DNA of 64,000 nucleotides from Dyella amyloliquefaciens (GTDB lineage Bacteria; Pseudomonadota; Gammaproteobacteria; Xanthomonadales; Rhodanobacteraceae), in contig NZ_SAYT01000005.1 of assembly GCF_004296575.1 (NCBI RefSeq), positions 372,001-436,000 on the forward strand, written 5' to 3'. The first letter of the stretch is position 1, and each line of letters opens with the position of its first letter. The position numbers were made by a program, and so were the translations under genes. Shown here piece after piece: positions 1 through 64,000 of the stretch. The notes beneath the pieces are model-generated. The model did not search any database. It saw nothing but the letters and a program-made list of their open reading frames with translations, and was not told the DNA's origin.

Positions 1-2
1 CG

Positions 3-404
3 TCCACCATTGCCCTGCTGACCCCCATCGCCAACCGCATGCAGGCATCAGGCAAAGGCACGATTGCGGTCATTTCTTCGGTGGCGGGTGACCGCGGTCG
101 GGCGAGCAACTACCTGTACGGCTCGGCCAAGGCTGCCGTCACTACGTTTCTCAGCGGGCTTCGCCAGCGGCTGTATGCCCATGGCGTGCATGTGCTCACC
201 ATCAAGCCGGGCTTTGTCGATACTCCCATGACGCGGAACTTCAAGAAGGGCGCGCTATGGGCCAAGCCGGATGCGGTCGCCACAGGCATAGTCCGGGCCA
301 TTGATCGCAAGCGCGCCATCGCCTATCTCCCGGGCTTTTGGGCACTGATCATGCTGATCATCCGCTGCGTTCCCGAAGCAATCTTCAAGCGCGTCAAGCT
401 CTGA
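3..404 (+). CDS. SDR-family oxidoreductase, 5' end outside the window (DprE2-like)
   Basis: This is the C-terminal part of a short-chain dehydrogenase. The frame is open from the window edge, so the start lies upstream. The catalytic Tyr-x-x-x-Lys (YGSAK) is present, followed by the KPGFVDTPMT segment typical of classical SDRs after the active site. The hydrophobic C-terminal tail (LPGFWALIMLIIRCVPEAIF) resembles DprE2-type 2-ulose reductases, which act with an FAD enzyme in making decaprenyl-phosphate-arabinose-like sugars. The stop is 9 bases before the next gene, so the two are probably co-transcribed. SDR membership is clear; the DprE2-like substrate is inference from the tail and the neighbouring FAD oxidoreductase and GtrA protein. 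Confidence 0.8.
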   Translation, partial: STIALLTPIANRMQASGKGTIAVISSVAGDRGRASNYLYGSAKAAVTTFLSGLRQRLYAHGVHVLTIKPGFVDTPMTRNFKKGALWAKPDAVATGIVRAIDRKRAIAYLPGFWALIMLIIRCVPEAIFKRVKL

Positions 405-413
405 GATTCATCC

Positions 414-1358
414 ATGGCAAGCAAGCACGACAAAATCGTCATTACCGGCGCAGCAGGACTGGTCGGGCAGAATCTTTTGGTGGAGCTGGAGCGCCAGGGC
501 TACACGCAACTCGTCGCCATCGACAAGCACGAGTACAACCTTGGGATACTCCACGATCTTCACCCATCGGTTCAGGTCATCCATGCGGACCTCGCGGAAA
601 CAGGCACCTGGGCCGATGCTTTCGCGGGCGCCCAATGTATCGTGCAACTGCACGCACAAATCACCGGCAAAACGCCTGACCTGTTCGAGCGAAACAACAT
701 CCAGGCAACCCAACACGTCCTGGACGCCATACGCACGCACCACGTGCCCTACCTTGTCCACATCAGCTCTTCGGTCGTCATCTCGGTGGCCGATGACGAT
801 TACACGAACACGAAGAAGGCACAGGAAAAGCTCGTTGTCGAAAGCGGTATCGCGCACAGCGTGCTCCGTCCCACGCTGATGTTCGGATGGTTCGACCCCA
901 AGCACCTGGGGTGGTTATCCCGCTTCATGGCGAAGACGCCGGTGTTTCCAATTCCCGGCGACGGGCGCTACATGCGCCAGCCGCTGTATGAACGCGATTT
1001 CTGCCGTTGCATCGCACACTGCATCGAGAACCGGCCCAATGGTGATGTCTACGATGTCGTCGGCGACACGCGCATCGATTACGTCGACATCATCAAGACC
1101 ATCAAGGCAGCCAAGGACCTGCGCACACCGATCGTGCACATTCCCTACGGCCTGTTCCGTTTCCTTCTCAAGGTCTACGCGCTCTTCAGCGGAAAGCCGC
1201 CGTTCACGGCGGACCAGCTCAAGGCGCTCACGGCCGGCGACGATTTTCGCGGGGTGGATACCGAGCGCGTGTTCGGCGTCCGCCAGACACCGTTTGCCGA
1301 CGCCGTAAAGGAAAGTTACTGCGACCCCCAGTACAGCGGCATCATCCTCAAGCGCTGA
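414..1358 (+). CDS. NAD-dependent epimerase/dehydratase (extended SDR)
   Basis: 314 residues. A Rossmann NAD site (TGAAGLVGQN) sits at residues 11-20 and a YxxxK active site (YTNTK) near residue 128, preceded by a serine-rich strand (HISSS) typical of extended SDRs. The family acts on nucleotide sugars or related substrates. The substrate cannot be read from sequence. It lies between the SDR and an FAD oxidoreductase in a tight plus-strand run, which points to envelope glycan or lipid-linked sugar synthesis. Confidence 0.8.
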   Translation: MASKHDKIVITGAAGLVGQNLLVELERQGYTQLVAIDKHEYNLGILHDLHPSVQVIHADLAETGTWADAFAGAQCIVQLHAQITGKTPDLFERNNIQATQHVLDAIRTHHVPYLVHISSSVVISVADDDYTNTKKAQEKLVVESGIAHSVLRPTLMFGWFDPKHLGWLSRFMAKTPVFPIPGDGRYMRQPLYERDFCRCIAHCIENRPNGDVYDVVGDTRIDYVDIIKTIKAAKDLRTPIVHIPYGLFRFLLKVYALFSGKPPFTADQLKALTAGDDFRGVDTERVFGVRQTPFADAVKESYCDPQYSGIILKR

Positions 1359-1406
1359 CCACCGTCGAATCCACGAAGTGTCTCAAGGCACAGCGAAACC
1401 AACTCC

Positions 1407-2699
1407 ATGAAGAAAATGCATTACGCGATCGTCGGTGCCGGCCCCATGGGACTCATGTGCGCCATGGAACTTCTCGAGAAGGGCCACGAAGTCGATATAT
1501 ACGAGCGCGACGACCGTATTGGCGGCATGTCCGCGAGCTTCAATTTCGATGGCCTGGAGATCGAGCGGTACTACCATTTCATCTGCAAGACCGATTACCC
1601 ATTGTTCGACCTGCTCAAGCGCCTGGGGCTGTCCGATACACTGCGCTGGACAGACACCAAGATGGGCTTCTACTACAACGGCAAGCTTTACAAGTGGGGC
1701 ACCCCCCTTGCCTTGTTGAAGTTTGATGGCCTCGATGTCATCAGCAAGTTCCGCTACGGCCTGCATGCCATGTATACGAAGGGCATCAAGGATTGGCGCC
1801 CGTTCGACAAGATGCGGGCGACGACGTGGATCCGCAAATGGATCGGCGAGAAAGCGTACAACGTGCTGTGGAAGAGCCTGTTCGAACTGAAGCTTTTCGA
1901 ACATACCGAACAGATCTCGGCGGCCTGGATCGGCACCCGCATCAAGCGAGTGGCGTTGTCACGCCGCAACCTGATGCAGGAGACCATGGGCTACCTCGAA
2001 GGCGGCTCAACAACCCTCCTCAAGGCAATGGAGCGCTTCATCCTTGAGCGCGGCGGCCGCATTCATTTGCGCGAAGGCATCGATAAGGTCGACGTCAGCG
2101 ATGGACGCGTTACCGGCATCGTGGTGGCAGGCGAACACAAGCCATGCGACGCCGTCATCTCCACCGCCCCCATCCAGTACGTTCCGCGCCTCGTCCCTGA
2201 CCTGCCGCCGGATTTCGCCGCAAGGATCGACGCGATCAAGAATATTCCCGTCGCATGCGTCATCCTGAAACTGAAGCAGCCTCTCAGCGAAAACTTCTGG
2301 ATGAATATCAATGATCCTGATATCGCCATCCCGGGGGTCATCGAATACTCGAACCTCAACGAGATGTCGCCATCGATCCTGTACGCGCCCTTCTACATGC
2401 CGAAGACGCACCCCAAATGGGCATCGAGCAATGATGCACTCATCGATGAGGTCATCGGCTACCTATCGCGCCTGAATCCTGCATTCAAGACGGATTGGGT
2501 CATTTCGCGTCACTGCCACCGCTACGATTTCGCGCAGACCATCTGCCCGCCCGGCTTTTACGACATGCTGCCTTCGATGAAAACGCCCATCGATGGCCTG
2601 TATATGGCCGACACCGGGTACTACTACCCCGAGGATCGTTCCATCAACGAAAGCGTCCACGTCGCCAGGGAATTAGCCGCATTGGCGATGCGCGCCTGA
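1407..2699 (+). CDS. FAD/NAD(P)-dependent oxidoreductase of the amine-oxidase/protoporphyrinogen-oxidase fold
   Basis: 430 residues. The N-terminal dinucleotide-binding motif GAGPMG is followed by a glutamate-ending strand (DIYERDDRIGGMSASF), the FAD signature of this fold. A C-terminal segment (GLYMADTGYYYPEDRSINES) fits the second FAD-contact region. The family includes phytoene-desaturase-like enzymes, UDP-galactopyranose mutase relatives and sugar-lipid oxidases. Genes of this type beside SDRs and GtrA proteins are usually in envelope glycan clusters. The ATG at 1407 is used; a second in-frame ATG follows at 1416. The precise substrate is unknown. Confidence 0.75.
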   Translation: MKKMHYAIVGAGPMGLMCAMELLEKGHEVDIYERDDRIGGMSASFNFDGLEIERYYHFICKTDYPLFDLLKRLGLSDTLRWTDTKMGFYYNGKLYKWGTPLALLKFDGLDVISKFRYGLHAMYTKGIKDWRPFDKMRATTWIRKWIGEKAYNVLWKSLFELKLFEHTEQISAAWIGTRIKRVALSRRNLMQETMGYLEGGSTTLLKAMERFILERGGRIHLREGIDKVDVSDGRVTGIVVAGEHKPCDAVISTAPIQYVPRLVPDLPPDFAARIDAIKNIPVACVILKLKQPLSENFWMNINDPDIAIPGVIEYSNLNEMSPSILYAPFYMPKTHPKWASSNDALIDEVIGYLSRLNPAFKTDWVISRHCHRYDFAQTICPPGFYDMLPSMKTPIDGLYMADTGYYYPEDRSINESVHVARELAALAMRA

Positions 2700-2794
2700 C
2701 GCAGGACAACCCATAAGCCCCGCAATGGGTCCCGGGGAGATCCGCGCCAGGAACAACGACATACCCACGATCCGCTCAGATACTTAAGCCTTTC

Positions 2795-3208
2795 ATGTCC
2801 AAACGATTCATCAAATTTCTAGCGGTGAGCGCTGTAGCGGCGGCCGCCAATATCGGGTCACGCATGCTTTTCGGCTTGTGGATGGGCTATGTGCCTTCCA
2901 TCGTGCTCGCTTTCGGCGTCGGACTGTTTTCCGGCTTCATGCTCAACCGAGCCCTTGTCTTCACCGAAGCCGAAAGCCCGGTGCACCACCAGATCTTTTG
3001 GTTCATCGCTGTCAACCTGGCCGCTGTCGTCCAAACCATCCTTGCCAGCCTGCTGTTGGCTCGCGTCGTTTTTCCTCAAATGCATTTTACGTGGCACCCG
3101 GAAACGGTTGCCCACTCGGTCGGCGTTGGCATTCCCGCCATCACCAGCTACCTGGGCCACAAGCACTTCACGTTCCGCAATCGCACTGCGACGATCGACG
3201 GCCGGTAG
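2795..3208 (+). CDS. GtrA-family membrane protein
   Basis: 137 residues with four predicted transmembrane segments, at about residues 5-30, 35-58, 68-92 and 100-122. Conserved GtrA-type features are NRALVFTE after helix 2 and the C-terminal GHKHFTFRN. GtrA proteins are thought to translocate undecaprenyl-linked sugars, or support the glycosyltransferases that use them, in O-antigen and teichoic-acid glycosylation. The gene is 95 bases downstream of the FAD oxidoreductase and in front of a large membrane protein, consistent with a lipid-linked sugar module. Family assignment is from motif and topology. Confidence 0.82.
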   Translation: MSKRFIKFLAVSAVAAAANIGSRMLFGLWMGYVPSIVLAFGVGLFSGFMLNRALVFTEAESPVHHQIFWFIAVNLAAVVQTILASLLLARVVFPQMHFTWHPETVAHSVGVGIPAITSYLGHKHFTFRNRTATIDGR

Positions 3209-3275
3209 CGCGCCAGCCTGATTCCTTTGACAGACATTGCCTGCCAGTCGACCTTTCTTGCAAGGAAGCATACCG

Positions 3276-5681
3276 ATGCCCTCATCACGTACCAATGTGC
3301 CGAGCACCGTCGCCGCCATTACGACGGGCGTGCTGTTGTTTTTCCTGCAGATGCAATTTGGCACGATACTGAACGGGTCAAGCCTCGACTCGTCCTGGCA
3401 GGAAGTCCTCAACTGGGGAATAACGCACCATGCCCAGTGGGGAAAAGACCTGGTTTTTACTTATGGTCCGCTCGGATTTCTGGGACCCGACGCGCCATTT
3501 GACCCCGCACTCTACCCAACATGGCTGTCGCTTCAGATTGTTATCGCACTCTTCCTCTCTGGTGTGGTGACGGCTGCTCTGCGCGCGCTCCCCTTCCCGG
3601 GGGCACTGGCCTATCTGGTCGGAACGTTTGTCTTCGGCGTCATCTGGTCTAACGCGTCGGTGTGGATTGTTTTCTACCCACTGTCGATGTTGATTCTGAC
3701 CAAAACTGCGGAGAACCCGCAGCGAGGCAACCCTGATGTCCTGATGGTCACGCTCCTCTCAGCATTTGGATCGTTGCTCATCTTGGTCAAGTTCAGCGCA
3801 TTCCCCCTTTGGCTGCTTTGGCTACCGATGGGGACGCTCGTCTTCCTGACCTATCGAGCTCGCAGTCTCGGAGTCCTATTCCTGGCCGTCGGCCTTCTCG
3901 CTCCCATCGCGGCGTGGATAGGCTGCGGGCAAAACCCGCTCAACATACCTTCCTATATCCGACTGACCTGGGAGGTTGCCGTTTACTACGGTCAGTCCAT
4001 GCAGGGTCCACCCGCGCGCGTGACGGAGGACATCTTCGCCCTTGGTTCGCTTCTCTTCGTTCTTGTGCTCACGGGAATTGGCACCTGGGTAGGACGCCGC
4101 TCCATCGGCAAAGTCGCCTTCGGCGTCACCGTCGCGGCGACCCTGGTTCTCGCGTATCGGGCGGGCACGCTGAGAGCCGATGGCGGTCATCTACTGATCT
4201 TCTGGTCAATCAGTACATGGATGTGCGCGCTAGCCATCGGGCACTGGTTGCAAACATCCGCAAGGACGCGGGCCGCGTCGTTCGTCGGGGGCCTACTGAT
4301 TCTGGTGCCACTTGGCTTCATGTTCGCCGCCCACACCTACCCCGCCCACAGCGGCCAGCAATTACTGCGCGGAACCGCGACTATCGGCCGCCTGAAGTCC
4401 AGCATCAATCAGACACTTCATTTCAGCGAGGCCTATGGACAACGGCTTGAGGCCTGGCGCACGCGAAGAGCGTCCCTCTCGCTTCCGGGTATCGCTGCTC
4501 GCGTCGGAAATTCGCCGACAGATCTCATCATGAACGATCAGGGTTATCTCCTGGCGAATGGACTCAACTATCGCCCTCGGCCTGTCTTTCAAGGCTATTC
4601 AGCCTATTCGGATGAACTGTCGCGCGTGAACGAGGAATTCTTTCTCTCGGACAGGGCACCTGACTGGGTCATCGCCAATTTGGGGGCCATCGACGGACGC
4701 TACCCGAACACCGACGACGCTAAAGCGCTGGTGCGCATTCTTCAGCTTTATCGTCCTGTTTTCCACGAGAAGCAGTTCTTGCTGTTCGAGCGCGACAAGA
4801 ACGCTCCACAGCCGCCAATTGCGCCTGTTCCTGTTGCCACCCTACAAGCCTCCTTCAACAAGAGCGTCGATCTATCCGCTTATGCTGACTCACCGCTCCT
4901 CGCCAGATTCGAGGTAGAACTGACGATGTGGGGAAAGCTCAATGCGTTACTCACGCGTGAGCCGCCAATGTACGTCGAGGCTGAATTCAGGGACGGAACT
5001 ATCCAGAAATTTCGCATTTCCCGGGCCGTCGCTCGATCCGGCTTCATGCTCAGTCCTGGCCTTGTCGATCAACAAGCATATCTCGCCTGGTTGTTCGGCA
5101 GCGCGAAGCGCGAACTGGTTCGCCTTACCCTTATCCAGGGGCACGTTTTTGGCGGTGATGCATTTGCTCTCAAGTCGCCGCTCGAGCTATCGCGACTCAC
5201 GCTCCCACGCACGGCACCAGAACAGGAGTGGTTGCTGTCAGCCTACTTTCCCGGCTTCAATGTGAAGCCGTCGGAGCTGTCACAAGAGCCGCGCCGATGG
5301 GAGGTCAACGGCCAGAATGTTCTGAATTTCCAAGCGCCTGCGACGATCACATTCGACCTGCCGCAGGGACACTATGCTGTTTCCGCGCAGTTTGGCCTAA
5401 ACGAAGGAGCAACGACGGACCCAACTTGTCTGTCCGCCCATCCTGATGGCATCGGTCTCTCAGCCTATGCTGATGGACAAGATCCTCAGCAAGGCAGCAT
5501 GTATCTCAACCCCTATGCGCTTCCTCATTCTGCTTTGGAGGCAACCTACAGCCACCAAGTCTCCGTCCAGCGCGGCCAGCGCCTGAGAATCTCAATCAAT
5601 CAGGGCCCCCCCGGAAGCAACGGCGCATGTGATTGGGCGTGGATTCGCGATGTTCATATCACGCCGATCCCTTCGCACTGA
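3276..5681 (+). CDS. Large multi-pass membrane protein of unknown function
   Basis: 801 residues from the chosen ATG, which has AAGGAAG seven bases upstream. An in-frame ATG at 3237 lacks a ribosome site. Roughly the first 370 residues contain about ten hydrophobic helices; the remaining half is soluble and probably periplasmic. The overall plan (polytopic N-terminus, large soluble C-terminus) recalls GT-C-type glycosyltransferases or polysaccharide-modifying membrane proteins, but I do not recognise a catalytic motif. It follows gtrA and ends 262 bases before the convergent methyltransferase gene. Codon use looks less GC-biased than in the housekeeping genes here, as is common in O-antigen loci. 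Confidence 0.6.
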   Translation: MPSSRTNVPSTVAAITTGVLLFFLQMQFGTILNGSSLDSSWQEVLNWGITHHAQWGKDLVFTYGPLGFLGPDAPFDPALYPTWLSLQIVIALFLSGVVTAALRALPFPGALAYLVGTFVFGVIWSNASVWIVFYPLSMLILTKTAENPQRGNPDVLMVTLLSAFGSLLILVKFSAFPLWLLWLPMGTLVFLTYRARSLGVLFLAVGLLAPIAAWIGCGQNPLNIPSYIRLTWEVAVYYGQSMQGPPARVTEDIFALGSLLFVLVLTGIGTWVGRRSIGKVAFGVTVAATLVLAYRAGTLRADGGHLLIFWSISTWMCALAIGHWLQTSARTRAASFVGGLLILVPLGFMFAAHTYPAHSGQQLLRGTATIGRLKSSINQTLHFSEAYGQRLEAWRTRRASLSLPGIAARVGNSPTDLIMNDQGYLLANGLNYRPRPVFQGYSAYSDELSRVNEEFFLSDRAPDWVIANLGAIDGRYPNTDDAKALVRILQLYRPVFHEKQFLLFERDKNAPQPPIAPVPVATLQASFNKSVDLSAYADSPLLARFEVELTMWGKLNALLTREPPMYVEAEFRDGTIQKFRISRAVARSGFMLSPGLVDQQAYLAWLFGSAKRELVRLTLIQGHVFGGDAFALKSPLELSRLTLPRTAPEQEWLLSAYFPGFNVKPSELSQEPRRWEVNGQNVLNFQAPATITFDLPQGHYAVSAQFGLNEGATTDPTCLSAHPDGIGLSAYADGQDPQQGSMYLNPYALPHSALEATYSHQVSVQRGQRLRISINQGPPGSNGACDWAWIRDVHITPIPSH

Positions 5682-5942
5682 GCTTGCCCTTAAGCCAAGG
5701 CGGGCGCGACAGAATCAAATGCCACCCGGCTTCGCGCGGGATTCAAACCTGACCCATCCGGCCGAGCTGCCCATAAGCCCGGGCGGGGGAAAGCCTGTTG
5801 CCAAGAGGCATCCCAAGTGAAACAAGGGCCCGTCCAACGGGCGACCGCCAAATACTCACGCCCTGATCCAGCGCCCATCGCCCGATGCGACTTTCACTAG
5901 TCGGCGACTCGGGGGACGGTGTAGATGATCAGGCGATCCGGA

Positions 5943-6596
5943 TCATGGCTTCACACCCACCACGAGAGCCTGCTTGCCCAGAAGGCGCCACGCCAGTGGC
6001 ACGGCCAGGTACAGACGCACCAACCAGGGAGCTTGCGGAAGCACGCTCTTCGTTGTGTAAGGCAGGAATTGAGCGACAGCGCGCTTGATAGTGAACTGTT
6101 CAAGCACAAGTGCCTCGCACAAGCTTCGATCAGTCAGGGGCGTGTGATGATCGAAGAAGTCCCAGTACTCGCCTGGCACAAACCGAATGTTCGGCTGAAG
6201 GACAATGATATGTCCGCCAGGCTTGAGGATCCGGTGGGCCTCCTTGAACGTTTCCAGGATGAGCTGCTTGTTCGGCAGGTGTTCCAGGAAGTTGCTCATG
6301 AAGACGACGTCCACCGATGCAGCACTCAGCGTGCTTATGGCTGTGCAACTCTCATTAATCACTTCGACATCGGCATTGGCGAAACGGCTGACGTCTGGAT
6401 TGAGGTCCACGGCGATCTTGCGGGCACACTGGATGTTATTGATGAACTCGCAATAGCCAGCCCCCACATCAACAACGGTGTCCGTGGGCCGAACGTATCT
6501 GGATAGGAAGTTCTTGCAGATTACCCGCCAGATTGCGTTTTTCTGAGCCAGATTCTGCTCAGGAAAACGCTGGCTATAGAGTGTTTGCAAATCCAT
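5943..6596 (-). CDS. Class I SAM-dependent methyltransferase
   Basis: 217 residues from the ATG at 6596, which has GGGAG upstream on the minus strand; a longer frame to 6677 has no good start. Motif I (VVDVGAGYCEF) binds SAM, an acidic residue follows in AVDLNPD, and SNFLEHLPNK plus ILKPGGHIIVLQPN are motifs of the Methyltransf_11/23 type. Last gene of the minus-strand polysaccharide operon, so it probably methylates a sugar or its precursor. The acceptor is unknown. Confidence 0.8.
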   Translation of the reverse strand: MDLQTLYSQRFPEQNLAQKNAIWRVICKNFLSRYVRPTDTVVDVGAGYCEFINNIQCARKIAVDLNPDVSRFANADVEVINESCTAISTLSAASVDVVFMSNFLEHLPNKQLILETFKEAHRILKPGGHIIVLQPNIRFVPGEYWDFFDHHTPLTDRSLCEALVLEQFTIKRAVAQFLPYTTKSVLPQAPWLVRLYLAVPLAWRLLGKQALVVGVKP

Positions 6597-6719
6597 CTTG
6601 ACTCCCGAAGACCATTTTTTGCGTGGGGCAAATATATAGCGTTCCGGAGCACCCGCACAGAGAGCGTCTACACACACTCCGTTGCGCTGGCACGCCCGGC
6701 CATTCCCGGCGATTGGGCT

Positions 6720-7280
6720 CTACTCAACCACGCTGATTGTCTTGCGCGTATCGCACGCCAGCGTTTCCGTGCCCGTGAAACCCAGTACCACCACCCGATA
6801 ACGTCCTGGCGCGACCGCCTTCAGGTCAACCGTGGTGGCATATCCGGACGTCTCAAACACTTTCAAGCCTTTTGCCCGCGCGATATCAGGACGCCGGCTG
6901 CCGGTGGTCCCGTCCGCTACAAAAGTCTTGGGTCCCTCAAGTACCAGCTCGATTTTACCGGGCACAGCCGTAGACCTGGCGTCGACCATCCAGCCTGCCA
7001 ATACAACCGTTCTCTCCCTGGACAATCCACCCGCGAAGTTGCCGTGACCGTCGACGGCATCGAGGTTGCAATCATCAGTCGTGCGTGTTGCTTCAGTGAC
7101 GGGGCTTTTAGGCACTTCTACAAAGCGCTCAGGCGCAACCGTGGCGGCTACGTCGCCCTGCACGGCCGGACGGGAAGAACTGGAAGATGCCAACGGCTCT
7201 GAATCACCACAGGCGCTCAAAGTCAAAGCCAGCAAGATTTGGCCGGTTCGCAGGGCCACCTCCCTGAACGTGGATCGCAT
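6720..7280 (-). CDS. Putative lipoprotein of unknown function
   Basis: 186 residues from the ATG at 7280. The N-terminus is a lipoprotein signal (basic start, LLALTLSAC lipobox, cysteine at residue 24). The longer in-frame extension to 7472 would run into the upstream acyltransferase gene and is unlikely. After a serine-rich linker, the C-terminal ~110 residues (AGWMVD, GSRRPDIARAKG, SGYATTV, APGRYRVVVLGF) look like a beta-sandwich with a conserved Cys near each end, possibly disulfide-bonded. I do not recognise the family. It lies within the O-antigen operon between an acyltransferase and a methyltransferase. Confidence 0.55.
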   Translation of the reverse strand: MRSTFREVALRTGQILLALTLSACGDSEPLASSSSSRPAVQGDVAATVAPERFVEVPKSPVTEATRTTDDCNLDAVDGHGNFAGGLSRERTVVLAGWMVDARSTAVPGKIELVLEGPKTFVADGTTGSRRPDIARAKGLKVFETSGYATTVDLKAVAPGRYRVVVLGFTGTETLACDTRKTISVVE

Positions 7281-7344
7281 AGGGATCCGTCGAAGGGGGT
7301 GAGGGGGTAATTCGGTCATCAAGGGGCGAATATGAACCATCAGA

Positions 7345-8478
7345 TCATCGACTCTCGCCGGTTTTGTGCACTCCCCACGCGGAGACACGAAACAAGTTTG
7401 AACATCGCCGCCCCAGCTCAATGGCAGGCCTCTCGACCAGATAGTGAATCGAGAACGCGAGCGCGAGAACACTAATCAGAGCCAGCAATGCGGCGTTGCC
7501 GTAGCCGATACGGTGATGGAGCACGGCGATTATCAGCAATCCAATGGGTCCGTGGATCAAGTAGAGCGAATAGCTCACGTCCGACATCTTTCTCGCTAGC
7601 CATGTCGTTCCCCATCCATTACCGAAGTTGAGCGCCCAGGCAAAGATGCCAAGCGCCAATATCAGGCAAAGCACACGCGACTCGCCAGGGTTGAGGAACG
7701 AAGTGTGGATCTCCCACATCCCATAGACCGCGACCAGGTAGCACATCCAGCCGAACGCCATGGCCACCCTTCCACTCATCCCGCCCGCCCAATAGAAGTA
7801 GATCACTTGCCCGATGAGCAGGTACGGCAGATAGGTCAGGTTGGCCGCAAGCAGAAACCAGTTATCGTCAAGCTCGCGCGACGTCGCAACACAGAGTGTG
7901 ACAAGCATCAATTCGGCCAGCATCGCTTGAATAGGCGCGCGCCGGATCAGTGGTGTAACCAGGAGGATCAACGCATAAAACAAGAGCTCGATCTGGAGCG
8001 TCCACGCAACCCCTAGCGCCACATGCTGGGGAGCCAGGATGTAGTTCGTGAGCGTTACCAGCTTGGCAACGTTCCGCCAGTCTCGAAATGCATCAAAGTC
8101 CGTCGCATCTACCGGCAGGCCCACCCGCCAAAGTACGAAGACCACAGCCAGTACAAACCAGTACGCCGGATAGATGCGGAAGAAACGCCGAATGGCGAAA
8201 CGTCCCTGACTTTCGGAGCGCGCCACATGGGAGATGATGAACCCCGAAATCAGAAAGAACACCATCACGCCGAGCTGCCCAAACTGGCCCACGATGGCCA
8301 TGGGAGTCACGATCACCGCATCAACCCAACGCTTCAACCAATAGGTGTGGTGAATCCAATCCAGGTACTGGCCAACGAAGTGTGAGTAAACCACCAGCAG
8401 CGCGGCCGGACCACGGAGCAGATTGATGAAACCAAACTCGACCCGGGGAACCTCCTTGTAATTCCGGGCAATCGTCAC
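7345..8478 (-). CDS. Acyltransferase 3 family membrane protein (O-acetyltransferase)
   Basis: 377 residues from a GTG at 8478. That GTG overlaps the upstream stop as GTGA and has GAGGGAG seven bases before it, so it is preferred over the longer frame. About ten transmembrane helices are visible. The motifs are those of acyltransferase-3 proteins such as OafA: LLRGPAALLVVYSH, FFLISGFIISHV and RRFFRIYPAYWF. Such enzymes transfer acetyl groups to O-antigen sugars at the inner membrane. Translational coupling to the glycosyltransferase supports O-antigen decoration. Confidence 0.85.
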   Translation of the reverse strand: MTIARNYKEVPRVEFGFINLLRGPAALLVVYSHFVGQYLDWIHHTYWLKRWVDAVIVTPMAIVGQFGQLGVMVFFLISGFIISHVARSESQGRFAIRRFFRIYPAYWFVLAVVFVLWRVGLPVDATDFDAFRDWRNVAKLVTLTNYILAPQHVALGVAWTLQIELLFYALILLVTPLIRRAPIQAMLAELMLVTLCVATSRELDDNWFLLAANLTYLPYLLIGQVIYFYWAGGMSGRVAMAFGWMCYLVAVYGMWEIHTSFLNPGESRVLCLILALGIFAWALNFGNGWGTTWLARKMSDVSYSLYLIHGPIGLLIIAVLHHRIGYGNAALLALISVLALAFSIHYLVERPAIELGRRCSNLFRVSAWGVHKTGESR

Positions 8479-11108
8479 GTACACCGCTCCCTCATCACGT
8501 CCCTCAGGCGCGCAATCACGGCGTTTGCGCAAACCTCCTTCGAATTCGTTCGACGGATGCTTTCGGCACCCGCTGCGCCAACCCGCGCCGCATATCCAGG
8601 CTCGTCAAGCATTCGACGCATGTACCGCGCAGCATGCTCCACATCAGCCTCGGCCCAACGCTGCCCCTGCCAGTACGGATAGTCACCATCCACAAGCGGG
8701 ACGAGCTTGTAGTCGACAATGCAGCTGTTGTCGCGCGTCATGAATGCCATGTTGCCGGAGTAACCCGTGGCGATGACTGGCTTGCCCAGATACATGCTTT
8801 CGGCCATCCCCAGGCCAAAGCCTTCCGAGCGATGCAGTGATACATAGCAATCAACATTGTTCTGCAATGCAAACATCTCTTCGCGTGACAGGAAGCCGTC
8901 GCGAATCTCGATACGGGGGTCATCAGCGACGGAGTCGGCCAGCGCCTTCAGTCGATCCGGGAACCGTTGCCCGTTGATCGACTTGATCAGCAGACGCACG
9001 CCGCCTCGCCCATCGGAAAATGCGCGACGGAAGGAAGCAATCGCGGCCTCGGGGTTCTTTCGGCTGGCGAAGGAGTTGAAGTCGTAGCTGTAGAGGAAGA
9101 TGAAATCATCGCGATCAAGGGCAAAGTGATCGCGGCCAATGCCGGACGGCACATCGAATTCGATGGCCTTGGGAATCTTCCTTACCGTCTTGTTCGTCCT
9201 GGCGGCAATGGCATCGCACACGAAGTCCGTGGGTGCCCAAACCTCGTCGACAAGATCGAACGCGCTATCCCACGCTGCCGGAAAGCTGTCCAGCTCCCAC
9301 AGCCAGAACCCAATGTTGTAGCGGCCGTCAAACGCTGCTTTCCCGAGGCCATCATGGACGACATGCATCTGGTCCGCATTGACGAAGAAAACATTGACGT
9401 CATGGCGCAGCGAATCGGAAATGTGGCCGTCCATTGACAGGTCGTTCTGACGGCTCACGACCCCAATATCGAAATTCCGGATGATGAAAGGATACTTGGC
9501 CTTGTCGAGGGCCCGCGCATAGGACCGGACGTTTTCGGCGACGCCAAACTCGCCGCGCGCGTAGCCAACCAGGTTGACCCCAGGTACCGTCGGCACGGCG
9601 ACGGACTTCTTCTTTGCAACGGCAGATGCGGCGCGTGGCTCACGCCGAGTCGTACTCGCCGCCGGCATCTCCATGCGACGGTAGTCAATGCCGTTGAAAG
9701 CATATGCGCGGCGGCGAACGAGGCTGCGAACACCCACCGGAAGGCGCGAGTACCATCGAGCCAACGTCGGCTGGCGCCCACCCCAGGCCAAGGCGCGCAA
9801 CATGGATCGCCCGAGCTCGAAGCGGGCTTCACTGATGGGGGCAGCGCTAAGCATGCCATCCACGCGCTTTGTGCCCGCCCCCAGGAACTGTTGCCGAATC
9901 GGCTCGATGTATTGCATCTCGAGCCCCAGCTCTGAAGATGCCGTCGCGAGATACCACCGAATGAACCCGTCACGGCCCGCGCGAGTTCGTATATCGAAGG
10001 CACCCTGCAAGTCGGGGCGCATGGACCAGATCTCGTACATGACGCGGCTGACAGGCAGCGCCCGGTCCTGGGGCAACTCTTCGCAGGGTGCGTTGAACAT
10101 GGCGCGGTCCATGTTCAGTGGATCGCGAATCTCATTGGCACGCCCGATATCGAACAAGCGCCGGTAAACGCGGCGCAGGGCCTGGGAAATCTTTCCGCCG
10201 TCTGCAAACGTCCCATACCCATACGGTTTGCGTGAGTGCATTGCCTGGCCGTTCTGCTCCAGAAGGCCGAGGTAGCGGTCGTACAGCGGACGCAGCCCAC
10301 CGATGGTATCGGCCGTGAAACGGTTCTGATGCTTGGAGAATGCAGCGGGATTGGCTAGAGCAACGCCCGAGAAATGAGCGAAAACCAGCGGGACGCCGCC
10401 GGCCGTATAGCCGCCGTCGGCTGAACCTGCGACCGGGCGTTGCGCGAGGTTCCAGTAGGCGACGTTGTAACCGTCGTTCCGCAGGATGGCCACGTCGGGG
10501 AATATGCCCGGCGCCAGATCCATCCACTTCTGATCCGTGAAGAGACCTGCCTCGAGGTCGACGAAACAGCCAAACTCCAGCTTGCGGCTCCACCAATCAA
10601 TGATGTCGCGCGAGTGCGGATGCGCCGCATTGATGGCAACAAAGCCGCAGTTATAGACACCGCTGCGCATGATGCCCAATTCATCCGGCAAATTGTCATC
10701 CGTCATAGGCGCGTTCAAGTGCGGGGTAAGCACCATCGATGCACCCGAGTCGAAGGCCTGTTCAACATGGACAAGCGGGCGAAGAACAAGAATATCCGGG
10801 TCGATATACAACAATCCGGCGTCCGGATGGCGCTGCCGCAGCCACTCGAACATGTACGGCTTCACCGCCGTATTCAGCTCCATGATGTCGTAGCGGAAAA
10901 CGAACGACGAGAAATCTGGCAACTGCAACTGATCGATCGTCACCGTCTCGAAAAGCGCTGTATCGAAAACGGGATCGCCCGCCGCCACGTCGGCGAGACA
11001 CAAATAGCGCTTGGCAGTCGGATAGTGTTCGGCAATCGACTGAAGGAGCGTGAGTGCGTACGCAAGATAGTTTCGCGAGACGATGGTAAAAAATACGGGC
11101 GTTGCCAT
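8475..11108 (-). CDS. Bifunctional glycosyltransferase: N-terminal GT-A domain and C-terminal GT4-type GT-B domain
   Basis: 877 residues in two parts. Residues 1-290 are a GT-A fold with a metal-binding DPD at 103-105 (LLYIDPDILVL) and the VYNCGFVAIN segment. Residues 510-870 are a GT-B domain (NLVGYARGEFGVAENV at the start, then IGFWLWELDSFP) with the E-x7-E donor site EGFGLGMAE at 762-770. A basic, alanine-rich linker near 480-505 joins them. It therefore could add two sugars. It has GAGAGGG before its ATG, nine bases after the WbdD-like gene, and is coupled to the downstream acyltransferase. Sugar specificities are unknown. Confidence 0.85.
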   Translation of the reverse strand: MATPVFFTIVSRNYLAYALTLLQSIAEHYPTAKRYLCLADVAAGDPVFDTALFETVTIDQLQLPDFSSFVFRYDIMELNTAVKPYMFEWLRQRHPDAGLLYIDPDILVLRPLVHVEQAFDSGASMVLTPHLNAPMTDDNLPDELGIMRSGVYNCGFVAINAAHPHSRDIIDWWSRKLEFGCFVDLEAGLFTDQKWMDLAPGIFPDVAILRNDGYNVAYWNLAQRPVAGSADGGYTAGGVPLVFAHFSGVALANPAAFSKHQNRFTADTIGGLRPLYDRYLGLLEQNGQAMHSRKPYGYGTFADGGKISQALRRVYRRLFDIGRANEIRDPLNMDRAMFNAPCEELPQDRALPVSRVMYEIWSMRPDLQGAFDIRTRAGRDGFIRWYLATASSELGLEMQYIEPIRQQFLGAGTKRVDGMLSAAPISEARFELGRSMLRALAWGGRQPTLARWYSRLPVGVRSLVRRRAYAFNGIDYRRMEMPAASTTRREPRAASAVAKKKSVAVPTVPGVNLVGYARGEFGVAENVRSYARALDKAKYPFIIRNFDIGVVSRQNDLSMDGHISDSLRHDVNVFFVNADQMHVVHDGLGKAAFDGRYNIGFWLWELDSFPAAWDSAFDLVDEVWAPTDFVCDAIAARTNKTVRKIPKAIEFDVPSGIGRDHFALDRDDFIFLYSYDFNSFASRKNPEAAIASFRRAFSDGRGGVRLLIKSINGQRFPDRLKALADSVADDPRIEIRDGFLSREEMFALQNNVDCYVSLHRSEGFGLGMAESMYLGKPVIATGYSGNMAFMTRDNSCIVDYKLVPLVDGDYPYWQGQRWAEADVEHAARYMRRMLDEPGYAARVGAAGAESIRRTNSKEVCANAVIARLRDVMRERCT

Positions 11109-11117
11109 GGGTCCCTC

Positions 11118-13082
11118 TCAATTCCTGCTGTCGCGCGGCCAAAATGGCTTGAGCATGCGAAAACGGCTACGAAGCGCCGCCAAAGTCTCTTGGGAGCGGT
11201 GGGCTTCGGCGCGTGACTGACCCAATTGCCGTTTCAGGTCTCGAATTTTGTCCATGAGACGGTGCGCCTCTCCCTCCAGATTGTTGCGGGATTGATCCAG
11301 CTGCGATTCCAGATCGCGATTCCTGTCCTCTAGACGATGGGTTTCTTCGCGTAAGTGACGAGTTTCCTCCTCTTTGCGCTGAACATCATCCTCAATTATG
11401 TGAACTTTGGCTTCACGCTCTGCTTCGCTGGCCTTTGCACCCTGGAGCACATTGACCAGAGAGGAAGCGTACTCCTCGGATATTTCCGCGCGTTGGCGCG
11501 TGAGCTCAAGCTCATGGCTCAGCGACTGGCTGTAGGCGACCGCTTCGGCGAAACGGCTCTCTGCTGCCGCCCTCTCTGCCCGTGCATCTGCAGTGACCTT
11601 TTCGATCTCTCGCGACAGGTCCTCTCCGTAAGCCGTCATGCGAAGAAAAGATCCACACCCCTCAAACTCGATGGCTTGAAGCACGTCGGCCGCAGGGTAA
11701 AAACCCCATTGGTCATCGGAAAGGGAAAGTGATTCACGCTCACCCTTGAATACGGCAAGCGCTCCCGCGTAGCTGAATCGATCCTGGGGTGTGGCCGTCA
11801 GGAAAATCACCAGTGATCGCCACGCGGGTGGATATGCATCCAGCGGTTGCAGCGCGCTATAGAAAGGCTCGGCGCGCCCCATCTGCCCTGTCGCGATCTC
11901 CAGGAAAACCGCTGCAAGTGCAACGCGATGAAGAGCGGACGCGGTGCGCGTCATGGCACCGAAGTCGATCAGACGCACTTCACCCTGGTGGAGCAGTACA
12001 TTCCAGCAGCGAATGTCGCCATGGTGAAAGCCGAGCGCTTCGAGATGGGCGAGTTCGACCAACACGCCAAGCACGACCTTATCCAGATCGAAGGCATCGC
12101 CTGCCTCCAGATAGTCCAGCAGCGAACGGCCCGGGAGCATCTTGCGCACCAGCCAGAGAAACTCGCCGTCGTCATCGCTCGCGACAACGGGAGGGTAACG
12201 ATCGGGTTCACACGCGAGCAGCTCCAGGGCTTCTTGTTCCGCGCTCAGCTCCCGGCGATTGAAGTCACCGCTGTTGCCGGTGCTCCGGTACCGCTTGACG
12301 ATGATGTCCTGACCAAGAAGGAAGTTTCGCTGGCCCTCGAACGTGTCAGGTACGCCGCTATGAGACCGACTGAGCGCCGTCGAGAAGGGAAACCAACGAT
12401 TGGCCACCCAGGCCATCGACTGGCTGCAGACATAGAGTGGCCGATCGACTGCCGTGAGGTGTGTTGAAAATTCAGCCAGCTTTCGACGAAATGGATAGGC
12501 CCTTAACAAGTCGTCGTCGGACGAATGCCAGGCCGCCCCCACCCAGTCCAGCGCCTCTTTTGCTTGCGCTACCTCGCAGACGAGCACACGCGAATGTGCC
12601 TGGATCGCTCTCAAGGCTCCATTAGCCGCGTCATCGCCATTGAGCGCCCGAATGTGGTGAAGGACGTTCAGTGCCAAGACAACATCGACGCCCTCGAGGT
12701 TCTGACGCTGGAAGAAATCCGCATCGAACTGGTCATGGATGAACCGGACATCCAGGTCGTGGTATTCACTCACCTTGCGGCAAAACTCGACGTTGTCCAA
12801 CAGGTAGTCGACGCCGATGACTTCAATCTCGCGACCGAGCTCCGCAAAGCGCCGCTTCAACGCAAAACTGAAGTAACCCTGCGCACACCCGATGTCCAGG
12901 ACCCGCAAGGTCACATCGGCAGGAAGCGCCTCAATGACAGGAAGCATCGCCGCCACGCGATCGTCGCAGGCACGGCGGGCGAGATCCCGACTCGCATCCA
13001 CGCCCCAGATCGGCTGGTAGGGCTCCGGGAGCTTCGCGTACTGCTCAAGAAGAGCAACCTGGTTCGACTCTTGGGTCATCAT
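11118..13082 (-). CDS. WbdD-like methyltransferase-kinase with C-terminal coiled coil (O-antigen chain terminator)
   Basis: 654 residues. A SAM methyltransferase lies at about residues 40-210 (motif VLDIGCAQG at 61-69, then VDVVLALNVLHHI). A protein-kinase-like domain lies at 255-440 (HGD at 354-356, Asn 361, DFG at 373-375). A long heptad-rich, charged coiled coil spans about 485-645, followed by a short basic/aromatic tail. This is the order of E. coli WbdD, which phosphorylates and methylates the non-reducing end of O9a mannan and uses its coiled coil as a length ruler. It overlaps wzt as ATGA, exactly where a terminator enzyme of an ABC-exported O-antigen would be expected. Confidence 0.85.
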   Translation of the reverse strand: MMTQESNQVALLEQYAKLPEPYQPIWGVDASRDLARRACDDRVAAMLPVIEALPADVTLRVLDIGCAQGYFSFALKRRFAELGREIEVIGVDYLLDNVEFCRKVSEYHDLDVRFIHDQFDADFFQRQNLEGVDVVLALNVLHHIRALNGDDAANGALRAIQAHSRVLVCEVAQAKEALDWVGAAWHSSDDDLLRAYPFRRKLAEFSTHLTAVDRPLYVCSQSMAWVANRWFPFSTALSRSHSGVPDTFEGQRNFLLGQDIIVKRYRSTGNSGDFNRRELSAEQEALELLACEPDRYPPVVASDDDGEFLWLVRKMLPGRSLLDYLEAGDAFDLDKVVLGVLVELAHLEALGFHHGDIRCWNVLLHQGEVRLIDFGAMTRTASALHRVALAAVFLEIATGQMGRAEPFYSALQPLDAYPPAWRSLVIFLTATPQDRFSYAGALAVFKGERESLSLSDDQWGFYPAADVLQAIEFEGCGSFLRMTAYGEDLSREIEKVTADARAERAAAESRFAEAVAYSQSLSHELELTRQRAEISEEYASSLVNVLQGAKASEAEREAKVHIIEDDVQRKEEETRHLREETHRLEDRNRDLESQLDQSRNNLEGEAHRLMDKIRDLKRQLGQSRAEAHRSQETLAALRSRFRMLKPFWPRDSRN

Positions 13083-14482
13083 TGTTCCGATGTGAGAAAT
13101 TCGCAGCTCGCGCCTATGCCGACGAGCCCATAAAACGGTTCCCTGCTTTCGACATTCACGAGAATCGAGTCATAGCGCCTGTCGACGGGCGTCAGCTCTC
13201 CGCCGTTGTCCACGGCAATGCCAAGTGAAAGCAGATAGTTGGAGGACTCGAATCGAGGCCGGAAACGGAATCGATAGATCACCGTCTCGCCCGCACGAAC
13301 ACTGCGGTAACGTGTCCCCCAACCCTCACCTGCATCGCGCGAATTGCACCCCGTGAGCATGAGGCCGTTGATGGTCTTGATGGAAAACCCGAACACCGGG
13401 GTTTCGATGTCCGTGTGGAACAATGCCCGCACGTAGAGCTCAGCCTCTTCGTCGGCAACAAGCATGGCCGGATCCGCGGAGTCATTTCCTACCAGAAGAT
13501 AGTCGAGGATTTCCGCGCGGCCGTCGCCCCAGCGATATTCGCTCTGGTTGTAAGTCAGCCGATTCTTGAAGCCTTGGCTGTCAGTCCCAGCGACAAAACT
13601 CTCAGCCTTGGGAGACACCGGGCCCAGCAGTGAATCGTCACCCACCTCGTGGGCTGCCCGCCGCGCGAGATCGCTGGCCTTGGCCATGGATTCCTCGGCG
13701 CGGTTGCGCACAGTGGAGGAGCGGCCAAACAGCAAATCGAGATAACGATTGGTCACCTGCCGGGGGTGGCCATCGTCCAGCAGCCGCCCACCATCGAGCA
13801 GCAACGCGCGCGAACAGTGCATGGCCACCTGCTCGGTTGCGTGAGTGACGAACATGATCGTCACGCCCTGATCCTTCATTTCGTTGATGCGGCGGAAGCA
13901 CTTGGCCTGGAAGCGCGCGTCGCCAACAGCCAGGGCTTCGTCCACGACGAGAAGATCGGGATTGACGTGAATGGCCGCGGCAAATGCCAAGCGGACATAC
14001 ATGCCACTCGAATAGGTTTTCACCGGACGGTCGATCACATCGCCGAGTTCTGAAAACTCGATGACCTTATCCATGCGCGCCTCCGCCTCTTCCTCGGAGA
14101 GGCCGGCGATAGCGCTGCTGATCAGTACGTTCTCGCGCCCCGTGAATTCGGGCTTGAAGCCGGCGCCGAGCTCCAGCAGGGCAGCCACGCGCCCTCGCAC
14201 CGACCATTGGCCTTCCGTGTGGGGGACCGTGCCGCAAAGCAGCTGAAGCAGCGTGCTCTTGCCCGAACCGTTGCGCCCGAGCACACCAACAGTCTCGCCA
14301 CGCATGACTTCGAAATTTACGCCACGCAATGCCCAAAACTCGCCGTAAAGCGGTGACATCTGTCGCCCGACCAGACGTGCGGCGCGTGGATACAGCATCT
14401 GCTTAAGACGATCGGCCGGCTTGGCATAGATCTGGTAACACTTACCCAGATCCTCGGCGGTAACCATCAACTCAGACGACAT
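13079..14482 (-). CDS. wzt: O-antigen ABC transporter ATP-binding protein with C-terminal glycan-binding domain
   Basis: 467 residues. ABC domain: Walker A GRNGSGKST, signature YSSGM, Walker B LLVVDEAL, switch His in FVTHA. After about residue 270 comes an extra domain of ~190 residues with beta-rich sequence (VFGFSIKTINGLMLTGCNS, YRFRFRPRF). This is the Wzt C-terminal carbohydrate-binding module, which in E. coli O9a recognises the capped chain end. The ATG at 14482 overlaps the end of wzm by 11 bases and has GGTGGGG upstream. The C-terminal module together with the WbdD-like neighbour implies end-capped chain export. Confidence 0.92.
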   Translation of the reverse strand: MSSELMVTAEDLGKCYQIYAKPADRLKQMLYPRAARLVGRQMSPLYGEFWALRGVNFEVMRGETVGVLGRNGSGKSTLLQLLCGTVPHTEGQWSVRGRVAALLELGAGFKPEFTGRENVLISSAIAGLSEEEAEARMDKVIEFSELGDVIDRPVKTYSSGMYVRLAFAAAIHVNPDLLVVDEALAVGDARFQAKCFRRINEMKDQGVTIMFVTHATEQVAMHCSRALLLDGGRLLDDGHPRQVTNRYLDLLFGRSSTVRNRAEESMAKASDLARRAAHEVGDDSLLGPVSPKAESFVAGTDSQGFKNRLTYNQSEYRWGDGRAEILDYLLVGNDSADPAMLVADEEAELYVRALFHTDIETPVFGFSIKTINGLMLTGCNSRDAGEGWGTRYRSVRAGETVIYRFRFRPRFESSNYLLSLGIAVDNGGELTPVDRRYDSILVNVESREPFYGLVGIGASCEFLTSEQ

Positions 14483-15272
14483 CGGCAAACCCCACCCTGC
14501 TGCGTTCAAAGAACCACAGGCCCATGCCGGTCACTAGTATGGCCACTCCATAGACGGCAGCCACGCCAACCAGCGATGGCACCTCTCCACGGATTACGAG
14601 ATCCCGTAACTGCTCGATGGGTAGGGTCAGCGGATTCAGATACAGCAGTGGACGATAGCGTTCGGGAAACGACGCCAGTGGATAAAAGACTGGACTGAGG
14701 TACATCAGCAATGCCACCACGAAGGTTACGATCTGCGATGCATCACGCAGATAGACGCCCAGGGAAGCAAGGATCCACGCCATACCAGACGTGGCGAGCA
14801 GTATGGGCACCGCGATGACCGGCACCAGCACCACCGTCCAGTGCAGCCCCGTGCCAATCAGCGCGTTGGCCACAACGAGCAAACACAGACTGAGCCCCGC
14901 GTGAAACGCCGCACTGCCAAGTACCGTAAGCGGGAGGATTTCTAACGGAAACACCACCTTCTTCACGTAATTGGCGTTTTCTGAAATGACACTCGTCGAG
15001 CGGCTTGCGGTTTCCGCAAAAACGCCGTGAATGATCAGGCCCGCAAACAGCGTGAGGGAAAACAGCACCTTGTTGTCGCCCTGCCCTGGCCACCGCGACT
15101 TGAGTACGAAGCCGAAGACGAAGGTGTAAATGCTCAGCATCAGCAAGGGATTGAGAATCGCCCAGAGGCTGCCAAGCACGGACTCGCGGTAGCGCGACGA
15201 AATGTCTCGCCAACACATGCGCTTCAAGAGCACGCGATGGTTGTAAATCAGTGTCAGCGGTCTATGCAGCAT
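14472..15272 (-). CDS. wzm: O-antigen ABC transporter permease
   Basis: 266 residues of the ABC-2 permease family with six hydrophobic helices and the cytoplasmic N-terminal segment DISSRYRESVLGSLWAILNP typical of Wzm/KpsM proteins. It moves undecaprenyl-linked polysaccharide across the inner membrane together with Wzt. First gene of the minus-strand operon; the operon promoter should lie in the 124-base gap to the metB-like gene or further upstream. Confidence 0.92.
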   Translation of the reverse strand: MLHRPLTLIYNHRVLLKRMCWRDISSRYRESVLGSLWAILNPLLMLSIYTFVFGFVLKSRWPGQGDNKVLFSLTLFAGLIIHGVFAETASRSTSVISENANYVKKVVFPLEILPLTVLGSAAFHAGLSLCLLVVANALIGTGLHWTVVLVPVIAVPILLATSGMAWILASLGVYLRDASQIVTFVVALLMYLSPVFYPLASFPERYRPLLYLNPLTLPIEQLRDLVIRGEVPSLVGVAAVYGVAILVTGMGLWFFERSRVGFADVV

Positions 15273-15396
15273 GAATTTTGTGTCATCCGGTCACGAGGCA
15301 AGGTAACGCCCTGAATATCCGCCTGCATACAGGTAGGTGACGCGAGACCCGAAGTCCCGCGCCTTGTCGCTAACGCATTCAGCCCTGGAGGGCTGG

Positions 15397-16563
15397 TCAG
15401 CCAAGGGCGAACTGCAGCTCTGCAATCAGATCCACGGTGTCTTCAACGCCCACGGACAAACGAATCAGCCCGTCGCTAATGCCCAACCGGGCACGATTGG
15501 CGGGAGGAACCGATGCGTGGGTCATGATGGCGGGGTGTTCGATCAGGCTTTCCACGCCACCAAGCGACTCGGCCAACGCGAACAGGTGACAGCGTCCCAG
15601 CATCCGCTTTGCCTTCTTCAGGCCACCCTTTACTTCGATGCTGATGATGCCGCCGAATCCGTCCATCTGCCGCTTCGCCAGGCCATGCTGCGGGTGGCTC
15701 CTGAGACCTGGGTAGATCACCCGCTCCACCGCTGGATGCTTTTCGAGCCAGCGAGCAATGGTCAGCGCGCCATCGCAATGGGCCCGCATGCGCAGATGCA
15801 AGGTCTTCAGACCGCGCATGGCGAGAAAGGAGTCGAACGGCCCCTGGATTGCACCAACGGAGTTCTGCAGGAACGCCATCTGCTCTGCCAGGGCAGCCTC
15901 GCGCGCAACCACGATGCCGCCGACCATGTCCGAATGACCGTTGAGATATTTGGTCGCCGAATGCAGCACCAGATCCGCGCCAAACTCCAGGGGGCGCTGA
16001 AGCATGGGCGAACAGAAGGTATTGTCGACGACCAGAATCAGGCCGTGTTTCCTGGCAAACGCCCCGAGCTTGGCCAGGTCAACCAACTTCAGCATGGGGT
16101 TGGTGGGCGTTTCCGCCCAGATCATTCGCGTATTGGGCTTGAGGGCCGCCTTCAGCGTCTTTTCGTCGTTTAGATCAACGAAGGTGAAATCCAGCCCGGC
16201 CGAGCGCCGGCGAACCCGTTCGAACAGGCGGTAGCTGCCACCATACAGGTCGTCCATGGCGATGACATGGCTGCCACTGTCGAGGAGATCCAGCACCGTG
16301 GCGGCCGCAGCCAGCCCGGAGCCGAAGGCAAAACCCCGCACGCCGCCCTCCAGTTCAGCCACGCATTGTTCATAGGCCATGCGCGTAGGGTTCTGCGTAC
16401 GCGAATACTCATACCCCTTGTGTACGCCCGGGCTTTCCTGCACGTAAGTCGAGGTGGCGTATATGGGCGTCATGATGGCGCCCGTGGCCGGGTCAGGATG
16501 CTGGCCGGCATGAATGGCGCGAGTTCCCATTCCCATCGGGTGCTTTAGATTTTTTGCCTTCAT
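15397..16563 (-). CDS. metB: PLP-dependent cystathionine gamma-synthase/gamma-lyase
   Basis: 388 residues of the Cys/Met metabolism PLP family. The PLP lysine is in SATKYLNGHSD; YSRTQNPTR, FGSGLAAAA, ETPTNPM and VDNTFCSPM are family motifs. Gamma-synthase (methionine synthesis) and gamma-lyase (cystathionine to cysteine) cannot be separated by eye. A cystathionine beta-synthase gene 7 kb away favours reverse transsulfuration. In Xanthomonas the metB gene marks one end of the O-antigen locus next to wzm-wzt, and the same order is seen here. Confidence 0.88.
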   Translation of the reverse strand: MKAKNLKHPMGMGTRAIHAGQHPDPATGAIMTPIYATSTYVQESPGVHKGYEYSRTQNPTRMAYEQCVAELEGGVRGFAFGSGLAAAATVLDLLDSGSHVIAMDDLYGGSYRLFERVRRRSAGLDFTFVDLNDEKTLKAALKPNTRMIWAETPTNPMLKLVDLAKLGAFARKHGLILVVDNTFCSPMLQRPLEFGADLVLHSATKYLNGHSDMVGGIVVAREAALAEQMAFLQNSVGAIQGPFDSFLAMRGLKTLHLRMRAHCDGALTIARWLEKHPAVERVIYPGLRSHPQHGLAKRQMDGFGGIISIEVKGGLKKAKRMLGRCHLFALAESLGGVESLIEHPAIMTHASVPPANRARLGISDGLIRLSVGVEDTVDLIAELQFALG

Positions 16564-16786
16564 ATTCAGTTATTTATGGGCGACGCAACGCCCCAACCCC
16601 GGCTAAAGACTCGTCATATTAAACCAATAGTGAGCAGGCACCTTAAACGCCATTTAGTTTCGGCAGATTCGCCCGCCCGGCTCAGTGAAGGAATGAACAA
16701 ATGCCGCTATCTCCTTCGGTATGAGTTTTTCCCCTCAACGTGGCATGACACAATTGCCCAACTGTATGCAGCCCTCATAAGGATCT

Positions 16787-17836
16787 ATGAAGACATTGCT
16801 CGTAACAGGCGGCGCCGGCTTCATCGGCGCAAACTTCGTGCTCCAGGCCGTTGCTCAGGGGAACAAGGTAGTCAACCTGGACAAGCTGACATACGCGGGC
16901 AACCTCAATACATTGGCCTCTCTGGATGGGTGCGACCGGCACTTTTTCGTCCAGGGCGACATCGGTGACCGCTCGCTTGTCGCGAAGCTTCTTTCCGAGC
17001 ACCGGCCCGATGCCGTGGTGAATTTTGCCGCCGAGTCACACGTCGATCGCTCCATCGATGGCCCGGCAGCCTTTATCGAGACCAATGTGGTCGGCACCTT
17101 AGGACTGCTGGAATGCACGCGAGATTACTGGCGCGCGTTGCCGGCTCCGGCCGCGGACGGCTTCCGCTTTCTGCACGTGTCGACCGATGAAGTCTATGGC
17201 TCGCTGGGCGATACGGGCATGTTCACCGAGCAGACGCCTTACGCACCCAATTCGCCTTATTCTGCCTCGAAGGCAGCCTCGGACCATCTGGTCCGGGCGT
17301 TCCACCACACTTACGGCCTGCCGACGCTGACCACCAATTGCTCGAACAATTACGGCCCCTTCCAGTTCCCGGAAAAGCTCATCCCGCTGGTCATCCAGAA
17401 AGCCTTAGCAGGCGAAGCACTGCCGGTCTATGGTGACGGCCTGAACGTGCGCGACTGGTTGTACGTCGGCGATCATTGCACGGCCATCCAACGCGTACTT
17501 GAAGCAGGCCGCGTCGGTGAGACCTACAACGTCGGCGGCAATGCCGAGCGCGAGAACCTCACAGTGGTGAGGGCCATCTGCGCGCTGCTCGACGATCGGC
17601 GTCCGCTCGAAGGTGGTCGAACGCGCGAATCGCTGATCACTTTCGTAAAGGACCGTCCGGGCCATGATCGCCGCTACGCGATTGACTCCAGCAAGCTCCA
17701 AACGGAGCTCGGCTGGCATCCGTCCCACACCTTCGAGACGGGCATTGCGCATACAGTGGATTGGTACCTCAACAACGCGCCGTGGGTGACTCGCGTTCTC
17801 GACGGCAGCTATCGAATGGAGCGGCTCGGCGCATGA
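16787..17836 (+). CDS. rfbB: dTDP-glucose 4,6-dehydratase
   Basis: 349 residues. NAD motif [11 protein letters not shown], dehydratase active-site STDEVYGSL, catalytic YSASK and [14 protein letters not shown] identify RmlB/RfbB. It makes dTDP-4-keto-6-deoxyglucose, the second step to dTDP-L-rhamnose. AAGGA lies six bases before the ATG. First gene of the rfbBACD-manC operon, which is divergent from metB; the promoter should be in the 223-base gap 16564-16786, which is locally AT-richer. Confidence 0.95.
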
Positions 17837-18720
17837 GCATGCAGAAGGGCATCATCCTTGCCGGTGGCTCGGGCACGCGGCTTTATCCGATCACGCAGGC
17901 GGTCAGCAAACAGCTGCTGCCCGTCTACGACAAGCCCATGGTCTTCTATCCCCTGGCCACGTTGATGTTGGCGGGCATCAGGGAGGTCCTGATGATCAAC
18001 ACGCCGCATGAGCAGGCGCTTTTTCAGCGCTTGCTGGGCGACGGCTCGCAATGGGGCATCAACATCCATTACGCAGTGCAGCCATCGCCAGACGGCCTCG
18101 CGCAGGCCTTCGTGATCGGCCGGGACTTCGTCGGCGGCGATCCGAGCTGCCTGGTTTTGGGTGACAACATTTTTTATGGCGTTGGCCTCACCGAGCGCCT
18201 GAAGCGGGCTACGGCACGTCAGCACGGCGCCACTGTCTTTGGCTACTGGGTGAGCGATCCGGAACGGTACGGCGTGGCCGAATTCGATGCAGCCGGCAAG
18301 GTCATCGGACTCGAGGAAAAGCCTGCGCAACCTCGCTCGAACTATGCCGTAACGGGCCTCTATTTCTATGATGGCCGTGCGTGTGATTTCGCTGCGGACC
18401 TCAAGCCCTCCGCTCGCGGCGAACTGGAGATCACCGATCTCAACCGCTGCTACCTTGACGACGGCTCGCTGCACCTGGAGCAGCTCGGCCGCGGCTATGC
18501 ATGGCTCGACACGGGTACGCACGAATCATTGATGGAGGCTGGCAATTTCATCCAGACCATCGAACACCGCCAGGGCCTCAAGGTTTGCTGCCCCGAAGAG
18601 ATCGCTTATCTCAACGGCTGGATCGACGCGGAACAATTGCTTCGACTGGCTCAGCCCTTGTCCAAGACAGGGTACGGCAAATACCTGAGCAATTTGACCA
18701 AGCAGGGATATGTGCGCTGA
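17833..18720 (+). CDS. rfbA: Glucose-1-phosphate thymidylyltransferase
   Basis: 295 residues from the ATG at 17833, which overlaps the rfbB stop as ATGA. The nucleotidyltransferase motif [11 protein letters not shown] and the following [22 protein letters not shown] and [19 protein letters not shown] are diagnostic for RmlA/RfbA. It activates glucose-1-phosphate with dTTP and is usually feedback-regulated by dTDP-rhamnose. Translational coupling to rfbB. Confidence 0.95.
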
Positions 18721-19277
18721 TGAAAGTCATTGAAACGCCCCTGCCTGGCGTAGTCGTCATCGAGCCCCAGGTATTTGGGGATGCTCGTGGTTACTTCTAC
18801 GAAAGCTATAACCAGACGAAGTATCGGGAAGCCGGCATCGAGCGCACGTTTGTCCAGTCAAATGTGTCGCGCTCGGCCAAGGGCGTGCTGAGAGGCCTCC
18901 ATTATCAATGGCCCAATCCGCAGGGCAAACTGGTGAGCGTGCTTGAGGGCGAGGTCTTCGACGTCGCCGTGGACATCCGTCGCGGCTCGCCCACGTTCGG
19001 CAAGTGGGCCGGCGTCATGCTTAGCGCTGAAAACAAGCGGCATTTCTGGATTCCCGAAGGATTCGCCCACGGATTCTGCGTCGTCTCCGAGTTTGCGACT
19101 TTCAGCTATCAGTGCACGGCGCTGTATGACCGCGAAGCCGATGCCGGCGTGCGGTGGAATGACGCCAGCATCGGTATTGACTGGCCGATCAGCCAGCCTC
19201 TGTTGTCCGAAAAGGATGAAAACGCACCGCTGCTCCAGGACGTGGCGGCTGAGCGCCTCCCGGAATGCATCGCTTGA
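18720..19277 (+). CDS. rfbC: dTDP-4-dehydrorhamnose 3,5-epimerase
   Basis: 185 residues from the ATG overlapping the rfbA stop as TGATG. The cupin-fold motifs FVQSNVSRSAKGVLRGLHYQ (with the catalytic His of LRGLH) and IPEGFAHGF are those of RmlC/RfbC. Third enzyme of dTDP-L-rhamnose synthesis. Confidence 0.95.
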   Translation: MKVIETPLPGVVVIEPQVFGDARGYFYESYNQTKYREAGIERTFVQSNVSRSAKGVLRGLHYQWPNPQGKLVSVLEGEVFDVAVDIRRGSPTFGKWAGVMLSAENKRHFWIPEGFAHGFCVVSEFATFSYQCTALYDREADAGVRWNDASIGIDWPISQPLLSEKDENAPLLQDVAAERLPECIA

Positions 19278-20209
19278 ACATCGTCCTGATCGGCGCGAAC
19301 GGACAGCTCGGCCAGACCTTTTTGCAGGATGGGCGCCTCGCAGCACTCGGTCGCGTCGTCCCGGTGACGCGTGACGGCAACATCCAGGGTGGCGACCAAG
19401 GTGAAGCGGCTGACCTCGCAAACCCGGAGTCAATCATCAGTCTGCTGGACCGTGTCCATCCACGCGTGATCGTGAATGCCGCAGCCTACACAGCCGTGGA
19501 CCGCGCAGAGCAGGAAGAGGCATTGGCCACGCGCATCAATGGAGACGCTGTCGGCGTTGTTGGAGCATGGGCAGCTACGCACCAAGCCTTGGTCCTTCAC
19601 TATTCGACGGACTATGTATTCGACGGCACGAATACGACCCCGTATGCCGTAGACGCTGGCACGACCCCCATCGGGGCTTACGGGCGCAGCAAACTTGCGG
19701 GCGAGAACGCTCTGCGAAACAGTGGCGCGCCGCACATGATATTCCGCACGGCATGGGTTTATGCCGCTCACGGGCATAACTTCCTGCGCACGATGCTTCG
19801 TCTCGGGGCCGAACGAGAGGAGCTACGCGTCGTGGCAGACCAGCACGGCGCCCCGACCTCCACTCGCTTGATCGTCGCCGGCACGCTGGCAGCCCTGGGC
19901 AAGTGGCAACAGGCGCTGCCCTCTGAGCGCGCAACGCTGCAAGGCACGCACCATCTGGTCGCCAGTGGCGACACCACATGGCACGGCTTCGCCGAGGCGA
20001 TCTTTGACGAGGCGCGGCGCAGAGAGCTCATCGCACGCACGCCAAGGGTCGATGCCATCTCGACGGCCGATTTCCCGACACCCGCCCGACGGCCGGCGTA
20101 CTCTGTGCTGGACAACTCACGCTTCCAGCAAATTTTCTCATTTACGCTGCCGAACTGGCGCGACGGCCTGGACGATGTCCTGGACGAACTTACTTCCGCC
20201 ACAGGTTGA
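19265..20209 (+). CDS. rfbD: dTDP-4-dehydrorhamnose reductase
   Basis: 314 residues starting 13 bases inside rfbC. GANGQLGQ (NAD(P) site), STDYVFDG, YGRSKLAGE (catalytic YxxxK) and TAWVY are RmlD/RfbD signatures. Completes dTDP-L-rhamnose, a likely component of the O-antigen exported by Wzm/Wzt. Confidence 0.95.
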   Translation: MHRLNIVLIGANGQLGQTFLQDGRLAALGRVVPVTRDGNIQGGDQGEAADLANPESIISLLDRVHPRVIVNAAAYTAVDRAEQEEALATRINGDAVGVVGAWAATHQALVLHYSTDYVFDGTNTTPYAVDAGTTPIGAYGRSKLAGENALRNSGAPHMIFRTAWVYAAHGHNFLRTMLRLGAEREELRVVADQHGAPTSTRLIVAGTLAALGKWQQALPSERATLQGTHHLVASGDTTWHGFAEAIFDEARRRELIARTPRVDAISTADFPTPARRPAYSVLDNSRFQQIFSFTLPNWRDGLDDVLDELTSATG

Positions 20210-20215
20210 TCCAAC

Positions 20216-21628
20216 ATGCTCATTCCACTCATCCTCAGCGGCGGTTCCGGCACTCGTCTTTGGCCTGTGTCGCGGAAGAACCTGCCCAAGCAATTCCTCT
20301 CGCTGACCGGTCAAGGGACGCTCTTCCAACAGACGGTGACGCGCACGCTGTTGCTGCCCGAAGTCGCGCCTCCTATCGTTGTGGCCAGCGACGATCACCG
20401 GTTCCTTGCAGCTGAACAGTTGCTGGAATCCGGCATCGACGGCGCATCCATCATCCTCGAGCCCGTCGCGCGCAATACCGCACCTGCCATTGCACTGGGT
20501 GCGTTGCGCGCGCTCGAGCGCGATCCGGATGCTCTGCTGCTGGTGCTTCCCGCCGACCACCTGATCGGTGACACCAAAAGCTTTACGAGCGGCGTCGATC
20601 TTGCAATCTCTGCCGCGCAGGACGGCTGGCTGGTGACCTTCGGTATCCGCCCTGATCGCCCGGAGACAGGATTTGGCTACATCCGCCGCGGCACACCTAT
20701 CGGCGACGGCTCGTTCCAGGTAGCACAGTTTGTCGAAAAGCCCGCTCTGCCCGTTGCTGAGTCCTACGTCGCCGACGGCGGCTATGACTGGAATTCGGGA
20801 ATGTTCCTGTTCAAGGCTTCGCGCTACCTTGAAGAGCTTGGCCTGCACGCACCAGAGATGCTCTCTGCCGTGCGCACAGCCTACGCTTCGGCAAAAGGCG
20901 ATCTGGATTTCGTGCGTATTGACCCGGAGGCCTTCGCCAGAGTCCCTGACAATTCCATCGACTATGCCGTGATGGAAAAAACCCAGCGCGCAGCAGTGAT
21001 TCCAGTGAAATGTGACTGGAGCGACATAGGGTCATGGTCAGCGCTCTGGCTGGCCGGCGTCCGCGATGCCCAGGGAAATTTGCGCGAAGGCGACACCATC
21101 GCCGTCAACACGAACAATTCCCTGCTGCGCTCGCACGATCGCCATCTGCTTGCTACCGTAGGTGTTGATGACCTTATCGTCGTGACCACGCCAGACGCCA
21201 CGCTCGTGGCCCATCGCGATGCAGCTCAGGACGTCAAGCGGGTGGTTGACGAACTCAAGGCAGCTGGCCGCACCGAGCATTCACTCCATCGCATCGTCCG
21301 CCGCCCCTGGGGCAGCTATGACTCTCTCGAGTCCGCGGACCGCTTTCAGGTGAAACGCATCATCGTGAAGCCGGGCGCCGCCCTGAGCCTGCAGAAGCAT
21401 CATCATCGCGCCGAACATTGGATTGTCGTTTCCGGCACCGCCGAAGTGACCTGTGACGACCGAGTCTTCCTCCTTGGCGAAAACCAGAGTACCTATATTC
21501 CACTCGGTAGCGTTCACCGTCTGCGCAATCCTGGCAAGGTGCCGCTCGAGATAATCGAAGTGCAATCGGGTAGCTATCTCGGCGAAGACGATATCGTCAG
21601 GCTAGAAGACGTCTACGGGCGCTCTTGA
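20216..21628 (+). CDS. manC: Mannose-1-phosphate guanylyltransferase / mannose-6-phosphate isomerase
   Basis: 470 residues. N-terminal pyrophosphorylase with GGSGTRLWPVSRKN and FVEKP; C-terminal type II PMI cupin with KPGAALSLQKHHHRAEHW. Makes GDP-mannose, a precursor for mannose, fucose or rhamnose in LPS or exopolysaccharide (xanB in Xanthomonas). Six bases after rfbD. The partner phosphomannomutase gene is not in this window. A strong hairpin terminator follows. Confidence 0.93.
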   Translation: MLIPLILSGGSGTRLWPVSRKNLPKQFLSLTGQGTLFQQTVTRTLLLPEVAPPIVVASDDHRFLAAEQLLESGIDGASIILEPVARNTAPAIALGALRALERDPDALLLVLPADHLIGDTKSFTSGVDLAISAAQDGWLVTFGIRPDRPETGFGYIRRGTPIGDGSFQVAQFVEKPALPVAESYVADGGYDWNSGMFLFKASRYLEELGLHAPEMLSAVRTAYASAKGDLDFVRIDPEAFARVPDNSIDYAVMEKTQRAAVIPVKCDWSDIGSWSALWLAGVRDAQGNLREGDTIAVNTNNSLLRSHDRHLLATVGVDDLIVVTTPDATLVAHRDAAQDVKRVVDELKAAGRTEHSLHRIVRRPWGSYDSLESADRFQVKRIIVKPGAALSLQKHHHRAEHWIVVSGTAEVTCDDRVFLLGENQSTYIPLGSVHRLRNPGKVPLEIIEVQSGSYLGEDDIVRLEDVYGRS

Positions 21629-21644
21629 GTCACGGGGTGCGATA

Positions 21645-21675
21645 AGAAAGCCGCGCCGAAAAGCGGCTTTCTTTT
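21645..21675. terminator. Bidirectional intrinsic terminator between manC and glmS
   Basis: Perfect 10-base-pair stem (AGAAAGCCGC / GCGGCTTTCT) with an 8-base loop, followed by Ts on the plus strand and flanked by As for the minus strand. It sits between the converging ends of manC and glmS and can serve both. Confidence 0.88.
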
Positions 21676-21680
21676 GAGCA

Positions 21681-23510
21681 TCACTCCACCGTCACCGACT
21701 TCGCCAGGTTGCGCGGCTGGTCCACATCGGTGCCGCGCAGCACGGCCACGTGGTAGGCGAGCAGCTGCAGGGGAATGGTGAAGACCGCGGGGGCGATGAA
21801 GTCGCCGCCACCGTTGATGCGCAGGGTGACGCCTCGGGTGCCGTTGCCTTCCAGGCTGGCTTCGCCATCGGCGAAGACGAGCAGTTCGCCGCCGCGGGCA
21901 CGCACTTCCTGCAGGTTGGATTTCAGCTTGTCGAGCAGCGGGCCATTCGGCGCCACGGCGATGACCGGCATGGTCTCGTCCACCAGTGCTAGCGGGCCGT
22001 GCTTGAGCTCGCCGGCCGGATAGGCCTCGGCGTGGATGTAGGAGATTTCCTTGAGCTTGAGCGAACCTTCCAGCGCCACCGGATACTGCACGCCGCGGCC
22101 GAGGAACAGCGCGTGCTGGCGATGAATGAGGTGCTCGGCCAGTTCGATGACCTGAGGCTCAAGCTTGAGTGCGTTCTCGATGGCGCGCGGCATGTGCTGC
22201 AGCTGGGTGCACAGATCGATATAACGCGCATGGTCCAGGCCGCGTTGCTGTGCCAGATGCAGCGTCAACAGCGCCAGCGCGGCCAGCTGGGTGGTGAAAG
22301 CCTTGGTGGAGGCCACACCGATCTCCGGGCCAGCGCGCGTCATCAGCTTGAGATCGGCTTCGCGAACCACCGAGGACTCGGGTACGTTGCAGATCGCCAG
22401 CGTGCCGAGATAGCCGCGACGGCGCGATTCGCGCATCGCCGCCAGCGTGTCCGCCGTTTCGCCGGACTGGGAGATCGCGACGAACAGCGTGCCATCGGGC
22501 ACCACCGCCTCGCGATAACGGTATTCGCTGGCCACTTCCACGCTCACCGGCAGGCGCGCGTGTTCCTCCAGCCAGTACTTGGCCACCAGGCCTGCGTGAT
22601 AGCTGGTACCGCAGGCAATGATGTGTACACCCTGCACCCTGGCCAGCAGCTCATCGCCGTCGACACCGAAGATGCTCGGCAGCACGCCATGCGGGCCGAT
22701 GCGTGCCTCGAGCGTGGCCGCGACCGCATTGGGCTGCTCGAAGATTTCCTTCTGCATGTAGTGGCGGTATTCACCGCGCTCCACCGCATCGGCCGACAGC
22801 TCGCTCTCGTTCACCGCGCGCTCGACGCGCTCGCCATCGAGCGTATAGATCGCCACGCTGTCGCGCGTGATGTCGGCGATGTCGTCTTCATCGAGGTAGA
22901 TGATCTTGTTGGTGACCTGGATCAGCGCCTGCGCGTCCGAGCCCAGGAAGTGTTCGCCGATGCCCACGCCCACCAGCAACGGCGCACCATGGCGAGCACC
23001 CACGACACGACCCGGTTCCTTGCTGCTCACCACGGCGATGGCATAGGCGCCTTCCAGTTCCCGCACCGTCGCCCGCACAGCTTCGCGCAGACCCAGGCCC
23101 GACTCCACGTGCTCGTTGATCAGTGCGGCCATCACCTCGGTATCCGTTTCCGAAGTGAACACGTGGCCGCGTGCCTGCAGGTCCGCACGCAGCGTCGCGT
23201 AGTTTTCGATGATGCCGTTGTGGACCAGTGCCACGCTGCCGGCCATGTGCGGATGCGCGTTCGCTTCGTTCGGTACGCCGTGGGTCGCCCAGCGCGTATG
23301 GGCGATGCCTGTGCTGCCGGGGAAAGGATCAGCCAGGTACAGTGACTCCATCTCGCGGACCTTGCCCTTGGCACGCACGCGGTGGATTTCACCTCGATCC
23401 AGAACGGCCAGTCCGGCAGAGTCGTAGCCACGATATTCCAGCGCCTTGAGGCCGACGATTAGCAGTGGCGCCACGTCACGCTGGGCGGCGGCAGCAACGA
23501 TTCCACACAT
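21681..23510 (-). CDS. glmS: Glucosamine-fructose-6-phosphate aminotransferase (isomerizing)
   Basis: 609 residues, the usual length. Cys2 of MCGIVAAAA is the glutaminase nucleophile; HTRWATHG and NGIIENY follow. Two SIS domains lie in the C-terminal half (SQSGETADT, SSTKAFTTQ-like VASTKAFTTQLA), ending in the characteristic LAKSVTVE. Makes glucosamine-6-phosphate for peptidoglycan and LPS. AAGGAGTAACAGCT precedes the ATG. No glmS ribozyme is expected in this lineage. Confidence 0.97.
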   Translation of the reverse strand: MCGIVAAAAQRDVAPLLIVGLKALEYRGYDSAGLAVLDRGEIHRVRAKGKVREMESLYLADPFPGSTGIAHTRWATHGVPNEANAHPHMAGSVALVHNGIIENYATLRADLQARGHVFTSETDTEVMAALINEHVESGLGLREAVRATVRELEGAYAIAVVSSKEPGRVVGARHGAPLLVGVGIGEHFLGSDAQALIQVTNKIIYLDEDDIADITRDSVAIYTLDGERVERAVNESELSADAVERGEYRHYMQKEIFEQPNAVAATLEARIGPHGVLPSIFGVDGDELLARVQGVHIIACGTSYHAGLVAKYWLEEHARLPVSVEVASEYRYREAVVPDGTLFVAISQSGETADTLAAMRESRRRGYLGTLAICNVPESSVVREADLKLMTRAGPEIGVASTKAFTTQLAALALLTLHLAQQRGLDHARYIDLCTQLQHMPRAIENALKLEPQVIELAEHLIHRQHALFLGRGVQYPVALEGSLKLKEISYIHAEAYPAGELKHGPLALVDETMPVIAVAPNGPLLDKLKSNLQEVRARGGELLVFADGEASLEGNGTRGVTLRINGGGDFIAPAVFTIPLQLLAYHVAVLRGTDVDQPRNLAKSVTVE

Positions 23511-23644
23511 AGCTGTTACTCCTTCGAAAGGGCGCGACTATCCGGTCGCAGACGGCGACTTTGAATGGGCGCGATTTCAACAAACTTTCACGGCGAAGGA
23601 TGCGCGATGCGGTGCGCCATCGTGGCCACACCGGCTCGCGCCGA

Positions 23645-25015
23645 TCAATGCACCTTGCGTCGTAGGTAGTTCAGCAGATCGATCCGGGTGATGAGGCCAA
23701 GGAACTGTTCCCCGTCGACCACAATGGCCACATGACCGCGATCGAACACCGGCAGCAGCGCCTCGATCGGCGAGCGCACGTCCAGCATCTGCAGGTTGGT
23801 GATCATGGCCGTGGACACCGCATCGCGGAATCGCCCCTCGTCCGCATGCACGTGCATCAACACGTCCGACTCATCGAGGATGCCGACCAGGCGGCTGCCA
23901 TCCATCACCGGCAGCTGCGATACGTCGTAGAGCTTCATGCGCGTATACGCCGTCATCAGCAGTTCGTTCGGGCCGACCACCACGGTGTCGCGCTGCGCGA
24001 ACGGGCGCAGCAACAGGTCGCGCAGGTCGCCGTGTTGCTCTCGCTCCAGGAAGCCGTTGTCGAGCATCCAGTAGTCGTTGTACATCTTCGACAGGTACTT
24101 GTTGCCGGTGTCGCACACCAGCGTCACCACGCGCTTCGGCGTGGTCTGCTCGCGGCAGTAGCGCAAGGCGGCAGCCAGCAGCGTGCCGGTGGACGAACCA
24201 CCGAGAATGCCCTCCTTCGCCAACAGCTCGCGCGCCACCAAAAAGCTCTCCTTGTCGGGAATCGCATAGGCCTTCTTCACGCGCGTGAAGTCGCTGATGC
24301 TGGGAAGGAAATCTTCGCCGATACCTTCCACCATCCAGCTGGCCGACTTGGTCGAGAGTGTCCCCTCGTTGATGTACTGAGCAAGAATGGAACCCACCGG
24401 ATCGGCCAACACGAACTCCGTGTTTGGCGAATGCTCAGCAAAGAACTTGGACAGTCCGCTCAGCGTGCCCGACGAACCGCAGCCGACGACGATGGCGTCC
24501 ACCTTGCCGTCCAGCTGCTCGAGGATTTCCGGGCCCGTGGTGGCGATGTGCGCCGCCGGGTTGTCCGGGTTGCCGAACTGGTTGATGAAATAGGCGCCTG
24601 GCGTCTCGCGCGCGATGCGCTCGGCCATGTCCTGGTAGTACTCCGGATGGCCCTTGGCCACGTCCGAGCGGGTCAGCACGACCTCGGCGCCCATCGCCTT
24701 GAGGTTGAAGATCTTCTCGCGGCTCATCTTGTCGGGCACCACCAGGATCAGGCGGTAGCCCTTCTGCTGCGCGACCAGGGCAAGGCCCAGGCCGGTATTG
24801 CCAGCGGTGCCTTCCACCAGCGTGTCGCCGGGGCGGATCTTCCCGGCCTTCTCGGCGCCTTCGATCATCGACAGGCCGATGCGGTCCTTCACCGAACCGC
24901 CCGGGTTGGCGCTTTCGAGCTTGAGGAACAGTTCACACGGTCCGACGTCCAGGCGCTGGGCGCGTACCATCGGGGTACGTCCGATCAGTTCGAGGACACT
25001 CTGGTGGACCGTCAT
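23645..25015 (-). CDS. Cystathionine beta-synthase with CBS domain pair
   Basis: 456 residues. The N-terminal PLP fold-type II domain has Lys43 in GGSVKDR, the substrate loop EGTAGNTG and the phosphate-binding GCGSSGTLSG. The C-terminal ~120 residues are two CBS motifs (YDVSQLPVMDGSRLVGILDESD; HVAIVVDGEQFLGLITRIDLLNYL). This is the architecture of cystathionine beta-synthase and close cysteine-synthase homologues. With the metB-like enzyme it would give homocysteine-to-cysteine conversion. AAGGAGTTCCC precedes the ATG. Confidence 0.88.
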   Translation of the reverse strand: MTVHQSVLELIGRTPMVRAQRLDVGPCELFLKLESANPGGSVKDRIGLSMIEGAEKAGKIRPGDTLVEGTAGNTGLGLALVAQQKGYRLILVVPDKMSREKIFNLKAMGAEVVLTRSDVAKGHPEYYQDMAERIARETPGAYFINQFGNPDNPAAHIATTGPEILEQLDGKVDAIVVGCGSSGTLSGLSKFFAEHSPNTEFVLADPVGSILAQYINEGTLSTKSASWMVEGIGEDFLPSISDFTRVKKAYAIPDKESFLVARELLAKEGILGGSSTGTLLAAALRYCREQTTPKRVVTLVCDTGNKYLSKMYNDYWMLDNGFLEREQHGDLRDLLLRPFAQRDTVVVGPNELLMTAYTRMKLYDVSQLPVMDGSRLVGILDESDVLMHVHADEGRFRDAVSTAMITNLQMLDVRSPIEALLPVFDRGHVAIVVDGEQFLGLITRIDLLNYLRRKVH

Positions 25016-25180
25016 GGGAACTCCTTGGATTGAACGCCGCCGGCTCGGGGGTGACCGACAAGGCGCCCGATCATAACCGAGGCATCATGCCCCCCGACTT
25101 TCCCCCGGATACGCCGCGGCCCCGGAAGCCATCCCCTTGGGGACGGCGCCGGGGCCGCGTTCATGCGAAACCTCGCAGTA

Positions 25181-25408
25181 TCAGTTGATGCGGTGCGTTC
25201 GGCTGTCCCACATGCGCTGGAGCCGCTCCTTCGCGTGGAGTTTCTCCTTCTTCATGCCCGATAACGTCATGTCATCGATGGGAAGCACGCCGATTTCGGC
25301 GTCGTGCACCTTGCTGTCGAGCTCCTGATGGTGCTGGTACAGCCGACGGAACTCCGCGTCGGCCTTCATCAAAGCTTCGACATCATCACGCTGCTGGTTT
25401 TCAAACAT
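25181..25408 (-). CDS. YdcH/DUF465-family small protein
   Basis: 75 residues, entirely helical and charged. The pattern EFRRLYQHHQELDSKVHDAE...KKEKLHAKERLQRMW matches the DUF465/YdcH family of short coiled-coil proteins of unknown function. The chosen ATG has a near-perfect GAGGAGG seven bases upstream; a longer in-frame extension to 25618 has no support. Confidence 0.82.
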   Translation of the reverse strand: MFENQQRDDVEALMKADAEFRRLYQHHQELDSKVHDAEIGVLPIDDMTLSGMKKEKLHAKERLQRMWDSRTHRIN

Positions 25409-25659
25409 GATGCAACCTCCTCTGGAGAGAACGGCAGGCACCTGGGAGTAGTGCCCGCTGACGAGGAATCCACGCACACACCCGCGATCCATGCCGTTTG
25501 ACCGGTCCATGGAGAACGTTTGGAGGGGAAGGGTGAGTGCATGATTCAGGTCGGTGACCCAGGGCGCGAAGGTGCCCCCTGGGAACTCGACCCTACTCTT
25601 GGCGACAGGGTCATGCAAGCGTCATAAACGGACGGAATGACGCACCCACTTCCGTCAAA

Positions 25660-25683
25660 AAAAGACTGTCAGAACAGTCTTTT
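25660..25683. terminator. Hairpin terminator
   Basis: AAAAGACTG / CAGTCTTTT, 9 bp stem with a 6-base loop, flanked by As on one side and Ts on the other, so it can terminate on either strand. It lies upstream of the YdcH-like gene and downstream of the minus-strand DUF4398-like operon. Confidence 0.75.
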
Positions 25684-25764
25684 GCGCGATACCAACAAGT
25701 CTTTGTCAGTTCTTGAACGAAGCACCCTGCGACCCGCATTCGGAAGCCTCGAAGCCGCCAACGA

Positions 25765-25796
25765 GAAGGCCGGCGGGGCGCACCCGGCCGGCCTTC
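25765..25796. terminator. GC-rich hairpin, probable terminator of the DUF4398-like operon
   Basis: Perfect 10-bp stem GAAGGCCGGC / GCCGGCCTTC with a 12-base loop, about 30 bases past the stop of the minus-strand gene ending at 25827. The T tract is poor on both strands. Confidence 0.6.
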
Positions 25797-25826
25797 TTGG
25801 CGCCTTGCGAAATGGCCTCGGCCGAC

Positions 25827-26450
25827 TTACTTGCCCTGGTCCTTGTCCGACGAAGAGCCGTTGTCGCCCTGCTGCATCTGGGTACGCATCAGCTTGGCAG
25901 CCTGGGCGGCGAGTTCGGCCTGCTTCTTGGCCGCGTTGGCCACGCGGGCCTGTGCCGCCGCCACCTTCTTTGCCTGATCGGCCTGGGCCTGGGCCTGGGC
26001 CGTCGCCTCTGCACCGGCCGCCAGCTGGCGGGCCGACTCTTCCTGCTCCATCTGGTACTGCAGGCGCTGGCGTTCCAGTTCGCGGCGGGCCTGCTCGGCC
26101 TCGCGACGGCTGCCGTCCAGCTGGATCTGGTCGTGCTCGCGGTCGAGCCGGTTGATCTGCTGCTGGGCGTCCTGCAGCTGCGCCGTGGCCCGGGCGAGAT
26201 CTACCCGGCGCTCGGCCAGGTACAGGGCGTGGGCACGATCATGCGAGCGGGCCTGGGCCAGCTGGTTGATCGCATCGCGGGCACGCGCCTGCTCGGCCTG
26301 GGCATAGGAGCCGATGGTCGGATCACTGGCGAGCTGATCCAGGCTGTTGGTCAGGCGGGCGACGTCCATGTCCTCCTTGGCGGCCTGGGCCACACCGGTG
26401 GCGGCCAGAGCCAGGAGCAAGGCGGAAAGTCGAAGGGTCAAGGATTTCAT
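25827..26450 (-). CDS. Secreted coiled-coil protein, DUF4398-like
   Basis: 207 residues. A signal peptide (residues 1-23, ending VAQAA) precedes an almost entirely helical Ala/Gln/Arg-rich sequence with heptads, notably at about 85-180, and a short Ser/Asp tail. The segment DPTIGSYAQAEQARARDAINQLAQAR resembles DUF4398 repeats. It overlaps the upstream lipoprotein gene as ATGA. Likely a periplasmic envelope protein, often found just before OmpA-type genes, but no OmpA domain follows here. Function unknown. Confidence 0.65.
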   Translation of the reverse strand: MKSLTLRLSALLLALAATGVAQAAKEDMDVARLTNSLDQLASDPTIGSYAQAEQARARDAINQLAQARSHDRAHALYLAERRVDLARATAQLQDAQQQINRLDREHDQIQLDGSRREAEQARRELERQRLQYQMEQEESARQLAAGAEATAQAQAQADQAKKVAAAQARVANAAKKQAELAAQAAKLMRTQMQQGDNGSSSDKDQGK

Positions 26451-27040
26451 GGGTGGCCTCCCTGATCATCCTGGTGCGCCGGAGGCTGGGACGGCGGGTT
26501 GTTCTGGGGCATGGTCTGGAAGCCCTGGCCTTCGGGGATGGGCTCGGACAAGGAGGAACTCGGCGGCGCCGGCATGTCGCCGGTCTGCTGCTGCGCAGGC
26601 AAACCGGCGTTCTGAGACTGGTCCTGCTGTTGCTGGTCAGCCAGCGACTGCTCGATCTGCTCACGCAGTCGGTTGTTCGCGTTGGTCTTGTTCTGGATCG
26701 ACGCCCGGGCCGCCCCCAGGCGGGCCTTGGCCCGGGCCAGCTCGGCATCCGCACGCGCTTCGTCGGCCAGCAGGGCCGCGTCGTCGTACTTGCGGTTGGC
26801 CATGGCGTTCTGGGCCTGCTGGAACTTGTTTTGCGCAAAACCCAGGTCGACCGGCGCGTAATCCGCCGCATCGGCGTCACGGGCGGCCTGCAGCTGGACC
26901 TGCGCCTGGTTCATGGCCCCGTCCGGCGGCGGCGTGGTCGCGCAGCCGGGAAGCGCCAGCGTCAAGGCCAGCGTCAGGGTCGAAACCGCTACCCGACCCG
27001 CCCTACGGCGGCCTGACAGCGGGGAAAAGATGTGCACCAT
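26447..27040 (-). CDS. DUF4398-type lipoprotein
   Basis: 197 residues. Lipoprotein signal with LPGC lipobox at about residues 30-33. The DUF4398-like helical part (QVQLQAARDADAADYAPVDLGFAQNKFQQA, shown here only in outline) is followed by a Pro/Gln-rich tail. ATG at 27040 with GAGAGGA seven bases upstream; a GTG one codon earlier is possible. Divergent from pilU, 82 bases away. Envelope role inferred from the signal only. Confidence 0.7.
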   Translation of the reverse strand: MVHIFSPLSGRRRAGRVAVSTLTLALTLALPGCATTPPPDGAMNQAQVQLQAARDADAADYAPVDLGFAQNKFQQAQNAMANRKYDDAALLADEARADAELARAKARLGAARASIQNKTNANNRLREQIEQSLADQQQQDQSQNAGLPAQQQTGDMPAPPSSSLSEPIPEGQGFQTMPQNNPPSQPPAHQDDQGGHP

Positions 27041-27122
27041 CACTCAGTCCTCTCGGAGTGTCGCAGCGTATTGTGGGCAGGCATAATCGACTTAGCAATG
27101 CGCACGAAATTAGGGGATTCGA

Positions 27123-28238
27123 GTGGACATTGGTTACTTCCTCAAGCTAATGGTTGACAAGGGCGCGTCGGATATGTTCCTGACGACGGGTGCCCCTGTG
27201 AACATCAAGGTCGAGGGCAAGCTCTACCCGCTGGGCAACACCGGCCTGCCGAGCGGCATGGTGAAGAAAATCGCCTACTCGCTGATGGACGAGGGCCAGG
27301 TACCGCAGTTCGAACGCGACCTGGAACTGAACATGGCACTGGCCGTGAAGGAAGCCGGCCGCTTCCGCATCAACGTGTTCAAGCAGCGCGGCGAAGTGGG
27401 CATGGTGATCCGTGCCATCAAGAGCGAAATTCCCAGCATCGACCAGCTCCAGCTGCCGACCATCTTCCGCGAGCTGATCATGGAGCCGCGCGGACTGATC
27501 CTGGTCGTGGGTGCGACCGGCTCGGGCAAATCGACCACGCTGGCCGCGATGATCGACCATCGCAACCAGAACTCCTCGGGCCATATCCTCACCATCGAGG
27601 ACCCGATCGAGTACCTGCACCGCCACAAGAAGTCGATCGTGAACCAGCGCGAAGTCGGCCTGGACACGCACAGCTATCACGAAGCCCTGCGCAACGCGAT
27701 GCGCGAAGCGCCCGACGTGATCATGATCGGCGAAATCCGCGATACCGACACCATGGAAGCGGCGATCGCGTTCTCCGAAACCGGGCACCTCTGTCTGGCG
27801 ACGCTGCATTCGAACAACGCCGACCAGACGCTGGAGCGCATCCTCAACTTCTTCCCGGAATCGGCGCACAAGAACGTGCTGATGAACCTTGCGCTCAACC
27901 TGCGCGCGGTGATCAGCCAGCGCCTGGTGATCGGCAAGGACGGTCGCCGCATTCCGGCGGTGGAAGTGCTGCTCAACACGCCACTGATCCGCGACATGAT
28001 CCGCCGCGGCCAGGTACACGACGTCAAGGAAGCGATGGACCGCAGCCTGCAGGAAGGCATGCAGACCTTCGACCAGTCGCTGTACCGGCTGTACAAGGAA
28101 GGTCGCGTGGAGCTCGACGAAGCGCTCAACAAGGCCGACTCGCGCGACGGCCTGGCGCTGAAGATCCGCCTGTCCGAAAGCGGTAATTCCCAATCGGCCG
28201 AACTGGTCGGCAGCGATCCCTACGGGCTCGGCTTCTGA
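27123..28238 (+). CDS. pilU: Type IV pilus retraction ATPase, PilU type
   Basis: 371 residues from a GTG start. Walker A GATGSGKST, Asp box EDPIEYLH, Walker B IMIGEIRD and His box HLCLATLHSNNA identify the PilT/PilU family. The N-terminal KGASDMFLTTG and extended C-terminus (NKADSRDGLALKIRLSESG) favour PilU over PilT. PilU assists PilT in pilus retraction. pilT itself is not in this window and would normally lie immediately upstream. Confidence 0.92.
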   Translation: MDIGYFLKLMVDKGASDMFLTTGAPVNIKVEGKLYPLGNTGLPSGMVKKIAYSLMDEGQVPQFERDLELNMALAVKEAGRFRINVFKQRGEVGMVIRAIKSEIPSIDQLQLPTIFRELIMEPRGLILVVGATGSGKSTTLAAMIDHRNQNSSGHILTIEDPIEYLHRHKKSIVNQREVGLDTHSYHEALRNAMREAPDVIMIGEIRDTDTMEAAIAFSETGHLCLATLHSNNADQTLERILNFFPESAHKNVLMNLALNLRAVISQRLVIGKDGRRIPAVEVLLNTPLIRDMIRRGQVHDVKEAMDRSLQEGMQTFDQSLYRLYKEGRVELDEALNKADSRDGLALKIRLSESGNSQSAELVGSDPYGLGF

Positions 28239-28242
28239 GTCC

Positions 28243-28626
28243 TCAGGCCGCGGGGCGCGTCACAGCGCCCCGCGCGCCGCGCACCCAGCCGATGCTCAGC
28301 ACCCAACGGGTGCCCTCTTCGATCATCGTTACGCTGTGCTCCTCCACATCCGGCCGGAACAACTTGATGCGCCGGCTGGCATGCATAGGGCGGGCGCAGA
28401 CGAAGTCACCGCCCTTCCGGGCCGGTCGCAGGATGATGTTCAGGCGATAGTGGCACCCCTGCTCCACACGATCAGTGTGTGGAGGCACCGAGGCGCCGGT
28501 CGGAAAGCGCAGCAAGTAGCAGTCGCACGGCAAGGGCCATAAGGTGCCGCCCAGCAGCAGCTTGTCGTAGCCGCTGCCCTGCCTGCCGCGCTGCCAGCGC
28601 CACAGGTTCCGCCAGAAGCCGGCCAT
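28243..28626 (-). CDS. 2OG-Fe(II) oxygenase-like protein
   Basis: 127 residues. The HxD iron site is PPHTDRV and the distal half is EEHSVTMIEEGTRWVLSIGW, giving the His and the Arg that would bind iron and 2-oxoglutarate. It is short for this superfamily. It begins six bases after the maleylacetoacetate-isomerase-like gene, on the same strand. Substrate unknown. Confidence 0.65.
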   Translation of the reverse strand: MAGFWRNLWRWQRGRQGSGYDKLLLGGTLWPLPCDCYLLRFPTGASVPPHTDRVEQGCHYRLNIILRPARKGGDFVCARPMHASRRIKLFRPDVEEHSVTMIEEGTRWVLSIGWVRGARGAVTRPAA

Positions 28627-28632
28627 TGGCGC

Positions 28633-29295
28633 TTACGTCGCCGGTGCGTCGGGTTGCGCTTCGGGAGCGGCGCGCTGGAAGGCCTCCAGTGCCTGGCAGG
28701 CGTCATAGATGCGCTGGATGGTCGGGTATTCATCCAGCGACAACTTCCAGCGGATGGCGTTGTAGAGCTGGGGCACAAGGCAGATGTCGGCCAGGGTCGG
28801 CGTATCGCCATGGCAGAAGCGGCCAGTCGCCACGTGGCCGGACAACATGGCTTCCAGCGCGCGCAGTCCCTCGTCGATCCAGTGCCGCGACCACACGCTC
28901 TTGGCGGATTCGTCCAGGCCCAGCCCGTTCACCAGGTACTGCAACACACGCAGGTTGCCCAACGGGTGCACGTCGCACCCCACCACCTGCGCCAGTGCCC
29001 GTACGCGCGCCCGGCCAACCGGATCGTCAGGCAACAGAGGAGGCGTGGGGTGCGTTTCGTCCAGGTACTCGACGATCGCCATGGACTGGGTGAGCACCCG
29101 CCCGTCGTCGACGAGGCAAGGCACCAGCTCCTGCGGGTTGAGCGCCTTGAAGTCGGGCGCATGCTGCTCCCCACCGTTGTTGACCAGGTGCACGGCGTGC
29201 GATTCGTACGTCAGGCCCTTGAGGTTCAGCGCAATGCGCACGCGATAGGCCGCGCTGGAGCGCCAATAGCCGTACAACACCCGATCCTGACCCAT
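28633..29295 (-). CDS. maiA: Maleylacetoacetate isomerase (zeta-class GST)
   Basis: 220 residues from the ATG at 29295, which has GAGGG seven bases upstream; the in-frame extension to 29406 is unlikely. The zeta-GST signature SSAAYRVRIALNLKG is present with the thioredoxin-fold N-terminus (NPQELVPCLVDDG, LTQSMAIVEYL) and an all-helical C-terminus. It isomerises maleylacetoacetate in tyrosine catabolism. The other homogentisate-pathway genes are not nearby, so a general GST role is possible. Confidence 0.85.
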   Translation of the reverse strand: MGQDRVLYGYWRSSAAYRVRIALNLKGLTYESHAVHLVNNGGEQHAPDFKALNPQELVPCLVDDGRVLTQSMAIVEYLDETHPTPPLLPDDPVGRARVRALAQVVGCDVHPLGNLRVLQYLVNGLGLDESAKSVWSRHWIDEGLRALEAMLSGHVATGRFCHGDTPTLADICLVPQLYNAIRWKLSLDEYPTIQRIYDACQALEAFQRAAPEAQPDAPAT

Positions 29296-29432
29296 GTCCA
29301 TGCCCTCGAAGGGAAACACCAGCCTCCTAGAATACCTGCCGCGTGGTTTGCATAGCCGGTGAGCGGGCGGGACAATACGTAGTTCGCGCCACCAGGCGCT
29401 CACCACGAATCCAAGCCATAGGGAGTTCCGCC

Positions 29433-30611
29433 GTGTCCGTTACCCGCATGAGCGATCTTGATCTGCGCGGCAAGCGCGTGCTGATCCGCGAAGACCTGAA
29501 CGTGCCGATCGAGAACGGCCACATCACCTCCACCCAGCGCCTGGACGCATCCCTGCCCACCATCAAGGCCGCCCGCGATGCCGGCGCCAAGGTGATGGTG
29601 CTGTCGCACCTGGGCCGCCCGAAGGAAGGCCAGTTCGATGCCGAGTCCTCGCTGGCGCCGGTCGCCAAGTGGCTGGGCGACAAGCTGGGTCAGCCGGTGC
29701 GACTGGTCGCCGACTACCTCGACGGCGTCGAAGTGGCCGACGGCGAAGTGGTGGTGCTCGAGAACTGCCGCATGAACGTCGGCGAAGGCAAGGACGACGA
29801 GGCGTTGTCCAAGAAGTACGCCGCGCTGTGCGACATCTTCGTGATGGATGCCTTCGGCACCGCGCACCGCGCACAGGCCTCCACCCATGGCGTGATCAAG
29901 TTCGCCCCGATCGCCGCCGCCGGCCCGCTGCTGTCGGCCGAGCTGGACGCACTGGGCAAGGCGCTGGAGCAGCCCGCTCATCCGCTGCTCGCCATCGTGG
30001 CCGGCTCCAAGGTCTCCACCAAGCTCACCCTGCTGGAGAACCTGATCGGCAAGGTGGACCAGCTGATCGTGGGCGGCGGCATCGCGAACACCTTCATCGC
30101 CGCCATGGGTTACTCGGTCGGCAACTCGCTGTACGAGCCGGACCTCCTCCCGGCCGCCAAGAAGGTCATCGCCGACGCCAAGCGCCGCAATGCTGACGTG
30201 CCGATTCCGGTCGACGTGGTGGTGGCGCCGGAGTTCTCCGCGCACGCACCGGCCACGGTGAAGCCGGTGGACCAGGTGAAGGATGGCGAGATGATCCTGG
30301 ACATCGGTCCCGAGACCGCCCGCCGCTATGCCGAGATGATCGCCAAGGCTGGCACCGTGGTGTGGAACGGCCCGGTCGGCGTGTTCGAGTTCGACGCCTT
30401 CGGCCATGGCACCGAGACGCTGGCCCGTGCGGTCGCCGCGTCGCCGGCCTTCTCCATCGCCGGTGGTGGTGACACGCTGGCGGCCGTGGACAAGTACGGT
30501 ATTGCCGACGAGGTGTCCTATATCTCCACCGGCGGTGGCGCCTTCCTCGAATTCCTCGAAGGCAAGGAACTCCCGGCCGTAGCGGCCCTCAAGGCACGCG
30601 CAGGCAAGTAA
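29433..30611 (+). CDS. pgk: Phosphoglycerate kinase
   Basis: 392 residues from a GTG with GGGAG seven bases upstream; the ATG at 29448 has no ribosome site. [25 protein letters not shown] and the ATP-binding GGGDTLAAV with [13 protein letters not shown] are PGK signatures. Glycolysis and gluconeogenesis. Its stop overlaps the next gene (TAATG). Confidence 0.97.
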
Positions 30612-31243
30612 TGCTCTGTCTGTTTGACCTCGATGGCACGCTGATCGATTCGGAAGTCGGCATCCTGGGCTGCGTCCGCCATGCGCTGACGCAGCTGGGC
30701 GTGGAACACCCGTCCGAAATGCGTCACTGGATCGGCCCGCCGCTGCGCCACAGCTTCGCGCCACTGCTGGACCATGACCACGACCGCATCGAGCTCGCGG
30801 TGGACTACTACCACGAGCGCTTCCACGCGATCGGCTGGCAGGAGCACACGGTGTATCCCGGCATCGAGACGATGATCGGCCGCCTGCAGTCGGCCGGCCA
30901 TACGCTAGCGGTGGTCACCAGCAAGCCGGAGCGGCATGCACGGCCGATCATCGAGCACCTGCCGTTCGGCGGTGCATTCAGCCGTCTATACGGGCCCGAC
31001 CCGTCGAGCCCGCATAGTGAAAAGGCATCGATGATCGCTGCCGCACTCGAGGACTTTGGCGCGAAGCCGGAAGAAACGGCCATGATCGGCGACCGCCACT
31101 TCGACATCGATGGCGCGGTGGCCAATCGCGTGCGTGGCCTGGGCGTGTTGTGGGGCTTCGGTAGCAAGGAAGAGCTGGAGAAGGCGGGAGCGCATGCGCT
31201 GGCGCGCGATCCCGAGCATCTGGCGGCGTTGCTGGCGGCGTAA
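30611..31243 (+). CDS. HAD-superfamily phosphatase, phosphoglycolate-phosphatase-like
   Basis: 210 residues. The nucleophile motif FDLDGTLIDSE at residues 5-15, TSKPE and MIGDRHFDIDGA mark a subfamily IA HAD hydrolase with a helical cap. Start overlaps the pgk stop, so it is translationally coupled. Phosphoglycolate or a related sugar phosphate is the likely substrate. Confidence 0.85.
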   Translation: MLCLFDLDGTLIDSEVGILGCVRHALTQLGVEHPSEMRHWIGPPLRHSFAPLLDHDHDRIELAVDYYHERFHAIGWQEHTVYPGIETMIGRLQSAGHTLAVVTSKPERHARPIIEHLPFGGAFSRLYGPDPSSPHSEKASMIAAALEDFGAKPEETAMIGDRHFDIDGAVANRVRGLGVLWGFGSKEELEKAGAHALARDPEHLAALLAA

Positions 31244-31254
31244 TGCCCGCCTTG

Positions 31255-31345
31255 CCACTGTAGGAGCGCACCCAGTGCGCGACCGCAGCGTCACGGCGTT
31301 ACCGCTCCGTAGGCTTTTCGCGCACTGGGTGCGCTCCTACAGTGG
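31255..31345. repeat. REP-like element: perfect 28-bp inverted repeat
   Basis: Arms at 31255-31282 and 31318-31345 are exact reverse complements (outer sequence CCACTGTAGGAGCGCACC...), with a 35-base centre. The GTAGGAGCGCACC core is of the intergenic REP type widespread in Pseudomonas and Xanthomonadales. Located in the 3' region between convergent genes. Confidence 0.85.
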
Positions 31346-31357
31346 AAACTGAGGCAT

Positions 31358-31390
31358 AAAAAAACGCCGCGATGATCGCGGCGTTTTTTT
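31358..31390. terminator. Bidirectional intrinsic terminator
   Basis: Stem CGCCGCG / CGCGGCG with a 5-base loop, extended by seven A-T pairs and ending in seven Ts on either strand. Lies between the convergent HAD phosphatase and transketolase genes. Confidence 0.92.
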
Positions 31391-31456
31391 GGGGCGCGAG
31401 GCGAGCACCCACCCCTCAGCCTGCCCTCTCCCCGGAGGGGAGAGGGAAAAAGCGCA

Positions 31457-33460
31457 TCAGCCGATCACGCGCTTCACCGCATCGACCACATGGGCGACGG
31501 TGAAACCGAAGTGCTCGAACAGCTGCGGCGCCGGCGCCGAGGCACCGAAGGTGGTCATGCCGATCACGTCGCCGTCCAGGCCGACGTACTTGCGCCAGAA
31601 GTCGGACGTCGCCGCTTCCACCGCCACGCGTGCACGGCACCAGCCCGGCAGGATCGCTTCGCGGTATTCCAGCGGCTGGGCGTCGAAAACTTCCGTGCAC
31701 GGCATCGAGACTACGCGCACCGGCACGTTCTGCTGCGCCAGCGTGCGGGCCGCTTCCATCGCCAGTTCCACTTCCGAACCGGTGGCGATCAGGATGGCCT
31801 TGAACTTGGTGTCCTGCGGATCGGACAGCACGTACGCGCCGCGGGCGATGTCGGCCACCTGCTGCGCGCTGCGCTGCTGCGGCTTGAGGTTCTGGCGCGA
31901 GAACACCAGGCACGCCGGGTTGCCCTTGCGCTCGATGGCGAGCTTCCAGGACATCGCCGATTCCACCGCGTCGCACGGACGCCACACGTGGTTGTTCGGG
32001 ATGTAGCGCAGCGAGGCCAGGTGCTCCACCGGCTGGTGGGTCGGGCCGTCTTCGCCCAGGCCGATCGAGTCGTGGGTGTAGACGTGGATGGCATGCGCGG
32101 GGATCAGCGCGCTCATGCGCACCGCGTTGCGGGCGTAATCGGAGAACACCAGGAAGGTCGCGTCATACGGGATGAAGCCGCCGTGCAGCGCCAGGCCGTT
32201 GGCGATCGCGCTCATGCCGAACTCGCGCACGCCGTAGTACACGTAGTTGCCCTTGGCGTCGTGGCCGTTACCGGCGTCGACGCTGCCCTTCCACTTGGTG
32301 AGGTTGGAGCCGGCGAGGTCGGCCGAACCGCCGATCAGTTCCGGCAGCAGCGGCGCGAACGCCTCGATGCTCATCTGCGAGGCCTTGCGCGACGCCACGT
32401 CCACGCCGTCCGCCTGCAGCTTGTCGACGAAGGCCTGCGACTTGGCCGCCCAATCAACCGGCAACTCACCGGACATGCGGCGGGTGAACTCGGCAGCGAG
32501 CTCCGGGAAAGCCGCGGAGTACTTGGCCACGGCATCGTGCCAGGCTTGCTCGCGCTCGGCGCCGGCCTTCTTGTGGTCCCAGCCGGCGTAGATCTCGGCA
32601 GGGATTTCGAACGGGCCATAGCGCCAGTCCAGCGCATCGCGCGTCGCGGCGACTTCGTCCTTGCCCAGCGCAGAGCCGTGGCTCTCTTCCTTGCCCTGCT
32701 TGTTCGGCGAACCGAAGCCGATGATGGTGCGGGCACAGATCAGGGTCGGCTTCTCGCTCTGCGAGGTCGCCGCGGCGATCGCCTGCTTGATCGCTTCGGG
32801 GTCGTGGCCGTCGACGCCGCGGATCACGTTCCAGCCATAGGCCTCGAAACGCTCCGGCGTGTTGTCGGTGAACCAGCCGTGGACTTCGCCGTCGATGGAG
32901 ATGCCGTTGTCGTCGTAGACCGCGACCAGCTTGCCCAGCTTCCAGGTGCCGGCCAGCGAGGCGACTTCGTGCGAGATGCCTTCCATCAGGCAGCCGTCAC
33001 CGAGGAACACCCAGGTGTGGTGGTTGATGATCTCGTGGCCCGGGCGGTTGAAGTGGTCGGCGAGCACCTTCTCTGCCAGCGCAAAGCCCACCGCATTGGC
33101 GAGACCCTGGCCCAGCGGACCCGTGGTGGTTTCCACGCCTGGGGTTTCGCTGGCTTCCGGATGGCCGGCGGTGCGGGAGTGCAGCTGGCGGAACTTCTTC
33201 AGCTGCTCCATCGGCAGGTCGTACCCGGTGAGGTGCAGCAGGGCGTACTGCAGCATCGAGCCGTGACCGTTGGAGAGCACGAAGCGATCACGGTTGAACC
33301 ACTTCGGGTTGCCCGGGTTGTGCTGGAGGAAATCGTTCCAAAGCACCTCGGCGATATCCGCCATGCCCATCGGCATGCCAGGGTGGCCGGAGTTGGCCTG
33401 TTGCACAGCGTCCATGGCGAGGGCGCGCACGGCATTGGCAAGTTCACGGCGGGTGGTCAT
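31457..33460 (-). CDS. tkt: Transketolase
   Basis: 667 residues from the ATG at 33460. [12 protein letters not shown], the TPP motif [31 protein letters not shown] and [18 protein letters not shown] are transketolase signatures. Non-oxidative pentose phosphate pathway. A 28-residue family of CT-rich repeats lies in its 3' flank (around 31428-31446, CCCTCTCCCC / GGGGAGAGGG). Confidence 0.96.
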
Positions 33461-33540
33461 TGAGAGGGCTCTCCGGGGGGACTGGCGGCTAAAAACGCAC
33501 ATTGTCGCCGATTGGCGGACCGCTGTCCCACGCCCAACAC

Positions 33541-33557
33541 CTTAATTTGTCCTTAAT
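33541..33557 (+). promoter_or_regulatory. Direct-repeat box CTTAAT-N5-CTTAAT before the first OMP gene
   Basis: Two CTTAAT hexamers with an 11-base period, the helical-turn spacing used by OmpR/PhoB-family regulators. The box ends 148 bases before the ATG of the gene at 33706. A possible -10 (TCTAAT at about 33599) lies some 40 bases downstream. The same box occurs before the second OMP gene. Confidence 0.6.
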
Positions 33558-33705
33558 TTTTGGGTAAGGGGTACGGAAACCCTTCAGGCTCCGACCGCTC
33601 TAATCCCCTAGCACCCAGGGAACAGGGTGCGACTGCGACCAGCCCTTCCCCCGGCCCGCAGCTCTTTCAGGGATCGATCCTAAAAAGATCATATGGAGTA
33701 CTCCC

Positions 33706-34338
33706 ATGAAAAAGACGCTACTTGCCATTGCCATGGCCACGACCGGCCTGATCGCCCTCCCCGCGTTCGCACAGGACGCCTCGTCGTCCACCACCGCCAA
33801 CGGCAACTATCAGCCGTACCAGCCGGTGGGCAGCGGCAACTGGTTCATCAACGGCAGCGTGGGCGAGGGCCATGTGGCTAATGGCCCCTACGACGACCAC
33901 CCGACCACCTACGGCCTCAACGGCGGCTACCGCTGGAAGGTGGGCCAGGACATGGGTCTGGGCGTTGAGGTCGGCTACAACGACCAGGGCAATTACAAGC
34001 TCAAGAACATCTTCAACAGCCAGCCCGTCAACCAGACCAGCGAGAAAAACGACCTTCGCGGCTGGACCGCCGGCGTGAACGGCAAGATCAATGTGTGGGA
34101 CGGCCTGTATGTGAGTGGCCGCGCCGGCATCTATGGCTGGAAGGGCCATGGCTACGACAACGACTCCCTCAACCGCCACCATCTCGACGACGTGAGCTGG
34201 TACGGCGGTGCGGGCCTGGGCTACGACTTCAACCAGCACTTCAGCCTCGGCCTGAGCTACGACTACTTCGACGCCAAGAAGCAGGGCGTGGACCTGTCCA
34301 CCGACACGGCTTCGCTCACGGCCGAATATCGCTTCTAA
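33706..34338 (+). CDS. Outer-membrane beta-barrel protein (Ax21/OmpA-barrel type)
   Basis: 210 residues. Signal peptide (MKKTLLAIAMATTGLIALPAFA, cleavage before QDA), then alternating aromatic strands (GWTAGVNGKINVWDGLYVSGRAG; GGAGLGYDFNQHFSLGLSYDYF) and a C-terminal YRF that matches the BAM assembly signal. This is an eight-strand-type barrel (PF13505-like), common in Xanthomonadales. GGAG lies upstream of the ATG. Paralogue of the next gene. Confidence 0.82.
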   Translation: MKKTLLAIAMATTGLIALPAFAQDASSSTTANGNYQPYQPVGSGNWFINGSVGEGHVANGPYDDHPTTYGLNGGYRWKVGQDMGLGVEVGYNDQGNYKLKNIFNSQPVNQTSEKNDLRGWTAGVNGKINVWDGLYVSGRAGIYGWKGHGYDNDSLNRHHLDDVSWYGGAGLGYDFNQHFSLGLSYDYFDAKKQGVDLSTDTASLTAEYRF

Positions 34339-34359
34339 TCAAGATGTTGCTAAACCACG

Positions 34360-34387
34360 CGGGCGCCCTCAAGAGGGCGCCCGTTTT
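34360..34387 (+). terminator. Intrinsic terminator after first OMP gene
   Basis: Ten-base-pair stem CGGGCGCCCT / AGGGCGCCCG with a 4-base loop, then TTTTGTT. About 20 bases past the stop. Confidence 0.88.
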
Positions 34388-34416
34388 GTTGTCCGCGACC
34401 TGAAGGCGGCCTCAAC

Positions 34417-34433
34417 CTTAATTTAATCTTAAT
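34417..34433 (+). promoter_or_regulatory. Direct-repeat box CTTAAT-N5-CTTAAT before the second OMP gene
   Basis: Same two hexamers and 11-base period as the box at 33541-33557. It ends 143 bases before the ATG at 34577, nearly the same spacing as upstream. Possible -10 TATCTA about 40 bases downstream. Confidence 0.6.
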
Positions 34434-34576
34434 AATGTACTAACCAGTGTTGAAATTCTCGAGGCAGGCCCTATCTAAGGGTCAGCACCGTCGGCACGAG
34501 GTGCCCAGCCGCGAACGACCGAACCCCCGGCGCCGTGGACTGGCCCAAATAAGACGAAGAATCGAGGAGTACCCCC

Positions 34577-35179
34577 ATGAAGAACACCATGCTCGCCCTT
34601 GCTTTCGCTGCCGCCGGTTTGGTGGCTGTTCCGGCCGCCTTTGCACAGGACGCCGGCCAGAACGCCCAGCAGGGCTGGTATGTCGGCGCCAACGCCGGCT
34701 ACGGTCAGGTCCAGAAGGGCCCTTATGACAACGGCGACTTCGCCGGTGCCGTGAAGGGTGGCTACCGTTTCGCGATCAATCCCGAGACGTCGCTCGGCGT
34801 CGAGGTGGGTTATGTCTACCTGGGCCGCGTCGATGCGCGCAGCCAGTACACCGCGGGCCTCGACGGCAACGGCAAGTCGAAGCTGCAGGGTGCCACCGCC
34901 GGCCTCGACCTGCGCTACAACTTCAGCCCGAAGTGGTACGGCGAAGTGCGTGGCGGTGCCTTCTTCGCCAAGGGCGAGGGCCTGACCAACGACAAGTTCA
35001 ACCCGCAGTCGGTGCGCTTCAACAGCACCAACTACTACGCCGGCGTGGGCGTGGGCTACAACGTCGCGCAGAACTGGAGCGTGGGCCTGAACTACGACTA
35101 CTACCAGGCCAGCGACAGCGACAAGAACATCCACCTGCCGACCAACGTGTACACCGTCAGCGCGGAATACCGCTTCTGA
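34577..35179 (+). CDS. Outer-membrane beta-barrel protein (tandem paralogue)
   Basis: 200 residues. Signal peptide to AFAQD, barrel strands with alternating aromatic/glycine pattern (GWYVGANAGYGQV; LGVEVGYVYLG; SVGLNYDYY) and a terminal EYRF. Same family as the preceding gene with shared start (conserved QKGPYDN/ANGPYDD) and end. GAGG before the ATG. Two separately terminated copies with matching upstream boxes suggest duplication followed by divergence. Confidence 0.82.
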   Translation: MKNTMLALAFAAAGLVAVPAAFAQDAGQNAQQGWYVGANAGYGQVQKGPYDNGDFAGAVKGGYRFAINPETSLGVEVGYVYLGRVDARSQYTAGLDGNGKSKLQGATAGLDLRYNFSPKWYGEVRGGAFFAKGEGLTNDKFNPQSVRFNSTNYYAGVGVGYNVAQNWSVGLNYDYYQASDSDKNIHLPTNVYTVSAEYRF

Positions 35180-35206
35180 TCGGGGTCTCCAGGAACAGGG
35201 CAACAA

Positions 35207-35234
35207 AAAACGGGCGCCGCGAGGCGCCCGTTTT
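35207..35234 (+). terminator. Intrinsic terminator after second OMP gene
   Basis: Stem AAAACGGGCGCC / GGCGCCCGTTTT with a GCGA loop, followed by CTTT. The GC core is close to that of the terminator after the first copy. Confidence 0.9.
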
Positions 35235-35271
35235 CTTTGGAACAAGGGAAACGCGACGCCAACTAGCTAGA

Positions 35272-35437
35272 CCCTTCTCCCTCCGGGAGAAGGTGCCGGT
35301 CCCACGGGGACTCCCTGTGGTCGCAACGGATGAGGGTGCGGGCGGAGCGTAATCCTAGAGGTGACGGCAAGACCGCACCCTCACCCCAACCCCTCTCTCC
35401 CACGGGGACTTCCTTCGGTCGCCGGTGGGAGAAGGGC
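35272..35437. repeat. Compound intergenic repeat
   Basis: Outer ends are inverted (CCCTTCTCCC ... GGGAGAAGGG; GAGGGTGCGG ... CCGCACCCTC), while two direct copies of CCCACGGGGACT followed by a CCT..GGTCGC end lie inside at 35301-35324 and 35399-35422. This mix of inverted and direct parts fits a pair of head-to-head REP-type units. Located between an OMP gene and the aldolase gene. Confidence 0.7.
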
Positions 35438-35448
35438 TTATCGGCTGC

Positions 35449-36456
35449 TTACTTCGCGTTCCACTGACCCAGCGCGGCGAGACCATTGTCCTTCGCGCGG
35501 GCGAAGACGGTCTTCTGCGCGTCGGCGTAGTTGGCCTTCATGTCCTTGGCCCACAGCTTGAGGGCAGCCTGCTGCATGGCGCGGCCGTAGGAGAACGACA
35601 GCGGCCACGGGTGCGGGCCCATGCGGTTCATGGCGTTGAGGTGAGCGGTCGACTGCTCGTCCGACTGGCCGCCCGAGAGGAACACGATACCCGGCAGCGT
35701 GGCCGGCACGGTGGTCTTGAGCACGCGCACGGTGGCTTCGGCGACTTCCTCGACCTCGGCCTGCTCGTCCGCATCCTTGCCCGGGATGACCATGCTGACC
35801 TTCAGGATGGTGCCTTCCAGCATCACGTTCTGCTCGTACAGCGCGTTGAACAGGCTGCGCAGCACGGCTTCGTGCACTTCGTAGCTGACTTCGATGCTGT
35901 GGTCGCCGTCCATGATCACTTCCGGCTCGACCATAGGCACCAGGCCGGCTTCCTGGCACAGCGCGGCGTAGCGGGCCAGCGCATGGCAGTTGGCTTCGAT
36001 CGCGGTGGAGGACGGGTTGTCCTCGGAGATGTTGATCACCGCGCGCCACTTGGCGAACTGGGCTCCCAGCTTCACGTATTCCTGCAGGCGCTCGCGCAGG
36101 CCGTCGAGGCCTTCGGTCACCACGTCGCCCGGATGGCCGGCCAGCGGCACCGGGCCCTTGTCGACCTTGATGCCCGGGATGATGCCGTTCTTCTTCATCA
36201 GCGTCGTGAACGGCACGCCGTCCTTGGTCGACTGGCGGATGGTTTCGTCGTACAGGATCGCGCCGGAGATGTGCTCGTTGAGGCCCGGCGTGGTGAGCAG
36301 CAGCTCACGGTAGGCACGGCGATTCTCTTCGGTGTTGTCGATGCCGACGGCCTCGAAACGCTTCTTGATGGTGTTGGTCGACTCGTCGATGGCGATGATG
36401 CCCTTGCCGGGCGCGACCATAGCGAGGGCAACGCTTTCGAGATCTTCGATGCTCAT
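35449..36456 (-). CDS. fba: Class I fructose-bisphosphate aldolase
   Basis: 335 residues. The animal/plant-like class I motifs are present: GKGIIAIDESTNTIKKRF, GIKVDKG, VEPEVIMDG, EGTILKVSMVIPG (Schiff-base lysine in LK) and FLSGGQSDEQ. Catalyses fructose-1,6-bisphosphate cleavage by a Schiff-base mechanism, metal-independent. Single gene on the minus strand. Confidence 0.95.
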   Translation of the reverse strand: MSIEDLESVALAMVAPGKGIIAIDESTNTIKKRFEAVGIDNTEENRRAYRELLLTTPGLNEHISGAILYDETIRQSTKDGVPFTTLMKKNGIIPGIKVDKGPVPLAGHPGDVVTEGLDGLRERLQEYVKLGAQFAKWRAVINISEDNPSSTAIEANCHALARYAALCQEAGLVPMVEPEVIMDGDHSIEVSYEVHEAVLRSLFNALYEQNVMLEGTILKVSMVIPGKDADEQAEVEEVAEATVRVLKTTVPATLPGIVFLSGGQSDEQSTAHLNAMNRMGPHPWPLSFSYGRAMQQAALKLWAKDMKANYADAQKTVFARAKDNGLAALGQWNAK

Positions 36457-36598
36457 GACAACTCCGGGTACTTAGGCGGTGTGGGCCGCACAAGGTGGAA
36501 GCCGCCCTGGCAGGGGCGGCTAGGCTTAAAGGCCCGCAAGTATATGGCATCTGGCCAAGAGGGGCCGGAGCGCCCCTGAGCGGCCGTGGCGACAAGGC

Positions 36599-37048
36599 TC
36601 AGGCCTGGTCGTATCCCGGCAGCTTGCACGCGTTGATGATGGATTGCCGCTGCGCAGCATCGGCCGGCAGGTTGAACGGCACGATGAAGTAGGTTTCGAC
36701 CGGCTCGTGCGTCCCGTTCTTCAGCGCGGGGCCGTAGCGGAAGTTGCCTGCCACGCTCTTGGCCACCGCACCGAGATCGCTCTGCGGCACCACCTTGACC
36801 ACGTTGACGTTACGCGGAATGCCGTCGGAACCGATCAGGTACGTCACCGCCACGCAGCCGGGCTTGTCCATATTGGAGCCGCTGTTGGGGACATCGGCAT
36901 CGACCTTGGTGTTGAGCATGATCCAGTACGACTGGATGTGCTCCGGTCCCACCTTGCGCGCCTGCGACTGGGCAAGCAGCGGTGCAGCCACACTCATCGC
37001 AAGGGCCAGCGAAATCGCCTGGATGCGGCGACGTGACTTCATGTTCAT
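36599..37048 (-). CDS. Periplasmic protein with TonB-C-terminal-like domain
   Basis: 149 residues from the ATG at 37048, which has AGGAGG seven bases upstream. Signal peptide to about residue 28 (PLLAQSQA). The rest (GCVAVTYLIGSDGIPRNVNVVKVVPQ...SVAGNFRYGPALKNG) resembles the TonB C-terminal domain pattern, with an added second Cys near the end. It lacks a transmembrane anchor and Pro-rich spacer, so it is not a classical TonB. Function unknown. Confidence 0.65.
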   Translation of the reverse strand: MNMKSRRRIQAISLALAMSVAAPLLAQSQARKVGPEHIQSYWIMLNTKVDADVPNSGSNMDKPGCVAVTYLIGSDGIPRNVNVVKVVPQSDLGAVAKSVAGNFRYGPALKNGTHEPVETYFIVPFNLPADAAQRQSIINACKLPGYDQA

Positions 37049-37129
37049 GGAAAACCTCCTGCGCATGGGTTGGGGGACGTCGACCGCGATTCTAGCCTTA
37101 CGGACCGCAAGTCGACGTCGATCCCACGC

Positions 37130-38602
37130 TTACAGGTCGCGCAGGCACTCCACCACGCCTTCGGCGCCTACCGAGAGCAGCTTGAGCGTGTTGGTGCCGC
37201 CGCCCTGGCCGATGTGGTCGCCGTGCGTCAGCACCACGCGATCGCCTTCGGCAAGCTTGCCTTCCACGAACAGCTGGCGCACCGCGTCGCGCGCGGAACC
37301 GGCCGGGGTCTGCGACACGTGGGTGAACTTCACGGCCTGCACGTCGCGCAGGATGGACATGCGGCGGCGTGCATCGTCGAACGGCGACAGCGCGTAGATC
37401 GGCACGGCGCTGCGATAACGCGACAGCCACTGCGCGGTGGCGCCCGACTCGGTCAGTGCGACGATTGCGCGCACACCCAGCTGGCTGGCCAGCACCATCG
37501 CGGCGAGTGCGATGGCCTGGTCGGTGCGGTCGAGATGGTGACTCTGCGTCGCCGGGTCTTCCTTCGGCTCGAACTGGCGCTCGGCGCCGAGGCAGATGCG
37601 GCGCAATGCGGCCACGGCCTTGTCAGGATGCGCGCCGGCCGCCGATTCCTCGGACAGCATCACGGCGTCGGTGCCGTCGATCACGGCGTTGGCCACGTCC
37701 ATCACTTCGGCGCGGGTCGGGATGGGCGAGCGCACCATCGACTGGAGCATCTGCGTCGCGGTGATCACGGCGCGGTTGCGCTGCACCGACTCGCGGATGA
37801 TCTTCTTCTGCAGGCCCGGCAGTTCGGCGTCGCCGATCTCCACGCCCAGGTCACCGCGCGCCACCATCACCACGTCCGAGGCGTCGATGATTTCGCCCAA
37901 CACGGGAATGGCATCGGCACGTTCGATCTTGGACACCAGCGAGGCCTTGCCACCGGCCTCTTCGAGCAGGCGGCGGGCTTCGTGCATATCCGCAGCCGAA
38001 CGCACGAAGGACACGGCAAGGAAGTCGGCGCCGATCTCGGCGGCCAGCTTGATGTCTGCCCGGTCCTTGTCCGACAGCGCGGACACCGAGAGGCCACCGC
38101 CCTGGCGGTTGAGTCCCTTGCGGTCGGAGAGCTTGCCGCCGATCAGCACACGGCAGCGGATCTCCGCACCCACCACCGATTCGACGGTGAGTGCGACGAG
38201 GCCGTCGTCGAGCAACAGCACGTCGCCTGCAGATACGTCCTTGGGCAGGTCGTAGTAGCTCACGCCGACGCGGGTGCTATCGCCCAGCGGTGCGCCTGGA
38301 CTGCAATCCAGTACGAAGCCATCGCCCACACGAAGCTCCACCGGACCGTTGGCAAACCGCTCGACGCGGATCTTGGGACCCTGCAGATCCGCCAGCACGC
38401 CGACCTCGCGGCCGAGCTTGATCGCGGCATCGCGCACGGCGACGGCACGCGCACGGTGATCGTCCGGCTGGCCGTGCGAGAGGTTCAGGCGAACCACATC
38501 GACGCCTTCCGCGATGATTTTTTCGAGCATGCCAGGAGCGTCGGTCGCGGGACCGAGGGTGGCAACAATCTTTGTGCGTCGCAGCGTAGATTCAGTAGTC
38601 AT
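37130..38602 (-). CDS. pyk: Pyruvate kinase
   Basis: 490 residues. RRTKIVATLGPAT, VRLNLSHG, DLQGPKIRVERF, MVARGDLGVEIG and ATQMLQSM are pyruvate kinase signatures, followed by a regulatory C-domain. Last step of glycolysis. Part of a loose cluster of glycolytic genes here. Confidence 0.97.
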   Translation of the reverse strand: MTTESTLRRTKIVATLGPATDAPGMLEKIIAEGVDVVRLNLSHGQPDDHRARAVAVRDAAIKLGREVGVLADLQGPKIRVERFANGPVELRVGDGFVLDCSPGAPLGDSTRVGVSYYDLPKDVSAGDVLLLDDGLVALTVESVVGAEIRCRVLIGGKLSDRKGLNRQGGGLSVSALSDKDRADIKLAAEIGADFLAVSFVRSAADMHEARRLLEEAGGKASLVSKIERADAIPVLGEIIDASDVVMVARGDLGVEIGDAELPGLQKKIIRESVQRNRAVITATQMLQSMVRSPIPTRAEVMDVANAVIDGTDAVMLSEESAAGAHPDKAVAALRRICLGAERQFEPKEDPATQSHHLDRTDQAIALAAMVLASQLGVRAIVALTESGATAQWLSRYRSAVPIYALSPFDDARRRMSILRDVQAVKFTHVSQTPAGSARDAVRQLFVEGKLAEGDRVVLTHGDHIGQGGGTNTLKLLSVGAEGVVECLRDL

Positions 38603-39179
38603 AGATCCAACCTAGCAGATTTGGATCGATCCGCCAGAGGCTTTGAGCCGGCTTTTCAGGTGCGTCTCACAGACATCAAGTGGACTGCTTCTGGCATACC
38701 AACCACTCAGCCCTACTGGTATCACGACGTGCCAGAGAAGAACGCGTGCCCGAGGATGACTGGTCTGCAATCTGCAGCACCACATGCCACACGACTGGTG
38801 TCATCGCGACACCACTCCGCGCCCACTTTGTCTGCTTGCCGACTTGTGCGTAGTGCCTGCGCAATATCGGCCGCAAAACACATTCCCGGAGCGCAACCGA
38901 TGATGGTGCGATGCGTCATTACTGGCAGATTCCAAGCAGGCAGCACAGCTTCTTCAAGGACTGCAGCGTCCCCGCTCCACCGTAACTTCTTGCCAGCATA
39001 CGGCCACCGATCGTTGCGCTAGCATCCGCCCGCACAGGATCGGGGGATCCGTCGTAGCACCGGGGAAATCTCGCGCCTTGCCCGCGCGGCCAAGACGGCC
39101 GCGCAGCTCACGCGTGCGTGCGTGTTTGACAGGACACCAGGCACGGACTTCAGCTCGACATCACCATGACGGGAAAGAG
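38603..39179. other. 577-base gap between divergent pyk and S9 peptidase genes
   Basis: Small frames exist on both strands but none has a family resemblance or a clear ribosome site. It must contain two divergent promoters. The 38640-38960 part is less GC-rich than its surroundings. Confidence 0.55.
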
Positions 39180-41273
39180 ATGAACCCTGCCACCGCATCA
39201 AGGACGCTTGCCGGACTCCTCGCCGCGCTGACCATCGCCAACGCCCCTGCATTACACGCCGAGGACACGACGTCGCCTGCCGTCGGCAAGGAATCCATCG
39301 CCGATTTTGTCCGCGCTCCGGATGTCTCCGACGTCACCTTCTCTCCCGATGGCAAATATCTCGCGGCCATCGTCCCGGACCCCCGCAGCCCCTACGAAAA
39401 CTACCTGGCCGTCCTGGACGGCAAGACCGGCGCACCGTTGCAGGCGCTTCGCGCCGGCAACCGGACCATGGTGGCCGCCTATACCTGGGGTGAACACGAC
39501 CGCCTGTTCCTTTCACCGGCCGTCAGGCGCCGCGCGCTGGATACGCCGGAGATGACGGGCGAACTGATCGGGATCGATCCGGATGGAACCCACGGCGCCG
39601 TCCTGTTCGGCATGCGCGCCGGCGGCATGCATGCGGCAGGAAAGGTAGGCAGCCTGACCGCAGGCAGTTTGAAGCGCCAGGCCAACGCAATGCCCCTGGC
39701 GGTCGAATCGGTCGGCGAGGATGAAATCCTCGTGGCCGTCTTCGATTACACGAGTGGCCACACGGGAACCATCGGCGCCTCCCGCGCTGGCGCCTTCACC
39801 GATATAGAAAAGCTCAATGCCCACAGCGGCGCCGCAACGCTTCTTGGCCAGTCCCCCGTACGCAACGCCTGGCTGACCGCCGATCACGCGGCCCAGGTGC
39901 GCGTCGCCACGGCCAACGGCGACTTCAAGGGCGAACAGCTGTGGACGCGCGCGAACAATGACGCCACCTGGCAACGGGTCAATGATGCCGCGCAGTCCCA
40001 CGTGGAAATCCTCCCGATCGGCTTCAATCGCGACAACAACAAGCTCTACGTCCGGGTACGCCAAGGCAGCCAACCGGATTCCATCGAGCTGATGGACATG
40101 CAGACCCAACAGCGAACCCGGCTCTACCAGGGTACGTTCGCCGACCCGGGCGAGTTGTTGCGCTCTTCCGACAACCAGGATTTCTATGCCGTCATCACCC
40201 ATGACGGGCGCGACGGCCTGCACTACTTCAATGAAGAAAGCGACGAGGCGAAGCTCAACAAGCAGATCGCCGCGAGCTTTCCCGGCCAGCTCGTCTATTT
40301 CTCCAGCTTCTCCCGCGATGGCCAACATGCCGTGGTTCGCGTCATGAGCGACCGCAATCCCGGCGACTATCTGCTGTTCGACCGGAGCACCCACACGGCC
40401 AGCTTCCTGATGCATGCCGAACCCTGGATCCATCCTGGCCAGATGCGTCCGAAGGAACCCATCGAGTTGAAGGCCCGCGATGGGCTCGTGCTGCACGGAT
40501 TCCTCACCACGCCGGAAGGCAAGCAGCCGTTTCCTCTCGTGCTGCTGCCCCACGGCGGACCCTACGGTGTGTCCGATGGGTGGGATTTCGACCCGGAAGT
40601 GCAGCTGCTCGCCAGTCGCGGCTACGCGGTGCTGCAGGTGAACTATCGCGGCTCGGGCGGCTACGGCGCGCAGTTCCAGACCATGGGTTACAAGCAGTGG
40701 GGCCTGAGCATGCAGGATGACCTCACCGATGCGACGAGGTGGGCGGTTGCCCAGGGCTACGCCGACGCCCAGCGCATGTGCATCTATGGCGCCAGTTACG
40801 GTGGCTACGCTGCACTGGAGGCGGCGGTGCGCACACCGGACATGTACCGCTGCGCCGCGGGGCTGGCCGGTGTCTACGACATGCGGGTGCAGTTGGACGA
40901 CGGCGATGGGCCGGGCACCGATTTTGGCGACGCCTACCTGGCGGCGGTACTTGGCACGGATCGCGACGATCTGCTGAAGCGATCGCCGCTGAGTGGCGCG
41001 GCGCAGATCAAGTCCGACCTGCTGTTGATGCACGGCGAAGAGGACAACCGCGTCCCGTTCAAGAACTTCCAGGAGTTCACCAAGGCGCTCGACCAGCACG
41101 GCAAGCACTACGACACACTGGTCGAACCCGAGGAAGGCCATGGCTTCTTCCTGCCGGCGCATCGCGAAGCGGGTTACCAGAAGCTGCTGGACTTCCTCGC
41201 TCGCAACATCGGCACACCTACGACACCGGTCGCCGAGGGCACGCCAACGGCCCGCGTCAACCAGGGACCGTAA
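39180..41273 (+). CDS. S9 family prolyl oligopeptidase-type peptidase
   Basis: 697 residues from the ATG at 39180 (GGGAAAGAG upstream). Signal peptide ending LHAED, then a beta-propeller-like region with WD-type segments (DVTFSPDGKYLAAI) to about 400. The alpha/beta hydrolase follows with nucleophile Ser in YGASYGGYA, Asp region LLMHGEEDNRVPF and His in EEGHGF. Periplasmic or secreted dipeptidyl/oligopeptidase. A long antisense frame is a codon-bias shadow. Confidence 0.9.
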   Translation: MNPATASRTLAGLLAALTIANAPALHAEDTTSPAVGKESIADFVRAPDVSDVTFSPDGKYLAAIVPDPRSPYENYLAVLDGKTGAPLQALRAGNRTMVAAYTWGEHDRLFLSPAVRRRALDTPEMTGELIGIDPDGTHGAVLFGMRAGGMHAAGKVGSLTAGSLKRQANAMPLAVESVGEDEILVAVFDYTSGHTGTIGASRAGAFTDIEKLNAHSGAATLLGQSPVRNAWLTADHAAQVRVATANGDFKGEQLWTRANNDATWQRVNDAAQSHVEILPIGFNRDNNKLYVRVRQGSQPDSIELMDMQTQQRTRLYQGTFADPGELLRSSDNQDFYAVITHDGRDGLHYFNEESDEAKLNKQIAASFPGQLVYFSSFSRDGQHAVVRVMSDRNPGDYLLFDRSTHTASFLMHAEPWIHPGQMRPKEPIELKARDGLVLHGFLTTPEGKQPFPLVLLPHGGPYGVSDGWDFDPEVQLLASRGYAVLQVNYRGSGGYGAQFQTMGYKQWGLSMQDDLTDATRWAVAQGYADAQRMCIYGASYGGYAALEAAVRTPDMYRCAAGLAGVYDMRVQLDDGDGPGTDFGDAYLAAVLGTDRDDLLKRSPLSGAAQIKSDLLLMHGEEDNRVPFKNFQEFTKALDQHGKHYDTLVEPEEGHGFFLPAHREAGYQKLLDFLARNIGTPTTPVAEGTPTARVNQGP

Positions 41274-41327
41274 TTACAGAAACATCCCGGTGCCCGTCGA
41301 GGCTCGACGGGCACCGGTAGCGTGGCT

Positions 41328-42161
41328 TCAGCCCCCGGCAAGCGTCAGGTTGAGCACCTCGGCCAGGCGGCGACCCGCTTCGCGAAGGCGCAGCTCGACG
41401 ACCGGCAGCTCCTTGTCCACATAAGCCTGGTCAAGCTTGTGGCCCTCGGGATAGATGTCACGCGAGATCTGGCACGACTCTTCCGCCCACTGTGCATAGG
41501 CGTTGTCGAACGGCGCGATGGGCTTGGGCAAGGTCACGGTGCCGCGCGATTCAAGGTCGTCGGCATATGCCTTGTACTCAAGGCCACGGGTCTTGAGCAT
41601 GCCCGAGTCCCACACGCTGTGCAGGTTGGTGCCCTTGCCGTTGAATTGCACCTGGTAGGCGTTGCCGCCCTTGTCATCACGCGAGCCGCCGTGCAGCGGC
41701 TGGTGTTCGTCGCCGATGAAGTGCACCACGAACTTGAGCGCCTCCAGGCGCGTCGCGTCGGACTGGCGCTTGTCACCCAGCACCTGCACGTAGTGATCGA
41801 TGCCGGCGACGACGCACTGGCCGTCCTTGCAGTCACGCGGCGGCGTGTAGTTGCAGTCGCCGTGCGTGAAGTCGACATAGTGCAGTTCGCGGGTCTGCTT
41901 CCACAGCGCGTCCTTGGCGGGATCGTTGCGGATCTCGTCCGGCCAGCTGGCGATGTCCGCCAGCGACTTGGTGTTCTCCGGCGCCAGCAGTCGCTCCACC
42001 TCGGCCTCGGCCGCAGGACTCAGGTGGCGCTGTGCCAGGTCGGCCACGATGCTGTGGCCCAACTGGCCCCACGCGTGGGCGCCGGGGACCAGCGCAAGAC
42101 AGACGAGGGCGGCAATGGCGGAACGACGCGGAAACAGCATGTGACGACGGCTCTTGGGCAT
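41328..42161 (-). CDS. S1/P1-type nuclease
   Basis: 277 residues from the ATG at 42161. After the signal peptide (ALVPGAHA) the mature protein starts WGQLGH, the N-terminal Trp and His that bind zinc in P1 nuclease. Other zinc ligands are in GIDHYVQ, FVVHFIGDEHQPLHGG and NLHSVWD. Extracytoplasmic single-strand DNA/RNA nuclease with 3'-nucleotidase activity in the family. Downstream of osmC on the same strand. Confidence 0.9.
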   Translation of the reverse strand: MPKSRRHMLFPRRSAIAALVCLALVPGAHAWGQLGHSIVADLAQRHLSPAAEAEVERLLAPENTKSLADIASWPDEIRNDPAKDALWKQTRELHYVDFTHGDCNYTPPRDCKDGQCVVAGIDHYVQVLGDKRQSDATRLEALKFVVHFIGDEHQPLHGGSRDDKGGNAYQVQFNGKGTNLHSVWDSGMLKTRGLEYKAYADDLESRGTVTLPKPIAPFDNAYAQWAEESCQISRDIYPEGHKLDQAYVDKELPVVELRLREAGRRLAEVLNLTLAGG

Positions 42162-42213
42162 AAGGAACCACGAAGTCTGCCACAGCCAGGTGACAAGCTG
42201 ACGCGAGGCTGGC

Positions 42214-42687
42214 TTACACCTCGACGCCCGGCACCTCGAGCGAGCGGCCGTCGCCATCATGGACGCTCACATCCACCTTGATGCCCTGGCGCACGCTCTG
42301 GGTCACGATGCAGAAGTCCTCGAACTGGGCCAGCACGCGATCCAGATGCTCCAGCAACTCGGCCTTGTCCGACAGCTGCAGGTCGACGGCAATATGAGTG
42401 ACGCGCCACCGCCCCTGCTCGTTGCGCGCGAGCGTCGCCTTGGCCTTGGCCCCGAGCTGGCCTGGCGTGTTCTTGTACTTGCGCAGGGCAAACAGCAGGC
42501 TGGCGCTGAGGCAGTTGGCCACGGCGGCGGCCAGAAGGCGCGAGGGATTGGGTCCGGCGTCGCGACCCAGCGGCGATGTCTCGTCGGTGGTCAGGTCGGG
42601 AATGGCGGTTTCGTCGAAGCGGACCTTGAACTCGTAGTCCGATACCTGCTCCAGCGTGATGCCGAAAGTCTGCTCTGTCTCGCTCAT
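42214..42687 (-). CDS. OsmC/Ohr-family protein
   Basis: 157 residues. GPNPSRLLAAAVANCLSASL carries one conserved Cys; FEDFCIVTQSVRQGI carries the second, as in OsmC-type peroxiredoxins that reduce organic hydroperoxides with a Cys pair. GGGAGAG lies before the ATG. Confidence 0.85.
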   Translation of the reverse strand: MSETEQTFGITLEQVSDYEFKVRFDETAIPDLTTDETSPLGRDAGPNPSRLLAAAVANCLSASLLFALRKYKNTPGQLGAKAKATLARNEQGRWRVTHIAVDLQLSDKAELLEHLDRVLAQFEDFCIVTQSVRQGIKVDVSVHDGDGRSLEVPGVEV

Positions 42688-42875
42688 GAAGCTCTCCCTG
42701 GCTCGAGCCTCGAGCCAAACTGTTGATTCAAGCGTGTTCGGCCGATCCTGAACAGCCCGGCCGCGATGATCCGGGGCCCGGGATGAGGCGACACCCCGGT
42801 TCAGGCTAAAATGACGGTTTTACGGCGGACCCACAGCCGCCAATTCCGTCACCTCACTCCGGAGGACGCTGTCAC

Positions 42876-43889
42876 ATGGCCATCAAGGTCGCCATCAACG
42901 GTTACGGTCGCATCGGCCGCAACATTCTGCGCGCATTGTACGAAGCCGGTCGCACCAACGAGATCCAGATCGTTGCGATCAACGACCTCGGCAACGCCGA
43001 GACCAACGCGCACCTGACCCAGTACGACACCGCGCACGGCAAGTTCCCGGGCACCGTGTCGGTGGACGGCGGCGATCTGATCGTCAACGGCGACCGCATC
43101 AAGGTGTGCGCGGAGCGCGACCCGTCGAAGCTGCCCTGGGGCGCCCTGGGCGTGGACGTGGTGCTCGAGTGCACCGGCCTGTTCACCTCCAAGGCCAAGG
43201 CCAGCGCCCACCTCGCCGCCGGCGCCAAGAAGGTCATCATCTCGGCTCCTGGCGACAAGGACGTGGACGGCACCTTCGTCATCGGCGTGAACGACGACAA
43301 GCTGACCTCCAAGCTGGAAGTGATCTCCAACGCCTCGTGCACCACCAACTGCCTCGCTCCGCTGGCCAAGGTGCTGCATGAGAAGATCGGCATCCAGCGC
43401 GGCCTGATGACGACCATCCACGCCTACACCAACGACCAGGTGCTGACGGACGTCTACCACTCCGACCTGCGCCGTGCCCGTTCGGCCACGCACTCGCAGA
43501 TCCCGACCAAGACCGGCGCCGCCGCCGCGGTGGGCCTGGTGCTGCCGGAACTCAACGGCAAGCTGGACGGCTTCGCCATGCGCGTGCCGACCATCAACGT
43601 GTCGGTCGTCGACCTCACCTTCGACGCCTCGCGCCCGACCACCAAGGAAGAGATCGACCAGATCGTCAGCGAAGCCGCCAACGGCCCGTTGAAGGGCATC
43701 CTGGCCGTCAACACGCAGCCGCTGGTGTCGATCGACTTCAACCACAACCCGGCCTCTTCCACCTATGACGCGACCCAGACCCGCGTCATGGAAGGCACGC
43801 TGGTGAAGGTGCTGTCGTGGTACGACAACGAGTGGGGCTTCTCCAACCGCATGCTCGACATGACCATCGCACTGATGGCTGCCAAGTAA
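42876..43889 (+). CDS. gap: Type I glyceraldehyde-3-phosphate dehydrogenase
   Basis: 337 residues. [10 protein letters not shown] (NAD), [12 protein letters not shown] with the catalytic Cys, and [32 protein letters not shown] is the proteobacterial variant seen in Xanthomonads and Burkholderia. CCGGAGGAC lies before the ATG; a possible -10 (TAAAAT) is at 42807-42812. Strong terminator follows. Confidence 0.97.
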
Positions 43890-43909
43890 GTCCTGCATCG
43901 GGTCATAGA

Positions 43910-43938
43910 AAAAGGGCCGGCTTGTCCGGCCCTTTTTT
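43910..43938 (+). terminator. Intrinsic terminator after gap
   Basis: AAAAGGGCCGG / CCGGCCCTTTT with a CTTGT loop and T tract, 20 bases after the gap stop. Confidence 0.92.
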
Positions 43939-43993
43939 GTTGCAGCAAGCCCATGCGGTGCAATGTCGCGATGCGGGTGGTACGCGCATCGAG

Positions 43994-44007
43994 CTGATCC
44001 AGATCAG
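43994..44007 (+). promoter_or_regulatory. FNR/Dnr-like palindrome before azurin
   Basis: CTGAT-CCAG-ATCAG, eight of ten positions of the FNR consensus TTGAT-N4-ATCAA. Centre is 75 bases before the azurin ATG. A CATTAT -10 at 44031-44036 would place transcription start near 44043, so the box would sit at about -42, the class II activation position. Confidence 0.65.
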
Positions 44008-44075
44008 CGCCTGGCGGATCAACCGCGAATCATTATCGTCACGCCCTTCCTGACCCTAATGACGGAGATGTCCCC

Positions 44076-44525
44076 ATGATCCGCAAGACTTTTGCCCTCG
44101 CCCTGCTCGGCCTGTTCGCCGCGCCGCTGTGGGCTGCCGACTGCAGCACCACCATCGAGGGCAACGATGCCATGCAGTTCAACCAGAAGAGCATCGAAAT
44201 TCCCAAGACCTGCAAGCAGTTCACCGTCACGCTGAAGCACACCGGCAAGCTGCCCAAGGCCTCGATGGGCCACAACTGGGTGCTGGGCCACTCCGCGGAC
44301 GAGGCCGGCATCATCGCCGACGGCATGAAGGCCGGCGCCGACCAGAACTACGTCAAGGCTGACGACACCCGCGTCATTGCCCACAGCAAGCTGGTAGGCG
44401 GCGGCGAGTCCGACACCGTGACCGTGCCGGTGGCCAAGCTCAAGGCCGGCGAAACCTACGCCTACTTCTGCACCTTCCCGGGCCATGCCGCGCTGATGAA
44501 GGGCACGCTGGCGCTGGGCAAGTAA
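44076..44525 (+). CDS. azu: Azurin (blue copper protein)
   Basis: 149 residues with a 20-residue signal peptide (PLWA-ADCS). Copper ligands are visible: His in MGHNWV, and Cys/His/Met in [14 protein letters not shown]; the structural disulfide pairs Cys near the N-terminus with Cys in PKTCKQF. Azurin passes electrons in the periplasm and is often under Anr/Dnr control in denitrifiers. GGAGA precedes the ATG. Own promoter and terminator. Confidence 0.97.
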
Positions 44526-44552
44526 CAAGCGTGAGCCCCGGTGGATCGGGGA

Positions 44553-44581
44553 AGCAGCCAGCTTCGGCTGGCTGCTTTTTT
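44553..44581 (+). terminator. Intrinsic terminator after azurin
   Basis: Perfect 10-bp stem AGCAGCCAGC / GCTGGCTGCT with a TTCG tetraloop and a run of Ts. Confidence 0.95.
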
Positions 44582-44601
44582 TGTGCCTGATGACCTAACA
44601 G

Positions 44602-44630
44602 AAAAGGGCCGGTTCGTGACCGGCCCTTTT
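44602..44630 (-). terminator. Intrinsic terminator after tpx
   Basis: AAAAGGGCCGG / CCGGCCCTTTT with a 7-base loop, the same stem as the gap terminator, serving the minus-strand tpx gene. Confidence 0.85.
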
Positions 44631-44651
44631 CCTGTCTGCGAGCTACAAGCC

Positions 44652-45152
44652 TCAGCCCAGCGAAGCCAGCGCCGAGTCGTAGTTCGGTTCGTTCGCGATC
44701 TCTCCCACCAGCTCGCTGTGCACGACCTGGTCGTTGGCGTCGAGCACCACGACGGCACGCGCAGCCAGGCCGGCCAACGGGCCGGAGGCAAGGGCGACGC
44801 CATAGTGCTTCAGGAAATCGTGACCGCGCAGGGTCGACAGGGTGACCACGTTGCTGAGGCCTTCCGCGCCACAGAAGCGGGCTTGAGCGAACGGCAGGTC
44901 AGCGGAGATGCAGAGCACAACGGCGTTGTCGAGCTGGCCGGCCTTCTCGTTGAAGCGGCGCACCGACGTGGCGCAGGTCGGCGTATCGATGCTGGGGAAG
45001 ATGTTGAGCACCTTGCGCTTGCCGGCAAAGCTGGCCAGCGTCACATCGGCAAGATCCTTGCCGACCAGCGAAAACGCCGGTGCGTGCTCGCCCTTGGCGG
45101 GAAAATGACCGTCGACCTGGACCGCTTGGCCCTTGAGCGTTACCTGAGACAT
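44652..45152 (-). CDS. tpx: Thiol peroxidase
   Basis: 166 residues from the ATG at 45152 (GAGGTG upstream). Peroxidatic Cys in [15 protein letters not shown] and resolving Cys in LPFAQARFC are in Tpx positions. Atypical 2-Cys peroxiredoxin that reduces lipid and other hydroperoxides with thioredoxin. Confidence 0.95.
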
Positions 45153-45176
45153 GGGGGACACCTCGTTGGACAGGGC

Positions 45177-45605
45177 CTACAAGTAGAACATGGCCTTGGC
45201 CAGAAAGACGATGCCCACCATGAGCGCCAGCACGATGTGGTGGGTGCGACGGAAGCTGCAGGGGTCGATCCGGCCGCCGCGTGCCTGCACCGCCCTCACG
45301 AAAACCGCCAGTACCGCCAGCGCCAGGGTCACCTTGGTCAGCAGCAGCCAGCCGAAATGGGTGTGCAGGCAGCGCAGCCCGGCGCAACGAACGGTAAACA
45401 TGGCGACGCCGCTCGCATAGAGCGTCCCGACCACCCACGGCATCACGCGCCGTGCACGCTGCATCACCGCCTGCTCGATGCGCTCCATCGTGGTTCGGTC
45501 GAACGTCTGGTGCAGCGCGTCCAGGATCAGCACCTCGAAGGCCACCGCTCCCACGAACACGATGGCGCAGGAAAGGTGCAGCAGCAAAAGAAGTGGGTAC
45601 CACAT
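45177..45605 (-). CDS. Small multi-pass membrane protein, CopD/DUF2269-like
   Basis: 142 residues from the ATG at 45605, with four hydrophobic helices: MWYPLLLLLHLSCAIVFVGAV, then at about 55-75, 82-105 and 118-140. Conserved histidines (LLHLSC, RTHHIVL) and layout recall CopD/DUF2269 membrane proteins, some of which bind haem or copper. Divergent from the NO reductase gene. The frame continues upstream to 45755 without a good start. Confidence 0.6.
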   Translation of the reverse strand: MWYPLLLLLHLSCAIVFVGAVAFEVLILDALHQTFDRTTMERIEQAVMQRARRVMPWVVGTLYASGVAMFTVRCAGLRCLHTHFGWLLLTKVTLALAVLAVFVRAVQARGGRIDPCSFRRTHHIVLALMVGIVFLAKAMFYL

Positions 45606-45764
45606 GCCGGTGTTGTCTCCGCGCGTCCAACGACATGAGGCCACCGGAACCCACTGGAATTCCCTGACCCGGGTCAAAGCGGACCCCGTCATCGATCGCC
45701 CGCCCGAGATCGTCGGACGGCCAAACGACGCGCGGCATTTCGTCGTGGGCCGCATGAAAATGCT

Positions 45765-45778
45765 TTGACTTGCGTCAT
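45765..45778 (+). promoter_or_regulatory. FNR/Dnr-like palindrome before the NO reductase gene
   Basis: TTGAC-TTGC-GTCAT, a TGAC/GTCA palindrome with seven of ten consensus positions. Centre 61 bases before the ATG at 45833 and in the divergent gap with the small membrane gene. TTGACT could alternatively be a -35 element. Confidence 0.5.
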
Positions 45779-45832
45779 CGCCTCAGCCCTGGAGCGCCCA
45801 GAGCATCTCCGCAACGTTCAGGGAGATGCGTT

Positions 45833-48109
45833 ATGAGCAGTACACGAAAATTATGGTGTTGGCTCACAGCCTTGTTGCTGGTTTCTTTTGGTGTCCTGCT
45901 GTGGATCGGCGGCGAAGTGCACCAGCAGGCACCCCCGCTACCCCAGGCCGTGGTCACCACCGACGGCCAGACCTTGTACTCCGGCGCCGATGTCGACGAA
46001 GGCCGCCAGGTATGGCAAAGCATCGGCGGCCAGCAGCTGGGCACCATCTGGGGTCACGGCGCGCTGGTGGCGCCGGACTGGAGTGCCGACTGGCTGCATC
46101 GCGAAGCCGACGCCATGCTGGAACTGCTCGCCAAGGATGAAGGCGCCGCTTCGTTCAGCACCCTTGATGTCGAGCGCCAGGCCGCGCTGAAGGCACGCGT
46201 GCAGCAGGAGCTTCGCCACAATACCTACGACGCCGACAAGGGCACCATCACCGTCTCGAACCTTCGCGCACAAGCGATGGCAACGGTGGGCGCGCACTAC
46301 GACAGCCTCTTCAGCAACGATCCGGCGACGGCGCAGCTGCGCAAGGCGTATGCCATGCGCGACAACACCGTGGGCGAGATGGAACATCGCCGCGTGCTCA
46401 CCGCGTTCTTCTGGTGGACCAGTTGGGCAGCGGCCGCGGAACGCCCCGGCCACACCATCAGCTATACGCAGAACTGGCCGTACGATCCGCTGGTGGGCAA
46501 CACACCCACGCCAACGGCCTTGATGTGGTCGGTGTTCAGCGTGATCTTCCTGATCTGCGGCATCGGCCTGCTGGGCTGGTACCACACCGTGCAGAGCCAC
46601 AAGGAAGCACCGGCGCAGCCGCCCGCGAGCGATCCGCTTGCCGCATTCAAGGCGACGCCGTCGATGAAGGCCACCGCCAAGTACTTCTGGGTGGTGATGG
46701 CGCTGTTCCTGGTGCAGATCCTGCTGGGTGCCACGACGGCCCACTACCAGGTGGAAGGCCAGGACGTGTACGGCTACGCGCTGGCCAATGTGCTGCCGTA
46801 CAGCCTCACGCGCACCTGGCATACCGAGCTTGCGGTGCTGTGGATCGCCACCGCCTGGCTGGGTACAGGCCTATACATCGCGCCGATGATCGGCGGCTTT
46901 GAACCGAAGTTCCAGCGCATCGGCGTGAACTTCCTGTGGGTGTGCCTCCTGATCATCGTGGTGGGCGCCTTTGCCGGCCAGTGGTTCGCGGTGATGGACA
47001 AGATGGGCCTCAAGTACAACTTCTGGTTCGGCCATCAGGGCTGGGAATACGTGGATCTGGGCCGCTTCTGGCAGATCTTCCTGTTCATCGGCCTGATGCT
47101 GTGGCTGTTCCTGGTGGGCCGTGGCTTGTGGCCCGCGATCCAGCGAAAGGACGACACGTCCTCCATCGTCGGCTTGCTGTTCCTCTCGACGGTCGCGATC
47201 GGCCTGCTCTACGGCGCCGGCCTGATGTGGGGCGAGCACACGCATATCGCGATGGTGGAGTACTGGCGCTGGTGGGTGGTGCACCTGTGGGTGGAAGGCT
47301 TCTTCGAAGTGTTCGCCACCGCGGTGATCAGCTACCTGTTTGTCCGCCTCGGCCTGCTGCGCGCACGCAGCGCCACCACCAACGTACTGTTCGCCACCAT
47401 CGTGTTCATGGCCGGCGGCGTGCTGGGCACGCTGCACCACCTGTACTTCACCGGCACGACCACCGCCGTGCTCGCACTGGGTGCCAGCTTTTCGGCGCTG
47501 GAAGTAGTGCCGCTGGCGCTGATCGGCATGGAAGCCTATGACACCTGGCGCAAGCAGCACTCCGCACCGTGGATGGCCCGCTACCGCTGGCCGATCATGT
47601 TCTTCGTAGCAGTGAGCTTCTGGAACCTGGTGGGCGCCGGCATGTTCGGCTTCCTGGTGAACACGCCGATCGCGCTGTACTACATGCAGGGCCTCAACCT
47701 CACTCCATTGCACGGCCACACGGCACTGTTCGGCGTGTACGGCATGCTGGGCCTGGGACTGATGCTGTTCTGCCTGCGCGGCATCAAACCCGACGCGGAG
47801 TGGCGCGAAGGCTGGCTGCGCGCCGCGTTCTGGCTGCTCAATATCGGCCTCACCATGATGGCGCTGTTCACCCTGCTGCCGCTGGGCCTGATCCAGCTCC
47901 ACGCGGCGCTCGAACACGGCTATTGGTTCGCGCGCTCGGCCGAAGTGATGGATACGCCGCTGGTACACCTGTTGGTGTGGTTGCGCGTACCGGGCGACAG
48001 CCTGTTCGCAGTGGGTGCAGCGCTGGTTTCGGTATTCGTCGCCTCGCTGTGGCTGGCTACCGGACGCAAGCCCGCTTTGAATTCCCAGACGGTACGCGAC
48101 GGTCGATGA
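45833..48109 (+). CDS. norZ: Quinol-dependent nitric oxide reductase (qNOR)
   Basis: 758 residues from the ATG at 45833 (GGGAG seven bases upstream), the length of single-subunit qNOR. An N-terminal extension with one helix and a ~180-residue periplasmic part precedes a 12-helix haem-copper-oxidase fold. Metal-site segments include WHTELAVLWIATAW, HTHIAMVEYWRWWVVHLWVEGFFEV, HHLYFTGTT and HGHTALFGVYGML; the last holds haem-ligand histidine. Glutamates in EGFFEV are typical of NORs rather than oxidases. Reduces NO to N2O with electrons from quinol. Confidence 0.93.
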   Translation: MSSTRKLWCWLTALLLVSFGVLLWIGGEVHQQAPPLPQAVVTTDGQTLYSGADVDEGRQVWQSIGGQQLGTIWGHGALVAPDWSADWLHREADAMLELLAKDEGAASFSTLDVERQAALKARVQQELRHNTYDADKGTITVSNLRAQAMATVGAHYDSLFSNDPATAQLRKAYAMRDNTVGEMEHRRVLTAFFWWTSWAAAAERPGHTISYTQNWPYDPLVGNTPTPTALMWSVFSVIFLICGIGLLGWYHTVQSHKEAPAQPPASDPLAAFKATPSMKATAKYFWVVMALFLVQILLGATTAHYQVEGQDVYGYALANVLPYSLTRTWHTELAVLWIATAWLGTGLYIAPMIGGFEPKFQRIGVNFLWVCLLIIVVGAFAGQWFAVMDKMGLKYNFWFGHQGWEYVDLGRFWQIFLFIGLMLWLFLVGRGLWPAIQRKDDTSSIVGLLFLSTVAIGLLYGAGLMWGEHTHIAMVEYWRWWVVHLWVEGFFEVFATAVISYLFVRLGLLRARSATTNVLFATIVFMAGGVLGTLHHLYFTGTTTAVLALGASFSALEVVPLALIGMEAYDTWRKQHSAPWMARYRWPIMFFVAVSFWNLVGAGMFGFLVNTPIALYYMQGLNLTPLHGHTALFGVYGMLGLGLMLFCLRGIKPDAEWREGWLRAAFWLLNIGLTMMALFTLLPLGLIQLHAALEHGYWFARSAEVMDTPLVHLLVWLRVPGDSLFAVGAALVSVFVASLWLATGRKPALNSQTVRDGR

Positions 48110-48111
48110 AG

Positions 48112-48145
48112 GCGAAGGGGCGTGCCGGCCGGCACGCCCCTTCGC
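48112..48145. other. Perfect 34-bp GC palindrome just after norZ
   Basis: Arms GCGAAGGGGCGTGCCGG and its exact complement meet without a loop, two bases past the norZ stop and about 30 bases before the SirB2-like gene. It may form an RNA stem that limits read-through or protects the upstream mRNA end. There is no T tract, so it is not a standard terminator. Confidence 0.6.
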
Positions 48146-48175
48146 TTCCCCGGACAACAGACACCCAAGACTCTC

Positions 48176-48580
48176 ATGCTCGAGTTCTATCCCCAGATCA
48201 AATGGCTGCACATCGCGTGCATCATCGCCAGCGGCACGCTGTTCGCCCTGCGTGGCCTGCTGGTGCAGGCCGGTCGCGGAGAGCTGGCGCAATGGGCGCC
48301 ATTGCGCTGGCTCAGCTACGCCATCGACACCACCCTTATCACCGCCGCGATGATGCTGCTCACCATCCTGCCACGCGGCATGTTCGCCAACGGCTGGCTG
48401 ACCACCAAGCTGGTGCTGGTGGTCACGTACGTAACCCTGGGCGTGCTGGCAATGCGCCGCTCCGGCTCACCCGCCCTACGCCACCTTAGTTACGCCGCGG
48501 CCGTGCTGACCTACATCACCATCATCGGTATCGCCCGGGCCCACCATCCGCTGGGTTGGCTCTATCTCTGGTTCGCCTGA
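48176..48580 (+). CDS. SirB2-family membrane protein
   Basis: 134 residues, four helices, with IKWLHIACIIASGTLFALRG at the start and ARAHHPLGW near the end, matching SirB2-type proteins. The conserved His in helix 1 is typical. SirB2 proteins often sit beside denitrification genes. Same transcript direction as norZ and three bases before the decarboxylase gene. Confidence 0.8.
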   Translation: MLEFYPQIKWLHIACIIASGTLFALRGLLVQAGRGELAQWAPLRWLSYAIDTTLITAAMMLLTILPRGMFANGWLTTKLVLVVTYVTLGVLAMRRSGSPALRHLSYAAAVLTYITIIGIARAHHPLGWLYLWFA

Positions 48581-48583
48581 CCC

Positions 48584-50515
48584 ATGACCTTTTCACACGA
48601 TCACGTGCTGGACGCCTGTTTTCTCGGGCCTTACGGCGAAAACGACACCCTGCTGGAAAAGCTGATGGTGGAGTTCCTGCGCGACCATGTTTACTGGCGC
48701 CGCAACTTCCACCCCGAAGACCCGCCGGCCATCGCCACCGCCGCTGCCCATCATCCGGACTATCTCGCATTCGAGGCACGCATGCGGCGCGAGCTGCACC
48801 TGCTCTCCGCGTCGCTGAAGAAATCGGTACCGTTCCATAGCCCGCGCTACATCGGCCACATGGCGTCCGACCTGCTGCTGCCGGGGCTGGCCGCGCACAT
48901 GCTCACCTTGCCCTACAACCCGAACAACGTCTGCGAAGATGCAGCGCCGGTCACGGTCGAGCTCGAGGTAAAGGTCGGCCTGCAACTGGCGCGCATGCTC
49001 GGCTATCCCAGCGATCCGTCCCGCCCCGAGTGCGCCTTCGGCCACCTGACTTCGGGCGGCACGCTGGCGAACTACCAGGCGTTGCGACTCGCGCTCGCGC
49101 TGAAGGCATTTCCGGTGGCACTGCGCGCGGCGCGCGTACCCGACCTCGGCCTTCCGGATGATGACTGGCATGCCTTCAACCTCCGACAGGACGAAGTCAT
49201 CGCCTTGCTGGAGGCGTGGCAACGCTGGCTGGGCGCACAGCGCGCGGATGTGGCGAGGGCGTGGCAGGCGCGGGTGGAGGCCGAACGCATCGAGCAGCGA
49301 GGCTTGCCCGCCTTCTTTGCGGCGCACCCACAATTGCAGCCCCCGCTGGTGATGGCGCCGATCACGGCGCATTACTCGTGGAGCAAGGGCCTGAAGTTGC
49401 TAGGCCTGGGTCGCGATCAGCTGAGGTTGCTGCCGACCCGGGGCATGCGGCTCGACGCCGACGCCCTGCATGTCGCGCTCGACCATTGCGCCCAGGCTCG
49501 ACAACCCGTGCTGATGTGCGTGGCCGTGCTGGGCAGCACCGAGTACGGCACGATCGATCCGGTCCACGATGTATTGGCCGCAAGAAAGCAGTCGCGCAAG
49601 CAGGGCGTTGATTTCGCCGTGCATGTCGACGCCGCGTGGGGCGGCTATCTCGCCACCCTGTTCCGCAATGCTGACGGCTCGCTGCGTGCCCTCAGGGACG
49701 TTGCCGCTGATTTCGTGCATTTCCCCACGCGCGATGTGCACGCTGCCTTTGCGGCGCTGGGCGACACGGATTCGGTTACCGTCGATCCGCACAAGCTCGG
49801 CTACCTGCCTTACGGCACCGGCGCCTTCGTGTGCCGCGACCATCGCGCCATGACCCTGCTGGTGGAGCAGGCCGACTACGTGTTCAACGGAAACGCACCG
49901 ACCGACTACATGACGCGCTACCGCAGCCTCGGCCAGTTCATCCCCGAGGGCTCCAAGCCCGGCGCCTCGGCAGCGGCAGCCTATGTCGCGCACCAGGTCA
50001 TGCCACTGGAGCATACGCATTTCGGACGTCTCACAGGCGCGACCATTCACGCCGCCGAAGCGTTCCATGCCGCAGCGCAGAAGTTCGCCGCCACCATGGT
50101 GGGGCGTGCCCATGTGCTGGTGCCGTTCGAGCCGGACAGCAACCTGGTCTGCCTCGCCATCAACCCGTGGGGCAATACGCGGGTGGCCCAAGCCAATGCA
50201 TTCGTTCAACGCCTGTACGACTCCTTGCGCTGCGATCCGTCGCGACCGCTGCAGATGAAGGAGTTCTTCGGCTCGATGACCAGCCTGCAGCCCGAGCGGC
50301 TGGGTCCACTCGACACGGCGCGCATCCTCGCCGCGCTCGGGCTTGATGCCAGCACCCTGGCGCCGGGCCAGGAGGCTGGTCGCCTGATGATCCTGCGCCA
50401 TACGTTGATGAATCCCTACCTGCTCGATGCGCAGCACGGCCGCAGCTACATCGAACGTTACTTCGAATTCCTGGGGTCCCAGATACACGCGCTGACGCGT
50501 GCGGACGCGGCATAG
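48584..50515 (+). CDS. Group II PLP decarboxylase resembling bacterial tyrosine decarboxylase
   Basis: 643 residues. The PLP lysine is in SVTVDPHKLGY; HVDAAWGGY holds the PLP-contacting Asp. Landmarks match tyrosine decarboxylase of lactic bacteria from end to end as I recall them: RYIGHMASD, YNPNNV, HYSWSKG, PEGSKPGASAAA and LRHTLMNPYLLD. The family makes tyramine (or dopamine/tryptamine) from the amino acid. Substrate here is unproven. It forms a tight run with a SirB2 gene, a TyrA-type dehydrogenase and ubiD. Confidence 0.8.
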   Translation: MTFSHDHVLDACFLGPYGENDTLLEKLMVEFLRDHVYWRRNFHPEDPPAIATAAAHHPDYLAFEARMRRELHLLSASLKKSVPFHSPRYIGHMASDLLLPGLAAHMLTLPYNPNNVCEDAAPVTVELEVKVGLQLARMLGYPSDPSRPECAFGHLTSGGTLANYQALRLALALKAFPVALRAARVPDLGLPDDDWHAFNLRQDEVIALLEAWQRWLGAQRADVARAWQARVEAERIEQRGLPAFFAAHPQLQPPLVMAPITAHYSWSKGLKLLGLGRDQLRLLPTRGMRLDADALHVALDHCAQARQPVLMCVAVLGSTEYGTIDPVHDVLAARKQSRKQGVDFAVHVDAAWGGYLATLFRNADGSLRALRDVAADFVHFPTRDVHAAFAALGDTDSVTVDPHKLGYLPYGTGAFVCRDHRAMTLLVEQADYVFNGNAPTDYMTRYRSLGQFIPEGSKPGASAAAAYVAHQVMPLEHTHFGRLTGATIHAAEAFHAAAQKFAATMVGRAHVLVPFEPDSNLVCLAINPWGNTRVAQANAFVQRLYDSLRCDPSRPLQMKEFFGSMTSLQPERLGPLDTARILAALGLDASTLAPGQEAGRLMILRHTLMNPYLLDAQHGRSYIERYFEFLGSQIHALTRADAA

Positions 50516-50549
50516 TAGCGACCTTGTCCAAGCGCACGAGGCTCGCCAC

Positions 50550-51323
50550 ATGACCATCGCCCTGCTCGGCTACGGCCGCTTCGGCCAGGCCTTCGCCGAT
50601 CTTCTGCACGATGCGGGACACACGGTGGCTGTGTTCGACCCGAACGCAGCGGTACCAATAGCACTGCGACGCGCCTCGCTGGCGGAAGCCATCGACGGCG
50701 CGGACTGGATCGTGCTGGCCGTATCCGTACCCGCGATCGAAAGCGTGCTGCGTGAACTGAAACCCTTGCTCAGCCAGGGACAGACGGTCATCGATGTGGG
50801 CAGCGTGAAAGAGCTGCCCTGCCGCCTGATGGACGAGCTGCTGGGCGCGGACATCGAACACGCCGGCACGCATCCGCTGTTCGGTCCGCTCAGCCTGGCA
50901 CGCGGCGAACGCCCATTACGCACCGTGCTTTGTGCAAGTGAGCTGCATCCCGAAACAGCCCGCCGTACGCGCAGCCTGCTCGAATCGCTGGGCTGCGAAG
51001 TCATCGAACGCGACGCAGCAAGTCACGATCGCGCCATGGCCGAAACACATGCGCTGGCGTTCTTCATCGCCAAGGCACTGGTGGACATGGGTATCGGCGA
51101 AGACCTGTCGATGGCGCCACCCTCCTTCCTCGGCCTCGCCAACATGCTGGCCGCCGTGCGCGGCGATGCCGGCCACCTGTTCGCCGCCATCCAGCGCGAG
51201 AACCCCTATGCCGCCGAGGCGCGCGCCGCCCTGATCGAACATCTCGGCGCGATCCACCGCCGCCTGTCCGACGCGGAAGGCGCTGCGCTGTCCATTCCGG
51301 ACATGAACGAACCGCCCTCATGA
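50550..51323 (+). CDS. TyrA-type prephenate/arogenate dehydrogenase, stand-alone
   Basis: 257 residues from the ATG at 50550. N-terminal NAD site [21 protein letters not shown] and the substrate-region HPLFGPL (GTHPLFGP) mark the TyrA/PDH family. It lacks the chorismate mutase domain fused to TyrA in enterics. It would turn prephenate into 4-hydroxyphenylpyruvate. Overlaps ubiD as ATGA and so is coupled to it. A chorismate mutase domain is encoded 10 kb away, fused to UbiT. Confidence 0.78.
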
Positions 51324-52813
51324 GCCACCACGATCTCCGCAGCTTTCTCGAACAGCTCGAACGCGAACGTCAGCTCCGGCGAGTCGCCGCGCCTGTCGAT
51401 CCCTATCTGGAATCCACCTCGCTCAGCCTGCGCGCACTGCGCGAACAGGGTCCCGCCCTGCTGATGGAGCAGCCACACGGCGCGAGCCATGCGTTGCTGG
51501 GCAACCTGTTCGGCCATCGACGCCGTATCGAACTGGCGCTGGCCGGACGCCCCCTCGCTTCGCTGCGTGAACTGGGCCGGCTGCTGGCCTCGATCAAGGA
51601 GCCGCGCTGGCCGTCCAATCTGCGCCAGGCACTGGATACCTGGCCGGAACTGGCCCAGTTGGCCCACGTGGCGCCGCGACGCACCCCCGAAGCTGCATTC
51701 CAGTGCGAAACCCTGCGCGGTACGGACATCGACCTCTCGCGCCTGCCTATCCAGCACTGCTGGCCCGGCGACGCCGGCGAGTTGATCACTTTTGGTCTGG
51801 TCGTCACGCGCGGCACGCGTCAGCCACGCCAGAACGTGGCGGTCTATCGCCAGCAGGTGATCGGCGCCAATCGAGTGATCATGCGCTGGCTGCCGCATCG
51901 CGGCGGTGCGCTCGACTTCGCGGACTGGCAGGCCGCCCACCCCGGGCAGCCGTTCCCGGTGCTGGTAGCCATCGGTGCCGATCCGGCGACCATGCTGGCC
52001 GCCGTGGCACCGGTGCCGGATACGCTTTCCGAATACGAGTTCGCCGGACTGCTGCGTGGCCAGCGCACGCGCACCTGGCACAGCGCACTCACCGACCTGG
52101 ATGCGCCGGCCGGAGCCGAGATCCTGCTGGAGGGTTTCATCCATCCACGGGATACGGCGCTGGAAGGTCCCTTCGGCGACCACACGGGCTACTACAACGC
52201 ACAGGATCACTTCCCGGTATTCACCATCGAACGCATGCACCTGCGGCGCGACGCGATCTACCACGGCAGCTACATGGGCCGCGCACCGCATGACGAACCA
52301 TCGGTGATGGCGATGGCCTTGAACGACGTGTTCGTGCCGATCCTGCAGAAGGTGTTCCCGGAGATCGTGGATTTCTACCTGCCGCCCGAGGCCTGTTCGT
52401 ACCGCATCGCGGTGGTGAGCATCCGCAAGCAGTACGCGGGCCACGCAAGGCGCGTGATGATGGGCGTGTGGTCCTACCTTCGCCAGTTCACCTATACCAA
52501 GTTCGTGATCATCACCGACGAGGACATCGACGTGCGCGACTGGTCACAGGTGTTGTGGGCGCTCTCCACGCGGGTCGATCCGGCACGCGACGCCATGCTG
52601 GTGGAGAACACGCCGATCGACTATCTCGACTTTGCGAGTCCGGTGGCGGGAATCGGTTCGAAACTGGGCCTGGACGCCACCAACAAATGGCCTGGGGAGA
52701 CGTCGCGCAGCTGGAGTCGTCCGATCGTGCCCGATGAAGCGGTGGAACGTCGCGTCGACGCCCTGTGGTCTGCGCTCAAGGCGACGTCCCCGGCAAATGC
52801 TGCTGCCCTCTAG
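51320..52813 (+). CDS. ubiD: UbiD, 3-polyprenyl-4-hydroxybenzoate decarboxylase
   Basis: 497 residues, the same length as E. coli UbiD and alignable throughout by eye. Key segments are [25 protein letters not shown]-like [28 protein letters not shown] (prFMN/metal site), [32 protein letters not shown] and [13 protein letters not shown]. It decarboxylates the polyprenyl-4-hydroxybenzoate intermediate of ubiquinone synthesis and needs prenylated FMN from UbiX, which is not in this window. Whether it is the only ubiD in the genome cannot be told. Confidence 0.95.
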
Positions 52814-52822
52814 CGCGCCGCT

Positions 52823-53131
52823 TCAGCGGTCCTTCGCTCGCGCTTCCTCAGGCACCTCGAGCACAGCCAATGCCTCGCGCAGCTGCGCCTGCAGCGCTGT
52901 CCACGAACGCTCCCATTGCCCATCGTGCGGCTTGGCCAGGCCGAAGCGCTGCAGCATCGCGTGCGCCTTCACCAGCTGGGCGCGCAACGCATCGATCTCG
53001 CCTTGTGCACGCTCGTAATCGTCCTTGCCCACCATGAGGACCTTGCGGTCACGGCATACGCCTATACAGGGCTGCGGTGCTTCGATCTTGCCGCAACCGA
53101 TGCATTGCCAAGCCTGGATATAGTCGATCAT
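52823..53131 (-). CDS. Small cysteine-motif protein of unknown function
   Basis: 102 residues from the ATG at 53131 (GAGGA upstream). The N-terminal WQCIGCGKIEAPQPCIGVC gives four Cys in a CxxC-x8-CxxxC pattern, likely a metal or Fe-S site. The rest is a helical coiled coil. A conserved short family; no function known to me. Convergent with ubiD. Confidence 0.7.
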   Translation of the reverse strand: MIDYIQAWQCIGCGKIEAPQPCIGVCRDRKVLMVGKDDYERAQGEIDALRAQLVKAHAMLQRFGLAKPHDGQWERSWTALQAQLREALAVLEVPEEARAKDR

Positions 53132-53187
53132 CACACGGGTTCCTCGTTGCCGATGCGCCATCCTGTGCCACGCGGCACGTCCGCTCA

Positions 53188-53201
53188 CTGACATCCATCA
53201 G
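53188..53201. promoter_or_regulatory. Weak FNR/Dnr-like palindrome between two divergent genes
   Basis: CTGAC-ATCC-ATCAG, seven of ten consensus positions. It is 57 bases from the Cys-motif gene (minus) and 112 from the DUF2946 gene (plus), so the target gene is unclear. Confidence 0.35.
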
Positions 53202-53312
53202 ATACCTGCCCTGGAACACATCGCGCCGCGACGGCATGCCACATATGCGGTGATCGTTCGCATGGGATGATGCAATCGCTACGCAAGGTTGCGACACCCT
53301 ACAGGGATTTGA

Positions 53313-53678
53313 GTGATACGCCCGCGAACACCACGCTGGATAGCTTGGCTGGCCATGACGGCCATCTGGCTTGCCATCGTGGCGCCGGTGGTCTCGCAAA
53401 CCGTCGCCGTCGCCGATGTACCCGCGATGGCGATGGGCATGGACTGCGATGGTCCCCACGACCATGCCCCTCCCCTCGCGCCGCACCCATCGTCGATGGA
53501 AAAGTGCGGCTACTGCGGCCTGCTCAGCCATCATCCGATGCTGCTGGCAGCTCCCTTGCCGGCAACTGTCAACCTGCTTCCGGCAGGCTTACCCCTTTCG
53601 TACAGCGCACCACCCAGCGCGGAACCCTCCGTACTGGCGGCTGCACCACGCGGTCCTCCCGTTTTCCCGCAGCGTTGA
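53313..53678 (+). CDS. DUF2946-type protein, probably copper-related
   Basis: 121 residues from a GTG start with AGGGA upstream. One N-terminal hydrophobic segment (WIAWLAMTAIWLAIVAPVVS), a Met/His-rich stretch (MAMGMDCDGPHDHAPP) and the conserved CGYCGLLSHHP. DUF2946 proteins are commonly encoded next to TonB-type copper receptors, as here. The His/Met/Cys content suggests metal handling. Confidence 0.8.
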   Translation: MIRPRTPRWIAWLAMTAIWLAIVAPVVSQTVAVADVPAMAMGMDCDGPHDHAPPLAPHPSSMEKCGYCGLLSHHPMLLAAPLPATVNLLPAGLPLSYSAPPSAEPSVLAAAPRGPPVFPQR

Positions 53679-53748
53679 AACCCCTCACGTCGCTCTCGCG
53701 GCCCATGGCTGCCAGGCGTCCTGTTGCCTGCGAAAACGGAACACCTCC

Positions 53749-55860
53749 ATGTCTGAACATTCCCTCCGGGAACGCGCGCCCTTCAATGCGCGGCCACTTC
53801 CCTGCCTGATCGCGCTTGCGCTGTATGCGGTGGCATCGCCGTCGCTCGCGTCGACCGACGCCGTACTGACCTTCCCTGCCATCGTGGTTACGGCCCCCAT
53901 GCAGGAAAGCCCCTTGACCGTGGTGACCGATCCCAAGGCCCCGCGCCAGCCCGTACCCGCCAGCGATGGCGCGGATTTTCTCAAGAGCATTCCGGGCTTC
54001 TCGACCATCCGCAAAGGCGGTAGCAACGGTGACCCGATGCTGCGCGGCATGGCCGGCTCGCGCCTCAACCTGCTGGTCGACGGCGGCCAGATCGGTGGCG
54101 GCTGCCCCTCGCGCATGGATCCGCCAACGGCCTATATCTCGCCGCAGCTGTATGACCGCGTCACGGTGATCAAGGGTCCGCAGACCGTGCTGTATGGACC
54201 AGGCAATTCCGCCGGCACCGTGTTGTTCGAGCGCGACTTCAAGCGCTACACCAAGACGGATGCCTCGCTGGAAGGCAGCCTGCTCGGCGGCTCGGCCGGA
54301 CGCAACGACCAGATGATCGATGTGCGCGCCGGTACGCCGGACGTCTATATGAATGTCAGCGGGAACCACACGCACGCCCAGGATTACGAGGACGGCGACG
54401 GCAACCGCGTGCACTCGTCCTGGGACCGCTGGAATGCCGATGCCGCCGTGGGCTGGACGCCCGACGACAACACGCGCGTCGAACTTTCCGCCGGCAAGGG
54501 CGATGGCCAGGCCGCCTACGCTTTCAGCGGCATGGATGGAGCGCAATTCCTGCGCGAGAGCGCGGGCCTGAAGATCGAACACGACCGGCCCGATGCCGTG
54601 TTCAGCCATATCGAGGCGCAGCTCTACTACAACTACACCGACCACGTGATGGACAACTACACGCTGCGCCATCCCGATCCGTCGAGCATGATGCCGATGG
54701 CGATGGCCAGCGACGTCGATCGCAAGACCGTAGGTGGTCGCGTCGTCGGCACCTTCGACTGGAGCGAGGCATGGAAACTGCAGGCCGGCATCGACGGCTC
54801 CTCCAGCGTGCACACCAGCCGCATGGGCGGCCCGCCGGGCGGCATGCTGCCGGACTACCGCACCCAGCCGCGCATGCGTGATGCACGCATGGACATGCTG
54901 GGTGCGTTCGGCGAGCTCAACTGGAACGTCGCCGAGCGCGAACGATGGATCGCCGGCGCGCGCCTCGATCGTGCACAGACACGCGGATACGACCTTCCCA
55001 ACGACACATCGATGTCGGGCATGGGCGGCATGATGAACATGAGTGGCATGGGATCCCCCGCCCCGACCGTCGACGCCAGCCGGTCGCAGACGCTTCCCTC
55101 GGGATTCATCCGCTATGAGCGCGACCTGGCCGCGACGCCCGCGACGTTCTACGCAGGCATCGGCCATGTGGAGCGCTTCCCCGACTATTGGGAGCTGTTC
55201 GGCGGGCATGCCGACAAGGCACTCGCCAGCTTCGAGCAACTCAAGCCGGAAAAGACCACCCAGCTCGACATCGGCCTGCAGTATCACGACAGCAAGCTCA
55301 AGGCCTGGGTCTCCGGTTACGCGGGTGTGGTCAGCGACTTCATCCTGATGGACTACGGCTCGGGCATGAGCGCAGGCAAGGCCAGCAATGTCGATGCCCG
55401 CATCGCCGGCGCCGAAGCAGGACTGGTCTACAGCCTCAGCGAACGCTGGAAGGTCGACGCGACGCTGGCCTGGACCTGGGGCGAAAACCGTACCGAACAT
55501 CGACCCTTGCCGCAGATGCCGCCACTGGAAACGCGCTTCGGCCTCACCTACGACACCGGCGTGTGGTCCGTAGGCGGGCTATGGCGACTGGCGGCCGCGC
55601 AGCACCGCGTGGCACTGGGCGAAGGCAATATCGTCGGCCAGGACCTTGGCCCCAGCGCCGGGTTCGGCGTGTTCTCGCTCAATGGAGGCTATCGCATCGA
55701 CCGCGCAACGACCGTGAGCGCCGGCATCGACAACCTGTTCGACAAGACCTACGCCGAACACGTCAATGCGGCCACGGCGGGCCTGGTGGGTTACGTCAAC
55801 ACGGTGCGGGTGAACGAACCGGGCCGCACGTTCTGGCTGAAGCTGGACGTGAAGTATTGA
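53749..55860 (+). CDS. TonB-dependent copper receptor, NosA/OprC type
   Basis: 703 residues from the ATG at 53749. Signal peptide to LASTD, plug domain (DGADFLKSIPGFSTIRKGGSNGD; MLRGMAGSRLNLLVDGGQIGGGC) and a barrel with an aromatic C-terminus. Met/His-rich features mark copper uptake: HTHAQD, MMPMAM, and MSGMGGMMNMSGMG at residues 422-435 with six Met. NosA in Pseudomonas stutzeri supplies copper to denitrification. Presumed substrate is copper; azurin in this window would be one client. Confidence 0.85.
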   Translation: MSEHSLRERAPFNARPLPCLIALALYAVASPSLASTDAVLTFPAIVVTAPMQESPLTVVTDPKAPRQPVPASDGADFLKSIPGFSTIRKGGSNGDPMLRGMAGSRLNLLVDGGQIGGGCPSRMDPPTAYISPQLYDRVTVIKGPQTVLYGPGNSAGTVLFERDFKRYTKTDASLEGSLLGGSAGRNDQMIDVRAGTPDVYMNVSGNHTHAQDYEDGDGNRVHSSWDRWNADAAVGWTPDDNTRVELSAGKGDGQAAYAFSGMDGAQFLRESAGLKIEHDRPDAVFSHIEAQLYYNYTDHVMDNYTLRHPDPSSMMPMAMASDVDRKTVGGRVVGTFDWSEAWKLQAGIDGSSSVHTSRMGGPPGGMLPDYRTQPRMRDARMDMLGAFGELNWNVAERERWIAGARLDRAQTRGYDLPNDTSMSGMGGMMNMSGMGSPAPTVDASRSQTLPSGFIRYERDLAATPATFYAGIGHVERFPDYWELFGGHADKALASFEQLKPEKTTQLDIGLQYHDSKLKAWVSGYAGVVSDFILMDYGSGMSAGKASNVDARIAGAEAGLVYSLSERWKVDATLAWTWGENRTEHRPLPQMPPLETRFGLTYDTGVWSVGGLWRLAAAQHRVALGEGNIVGQDLGPSAGFGVFSLNGGYRIDRATTVSAGIDNLFDKTYAEHVNAATAGLVGYVNTVRVNEPGRTFWLKLDVKY

Positions 55861-55902
55861 GTCAAAGCGGAGGGCGGCGCCTGCCGTCCTCCGCGACACC
55901 GG

Positions 55903-56391
55903 CTACTCGTGGTGCGAATGTTCCGCCGGCGCATCCGCCGTCCAGGCCGGATCGTCGAAGTAACGCGGATAGTCGGCCACCGCCTTGCGCATGGCGGCCA
56001 CTTCGGCCACGTCCTGCGGTCGGTCCTTGAGCTTCTGCGCCGCCGACAACAGCGGCACCAGCATGCTGTGCAGCACGGCATCCTGCTGCGGCTGCAACTT
56101 GCAGTGGGCGAAGATATAGGCACCGGCATCGAGAATCAGGCCGGCGCGATCCTGCGCCATCGCATCACTCATATGGCCCATCTCGTGGTGACGGAGCTCA
56201 TCAAGCGCCTGATGGATGCGACCCATGCCTTCGCGCAGCGGCTCGTCGGCTATCCAGCGCGGCGTAGGCACCGGCACCTGCGTGCCATCGAAGGCGGCGT
56301 GTGCCGCATGGTCATGTTGGGGGGCGGCGCACACCGGGGCGGCGAGCGCCAGGGCACTGCACAGCAATAGCGCCAATCGCGATCTGGACAT
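55903..56391 (-). CDS. Periplasmic His-rich protein (DnrO-like label possible)
   Basis: 162 residues from the ATG at 56391. Signal peptide (LLLCSALALAAPVCA), then His clusters at both ends (PQHDHAAHA; EHSHHE) and a helical core (GMGRIHQALDELRHHEMGHMSDAM) that could be a four-helix bundle. From memory, homologues in Xanthomonadales may be labelled DnrO; I could not confirm this. Divergent from ubiU, with an FNR-like box in between. Confidence 0.55.
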   Translation of the reverse strand: MSRSRLALLLCSALALAAPVCAAPQHDHAAHAAFDGTQVPVPTPRWIADEPLREGMGRIHQALDELRHHEMGHMSDAMAQDRAGLILDAGAYIFAHCKLQPQQDAVLHSMLVPLLSAAQKLKDRPQDVAEVAAMRKAVADYPRYFDDPAWTADAPAEHSHHE

Positions 56392-56449
56392 GCGGGTGAC
56401 TCCTGCATCGTAGTGAAGTCGAGCATAGGCCCGGGTATCGGCATCTCCC

Positions 56450-56463
56450 CTGACGCATGTCAG
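56450..56463 (+). promoter_or_regulatory. FNR/Dnr-like palindrome between the His-rich gene and ubiU
   Basis: CTGAC-GCAT-GTCAG, a perfect palindrome in its arms though only six of ten FNR-consensus positions. It is centred 66 bases before the preferred ubiU ATG. If used at -41.5 it predicts a start near 56498 and a short leader, which supports the ATG at 56523 over the upstream ATGs at 56457 and 56490. Confidence 0.5.
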
Positions 56464-56522
56464 CGACGCCTTACCCCGCGACAATCAGGATGCAGCCCGA
56501 CGTCCTGGGTGTCGAGGTCTGC

Positions 56523-57521
56523 ATGCAACTGGTCTGTCCCGCCGGCAACCTGCCGGCCCTCAAAGCGGCGGTGGATGCCGGCGCGGATGCGGTCTACGTC
56601 GGCTTGCGCGACCAGACCAACGCGCGCGCCTTCCCCGGCCTCAACTTCAACGACGAGGAGCTGCGGCAAGGCATCGCCTATGCGCAGACGCGCCAGCGCA
56701 AGGTCTACCTCGCGCTCAACACCTATCCGGACAGCGCGCGCCTGTCGCACTGGCATGCGGCGGTAGACAAGGCCGCATCGCTGGGGTGCGACGCCATCAT
56801 CGCCGCCGAGATGGCTGTGCTCGACTACGCCGCTCACCACCATTCCAAGCTCGCTCGCCATCTGTCGGTGCAAGGCTCAGCCACCACCGCACCGGCACTG
56901 CGCTACATGCATGAGCGCTTCGGCATCAGCCGCGCCGTGCTGCCTCGCGTGCTGTCGGTGCAGCAGGTGGAGCGCCTGTGCGAGCAGGCACCGGTACCTC
57001 TGGAAGTGTTCGCGTTCGGCAGCCTCTGCATCATGGTGGAGGGACGCTGCCAGCTGTCCAGCTACGTCACCGGTGCCTCACCAAATCGTCACGGCGTGTG
57101 CTCGCCGGCGAGCTTCGTGCGCTGGGAGGAACATGGCGACGGCGGGCGCAGCGTGCGCCTCAACCGAGTGTTGATCGATCGCTTCGATCCTTCGGAGCCC
57201 GCCGGGTATCCCACCGTGTGCAAGGGTCGCTACGCCGTAGGCAGCGAAACCTTCCACGCGCTGGAAGAACCCACCAGCCTCAATACGCTCGAACTGCTGC
57301 CTCGCCTGGCGAGCGCCGGCGTCACTGCATTGAAGATCGAAGGACGCCAGCGCGGCGTGGCCTATGTGACCTCGGTGACACGTACCTGGCGAGAAGCGCT
57401 CGATCGCTACAGCGCCGCGCCCGAGCGCTGGCAGACACGACCCGAATGGCAGTCCGCGCTCGCCAGGCACGCGGAAGGTCACCAGACCACGCTTGGTCCC
57501 TATCACCGCCATTGGCACTGA
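56523..57521 (+). CDS. ubiU: UbiU, O2-independent ubiquinone hydroxylation protein (U32 family)
   Basis: 332 residues from the ATG at 56523 (GAGGT five bases upstream), giving the [16 protein letters not shown] start seen in E. coli UbiU. The four 4Fe-4S cysteines are present in FGSLCIM, EGRC, GVCSP and [22 protein letters not shown] and KIEGRQR follow. With UbiV it carries out the O2-independent ring hydroxylations of ubiquinone synthesis. 13 bases before ubiV. Confidence 0.95.
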
Positions 57522-57534
57522 CACGAAGCACGCC

Positions 57535-58413
57535 ATGAAACTCAGCCTCGGCCCCTTGCAGTACTTCTGGCCGCGCGCGCGCACCTTCGCGTTCTATCGC
57601 GAAGCCGCCACGTGGCCGCTGGACATCATCTACCTCGGCGAGACGGTATGCAGCAAGCGCCGCGAATTGCGCACGCTCGACTGGATCATGCTCGCCCACG
57701 AGCTGGCGGAAAGCGGCAAGCAGATCGTGCTGTCGTCGCTCGCGCTGATCGAGGCCGAATCCGAGCTGGGCGCACTGCAACGCCTCATCGAGCAGGGCCA
57801 GGGATGGATCGAGGCGAACGACCTCTCCGCCATCCAGCTGTGCCGGACACGTGGCGTGCCCTTCGTGGCCGGCCCCACGCTCAACGTGTACAACCATCGC
57901 GCGCTGGCCATGCTGATGGAAGACGGGTTGCGCCGCTGGGTGCCTGGCGTCGAACAGGGCGCCGTGCTGATCGACGAACTGCGCAGCGCCTTGATGGAAG
58001 AAGGCTCCGACATACCCGAACTCGAGGTCATCGGCTTTGGACGCCTGCCGTTGTCCTATTCCGCGCGATGCTTCACAGCACGCGCGCTGGATGTGGCAAA
58101 AGACCAATGCGGCTTCCGCTGCATCGACTATCCGGATGGCCTGCCCCTGGCCACGCGCGAAGGCCGCCCGTTCCTGCGCATCAACGGCATCCAGATCCAG
58201 GGCGAAGAGATCACCGATCTCGGCCCCGAGCTACCTACCTTGCGAGCACTCGGCGTGGATGTGCTGCGCCTGTATCCGCAAGCCGAAGGCATGGAAGACA
58301 TCGTGGCGCACTTCGATCTCGCCCGCCGCTCCGTCACGCCACCGCCGCGCATCGGTGCGCGCAACGGCTACTGGCACGGCACGGCAGGGATGCGATCAGT
58401 CGACCTGCCTTGA
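57535..58413 (+). CDS. ubiV: UbiV, partner of UbiU
   Basis: 292 residues. [14 protein letters not shown] start, [12 protein letters not shown] (first Fe-S Cys) and [21 protein letters not shown] (three more) match E. coli UbiV. NGIQIQG and NGYWHGTAG close the protein. Forms the UbiUV heterodimer with two 4Fe-4S clusters. Same operon as ubiU. Confidence 0.95.
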
Positions 58414-58448
58414 CAGCCAGTGGCGCGCCCCCTTGTCCGCTACGGTAA

Positions 58449-59216
58449 CTAACGGTTAGGCCACGGCTGCAGATCCCCGACCGTGACGTGGCCCTGCCAG
58501 CCCTGAAACAGTTCCGCGGCATGGTTGTCCACTTTCCGGGCGACCATCCAGACCGGCTGTGCGGCCTGGCAACCGCCACTGCCTATGTGGTCTACGTTGA
58601 GCCCCTCGATACAAATCACGGCGCCATAAACTTCGCCACGCGTCAGCGCATCTCGTTCCCGCCGATAACGTCGTTCCGCGCGGCGTGCAGCCACCTCATC
58701 ACCGTAGGTCATCTTCATGTCCTGGAGCAGTTGTTCTGCCTTGCGCAGCTCCTCTGGAAGAGCATGCCCCCTGGCCGAGTTCAGGACGGCTAGATACACC
58801 ACATCACCGCGCTCTGCCGCCAGGGTCAACCAAGCAAGCCCACGCGCCCGATCCAAGGGAACGAAGTCACCCTTGTAGTACCCAACGCCGAGCAGGAACT
58901 GGGCTTGCTTGCTGGCCCAACGCGCCGCTTGTTCAAGGGCGTTTGCGCTGGCCGCCGCATGCCCCTTGGCCAGCTCGCGTCTTCCAACGCAGTAGTAATA
59001 GCTACCAGGCAGGAAGCGCTCTAGCCCGCGTGCGCAATACGATGCGCCGACCTCTTCAAGACTGCGATCGGGTCGAAACTCAGTGGCGGCCTTCGCAGCA
59101 TCCGAATCGCCTGGAACCATAACGGCCAGGACCGTCCCCAACGCTGGACGGGACGGGCATGCAGCGGTGGTGGCGATAAGTACCAGCGTGCAGAACATCT
59201 CTCTTGCGCCGACCAT
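58449..59216 (-). CDS. Sel1-repeat-like protein of unknown function
   Basis: 255 residues, GAGGTG seven bases before the ATG. An N-terminal hydrophobic segment (FCTLVLIATTAAC) may be a signal. The middle has Sel1/TPR-like helices (ANALEQAARWASKQAQFLLGVGYYKG; LAWLTLAAERGD). A C-terminal domain with paired Cys (ICIEGL; GGCQ) is unfamiliar. Composition is less GC-rich than the neighbours. It separates ubiUV from fabAB-ubiT. Confidence 0.6.
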   Translation of the reverse strand: MVGAREMFCTLVLIATTAACPSRPALGTVLAVMVPGDSDAAKAATEFRPDRSLEEVGASYCARGLERFLPGSYYYCVGRRELAKGHAAASANALEQAARWASKQAQFLLGVGYYKGDFVPLDRARGLAWLTLAAERGDVVYLAVLNSARGHALPEELRKAEQLLQDMKMTYGDEVAARRAERRYRRERDALTRGEVYGAVICIEGLNVDHIGSGGCQAAQPVWMVARKVDNHAAELFQGWQGHVTVGDLQPWPNR

Positions 59217-59518
59217 GGCAACACCTCGATGCCCTCAGTCCAAGGTTGCGGAGGCCTCAGGTCCACGACCGGAGTCCAGGCGACCTGTTCTTGGTAAGCC
59301 GTACCTAGAGGCTCAAACTCCCCGTGCCGCTCGTCTGCCCGTTGGCCTCCGGGGTGCCGGTAGTAGTTCCGCGTGCTTCCGAGTGAGGAACTATCGCATC
59401 ACGCCATTTTGCGAAATAGCCAGGGAGAGTCCACGGCCCACGCAATCGCCCCTCCAGGCCTGATGAAGAAGCAGGCCTGGCTTCGGAGTGAATGGATCGA
59501 ATGGTCTGCGTTTTCCGG
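59217..59518. other. 302-base gap upstream of the Sel1-like gene
   Basis: Contains the promoter side of the Sel1-like gene and the 3' end region of fabB. I see no gene, repeat or strong hairpin here. Confidence 0.5.
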
Positions 59519-60727
59519 TCAGACGCTCGCAAATACCAGGCTGGCGTTGGTACCACCGAAGCCGAAGCTGTTGGACATCACCGTCCTCAATGCCGCATCG
59601 CGCGTCTCACGCAATATCGGGAAACCTTGCGCGCGCTCATCGAGCTGGTCGATATGGGCCGAGCCGGCCATGAAGCCGCCCTTGAGCATCAACAGGCTGA
59701 AGATCGCCTCGTGCACGCTGGCAGCCCCCAGCGCATGTCCCGTCAACGCCTTGGTGGAAGACAGTGGCGGCACATCCGGTCCGAAGGCCTCGCGCACCGC
59801 GGTGAGTTCAACGATGTCCCCCAGCGGTGTGGCCGTGCCATGCGTATTGAGGTAATCGATCGGACCTTCGCAGTTGGCCATAGCCAGGCGCATGCAGCGC
59901 ACGGCACCTTCGCCCGAAGGCGCCACCATGTCCGCGCCATCGGACGTCACGCCATAGCCCACCAGTTCGGCGTGGATCGTTGCACCCCGCTTCCTGGCGT
60001 GTTCGTAATCCTCCAGCACCAGCATGCCGCCACCGCCGCCGATGACGAAGCCGTCGCGTGAGGCGTCATACGGTTTTGAGGCCAATTCCGGTGTCGCGTT
60101 GTACTGGGAGGACAGCGCACCCATCGCGTCGAACTGTGCGGTCATGCCCCAATGCACTTCTTCGCCACCGCCGGCAAAGACGACGTCCTGCGCGCCATGA
60201 CGGATCAGGTCGGCCGCGGCGCCAATGCAGTGTGCCGACGTGGCGCACGCCGCGGCAATGGAATAGCTCAGACCCAGGATGCCGAATGCCGTCGCCAGGG
60301 TGGCGGACACGGTGGAGCACATGGTCTTCGGCACCATGCAGGGGCCCACGCGGCGCACACCCTTTTCGCGTAGCAGATCGGCCGTCTCGATCTGCCACTG
60401 CGCCGAGCCGCCGCCCGAACCGGCGATCACGCCAATGCGCGGGTGACGAATCTGTTCGAGCGCGAGACCCGCGTCTTCCACCGCCGAGCGCATGGCGAGA
60501 TAGGCGTAAGCCGCGGCGTCGCCCATGAATCGCCGCAGCCGGCGGTCGATCAGTGCCTCGAGGTCGATCTTCGGCATGCCGGCCACATGGCTGCGCAAGC
60601 CCTTGGCGGCGTATTCGGGCATGGCACAAATGCCGCTCTTGAGATCCTGTAGTGCCTGCGTCACTGCGTCGGATGCATGCCCGAGGCAGGAGACGATACC
60701 CATGCCGGTGACGACGACGCGACGCAT
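59519..60727 (-). CDS. fabB: 3-oxoacyl-ACP synthase I
   Basis: 402 residues. [15 protein letters not shown] start, nucleophile Cys in [10 protein letters not shown]-like [11 protein letters not shown], His in [11 protein letters not shown] and [13 protein letters not shown]: the Cys-His-His triad of a [22 protein letters not shown] is distinctive for FabB. Essential with FabA for O2-independent unsaturated fatty acid synthesis. Coupled to fabA (TGATG). Confidence 0.95.
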
Positions 60728-61242
60728 CAGAAACCCTCCGTCGACTGGAACAGGCCCACGCGCATGTCAGTGGCCACATAGATCTGGCGTCCGTCGACGT
60801 GGACGGAGCCGTTGGCGACCACCACGTTCATGCGACCCTTGATCACGCGGCTGATGTCCACCTCGTAGCTGACCAGGCGGGCGCTGGGCAGCACCTGGCC
60901 GGTGAACTTCACCTGGCCGACGCCAAGCGCTCGACCGCGACCTTGCAGGCCAAGCCACGGCAGAAAGAAGCCACTGAGCTGCCACAAGGCATCCAGACCC
61001 AGGCAGCCGGGCATCACCGGGTCGCCATCAAAGTGGCATTCGAAGAACCACATGTTCGGGCTGATATCCAGCTCCGCGCGCAGCGATCCCTTGCCAAAGG
61101 CACCGTCATGCTCATCCACGTGCGTAATGCGGTCGAACATCAGCATGGGCGGCGATGGCAGGCGCGCATTGCCGGGGCCGAACAGTTCGCCGCGGGCGCA
61201 GGCGAGTAGCTGCTCGCGATCAAACGAGGAAGCGCGTGTCAT
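60727..61242 (-). CDS. fabA: 3-hydroxydecanoyl-ACP dehydratase/isomerase
   Basis: 171 residues. Catalytic His in [14 protein letters not shown] and Asp in [26 protein letters not shown] is the FabA signature. Introduces the double bond in anaerobic unsaturated fatty acid synthesis. Start ATG chosen at 61242; no strong ribosome site is visible. A putative FNR-like box lies 57 bases upstream. Confidence 0.95.
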
Positions 61243-61298
61243 GTCATGTCCGCAGAAGAAGAGAATCGCGAGTCTGGTGTACCCCTTCCCTGTCGGCC

Positions 61299-61312
61299 CT
61301 GACGCGGATCAA
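61299..61312 (-). promoter_or_regulatory. FNR/Dnr-like palindrome before fabA
   Basis: CTGAC-GCGG-ATCAA on the plus strand, eight of ten consensus positions with one perfect half. Centred 64 bases before the fabA ATG, close to the spacing at norZ and ubiU. It lies between the stop of the ubiT fusion and fabA. Confidence 0.5.
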
Positions 61313-61349
61313 AGAGGCGCGGCGCGATGCCGGGTGCGGCAAAGCGACA

Positions 61350-62237
61350 TCAACCCCGTCGCTCGCGATGGGCTTCCCGCGCCATCCGCGCCAGGCCCGC
61401 ACCTCGATGAAGGGCGATGCGCAGGCCCAGCGGCACGTCCTCCCAGGGCAGGCGTTCGAGCAGGTTGCGTGCAGTCAGCCCCAGCTCGGTATCGCCGGTG
61501 AGTACGAGTGCGCGCTGGAAGAACAGCGTATCTGCGTCCTCGAGACGGCCAGCCAGAAGCAGAAGATCGGTCGCGCTGCCACGCACGCAGGCTTCCGGTT
61601 CGCCTGCTATCACGCGCAGGCGCCCGTGGTCCCAGGTGAGCACCCAGCGCACGCCCAGGTCGCTGACTTCGATGCCGAGGCGGCGCCCCTTCATGAAATC
61701 GAGCGAACCGTCGCGCAACGGTGCAACGAGCACGCGGCTCATCGCCTTCTCCAGCAGGGCGTGCTGCCAGCGGCCAGGAATGGCGCGAACCAGCGGTGCC
61801 ATACGGCGCGGCGGCGGCATCCAGCCCAGTACCTGCGGCGCCAGCGTGGAGGGAGCAATCGATATCGGCATGGCGGGAATCATCGACCTGGGCGGCATCT
61901 CCCTGCCCTGACCAACATCAAGGCGGCCACTTTCGCCAACGAGGCCTTGCTGCAGGCAGGCATCGTCAATGGCAAGGTCGAGCAGCGTGCGTGCCGTGGC
62001 ATCTGGCACGCCAACGCGCGCTGCGAGTGTTTGCGCACGGGCACGCACGCGCTGCTCACGGCTAGTGTCCCGACCAGCCATGCCGGCACGCGACTTCAGC
62101 CATGCGACGACTCGCACGAGACGCCGACGTGCCGCCAAAAGAAGGATCAATCCGTCATCGACCCCATCGATGGCGCCACGCGCACGATCAAGGAACCAGC
62201 GATCACGCGGAAGCGACAGCACCGGGATGCTCCTCAT
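61350..62237 (-). CDS. ubiT: Chorismate mutase-UbiT (SCP2) fusion
   Basis: 295 residues in two domains. Residues 13-100 align without gaps, at a constant offset of nine, to the E. coli PheA chorismate mutase domain: Arg20, Arg37, Lys48, Asp57, Arg60, Glu61 and Gln97 correspond to its active-site Arg11, Arg28, Lys39, Asp48, Arg51, Glu52 and Gln88. Residues ~130-290 are UbiT: DADTLFFQR, LTGDTELGL and ARNLLERL. UbiT is the lipid-binding SCP2 protein of O2-independent ubiquinone synthesis. A GTG at 62222 has AGGAG seven bases upstream and may be the true start. Confidence 0.9.
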   Translation of the reverse strand: MRSIPVLSLPRDRWFLDRARGAIDGVDDGLILLLAARRRLVRVVAWLKSRAGMAGRDTSREQRVRARAQTLAARVGVPDATARTLLDLAIDDACLQQGLVGESGRLDVGQGREMPPRSMIPAMPISIAPSTLAPQVLGWMPPPRRMAPLVRAIPGRWQHALLEKAMSRVLVAPLRDGSLDFMKGRRLGIEVSDLGVRWVLTWDHGRLRVIAGEPEACVRGSATDLLLLAGRLEDADTLFFQRALVLTGDTELGLTARNLLERLPWEDVPLGLRIALHRGAGLARMAREAHRERRG

Positions 62238-62604
62238 TGGCGACGATCAAGGCATGCGCAGCGGGCAGCACGGCGCCGGCATACACGCGTGATGCCTCAT
62301 CCGGCGCGAAGTCCACATGCTGTCGTTTCTTGACGTCGTAGTCCGACAGCACCAGATGAGCGTCGGCGACCACTCCTGCGCGCGCCAGACAGGCAGCCAC
62401 GCAGCGCATCTCACATCCATCGAGTGCGAGTATCCGTCGCCCGCTTTTTGCCGTCCGCACCAGACCGGGCACACCACCACCCACACCTGCGATGCAGGAC
62501 ATTTCCGCCACCCCCTCGCGATCGAGACGCAACGCAAGGTGATTGGCCATCTGTGCCGCGCTCGAGCATCCCGAGCAGGCGTAGACGAGAGTTCCCTTGG
62601 GCAT
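62203..62604 (-). CDS. DGC-type putative zinc-binding protein
   Basis: 133 residues. CSGCSSAAQMANHLA near the start and ALDGCEMRCVAACL match the DGC protein family (named for its Asp-Gly-Cys), with other Cys in MSCIAG. Likely metal-binding; the function is unknown. The ATG at 62604 is used; a GTG at 62610 overlaps the upstream stop as GTGA. Its 3' end overlaps the ubiT fusion by 35 bases. Confidence 0.75.
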   Translation of the reverse strand: MPKGTLVYACSGCSSAAQMANHLALRLDREGVAEMSCIAGVGGGVPGLVRTAKSGRRILALDGCEMRCVAACLARAGVVADAHLVLSDYDVKKRQHVDFAPDEASRVYAGAVLPAAHALIVANEEHPGAVASA

Positions 62605-62606
62605 GT

Positions 62607-63863
62607 TCACCGTCCCGGATTCGCTTGATCACGCAAGAACCGCTGCACGCGGCGGCGCGTGCCGAGGAAAGCGGCCGCCACTCCTCCCCATGCAACGCAC
62701 TGAAGCAACCCCGCCGCACGGGCAATCCACGCCGCGGGATACAGCGTCGCCAGTACGACCATCGTGCCGGCAACAGCCAGGGCGATAGCCACCGCACCAC
62801 GCTCTCTTGCGGGCATCAGGCGCTGCACGCCGGGCAACTGAACACCTCGACCAACACGCCGGTGAAGTTCGATCCAGCCCAGGAAGGCGACGATTTCCAG
62901 TGCCATGCCGGTCACCAGCAAGGGCAACGCCACACCCAGCGCAAGCGCTGCCGCAAGCAAGGGCGCGTGGCTTTGCCATGGCAGCGCCAGCACCGATGCC
63001 ATCAACGCGAATGCAGCCCCTCGCCAGCTCCACCACAGGGGGCCGCGACGTGCCTGGGTCGTGCGCATCTGCAGCCAGGCCACCGTGAGTGCGAACGACA
63101 TGCCGAAGAGCGCCAGCGTCGCCGGCAAGCCCGTTTCGTTCATGCCGGACAGACGCAGGGCTGCGGCAATCGGCAAAAGCACCACCACACTGCCGAGCCA
63201 GGCCGCATGCCACTTCACCGGCGGCACGCCGGTGCCCTGAAACATCGGCATGACCACGCGCCCCACGCTGGCCAGCAGCAGCACGACCCAACCGAGCACT
63301 CCGAACGATGCATGGACATCCACCCACTTCGGCATGGCCAACGACAACCGGCCGCTGCCGCAAAGTGCCAGAGCGCCGCCAACCAAGGCCGTTGCCAGTC
63401 CGTAAACGAGCGATGCGCCGACGCCCATTCGCAGCAGCCGTTGCCCGGCGGAGCGACACACCGCGGGCAGGATGATGCCGGCCATGGCCAGGAATGCCAG
63501 CGGCAACAGCAGCCCCCCCAGCGTCAGCAGCACGGACGAGCCGAGATAGAAGCCGCACACGAGTGACAATGCACCCGCGTTCAATGCGACGTGCACCCAG
63601 GCGCCCAGCCGCTCACCGCGAAGCGGAACCCCGGCGGCGGCCGGCAGGAACTGCAGCAGGCTGCCGAACATGGCATTGCCGAGCACGCCCAGGGTGATGG
63701 TATGCACCAAAGCCAGCGTGCCAGGATGCCAACGCGATCGCAGCAAGCTGTCGCCATCGATCACCAGCAGCAGGCCTGCCAGCACGCCCCAGATCGGCAT
63801 GGAGCACAGGAACCGACGCGGAAGCGAAACGATCGGCGCCTGGTCAAGCGCCAGCCGGGCCAT
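62607..63863 (-). CDS. NnrS-like multi-pass membrane protein
   Basis: 418 residues and about 12 helices. The conserved-looking HTITLGVLGNAMFGSLLQ and HASFGVLGWVVLL, each with a helix-embedded His, resemble NnrS-type haem/NO-associated membrane proteins near denitrification genes. I cannot confirm the family without a search. Overlaps the DGC-type gene and the partial gene upstream, so the block appears to be one operon with the ubiT fusion. Confidence 0.6.
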   Translation of the reverse strand: MARLALDQAPIVSLPRRFLCSMPIWGVLAGLLLVIDGDSLLRSRWHPGTLALVHTITLGVLGNAMFGSLLQFLPAAAGVPLRGERLGAWVHVALNAGALSLVCGFYLGSSVLLTLGGLLLPLAFLAMAGIILPAVCRSAGQRLLRMGVGASLVYGLATALVGGALALCGSGRLSLAMPKWVDVHASFGVLGWVVLLLASVGRVVMPMFQGTGVPPVKWHAAWLGSVVVLLPIAAALRLSGMNETGLPATLALFGMSFALTVAWLQMRTTQARRGPLWWSWRGAAFALMASVLALPWQSHAPLLAAALALGVALPLLVTGMALEIVAFLGWIELHRRVGRGVQLPGVQRLMPARERGAVAIALAVAGTMVVLATLYPAAWIARAAGLLQCVAWGGVAAAFLGTRRRVQRFLRDQANPGR

Positions 63864-64000
63864 GACCGGTCGCAGCCCCGTGCGGAATGCAACGAATGAT
63901 CACTTTCGCGCCGCCCCCGGAAAGCGTGATCGCCTGTGCCTGCAAGCCACGCTCGGCCAACGCTGACAGCAACGGCATCGGCATCAGCGGGGTCAGGACT
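63844..64000 (-). CDS. C-terminal end of a small protein, possibly DUF2249-like
   Basis: The frame is open to the window edge; 51 codons plus the stop are visible. The sequence PMPLLSALAERGLQAQAITLSGGGAKVIIR recalls the end of DUF2249/TusA-like domains found in denitrification operons, followed by a Gly/His tail. It overlaps the start of the NnrS-like gene by 20 bases. Identification is tentative. Confidence 0.45.
   Translation of the reverse strand, partial: VLTPLMPMPLLSALAERGLQAQAITLSGGGAKVIIRCIPHGAATGHGPAGA

Follow-up and report, generated by a model that had tools for sequence, protein, structure and literature searches.

The CM-UbiT Gene and Its Neighbourhood

The window (the whole stretch of 64,000 nucleotides of Dyella amyloliquefaciens DNA that was analysed) contains a gene in which a chorismate mutase (CM) domain is placed ahead of UbiT, together with ubiU, ubiV and two genes of fatty acid synthesis. 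The features are as follows:

56457 to 57521, plus strand: ubiU (NF047963, 531 bits, cut-off 440; profile match from residue 23)
57493 to 58413, plus strand: ubiV (NF047965, 343.6 bits, cut-off 275)
59519 to 60727, minus strand: fabB-like beta-ketoacyl-ACP synthase I (NF005935, 628.3 bits, just below the cut-off of 630)
60727 to 61242, minus strand: fabA, 107 bases downstream of the fusion (TIGR01749, 272.9 bits, cut-off 238)
61350 to 62237, minus strand: CM-UbiT fusion gene, 295 amino acids, a single open frame with CM_2 and UbiT profile matches
61440 to 61787, minus strand: UbiT (SCP2) domain of the fusion, residues 151-266 (NF047962, 124.3 bits, cut-off 46.9)
61812 to 61940, minus strand: linker of the fusion, residues 100-142, with fast protein-sequence evolution (dN/dS 0.52-1.03 in seven comparisons)
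61953 to 62180, minus strand: CM domain (AroQ, CM_2) of the fusion, residues 20-95, with the active-site residues R20, R37, K48, D57, R60 and E61; Q97 lies just past the profile match
62203 to 62610, minus strand: DGC-domain protein, directly upstream of the fusion and overlapping it by 35 bases (PF08859, E 9.2e-35)
62607 to 63863, minus strand: membrane-like protein, upstream, sharing 4 bases with the DGC gene; without a match in Pfam or NCBIfam

The gene at 61350 to 62237 is confirmed as a genuine single-frame fusion of a CM and UbiT. Its CM domain matches the Pfam family CM_2 with 42.8 bits (gathering cut-off 27, E 6.4e-11), the Pfam domain SCP2 is found at residues 174-260 (50.9 bits, cut-off 21.3, E 2.2e-13), and the NCBIfam equivalog for UbiT is well over its curated cut-off (E 3.2e-36). 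This bears out a sequence-only reading of the same DNA, which had joined a CM to a C-terminal UbiT domain; the case that would speak against it, namely that the two halves are separate genes, is opposed by the recurrence of the fused frame in 73 distinct CM sequences. In contrast to UbiT, the CM part does not reach the curated cut-off for any of the 12 listed NCBIfam CM models (39 vs 120 bits at best, PRK09239) and is thus an AroQ chorismate mutase of a separate branch. Two trivial explanations were considered: a sequencing slip or two genes merged in the reading is ruled out by the 73 distinct fused CM sequences, and a chance match to CM is ruled out by the profile E-value, the active site and the fold.

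Since the profile match of UbiU begins at residue 23, ubiU probably starts at the inner ATG at 56523; for ubiV, the inner ATG at 57535 is the probable start. On the minus strand, the order is membrane-like gene, DGC-domain gene, CM-ubiT, fabA and fabB-like gene, all overlapping or close to each other, with a largest gap of 107 bases. Past the end of the window follow a copper nitrite reductase (nirK), an Fnr-like regulator and hemN, and the neighbours of the fusion (fabA and the fabB-like gene, nirK, the Fnr-like regulator, hemN) are anaerobic ones. Fnr boxes (TTGATNNNNATCAA, at most two mismatches) were counted at 27 sites in the window against 11.3 expected and were set aside as evidence; just two sites, at 2298 and 3690 and far from the fusion cluster, have a single mismatch, whereas the stretch separating the fusion from fabA holds a site with two mismatches, at 61299.

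Active Site, Selection and Fold of the CM Domain

In a single-sequence phmmer comparison, the CM of the fusion gives a weak match to the E. coli CM 1ecm_A (E 0.06), in which R20, R37, K48, D57, R60 and E61 align gap-free with R11, R28, K39, D48, R51 and E52. At the seventh catalytic position, HMMER places a gap just before the residue, so that Q96 falls opposite Q88, whereas it is Q97 that does so when the alignment is read without a gap; the residue is a glutamine either way, and Q97 is conserved in 72 of the 73 fused CMs versus 41 for Q96. The active site had been described as intact with all seven positions in gap-free alignment; all seven catalytic residues are indeed present and kept in relatives, but only the first six are gap-free in the HMMER alignment. 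The catalytic positions follow the numbering of the E. coli enzyme, whose Ser84 corresponds to Ala93 of the fusion.

Among the 73 distinct fused CM domains, R20, R37, K48, R60 and E61 are invariant and D57 is found in 70; with a mean majority frequency of 0.58 over the 92 CM columns, the catalytic residues are the best-conserved part of the domain. Comparison with seven relatives of the same genus gave a dN/dS of the CM of 0.09-0.15 in five, 0.28 in one and a saturated value in one, and of 0.07-0.18 for the UbiT part. In all seven pairs, dS of the linker is lower and dN of the linker higher than that of the CM, and the contrast in dN/dS between CM and linker is rough, because several pairs are close to saturation in their synonymous CM changes and the linker ratio stems partly from low dS. 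The CM domain is under purifying selection. The conservation also bears on the idea that the domain is a sensor, which binds chorismate or prephenate and tunes UbiT without need of turnover. CM-like domains act as regulators in other fusions, and DAH7PS-CM structures appear in the fold list of the CM model described below; however, it is the catalytic residues that are most conserved in the 73 domains, a pattern that does not fully separate binding from turnover, and we regard a sensor as quite unlikely.

A structure model of the CM domain, obtained with a five-sequence alignment (pLDDT 75), consists of three helices and superimposes on 1ecm_A with a TM score of 0.81/0.82 and 1.7 Å (Foldseek E 5.3e-3, with no match under 0.001), so that the comparison with the E. 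coli enzyme proposed by the sequence-only reading turned out in its favour. The model of the full-length CM-UbiT protein was poor (pLDDT 45) and was discarded. The first seven rows of the Foldseek list for the CM model are all chorismate mutases, and isochorismate-pyruvate lyases follow lower down. The AroQ fold thus also includes lyases, and 4-hydroxybenzoate is the ring precursor, which raises the question of whether the domain performs other chorismate chemistry, either the making of 4-hydroxybenzoate or that of an isochorismate-pyruvate lyase. Among the 13 NCBIfam families listed (E up to 0.1), however, the 12 chorismate mutase models are not accompanied by any lyase model of the PchB type, and the domain has the full set of seven CM residues, making such a chemistry very improbable. 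Judged by its residues and predicted fold, the CM part would be a working chorismate mutase.

Distribution of the Fusion

The fusion, which is carried by a group of gammaproteobacteria, was followed in a family sample of 197 genomes and an order sample of 299 genomes. In the family sample, 54 genomes have a UbiT over the cut-off, and 49 of them carry the CM in the same frame; UbiU is likewise found in 54 genomes (52 over the cut-off), both proteins occur together in 53, and 53 of the 54 genomes with an over-cut-off UbiT have UbiU. Five genomes have an unfused UbiT: the CM is a gene of its own in G036 and G103, UbiT and UbiU are present with no CM near ubiT in G189 and G007, and G031, the sole genome with an over-cut-off UbiT and no UbiU, has also lost the CM part. 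When remnants of the CM were searched for near ubiT with tblastn, G031 and G189 showed a match to the linker but none to the CM domain, and G007, G036 and G103 gave no match at all. In a further genome, G149 (90% complete, 460 contigs), the fused frame is cut by a contig end and falls under the UbiT cut-off, and there is no match to UbiU; on these data, the tie to UbiU may therefore not be strict.

In the order sample, UbiT is over the cut-off in 80 of the 299 genomes and fused in 42 of these 80, where genomes without a fetched locus were called unfused if the open frame had at most 250 amino acids and CM places were elsewhere or absent. The fused share is 18 of 21 in the family of the window, 19 of 19, 1 of 1 and 4 of 4 in three other families and 0 of 35 in the remaining four. 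Of the 44 fused loci of at least 9 kb, 35 hold ubiU and ubiV within 9 kb; L008 and L052 of this set probably stem from a single genome, and to one side many of the loci extend for less than 9 kb. The named records among the fusion matches are Dyella and a Rhodanobacteraceae record.

Some observations on individual loci can be added. The Dyella jiangningensis sequence CP007444.1 contains two identical fusion-bearing stretches of 20,876 bases (L005 and L006), about 5 Mb apart, which is a duplication or an assembly matter. In G056 (L042, 177-1550 and 1532-2479), a TyrA-type gene is convergent to CM-UbiT and the two frames overlap by 19 bases; the TyrA-type gene encodes a CM-prephenate dehydrogenase (518 bits, cut-off 273). 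Homologues of the profile-less membrane-like gene lie within 9 kb in 26 of the 44 fused loci.

CMs Standing Alone Beside ubiT and the Origin of the Linkage

At the class level, 90 of the 99 genomes with an over-cut-off UbiT were searched for CM, leaving out three of the window's order and six with weak or cut UbiT matches. CM_2 is present in 85 of these 90 genomes with an unfused UbiT. Six CMs, found in five genomes of five families, have short frames of 102-160 amino acids, and the frames of the others span 318-789 amino acids. Five of the six directly adjoin ubiT (in G704, G566, G458, G598 and G651), and in all five genomes ubiU and ubiV are located next to the CM/ubiT pair (stretches of 13-19.5 kb); in 85 of the 90 class-level UbiT genomes outside the fusion clade, no CM is found beside ubiT. 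The five ubiT-adjacent CMs keep R11, R28, K39, R51 and E52, none of them has a glutamine at the position of Q88, and one keeps D48, so that their activity is less sure than that of the fused CMs.

Further samples yielded no additional pair. Among 41 further genomes of the class, five short-frame CMs were found, four of them off the ubiT contig and one about 0.96 Mb away; among 60 genomes from other classes of the phylum, nine short-frame CMs occur in eight genomes, and CM and ubiT are on different contigs in the three genomes for which a place of ubiT is listed. Within the order, seven of 50 genomes possess short-frame CMs (G297, G300, G308, G214, G218, G036 and G103). Those of G297, G300 and G308 lie within 600 bases of a contig start, that of G214 is about 247 kb away from ubiT, and that of G218 is an extra one. 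G036 and G103 form the genus g14, in which a lone CM is located between the membrane-like gene and fabA (L197 4999-5511, L199 6760-7272), the very place of the fusion in Dyella, and ubiT is found elsewhere, beside ubiUV. The lone CM keeps all seven catalytic residues and branches within the clade of fused CMs (99/81); it is likely a secondary split of the fusion.

These free-standing CMs are relevant to the proposal that the CM fold acts as a scaffold on which UbiT dimerises. The intertwined dimers formed by AroQ CMs would suit such a function. A scaffold, however, has no need of the whole active site that is kept here, and the CM stands free of UbiT in g14 and in five other families, rendering this proposal highly unlikely.

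In a CM tree of 88 columns with 25 of the 73 fused sequences, the fused CMs form a group of their own (97/94), separate from the sampled long-frame and free CMs, and a branch (92/81) sets the five ubiT-adjacent CMs to one side. Neither a single clade of fused and adjacent CMs (p 0.478) nor a g14 CM outside the fusion (p 0.097) is rejected in an AU test, and one early association of UbiT and CM or two separate ones are both possible. The UbiT tree, on which the 'fused' state needs six changes, has few columns and many long branches and was set aside.

Proposed Prephenate Supply and the Probable Role of the Fused CM

PMC10470549 describes that the ring of ubiquinone is derived from chorismate via 4-hydroxybenzoate (UbiC step), that UbiT binds ubiquinone precursors and is required for the function of UbiUV, and that UbiUV use a donor other than O2, for which prephenate is named as a candidate. 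Section 9 of PMC11574389, citing Ferizhendi et al. (PNAS 2024), gives prephenate as the source of the hydroxyl oxygen in anaerobic ubiquinone; the same review states that direct evidence of U32 enzymes catalysing the prephenate reaction is still missing. Prephenate is also required for the modification that is made with the related U32 protein TrhP, as described in PMC6599085. As the product of a CM is the reported source of the hydroxyl oxygen, oxygen-donor supply is the direct link of CM to UbiT, and with an intact CM site joined to UbiT, local supply of the donor is the simplest reading. We therefore propose, with a probability of roughly three in four, that the CM of the fusion provides prephenate as oxygen donor at the UbiT/UbiU/UbiV complex. 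UbiT, which binds the hydrophobic ubiquinone precursors, is itself needed by the [4Fe-4S] hydroxylases UbiU-UbiV, the CM part would convert chorismate to prephenate, and the hydroxylases would use it as oxygen donor; three prephenates would be consumed per ubiquinone if all three ring hydroxylations draw on it. With the CM fixed to UbiT, donor synthesis would take place at the hydroxylation complex and inside the same anaerobic gene cluster, adding to the general prephenate supply from PheA. Activity of the CM, physical delivery of prephenate and a benefit under anoxia are what we infer from the arrangement.

The sequence-only reading had linked the protein to the quinone pathway and suggested that ring-precursor flow is coordinated with it, with the CM diverting, channelling or sensing chorismate. 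The tie to O2-independent ubiquinone synthesis stands, with ubiU and ubiV in the locus, but the role of prephenate as donor was missed. Coordinating precursor flow, or diverting or sensing chorismate, is unlikely to be the main reason for the fusion, since the CM competes with the UbiC step rather than feeding it; channelling survives in altered form, with prephenate as the donor.

A different reason for keeping the domain would be amino acid synthesis, if a second CM of that pathway had been fused to UbiT by chance and retained for phenylalanine and tyrosine formation under anoxia. CM is a housekeeping activity, and in G001, G598 and G651 the UbiT-linked CM is the sole CM_2 match found and could serve amino acid synthesis there too. 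The window's genome (G000), however, encodes a CM-prephenate dehydratase apart from the fusion (CM_P2, 89 bits, cut-off 70), which makes the fused CM an addition, and a second CM in a frame of at least 372 amino acids is present in nine of the ten other fused genomes searched, so that the fused CM is probably not the housekeeping enzyme in G000 and those nine. Furthermore, CMs from separate parts of the tree share the linkage to ubiT, and G031, with UbiT over the cut-off but without UbiU, has no CM part. An amino acid function as the reason for the fusion is thus unlikely.

Returning to donor supply, the CM domain improves the supply and is no requirement. It is dispensable, since G189 and G007 have lost it while UbiT and UbiU stay, and free prephenate suffices in general, given that ubiT lacks a neighbouring CM in 85 of the 90 other UbiT genomes. 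On balance, we lean towards a wider view, in which a dedicated CM is a real, lineage-specific part of the O2-independent ubiquinone pathway: the UbiT-UbiU-UbiV complex would make its own donor, with prephenate passing from the site of the CM on to the hydroxylases. The tie between CM and UbiT would have arisen twice, or once very early, and would have persisted since then as a fusion, as neighbouring genes or as a split gene.

Comparison with Known Systems

The Dyella protein resembles UbiT of the UbiT-UbiU-UbiV system of E. coli and other Pseudomonadota, as described in PMC6747719 and PMC10470549, in that its SCP2 domain is over the UbiT cut-off and ubiU and ubiV are found in the same locus. 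It differs by the CM ahead of UbiT: the E. coli protein has 174 amino acids that are mostly SCP2 domain. A ubiT-ubiU fusion of Zymomonas mobilis, mentioned in PMC6747719, likewise joins UbiT to a partner of the same pathway, but this partner is the hydroxylase UbiU and not a CM. With the AroQ chorismate mutases (E. coli PheA N-terminal domain, 1ecm), the fused CM shares the three-helix fold and the seven catalytic residues; it differs in forming its own branch, apart from those sampled, and in scoring under the listed NCBIfam CM cut-offs. A prephenate-dependent, O2-independent hydroxylation has been proposed for the U32 proteins TrhP and RlhA in the available text of PMC6599085; these proteins, however, act on RNA, and that text names pheA/tyrA as prephenate source and describes no linked CM.

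In a literature search of partial coverage, no paper with UbiT and 'chorismate mutase' together was found, and an earlier mention is possible; in the same partial coverage, 'chorismate mutase' with SCP2 appeared in one paper, on metabolic engineering. The words 'fusion' and 'fused' are absent from the main text of PMC11707229 and PMC13386864. That prephenate may act as an organic oxygen donor has been put forward only recently, and for this idea a CM-UbiT fusion with a selected active site is independent genomic support, and the ubiT-adjacent CM gene in other families adds to it. CM-UbiT also offers a single protein for coupling donor synthesis and hydroxylation in vitro.

Two further observations concern the loci and the protein as such. 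fabA is located within 9 kb of CM-UbiT in 24 and a fabB-like KAS in 23 of the 44 fused loci, and fabA lies at most about 6.5 kb from the CM in three of the five stand-alone-CM loci (L147, L193 and L195); the O2-independent routes of fatty acid desaturation and of ubiquinone synthesis seem to go hand in hand. Between the CM and UbiT domains, in the linker region (61812-61940), methionine codons are found in 69 of the 76 distinct fused frames and, at the same place, also in G189, a relative lacking the CM; a UbiT-only product via an internal start is possible.
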